Positions 1 to 9,996 of a stretch of DNA of 9,996 nucleotides are shown in pieces. Position numbers and translations under genes: made by a program. The notes under the pieces were generated by a model. It did no database searches, had not been told where the DNA came from, and was given only the letters and a program-made list of their open reading frames with translations. Source of the stretch: Candidatus Aerophobota bacterium (GTDB lineage Bacteria > Aerophobota > Aerophobia > Aerophobales > B3-G15); assembly GCA_014859225.1 (NCBI GenBank), contig JACUUP010000049.1, positions 1 to 9,996 on the forward strand. The letters run 5' to 3'. Position 1 is the first letter of the stretch. Each line of letters starts with the position of its first letter.

Positions 1-659
1 TCTTTAAATTCTTCCTGATGGTGTTTTATAATCTTTCCCTCCACCATAAATATAACATCCTCGCCAATATTGGTGGAAAGGTCAGATATGCGCTCTAAGT
101 TACTTGAAATTCTTAGCAGGTGAAAAGAGCGCTCTATGGTGGATGCATCTGAGCTCATAAAAGTGATGAGCTCTCTTAAAATCTGGTCTCTCAATCCATC
201 CACAATATCATCCTGTTCACAAACACTCCTGGCTAAGGTTGCATCCTCATTAATGAAAGAATTTATACTATCCTTCAGCATCTCCATGGTAACCTTTGCC
301 ATGTTCGGTATATCAATTAAACGTTTTACCAGTGGTCTTTCTATTAAAAAAAGACCGCTTTCTGCAATATTTACTGCGTGGTCAGCCATTCTTTCAAGGT
401 CATTATTCATTTTTAAACCCATAAGTATAGTCCTTAAATTCCTTGCCCTGGGCTCGTATAGTGCAATTAAGTTCGTGCACAGCTCATCTAATTCCACCTC
501 TAAACTATTTGCTTTCGGCTCCTCTTTTTCTATAACATCATGGAGCATTTCTTTTTTTCGTTGCAAAAGTCCCTCTATACTGCTTTCAATCATATGCTCA
601 ACCAAAGCAGCATACCCTATTAGTTCTCTTTTAAGCCTGGTTATTTTTTCCTCTAACAT
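1..659 (-). CDS. phoU: PhoU, phosphate transport/signalling regulator (C-terminus cut by window edge)
   Basis: PhoU is a cytoplasmic helical protein that links the Pst transporter to the PhoR/PhoB-type sensor system and restrains phosphate uptake when phosphate is plentiful. The visible 219 residues form the usual two three-helix repeats. The first metal-binding signature is DLERMADHAVNIAE (D87, R90, D93, H94). The second is NLERISDLSTNIGED (R190, D193), where the common DHA is replaced by DLS, so the second metal site may be altered. The start ATG at 659 has a strong Shine-Dalgarno GGAGG at 668-664, which overlaps the pstB stop codon, so the two genes are tightly linked. Family members are about 215-240 residues, so only a few C-terminal codons should be missing. 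It is the last gene of the pst operon seen here. Identification is firm. Confidence 0.95.
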   Translation of the reverse strand, partial: MLEEKITRLKRELIGYAALVEHMIESSIEGLLQRKKEMLHDVIEKEEPKANSLEVELDELCTNLIALYEPRARNLRTILMGLKMNNDLERMADHAVNIAESGLFLIERPLVKRLIDIPNMAKVTMEMLKDSINSFINEDATLARSVCEQDDIVDGLRDQILRELITFMSSDASTIERSFHLLRISSNLERISDLSTNIGEDVIFMVEGKIIKHHQEEFK

Positions 660-667
660 GTTACCTC

Positions 668-1426
668 CTATCCAAATTTTCCTGTTAAATACTCCTCTGT
701 CCTTTTATCCTCAGGCACAGAGAAGATTTTTTCAGAAGTTCCAAACTCAACGAGTTCTCCCAGGTACAAAAAAGCTGTGAAATCGGAAACTCTTGCTGCC
801 TGAGCAATATTATGGGTAACTAAAATAATAGCAACATCCTTTTTTAGTTGGCTAATAAGCTCTTCAATGTGGGAAGTTGATTTTGGGTCTAAAGCAGAAG
901 TAGGCTCATCAAGCAAGATTATCTCTGGCTGCATTGCCAGTGCACGAGCTATGCAAAGTCTTTGCTGCTGACCACCAGATAAAAAAGTCCCCTTTCTATA
1001 AAGAAAATCCTTAACCTCATCCCAGAGTGCCGCTTTTTTCAAAGACTCCTCAACAATCCTATCCTGCTCATTTCTGTTTATCTTTATCCCATTTAATTTG
1101 TATCCAGCAATTACATTATCGTATATGTTCATAGTAGGAAAAGGGTTTGGTTTTTGAAAAACCATCCCTATTTTTCTTCTAACAATAATGGGGTTCATTG
1201 TATAAATATCTTTACCATCTAAAAAGACTCTACCAGAAACTTTTGCACCAGGCACAAGCTCATGCATCCTGTTGATACACCTGATAAGAGTTGTCTTTCC
1301 ACATCCTGAAGGTCCCATGATAGCAGTTACCCTTTTCCTGAGAATAGAAAGATTAACATCTTTTAATATCCGCTCCTCACTAAAATAAGCAGAGAGGTCC
1401 TCAATTTTTAAAACTGTACTTTCCAT
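668..1426 (-). CDS. pstB: PstB, phosphate ABC transporter ATP-binding protein
   Basis: This is the cytoplasmic ATPase that drives phosphate import through PstC and PstA. All ABC motifs are intact in its 252 residues: Walker [10 protein letters not shown] at 38-46, Q-loop Q91 within VFQKPNPFP, signature LSGGQQQRL at 149-157, Walker B IILLDEP with D173 and E174, D-loop SALD at 177-180, and switch histidine H205. The FQKPNPFP stretch and the C-terminal EEYLTGKFG are typical of PstB rather than other ABC ATPases. Length matches the family. The ATG start lies inside the pstA end (19-base overlap), with AAGAG just upstream as a weak ribosome site, which suggests translational coupling. phoU follows directly. 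Confidence 0.97.
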
Positions 1427-2256
1427 CTCTTAGTCACCAGTTTAGTAATAATATTCAGTATAAGAACAAATATTACCAGAACAAATGAAGCTCCCCAGGC
1501 TATAGAGTGCCATTCAGGATAGGGGCTTGTTGCATAGTTAAAGATTAAAAGGGGCAAAGCACTTATCGGTTTAAAAATATTGAAATTCATAAAAGGGCTA
1601 CCGAAGGCAGTAAAAAGAAGTGGTGCAGTTTCACCCGTAACCCTTGCCACGCTTAACAAAATCCCGGTAACAATTCCACTCATAGCTGCGGGTAGAATAA
1701 CTTTGAGAATTGTCCTGTGATAGGGAACTCCCAGGGCTAAAGAAGCCTCTTTTAGCTCAAAAGGAACAAGCTTTAAAGTTTCCTCTGTAGTTCTCACAAT
1801 CACCGGTAGCATCATAATACCAAGTGCCACTCCACCGGAAAGTGCGGAAAATGTCCCCATGGAAAGAACCACCCAGAGATAAGCAATTATGCCAATCACA
1901 ATAGATGGAATTCCCTGCAAAACTTCCACACAAAGTCGCGTTAGATAGGAAAGTCTACCCTTTCTATGCTCAGAAAGATAAATACCAGCTAAAATTCCCA
2001 GGGGAACAGCTAAGATGCAGGAGATAATTAGCAAAATGCCCGTGCCCACCAGAGCGTTGGATATCCCTCCTCCAGCCTCGCCAATATGCTTGGGAAGATG
2101 AGTTAGAAACTCCCAGTTGATACTCGTAATACCATTTTTAACTATATAAAAAAGAATAAAAAGTAGAGGAAGAATGGATACAAAAGATAAAAGTATTACA
2201 AAACCTTTGAATATTTTGTCCTTTAATATCCTCCAGGAAACGGTATCTTTTTGCAT
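1408..2256 (-). CDS. pstA: PstA, phosphate ABC transporter permease
   Basis: PstA is one of the two membrane subunits of the phosphate channel. The 282-residue protein has about six hydrophobic segments, beginning with one near 18-39. A cytoplasmic coupling loop near 165-189 ([13 protein letters not shown] onward) contacts Pst[12 protein letters not shown] carries R205 and E209, the charged pair conserved in Pst permeases. I place the start at ATG 2256: GGAG lies at 2267-2264, seven bases upstream, and the ATG falls one base after the pstC stop. An in-frame GTG at 2271 would add five residues but has a poorer ribosome site. Gene order (after pstC, before pstB) agrees with the call. Confidence 0.95.
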
Positions 2257-2257
2257 A

Positions 2258-3154
2258 TCAGGACTCCACACTCATTTTTTTTACGATGTGTCTACCAATA
2301 ATATTAACAATCATAGTGACCACAAAAAGCAAAAGCCCTATCTGGACCAAAGAAGATAGGTGCAGATTCTCCATTGCTTCTGCAAACTCATTGGCAATAA
2401 CGCTGGCCATAGTATTTGCCGGACTGAAAATACTATCCGGTATAACATTGACATTACCGATTACCATAGTAACTGCCATAGTCTCCCCCAGGGCTCTTCC
2501 CAGCGCAAGAAGAATTCCGGCAAGAATTCCTGAACGCGCATAGGGAAGGATAACTTTTCTTATTACTTCAAATCTGGTTGCGCCTAAGGAAAAAGCTGCC
2601 TCCTTAAACTCAGAGGGAACAAGCTGAACGACTTCTCTTCCAATGGAGGCAGAATAGGGAATAATCATAATAAAAAGTATGAGGGAGGCTGTAAATATTC
2701 CTACGCCATAGGGCATAATACCCAATTTAATTTGCAAAGACCTTATAAGGGGAACCAAAACAAAAAGTCCCCAGAATCCATAAATGATAGAGGGGATTCC
2801 TGCTAAAATCTCTATGGCGCTTTTGAGAACAGAAGAAAATGTTCCTTCAGTAAAATATTCACCCAGGAATATAGAGATGGAAAGAGAAAAAGGTATGGAG
2901 ATTAAAAGAGCTAAAAAAGAGGTTAAAAGGGTGCCGACAAGAAAAGGAAGTGCCCCAAACAGGCCAAATACAGGGTCCCAGATTTTTCCAAAAAGAAAAC
3001 CAACTCCAAACTCATTAATTGAGGGAATGGAATGCACAAGGAGTGAGAGAAAAATAGCAAAGACAAGAACAACGAGAAAACAAGCTGAAAGATAAAGAAC
3101 TCCTTGAAAAAATAACTCTGACCTTCCAGCTTTACTTAGACTTTGAATTGACAC
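2258..3154 (-). CDS. pstC: PstC, phosphate ABC transporter permease
   Basis: This is the partner permease of PstA in the inner membrane. The 298 residues start with a hydrophobic segment at about 19-40, then a loop with FGKIWDPVFGLFGALPFLVGT, which is typical of PstC, and five further membrane segments. The coupling loop near 180-204 (VPSEFKEAAFSLGATRFE) and LGRALGETMAV (R220, E224) are clear family marks. The start is GTG at 3154, with AAAGG eight bases upstream; no ATG occurs in the N-terminal part. It is separated from pstS by 90 bases and is followed almost without a gap by pstA. The IPSIIYGFWGLF stretch also matches the PstC family. Confidence 0.95.
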   Translation of the reverse strand: MSIQSLSKAGRSELFFQGVLYLSACFLVVLVFAIFLSLLVHSIPSINEFGVGFLFGKIWDPVFGLFGALPFLVGTLLTSFLALLISIPFSLSISIFLGEYFTEGTFSSVLKSAIEILAGIPSIIYGFWGLFVLVPLIRSLQIKLGIMPYGVGIFTASLILFIMIIPYSASIGREVVQLVPSEFKEAAFSLGATRFEVIRKVILPYARSGILAGILLALGRALGETMAVTMVIGNVNVIPDSIFSPANTMASVIANEFAEAMENLHLSSLVQIGLLLFVVTMIVNIIGRHIVKKMSVES

Positions 3155-3244
3155 TTTTGTTACCTTTAATCTCGGTTAAAATTCGCTCTTTCATTTATCC
3201 AGTTTTTTATTTGAGGGCTCTGAAAAGTCTAATTGCATCCCTAT
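3155..3244 (-). other. pstS-pstC intergenic gap
   Basis: This 90-base gap sits inside the pst operon. I see only a weak pairing (AGGG with CCCT about 20 bases apart) and no U-run terminator or good promoter. A gap at this point is common in pst operons, where pstS is often expressed more highly than the permease genes, but nothing here proves processing or attenuation. Confidence 0.4.
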
Positions 3245-4291
3245 TTATTGCAACAAAGCTTTTCCATTATAGGTAACTGATTTGATGATTTCCTCTGCCT
3301 TTTTAACTGCACTTTCCGGAATTGGTGCGTAGTGCAGGGGCTCAGCAAACTTTTGTCCTTCATGTATCACCCACCACAGCAACCTGACAAGCTCTTCTGC
3401 TTTTTCCCTTGTCCGTCTTGCATAATTTTGCTCTTTATACAGTATTATCCAGGTGAAGCCGCTTATTGGGTAGCCGTATTCTGCTTCTGTGTTGCTAATA
3501 GAGGCTCGTGTGTGCTCCGGTAAATCTACATTAGCAGCAAGGCTCACTGATTCAATGGTAGGTTGTATAAAATTTCCCGACTTGTTTTCAACAAGAGCGA
3601 CCGGGAGGTTATTCTGCAGAGCATAAATTAACTCCACATAACCTATGGAACCTGGTATCTGTCTTATAAGACCGGTAACACCCGGATTTCCTTTGGCTCC
3701 AAGACCAACCGGCCAGTTAAGAGATGTACCAACTCCAACCTTCTGGTTCCACTCACCACTTACCTTTCCAAGGTAACTACTAAAGATGAATGTGGTGCCG
3801 CTACCATCTGAGCGGCGAGCCACAATGATATTCATATCAGGCAGTGCTACTTCCGGATTGACTGCCACAATTCTTTCATCGTTCCATTTTGTTATTTTAC
3901 CCAAAAAAATTCCCGCAATAAACTCGGGAGTAAACTTCAGCCCGGGATTTCCGGGTAAATTGTAGGTCAGAACAACTGCCCCAAGACAGGTAGGAACATA
4001 AAGTATGTAGTTATCCTCTGTTTTAACCTCCTCATCACTCATCAAGGCATCGGTCCCTCCAAAATCAACCGTTTTGTTCAAGAGCTGTCTTGTCCCACCA
4101 CCTGAGCCTATAGCCTGATAATTAACCTTAACACCAAACTCCTGATGGTAGATACCAAATACTTTTGAATAAAAAGGGTAAGGAAATGTTGCCCCCGCCC
4201 CGATAAGCTCTATATCCTTTGCCATACCAGGAGATAGCACAAAACTTATGATGAGTGCCCCTGAAATTAAAAAACCAGAAATCTTTGGCAT
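3245..4291 (-). CDS. pstS: PstS, periplasmic/extracytoplasmic phosphate-binding protein
   Basis: This is the high-affinity phosphate receptor of the Pst system. The 348 residues begin with a signal peptide, about 1-24, with a hydrophobic core at 7-19 and likely cleavage after GMA. There is no lipobox cysteine, so the protein is probably soluble in a periplasm. Phosphate-contact motifs are present: GAGATFPYP at 31-39, IGSGGGTRQ at 61-69, GGTDALMSDE with D81, and RSDGSGTT at 160-167, which matches the Arg-x-Asp-Gly-Ser-Gly-Thr anion site of E. coli PstS. The start is ATG 4291 with AAAGGAGAG upstream at good spacing. It opens the pst operon and lies 92 bases after ftsQ. Length is normal for the family. 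Confidence 0.96.
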   Translation of the reverse strand: MPKISGFLISGALIISFVLSPGMAKDIELIGAGATFPYPFYSKVFGIYHQEFGVKVNYQAIGSGGGTRQLLNKTVDFGGTDALMSDEEVKTEDNYILYVPTCLGAVVLTYNLPGNPGLKFTPEFIAGIFLGKITKWNDERIVAVNPEVALPDMNIIVARRSDGSGTTFIFSSYLGKVSGEWNQKVGVGTSLNWPVGLGAKGNPGVTGLIRQIPGSIGYVELIYALQNNLPVALVENKSGNFIQPTIESVSLAANVDLPEHTRASISNTEAEYGYPISGFTWIILYKEQNYARRTREKAEELVRLLWWVIHEGQKFAEPLHYAPIPESAVKKAEEIIKSVTYNGKALLQ

Positions 4292-4326
4292 GACTTTCTC
4301 TCCTTTGACAAATTGGTAGTGTTAAT

Positions 4327-4352
4327 CTCTTCCCTCTCCTCCTGGGGAAGAG
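4327..4352. repeat. REP-like palindrome between ftsQ and pstS
   Basis: A perfect 8-base inverted repeat, CTCTTCCC at 4327-4334 and GGGAAGAG at 4345-4352, closes a 10-base loop. On the minus strand the loop contains AGGAGG. No U-run follows on either strand, so it is not a standard terminator. Its sequence and the neighbouring CCCTTATC recall the widespread purine/pyrimidine-skewed REP-type elements seen in intergenic gaps; that likeness is from memory. It may act as an RNA-stabilising or attenuating hairpin between the cell-wall and phosphate genes. Confidence 0.6.
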
Positions 4353-4383
4353 GATAAGGGGTATTCGTTCTCTTTTTTCTTTC

Positions 4384-5103
4384 TTATTTAGACACAACAA
4401 TTTGCTCCTCAAATCTCAAATCAACTTGATTAAATTTCTCACCTCTTTTTTTGGCATCTTCCAGGACATCAGGAAGGTAAGAGAGATAGTGATAATTGGG
4501 TGAGGTGCCCAGAATAACCTGGATATCTTTCTCCAGAATAAGGACAATCCCCTCATTTCCTTTATTAATGGTTATTTTTTCCACTCTCAAATCCAGAGCC
4601 TGAGAAAAATTTAAAGCCTTTAAGGCTTTTAACAAAAAATTTTTTTCTTTGAATGGATCAACTCCAGTAACCCGGGTAAGGCTATTTAATTTCTCCACCT
4701 CTCCTAAGACAACACCCTCCTCATCTACCTCCCAGATTTTTTCTTCTTTTTTCACATAAACATAAGGTGCTCTTTCCTCAATTTCAATTACCAGAGTAGA
4801 CGGTAGCTTTCGTCTGATTATTACTTTTCTTACCATTATTAGCTCATACTGAATCTTTTTAGATATCCCGGCAAGATTTAATTTAAATATAGAAATCTTG
4901 GGGGAAATAGAACTGCTCTGCAGGATGTCTGAGTAGGATAACCTGTTTAAACCTTTTATCTGAATATCTTTTACATAAAAGTAAGGAAGGGTTACTGTAA
5001 AATAAATGATAAAGATGGCTACTCCTGCTATTGCAGCAAGTAAAATTAAAAAATTCCGCTTACTCTTTTTTTCAAAAGACTTATAAAATTTTGTTGTCCT
5101 CAC
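4384..5103 (-). CDS. ftsQ: FtsQ/DivIB family cell-division protein
   Basis: FtsQ is a bitopic membrane protein of the divisome that bridges early and late division proteins through its extracytoplasmic domain. The 239 residues show a short basic cytoplasmic tail (1-17), one membrane helix (about 18-39), then a POTRA domain starting FYVKDIQIKGLNRLSYSDIL (about 42-112). The beta domain that follows contains IEERAPYVYV, EVDEEGVVLGE and a C-terminal strand region up to the end. The start is GTG 5103, 23 bases after ddl ends, with only a weak ribosome site (GGATAA); no better in-frame start exists nearby. The order murB-ddl-ftsQ strongly supports the call, because sequence conservation in this family is low. 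ftsA and ftsZ do not follow. Confidence 0.88.
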   Translation of the reverse strand: MRTTKFYKSFEKKSKRNFLILLAAIAGVAIFIIYFTVTLPYFYVKDIQIKGLNRLSYSDILQSSSISPKISIFKLNLAGISKKIQYELIMVRKVIIRRKLPSTLVIEIEERAPYVYVKKEEKIWEVDEEGVVLGEVEKLNSLTRVTGVDPFKEKNFLLKALKALNFSQALDLRVEKITINKGNEGIVLILEKDIQVILGTSPNYHYLSYLPDVLEDAKKRGEKFNQVDLRFEEQIVVSK

Positions 5104-5126
5104 TTATCCATAGGGAAAAACTATAC

Positions 5127-6047
5127 TTAAAAACTTTCATCTTTTCTTTTCAGAGCCTGTTTAACTATCTTATCCATCAGTTGAGGAAATTCAATTCCTT
5201 CTGCTTTTGCCGCTCGGGGAAGCAAGCTTCCAGCAGTCAAACCAGGTATTGTATTTACCTCCAGCATATAAACCTCACCCTCTCTCCATATCATGTCCAC
5301 CCTGGCAAAATCTCTACATCCTAAACTATTGTAAGCTTTAAGTGCAGTATTTTGAATCTTTATGTAATCAGCCTCTGAAAAGTTAGCTGGAACAACATAC
5401 TCACACATCCCCTGGGTGTATTTGGTGTGATAATCGTAAAGTTCTCCCCTGGGAATAATTTCAATAACAGGAAGAGCTCTTGGTTCAGGGTCATCAATAA
5501 CACCAACAGTTATTTCCCTGCCCTGTATATACTCCTCAACTATAACATACTCCCTATCGTATTTAAAGGCTTGCTTAATAGCATACTCTAATTCTGCCCT
5601 CTCTTTGACCAGACTAACCCCAAGCGTAGAGCCACTACGAGCAGGTTTTACTATTAAAGGCAAAGAGAGTTTAAGAGAAAAGGGAAAGGACTTTACTATT
5701 TGATACTCAGGCTGTTTGAGATTTTCAAGTTTCCAGATTTTCCGACAAAAAGACTTATCCATACCAAGCGCACTTGCCAGAACACCAGAGCCAGTGTAGG
5801 CTACACCTATAAGCTCAAACCACCCCTGAACTGTTCCATCCTCTCCTCCCGGTCCATGAAGAGCAATAAAGACAACATCAGCCTTTTTCTCTCCAAGGGA
5901 GAAAAGACTTTCGCTATTCTTAAAATCTATACTAAATACAAAGTATCCAGCTTTTTTAAGAGCCTCCTCCACGTTCTCGCCACTTTTTAGAGAAATATCT
6001 CTTTCGGCAGAGATACCCCCCTTCAATACACATACCCTTACATCCAT
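5127..6047 (-). CDS. ddl: D-alanine--D-alanine ligase
   Basis: Ddl is a cytoplasmic ATP-grasp enzyme that joins two D-alanines for the peptidoglycan stem peptide. The 306 residues carry the whole active site: GGISAERDIS with E15, HGPGGEDGT at 64-72, YTGSGVLASALGMDK at 84-98, ATP-binding lysine K134 in KPARSGSTLG, and EEYIQGREITVGV. The omega-loop YDYHTKY (204-210) has the tyrosine pattern of true D-Ala-D-Ala ligases rather than D-lactate-adding VanA types. D251, E263 and N265 bind magnesium. ATG 6047 lies seven bases after the murB stop. I see no clear Shine-Dalgarno, so translation may depend on murB. Length is normal. Confidence 0.96.
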   Translation of the reverse strand: MDVRVCVLKGGISAERDISLKSGENVEEALKKAGYFVFSIDFKNSESLFSLGEKKADVVFIALHGPGGEDGTVQGWFELIGVAYTGSGVLASALGMDKSFCRKIWKLENLKQPEYQIVKSFPFSLKLSLPLIVKPARSGSTLGVSLVKERAELEYAIKQAFKYDREYVIVEEYIQGREITVGVIDDPEPRALPVIEIIPRGELYDYHTKYTQGMCEYVVPANFSEADYIKIQNTALKAYNSLGCRDFARVDMIWREGEVYMLEVNTIPGLTAGSLLPRAAKAEGIEFPQLMDKIVKQALKRKDESF

Positions 6048-6054
6048 AGTTAAC

Positions 6055-6951
6055 TTAAATTATCTCAACTTCCGGCTCTAAGTTTATATTAAACCTTTCC
6101 TTCACTCGTTCCTTAACTTTTTCTATTAATTGGATTATATCCTTTGCTTTAGCATTTCCTTTGTTGATTATGAAATTTCCATGTTGAAACGATACCTGAG
6201 CATCGCCAACTCTCATTCCTAAACAACCTGCATTTTGAATTAAATAACCAGCAGAATAAAATTGCGGGTTCTTGAATACACACCCTGCTGAGGGAAAAGA
6301 AAGAGGCTGGGTTTGCATTTTTTTATTGGTAACGTCTTTAACCCTTGAAATTATTTTTTCCCTGTTATCAGGAAAAAGTTGAACTTTTACCTCGGTAAGA
6401 ATCAAATTCTTATTCTCTAAAAATATACTGCTTCTATAGCCAAATTTCACCTCACCCGGGTTCAAAATGAAATCTTCATTATTAGCACTGATAACTTTTA
6501 CCCATATTGTTCTATCAGATAGACTCTCACCAAAAGCACCAGCATTTCTAACCACAGCTCCACCCACGGTCCCGGGAATACCTGCCAAAAATTCCAGACC
6601 ACCCAGTTCTCTTTCAGTTACAAAATCAATTAAGGCAGGTAAATCAGCTCCTGCTCCAGCAATAATTTCGTCTCCCTCCTCTTTAATCTCTTGGAATTCT
6701 CCACCTAACTTAATCACCATCCCTCTAAATCCTTCATCACGAATAAGCAGCTTACTTCCATTGCCAATCACAATAAAAGGAATTTTATCCTGACTGCAAA
6801 AACTAATTACACTGCGCAAATCATCAACATTGTGAGGAACAACAAAAATATCAGCTGCCCCGCCTATCTTAAAAGAGGTTAACTCCCGCATAGACTGGTC
6901 CTTAACAACTCTCCCTTTAACCTTCAGCCTCCTCTGCTCCATAAGTTGCAT
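6055..6951 (-). CDS. murB: UDP-N-acetylenolpyruvoylglucosamine reductase (MurB, type II-like, Cys in the Ser position)
   Basis: MurB is an FAD enzyme that uses NADPH to reduce UDP-GlcNAc-enolpyruvate to UDP-MurNAc. In 298 residues it has the FAD-binding region with SFKIGG, GNGSKLL (63-69) and GIPGTVGGAV (124-133), and the substrate/catalytic region with FGYRSS (Y172, R173). It ends with the PEVEII tail, whose E294 matches the catalytic glutamate. The proton-donor position reads PSAGCVFKNP, with C224 where E. coli has serine. It lacks the extra C-terminal fold insert of type I enzymes. I choose ATG 6951 because AAGGGG lies seven bases upstream; a TTG two codons earlier would sit too close to that site. 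It heads murB-ddl-ftsQ; no murC is adjacent. Confidence 0.96.
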   Translation of the reverse strand: MQLMEQRRLKVKGRVVKDQSMRELTSFKIGGAADIFVVPHNVDDLRSVISFCSQDKIPFIVIGNGSKLLIRDEGFRGMVIKLGGEFQEIKEEGDEIIAGAGADLPALIDFVTERELGGLEFLAGIPGTVGGAVVRNAGAFGESLSDRTIWVKVISANNEDFILNPGEVKFGYRSSIFLENKNLILTEVKVQLFPDNREKIISRVKDVTNKKMQTQPLSFPSAGCVFKNPQFYSAGYLIQNAGCLGMRVGDAQVSFQHGNFIINKGNAKAKDIIQLIEKVKERVKERFNINLEPEVEII

Positions 6952-6985
6952 AGACAATCCCCTTTTTGTAAATTAGCGTTGCTTA

Positions 6986-7013
6986 ATTGTAACTTAACTG
7001 TAAAAGTAGTCAA
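6986..7013 (-). promoter_or_regulatory. Promoter for murB-ddl-ftsQ
   Basis: On the minus strand, TTGACT (7013-7008) and TACAAT (6991-6986) are separated by 16 bases, each matching the sigma-70 consensus at 5 of 6 positions. Transcription would start near 6979, leaving a leader of about 28 bases that contains the AAGGGG ribosome site of murB. It is back to back with the promoter for the small zinc-ribbon gene. Confidence 0.7.
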
Positions 7014-7035
7014 GTCAAAGTTCATACATCAGATA

Positions 7036-7064
7036 TTGACATCCAAGATTACAATACGTAAAAT
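7036..7064 (+). promoter_or_regulatory. Promoter for the small zinc-ribbon gene
   Basis: A perfect TTGACA (7036-7041) and TAAAAT (7059-7064, 5 of 6) are spaced by exactly 17 bases. The predicted start near 7071 leaves about 20 bases before the ATG at 7092, including the ribosome site AAGGGGG at 7077-7083. This is the best promoter match in the window and implies strong constitutive expression. Confidence 0.8.
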
Positions 7065-7091
7065 GTAAGAAGTAAGAAGGGGGTATAGAAA

Positions 7092-7406
7092 ATGAAAGAT
7101 ATACAAACCTCACTTATCTGTAGCCATTGCTTAAAAGAGGCACCGGTAAAAATAACATATCTGGGAAATTCAATGGTTAAAGTCACCTGTAAAAGTTGTG
7201 GTTATACCATTAAAATCTCCCCCACGCCTTCATCCTGTATTTCTTCGGTTAAATGGGAACACAGATTGCTTACCAAACCTATCAGATTAGCATTAGAGAT
7301 GAAAACAGATTCTCTCCATTTCATATCCACTTTCCCTTTGCGAGTTATAACCAAACCTCTTCGGATTGTGCGGGAATTAGAAAAGGCACTTTTAAAGGTA
7401 GGATAG
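7092..7406 (+). CDS. Small zinc-ribbon protein with a duplicated TKP motif
   Basis: The 104-residue protein has an N-terminal zinc ribbon with two CxxC knuckles (C10-C13 and C33-C36, the second in CKSCGYTIKIS). This fold usually binds nucleic acid or protein. A basic linker follows, then a helical tail with two copies of one motif: LLTKPIRLALEM (59-70) and VITKPLRIVREL (85-96). It resembles short clostridial proteins annotated as 'bh protein', but I have only memory for that and no function is known to me. The gene is convincing: strong promoter, AAGGGGG eight bases before ATG, and a Cys pattern that would not persist by chance. The stop codon lies within a palindrome at 7398-7424, so the last residues may be altered by that insertion. 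It is convergent with the NYN gene. Confidence 0.82.
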   Translation: MKDIQTSLICSHCLKEAPVKITYLGNSMVKVTCKSCGYTIKISPTPSSCISSVKWEHRLLTKPIRLALEMKTDSLHFISTFPLRVITKPLRIVRELEKALLKVG

Positions 7407-7424
7407 GCGTCTCGCCTGTCCTAC
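7398..7424. repeat. REP-like palindrome overlapping the zinc-ribbon stop codon
   Basis: Twelve base pairs (one G-T) close a three-base loop: GTAGGATAGGCG at 7398-7409 pairs with CGCCTGTCCTAC at 7413-7424. The TAG stop of the upstream gene (7404-7406) is inside the left arm. No U-run follows, so an intrinsic terminator is unlikely, but the hairpin would protect the 3' end of the mRNA. GTAGG...CGCCTGTCC palindromes of this kind occur as dispersed repeats in other bacteria (recollection, not tested). Confidence 0.75.
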
Positions 7425-7570
7425 GGTATTCACTCAATTTAGCAAAGGAAAACACCAATTTCACTTTTGATACTTTCCTGTAGAATCAAGAATTTAATAG
7501 AAAGCCAGGGCCTGCCTTCAAAGACATATAAAACCTTGCTCCAAAAAATAAGCTTTTCGGAAATTCCTCG
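7425..7570. other. Convergent intergenic gap, nothing recognised
   Basis: Between the zinc-ribbon gene and the NYN gene, both ending here, I find no gene. On the minus strand after the NYN stop there is a weak stem (CCGAAAA with TTTTTTGG near 7543-7562) ending in a T-run, which could be a poor terminator. The remainder is AT-rich with several stop codons in each frame. Confidence 0.4.
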
Positions 7571-8311
7571 TTATCTTTTACGTCTCCCCCTTATGTACAT
7601 TGCTTTGGATTGACCGTCTCCCACTGGACGCTCTTCCATTTCAAAGAGTTTTGTTGCTGCAACCAGTTCGCTGAGTCTCCTGTAACCGTAGTTTCGCGGA
7701 TCAAAATCCGGAGCCTGTTTGGCAATATTGTTTCCCACGGGTGCCAGATGTGCCCATCCACTCTCGTCTGAGGATGCCTCTGCCGCATTTCGTAGTAGAT
7801 TGGTCAGCTTTGTATCTTGCTTGAGCTCATTAGTAGATTTTCGTTTTATGGGCTGAGTGTCATCTTCTTTGGATATCAAAACCTCGGTATATATAAATTT
7901 ATCACACGCAGAAACAAAAGCTTCGGGTGTTTTTTTTTCTCCAAACCCATATACAAAAAGACCCGATTCTCTTATTCTTGAAGCTAATTTGGTAAAATCG
8001 CTGTCGCTTGAAACTATACAAAAACCATCAAATTTGTTTGTATATAGTAAATCCATGGCATCAATTATCATGGCGGCATCGGTAGCATTTTTCCCTACCG
8101 TATAGCGAAATTGTTGTATCGGCTGGATTGAGTAGAGCAGTAAAACTTCTTTCCAGCGCTTTAAATGAGATCCGGTCCAGTCTCCGTAGATTCTCTTGAC
8201 GTTGGCGGTTCCATATTTCGCTATTTCTGCCAGCAATGCCTCTACAATTGAGGGTTGAGCATTATCTGCGTCAATTAATACTGCCAATTTTTGTGCTGGT
8301 TCATTATTCAT
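7571..8311 (-). CDS. NYN-domain RNase-like protein with C-terminal OST-HTH/LOTUS-like domain
   Basis: NYN domains are PIN-like folds that cut RNA using clustered acidic residues. In this 246-residue protein the N-terminal domain (about 8-145) has LIDADNAQ (D14, D16, N17), KNATDAAMIIDAMDLL (D78, D84) and IVSSDSDF (D103, D105), so the presumed metal site is complete. After a charged linker (147-167) a winged-helix region (about 168-241) with LTNLLRNAAEASSDESGW, NYGYRRLSELV and LFEMEER resembles OST-HTH/LOTUS, a proposed RNA-binding module. I use ATG 8311, with GGAG at 8320-8317; a TTG at 8326 is an alternative but would overlap the predicted transcription start. The substrate is unknown. It is relatively rich in G+C and may be accessory. 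Confidence 0.88.
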   Translation of the reverse strand: MNNEPAQKLAVLIDADNAQPSIVEALLAEIAKYGTANVKRIYGDWTGSHLKRWKEVLLLYSIQPIQQFRYTVGKNATDAAMIIDAMDLLYTNKFDGFCIVSSDSDFTKLASRIRESGLFVYGFGEKKTPEAFVSACDKFIYTEVLISKEDDTQPIKRKSTNELKQDTKLTNLLRNAAEASSDESGWAHLAPVGNNIAKQAPDFDPRNYGYRRLSELVAATKLFEMEERPVGDGQSKAMYIRGRRKR

Positions 8312-8330
8312 AATGTCTCCTGGCAAATTT

Positions 8331-8358
8331 ATTTTATCCTTTATCAGGAATTTGTAAA
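8331..8358 (-). promoter_or_regulatory. Proximal promoter for the NYN gene
   Basis: On the minus strand TTTACA (8358-8353) and TAAAAT (8336-8331) stand 16 bases apart, each 5 of 6 to consensus. The start would fall near 8324, giving a very short leader that still contains the GGAG of the NYN gene. A second, weaker promoter-like site lies upstream in the repeat at 8424-8457. Confidence 0.6.
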
Positions 8359-8400
8359 CAAAATAGCTTTACGTGATTTTTGGCATTATGTGGTTTTCAT

Positions 8401-8477
8401 GGGGTCAACCATATTAGTATACAGAATTCCACAGTATCAAGGTTTATCAACATGTCATATACCCAGGACCTGACCCC
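8401..8477. repeat. 77-base segment bounded by short inverted repeats
   Basis: GGGGTCA at 8401-8407 is the exact inverse of TGACCCC at 8471-8477. Together they enclose the first copy of the 34-base repeat. The right end (GGACCTGACCCC) resembles ends I associate with REP-transposase elements; that is recollection. Seven bases can match by chance over this span, so the segment as a mobile unit is only a suggestion. Confidence 0.3.
8424..8457 (-). repeat. 34-base repeat, copy 1, upstream of the NYN gene
   Basis: This copy matches 9746-9779 at 33 of 34 bases and lies in the same orientation relative to a minus-strand gene. The core contains TATCAAGGTTTATCAAC, itself a near-direct repeat of TATCAA. 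Read on the minus strand it has ATGACA and TACTGT 16 bases apart, a degraded version of the promoter in copy 2. Sequence outside the 34 bases is not shared. Confidence 0.85.
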
Positions 8478-8479
8478 CT

Positions 8480-8968
8480 TTATTTTAAAATTTCTATCTG
8501 GCTTGGGTCATTTAAAATTATTTCAGGCCCTCCCTCGTATTCTTTGATATAACCGGACACACGAACTTTCTTTCCATAATAGTAATTTTCTGGATTCGCC
8601 GGGAATCGGGGAAAGGCTGATGCAAAAATAACCGCTGTGAAATATCTCCTGTAATCAGGATGGAAATTGAGAAAACAGGCTTTACCCGAATTATGGGTAG
8701 CGACAATCGTACCTTCTACCATTGCATACTCTCCATAGTGCTTGGCAGCATCCTGCCAGGAAATTATCCGGAGTGTGCCTGTTAGTTGTTGAGATTCGGC
8801 CACGGGCGTCTTTACCTGTTCACTTGTCGGCTCCTGTAAAAGCAAATTAGCGCGTCGCTGGTCAACAAACCAGACTTTAGCCAGGTACATCACCAAAACC
8901 ACCGCTGCCAGCGTAACCCCAAGCCTAACAAGAAACTTTTTAAGGTCAGAGTTGTGATTGGCTATCAT
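8480..8968 (-). CDS. Membrane-anchored OB-fold protein, partner of the thermonuclease
   Basis: This 162-residue protein has a basic N-terminus (K10, K11, R15), a membrane helix at about 12-34, a polar linker, and a C-terminal OB-fold domain (about 66-161). Visible domain marks are WQDAAKHYGEYAMVEGTI, ACFLNFHPDY, FTAVIFASAF, YYGKKVRVSGYI and GGPEIILNDPSQIEI. The pattern is close to the OB domains that accompany secreted nucleases such as the YhcR type, where the fold probably binds nucleic acid. The charge pattern predicts the OB domain outside the cytoplasm. The ATG overlaps the thermonuclease stop as TAATG, with AGGGGG six bases before, so translation is coupled. No catalytic site is seen; a role as substrate-binding partner is inference. 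Confidence 0.82.
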   Translation of the reverse strand: MIANHNSDLKKFLVRLGVTLAAVVLVMYLAKVWFVDQRRANLLLQEPTSEQVKTPVAESQQLTGTLRIISWQDAAKHYGEYAMVEGTIVATHNSGKACFLNFHPDYRRYFTAVIFASAFPRFPANPENYYYGKKVRVSGYIKEYEGGPEIILNDPSQIEILK

Positions 8969-9687
8969 TACTTGCCCCCTTCCCCGGTTAGAGAATCCAC
9001 GTTCTTCATCTCTTCAAAGGGATATTGTTGGACAAGTTCCTCCAGAATATCATCCAGACTTTTGCGTCCTTCCATACTAAGTGATTCATATCTCTTTACA
9101 AGATTGGCAATCCTGCCATCCCTGAGTGATAGGTCCCATAAACCGGATTGATGTTGGCGTGCTTCACGTTCCAGGGCGATAAAGTCAGCCTGTCGGTGAA
9201 AAGGGAATCGGGTATATGCGTATGCGTAACCTCGACGGATTAGCTCGGCGTTCGCAAGTCTATCTCCCACAAAAACATATGCCAGGAGCCTTCCATATTG
9301 GTCACGAATATTGCCGGGCTCGTATTCCAATGTGCATTCAAATCCCTCGGCAAACTGTCTCAGAAACTCCGTTGCCTCCTCCCCGAACCTTTGCACCGGT
9401 ATCTCTGGATGATTGGTTTCTGGAGCATCCACCCCGATTAGGCGAACCCTCTCGCCATTATCAAGTACTATTGTGTCACCATCTATAACACGACTCACGC
9501 GATACGGACCTGGAGAAGGTAAAGGCTGATGTGTGGATAAGGATTCTATCTCAGTTTGCACAGATGTAATGGGAGCAATTCTCAAAACTATATCAAACCT
9601 ATGGAATATGAACATTACCAAAATAACAGTTCCTGTAATTATCACCACTAATATTAAAAATCCATCACGTAAGAATTCCATTATCAT
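8968..9687 (-). CDS. Membrane-anchored staphylococcal-nuclease-like (thermonuclease) protein
   Basis: Thermonucleases are calcium-dependent enzymes that cut DNA and RNA. This 239-residue protein has an N-terminal membrane helix or uncleaved signal (about 9-29), a linker, then an SNase domain (about 60-190). All key residues are present: D69 and D71 in RVIDGDTI, R82 in VRLIGVDAPE, D87 and E90, and R133 in DQYGRLLAYVF. A helical C-terminal extension of about 45 residues with alternating charges follows and is unrecognised. Start ATG 9687 has a poor ribosome site; ATG 9681 is a fair alternative. The stop overlaps the OB-fold gene. G+C is clearly higher than in the dcw genes, and CGN arginine codons are frequent, hinting at acquisition. 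Likely role: nucleic-acid degradation outside the membrane. Confidence 0.92.
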   Translation of the reverse strand: MIMEFLRDGFLILVVIITGTVILVMFIFHRFDIVLRIAPITSVQTEIESLSTHQPLPSPGPYRVSRVIDGDTIVLDNGERVRLIGVDAPETNHPEIPVQRFGEEATEFLRQFAEGFECTLEYEPGNIRDQYGRLLAYVFVGDRLANAELIRRGYAYAYTRFPFHRQADFIALEREARQHQSGLWDLSLRDGRIANLVKRYESLSMEGRKSLDDILEELVQQYPFEEMKNVDSLTGEGGK

Positions 9688-9706
9688 ACACCGTAATAGT
9701 TTAGCT

Positions 9707-9732
9707 TCTCTAAAGGGTTCATCTTTAGGAGA
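9707..9732 (-). other. Hairpin in the thermonuclease 5' leader
   Basis: TCTCTAAAG (9707-9715) pairs with CTTTA and GAGA (9723-9727, 9729-9732), with G9728 bulged and a seven-base loop. It lies between the predicted promoter and the nuclease start codon, so it would form in the mRNA leader. No U-run follows; function is unknown. Confidence 0.45.
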
Positions 9733-9745
9733 ACTTACCTGTTAC

Positions 9746-9779
9746 GAATTCCATAGTATCAAGGTTTATCAACATGTCA
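9746..9779 (-). repeat. 34-base repeat, copy 2, upstream of the thermonuclease
   Basis: This is the second copy of the repeat at 8424-8457, differing at one base. The two copies flank the OB-fold/thermonuclease pair as direct repeats about 1.3 kb apart. They end abruptly, with no similarity beyond the 34 bases on either side. Confidence 0.85.
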
Positions 9780-9780
9780 A
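9753..9780 (-). promoter_or_regulatory. Promoter within repeat copy 2, for the thermonuclease/OB-fold pair
   Basis: On the minus strand a perfect TTGACA (9780-9775) stands 16 bases before TACTAT (9758-9753, 4 of 6). Transcription from about 9746 would give a leader near 60 bases, with the hairpin at 9707-9732. The first T of TTGACA comes from the base just outside the repeat, so copy 1 (ATGACA) is weaker. Confidence 0.55.
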
Positions 9781-9783
9781 GAA

Positions 9784-9879
9784 ATGCGACCACTTGACAG
9801 AGTTAAAAAAGTATGTAATCATTTAAAACCTGATATTGGCGCTTTTAGTAGAAGTAAATTTTTGAAAATTTTTGAATAA
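9784..9879 (+). CDS. Possible 31-residue leader peptide or gene remnant before the ferredoxin
   Basis: An ATG at 9784 opens a 31-codon frame that ends with TAA at 9877-9879, directly before the ferredoxin ribosome site. Its product is basic with a balanced composition (DRVKKVCNHLKPDIGAF near the middle), which looks more like real protein than random AT-rich sequence. The ribosome site is poor and the frame closes just upstream, inside the 34-base repeat. It could be the truncated 3' end of an older gene or an unused frame. No family recognised. Confidence 0.25.
   Translation: MRPLDRVKKVCNHLKPDIGAFSRSKFLKIFE
9794..9822 (+). promoter_or_regulatory. Possible promoter for the ferredoxin gene
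   Basis: A perfect TTGACA (9794-9799) is followed after 17 bases by AATCAT (9817-9822, 4 of 6). Transcription from about 9829 would leave a leader of nearly 70 bases. The weak second box makes this tentative, and it overlaps the possible 31-codon frame. Confidence 0.4.
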
Positions 9880-9895
9880 AAAGGAGGTTTGTAGA

Positions 9896-9996
9896 ATGGC
9901 TATTAAAGAAGTGTGGATAGATGAAGATGCATGCACAGGTTGCGGACTTTGTGAGGATACCTGTCCCGAGGTCTTTGAAATGGAGGATGATGTTGA
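9896..9996 (+). CDS. 4Fe-4S ferredoxin (N-terminal part, cut by window edge)
   Basis: Ferredoxins of this type are small cytoplasmic electron carriers. The 33 visible residues contain the first cluster motif C13-x2-C16-x2-C19-x3-C23-P, inside DACTGCGLCEDTCPEVFEM. The acidic surroundings (EDD runs) and the CPEVFEM sequence match the short single-cluster ferredoxins of about 60-80 residues, in which a distant C-terminal cysteine can complete the set; the end is not visible. AAGGAGG at 9881-9887, eight bases before ATG 9896, is a strong ribosome site. Whether it has one or two clusters cannot be seen here. Confidence 0.93.
   Translation, partial: MAIKEVWIDEDACTGCGLCEDTCPEVFEMEDDV

Follow-up and report, generated by a model that had tools for sequence, protein, structure and literature searches.

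The window, meaning the whole stretch of DNA analyzed here, is 9,996 bases long and constitutes a complete contig (C137) of the host draft genome, which totals 1.8 Mb in 273 contigs. It carries minus-strand genes for a NYN protein, an OB-fold protein, and a thermonuclease, together with two nearly identical copies of a 34-base sequence placed ahead of the NYN gene and ahead of the thermonuclease gene. The features of the locus are as follows.

7398 to 7424, plus strand: palindrome GTAGGATAGGCGTCTCGCCTGTCCTAC with a GTAG tag, representing a second type of REP and lying immediately beyond the 3' end of the NYN gene
7571 to 8326, minus strand: NYN and OST-HTH/LOTUS protein (Pfam PF01936, 8e-39; PF12872, 1e-18), likely start ATG 8311
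8331 to 8358, minus strand: promoter-like site TTTACA-16-TAAAAT (10/12), the better candidate for the NYN gene, followed by AGGAG and ATG 8311
8397 to 8409, plus strand: TCATGGGGTCAAC, a possible decayed opposite arm of the terminal inverted repeat (TIR), weak in that just GGGGTCA (8399) matches the TIR consensus
8424 to 8457, minus strand: copy 1 of the 34-base repeat, which reads TGACATGTTGATAAACCTTGATACTGTGGAATTC on this strand and has degraded hexamers ATGACA/TACTGT
8452 to 8477, minus strand: RAYT/TIRYT-type terminal-repeat unit GGGGTCAGGTCCTGGGTATATGACAT, overlapping copy 1 at its edge through the inner TGACAT of the unit
8480 to 8968, minus strand: OB-fold protein with an N-terminal hydrophobic segment (PF01336, E 3.6e-4, under the curated cut-off)
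8968 to 9687, minus strand: thermonuclease (SNase) with an N-terminal hydrophobic segment (PF00565, 4.5e-23)
9746 to 9779, minus strand: copy 2 of the 34-base repeat, upstream of the thermonuclease/OB-fold operon; once T 9780 is included, the site is TTGACA-16-TACTAT with an extended TG
9794 to 9822, plus strand: divergent promoter-like site of the ferredoxin gene, TTGACA-17-AATCAT

The NYN gene starts either at TTG 8326 or, preferably, at ATG 8311, which is preceded by AGGAG. The stop codon of the thermonuclease gene overlaps the start of the OB-fold gene (TAATG), and a natural fusion supports the view that the two form one functional unit: in genome G009 (L007:1396-2256), which belongs to the same order, the thermonuclease and OB domains are joined in one 287-codon frame that encodes an exported-looking protein. 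The NYN and thermonuclease/OB-fold units are both missing from the two other genomes of the family (82-84% complete), and all three genes thus look accessory. The thermonuclease also matches a PADLOC model (C3a212, SNc+LTD, 1.7e-29); the widespread SNase domain probably accounts for this match, and no defense neighborhood was seen around the gene.

The two copies of the 34-base sequence form a direct repeat in the same orientation, with 33 identical bases and sharp edges, at exactly the positions given by the initial annotation. Its statement that nothing is shared beyond the repeat also holds, as BLAST returns just short chance words outside the 34 bases and a gapped alignment extends the match by only TAC, with one indel. 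A chance origin is negligible (approximately 5e7 position pairs times approximately 100 variants, divided by 4^34, or on the order of 1e-11). A search of the genome and its relatives, proposed together with the repeat, recovered two copies in the host draft genome, both in the window, at up to three mismatches and also with a 20-base core, and none in 60 other genomes, 16 of which belong to the same order. Exact matches were likewise absent for a 21-base core among 84,980 species genomes and for a 31-base core among viral contigs, searches that diverged copies would escape. A further partial match at 9672 (GAATTCCAT-TATCA) is not significant as a third copy (p 0.17), and the window contains no Rfam families.

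The two copies differ in quality as promoters. Copy 2, read with one additional base, has an extended -10 and scores 10/12 plus TG at a distance of 59 bases from the thermonuclease start (ATG 9687), while copy 1 scores 8/12 and is separated from the NYN start downstream of it by 98-113 bases. The earlier description of -35/-10 pairs with 16-base spacing, strong in copy 2 and weak in copy 1, and its distances to the genes were therefore accurate. The label "promoter-like" itself suits copy 2, which resembles sigma-70-type promoters with an extended -10 in its hexamers and in the TGA before the -10, but not copy 1, whose degraded hexamers no longer conform. For the thermonuclease gene, the best promoter candidate lies inside the repeat; for the NYN gene it does not, the site at 8358-8331 being better. 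Judged by these motifs, copy 2 is a good and probably working promoter of the thermonuclease/OB-fold operon, and copy 1 is probably a decayed promoter copy. Promoter-like sites are not rare here: their total in the window is no higher than in shuffled sequences, and seven sites reach 10/12. The spacer of both copies carries a direct repeat, TATCAA-N4-TATCAA. At 9753-9822, the -35 boxes of the ferredoxin site and copy 2 lie close together and form an inverted repeat, TGTCAAG/CTTGACA.

Copy 1 abuts a second kind of repeat. Ahead of it the minus strand reads AAAGGGGGTCAGGTCCTGGGTATATGACATG, and a genome search with GGGGGTCAGGTCCTGGG found 14 sites, with none for a reversed control. A refined unit, GGTCAGGTCTTGNNNATTTGACAT, occurs at 15 sites in the genome, including that of the window, again with no hits for the reversed control and with at most one weak match per relative. 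On inspection, two of the 15 (L065 and L067) proved to be interior positions within elements of a sister family rather than true ends. Copy 1 thus adjoins a member of this family of 24-26-base units, which has about a dozen other sites in the genome. Written on the minus strand as GGGGTCAGGTCCTGGGTATA/TGACAT..., this member shares 22 of 26 bases with the dispersed unit GGGGTCAGGTCTTGAGCATTTGACAT, and its score against the genome consensus is 18, compared with a shuffle mean of 6.1 (0 of 1,000 shuffles reach it). Its inner end, TGACAT, coincides exactly with the six bases that open the 34-base match when the minus strand is read, and its outer end, GGGGTCAG, fits the GGGGWSAS motif that marks the TIRs bounding RAYT relatives (PMC3733652). 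A literature search for the TIR sequence itself returned unrelated papers alone. By our estimate, the chance that any repeat edge would adjoin one of approximately 25 such units in 1.8 Mb is on the order of 1e-3.

The DNA that follows TGACAT differs at every true unit site, which indicates that the 34-base sequence is no standard part of the element, and no comparable 34-base capture at a TIR was seen in the local sequences of the other unit sites. Beside copy 2, a TIR is not significant (p 0.24, or p 0.04 when the shared TGACAT is counted). The opposite arm beside copy 1 may be TCATGGGGTCAAC, which is not significant when aligned to the TIR consensus (p 0.52); the same exact 13-mer also flanks a RAYT element on contig C77. 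Hairpin folding of the 88-base stretch around copy 1 is no better than that of shuffled sequences (z -0.31). A 17-mer from the flank of copy 2 has one match in a viral contig, where it looks like coding sequence.

The host genome also contains a sister type, GGTCAGGTCTTGCAATATMAC..., which occurs as inverted pairs in elements of 89-125 bases. Miniature elements of this length with inverted ends of approximately 23 bases, GGTCAGGTCTTGCAATATMACAT, lie at L017, L020, L024, L025, L028, and L065, and their autonomous partner is likely the RAYT gene on C77 (L032). There, a Y1 transposase gene (PF01797) lies between the ends GGGGTCAGGTCTTGCAATAT... and ...GACCTGACCCC. These ends represent the TTGCAATAT subtype; the unit beside copy 1 represents a sister subtype. 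These repeats resemble the TIRs of TIRtrons and TIRYT (PMC3733652) in their GGGGTCAG ends, in bounding a Y1 transposase gene, and in occurring between genes both as scattered singles and as inverted pairs. Copy 1 differs from them in having one clear arm and, as inner DNA, what appears to be a duplicate of a host promoter from 1.3 kb away. As with REPINs and RAYTs (PMC3116915, PMC2817692), the inverted pairs are the mobile unit and the singlets are remnants; singlets are expected as remnants of former pairs (PMC3116915), and the capture of pieces of neighboring DNA between REPs has been described (PMC2817692). In contrast to REPs, however, these units do not form perfect palindromes headed by GTAG.

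The repeat is thus a real feature that represents a known kind of biology, best read as a short and recent duplication at the end of a mobile element. For its origin, we favor, at roughly even odds, a promoter duplicate recently joined to the TIR unit. Copy 2 would be the native promoter of the thermonuclease/OB-fold operon, divergent from the ferredoxin promoter, and copy 1 a recent 34-base duplicate of it, placed directly where a GGGGTCAGGTC-type terminal repeat has its inner end, with TGACAT common to both. Repeats of this type are of the kind mobilized by RAYT/TIRYT (Y1, HUH) transposases. The join could have arisen when a host fragment was captured into a TIR-bounded unit or through template switching or microhomology at the shared TGACAT. 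Copy 1 would since have lost its quality as a promoter and probably has little effect, while the NYN gene would be transcribed from its own promoter. We infer the direction of copying from promoter quality and the TIR junction, the locus being kept in no relative that could serve as an outgroup. If this reading is right, the locus gives a modest example of how the ends of single-strand transposons join to and copy host regulatory DNA, and near-identical upstream repeats would be no evidence of coregulation until mobile-element ends have been looked for at their edges. A broader extension, in which RAYT/TIRYT-type terminal repeats act as promoter movers that replant host promoters before other genes and copy 1 is an example caught in place, is doubtful.

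The main rival to a promoter duplicate retains the TIR and reverses the origin of the 34 bases: they would be a promoter from inside the left end of a RAYT-type element, and the two copies would be insertion scars from which the transposase gene has been lost. The layout of copy 1, TIR-TGACAT-...-TACTATGG, does follow that of the left ends of RAYT elements in the order, which run TIR-(TTGACAT)-approximately 20 bases-ATG (L042 and L032). However, the 34-base sequence resembles none of four RAYT 5' regions with which it was compared (p 0.14-0.54), no significant TIR lies beside copy 2, and a TIR followed by TGACATGTTGATA within 5-14 bases occurs in none of the 84,980 species genomes; we regard this origin as unlikely. 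Somewhat less probable still is common control of the NYN and thermonuclease units, which the initial annotation had proposed. A promoter or operator would be shared, and selection would maintain the identity, perhaps for TATCAA-N4-TATCAA. Each copy does lie upstream of a minus-strand gene and points toward it, and copy 2 is a good sigma-70-like site. The case is nonetheless weak because copy 1, at 8/12, is poorer than the 10/12 site at 8358-8331, which has a Shine-Dalgarno sequence right behind it, and because a match that runs through the whole spacer and then stops sharply points to recent copying, not to promoter similarity kept by selection. The abrupt end of the match on both sides and the lack of a third site in the genome also argue against a shared operator, and the products look unrelated in place, since the N-terminal hydrophobic segments of the SNase and OB-fold proteins suggest the envelope whereas the NYN-LOTUS protein has none. 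Common control of the two units is accordingly not upheld.

The same annotation had offered a second possibility, a small mobile or recombination unit that brought in the 1.3-kb segment. In that case the copies would be attL/attR-like direct repeats around a 1.3-kb cassette integrated by site-specific recombination, which we consider improbable. Direct repeats of about the length of a recombinase core do bracket exactly two coupled genes that are absent from the two other family genomes; but the NYN gene is absent from the same two relatives, so the 1.3-kb segment is not alone in being missing there. Inverted recombinase arms are missing (the best symmetry is 5/9, poorer than in 99% of shuffles), no recombinase gene occurs among the open reading frames of the window, which stops with the contig at 9996, and there are only two copies genome-wide. 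The GC content of the segment, 0.445, is unremarkable compared with 0.408 +/- 0.026, and an empty site was not found in the relatives examined, in which synteny at the ferredoxin locus is lost. The idea of a mobile unit therefore does not survive for the 1.3-kb segment, yet it was correct in that a small mobile element is involved, namely, the RAYT-type terminal repeat beside copy 1, which had gone unseen. An assembly artifact, in which the contig was misjoined through the 34-base sequence, is suggested by the fragmented state of the draft and by a window that is an entire contig, but it is very improbable: the copies differ by one base, all four flanks differ, the flanks of each copy make sense (intact operons and the TIR), and 34 bases are short relative to usual read lengths.

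Beyond the units discussed above, the GTAG-type palindrome at 7398-7424 is a closer match to REPs than the unit beside copy 1. Partial units related to this palindrome occur at other loci of the genome, at L021/L056 and, as AGGACAGGCGTCTCGCCTGTC, in L060.
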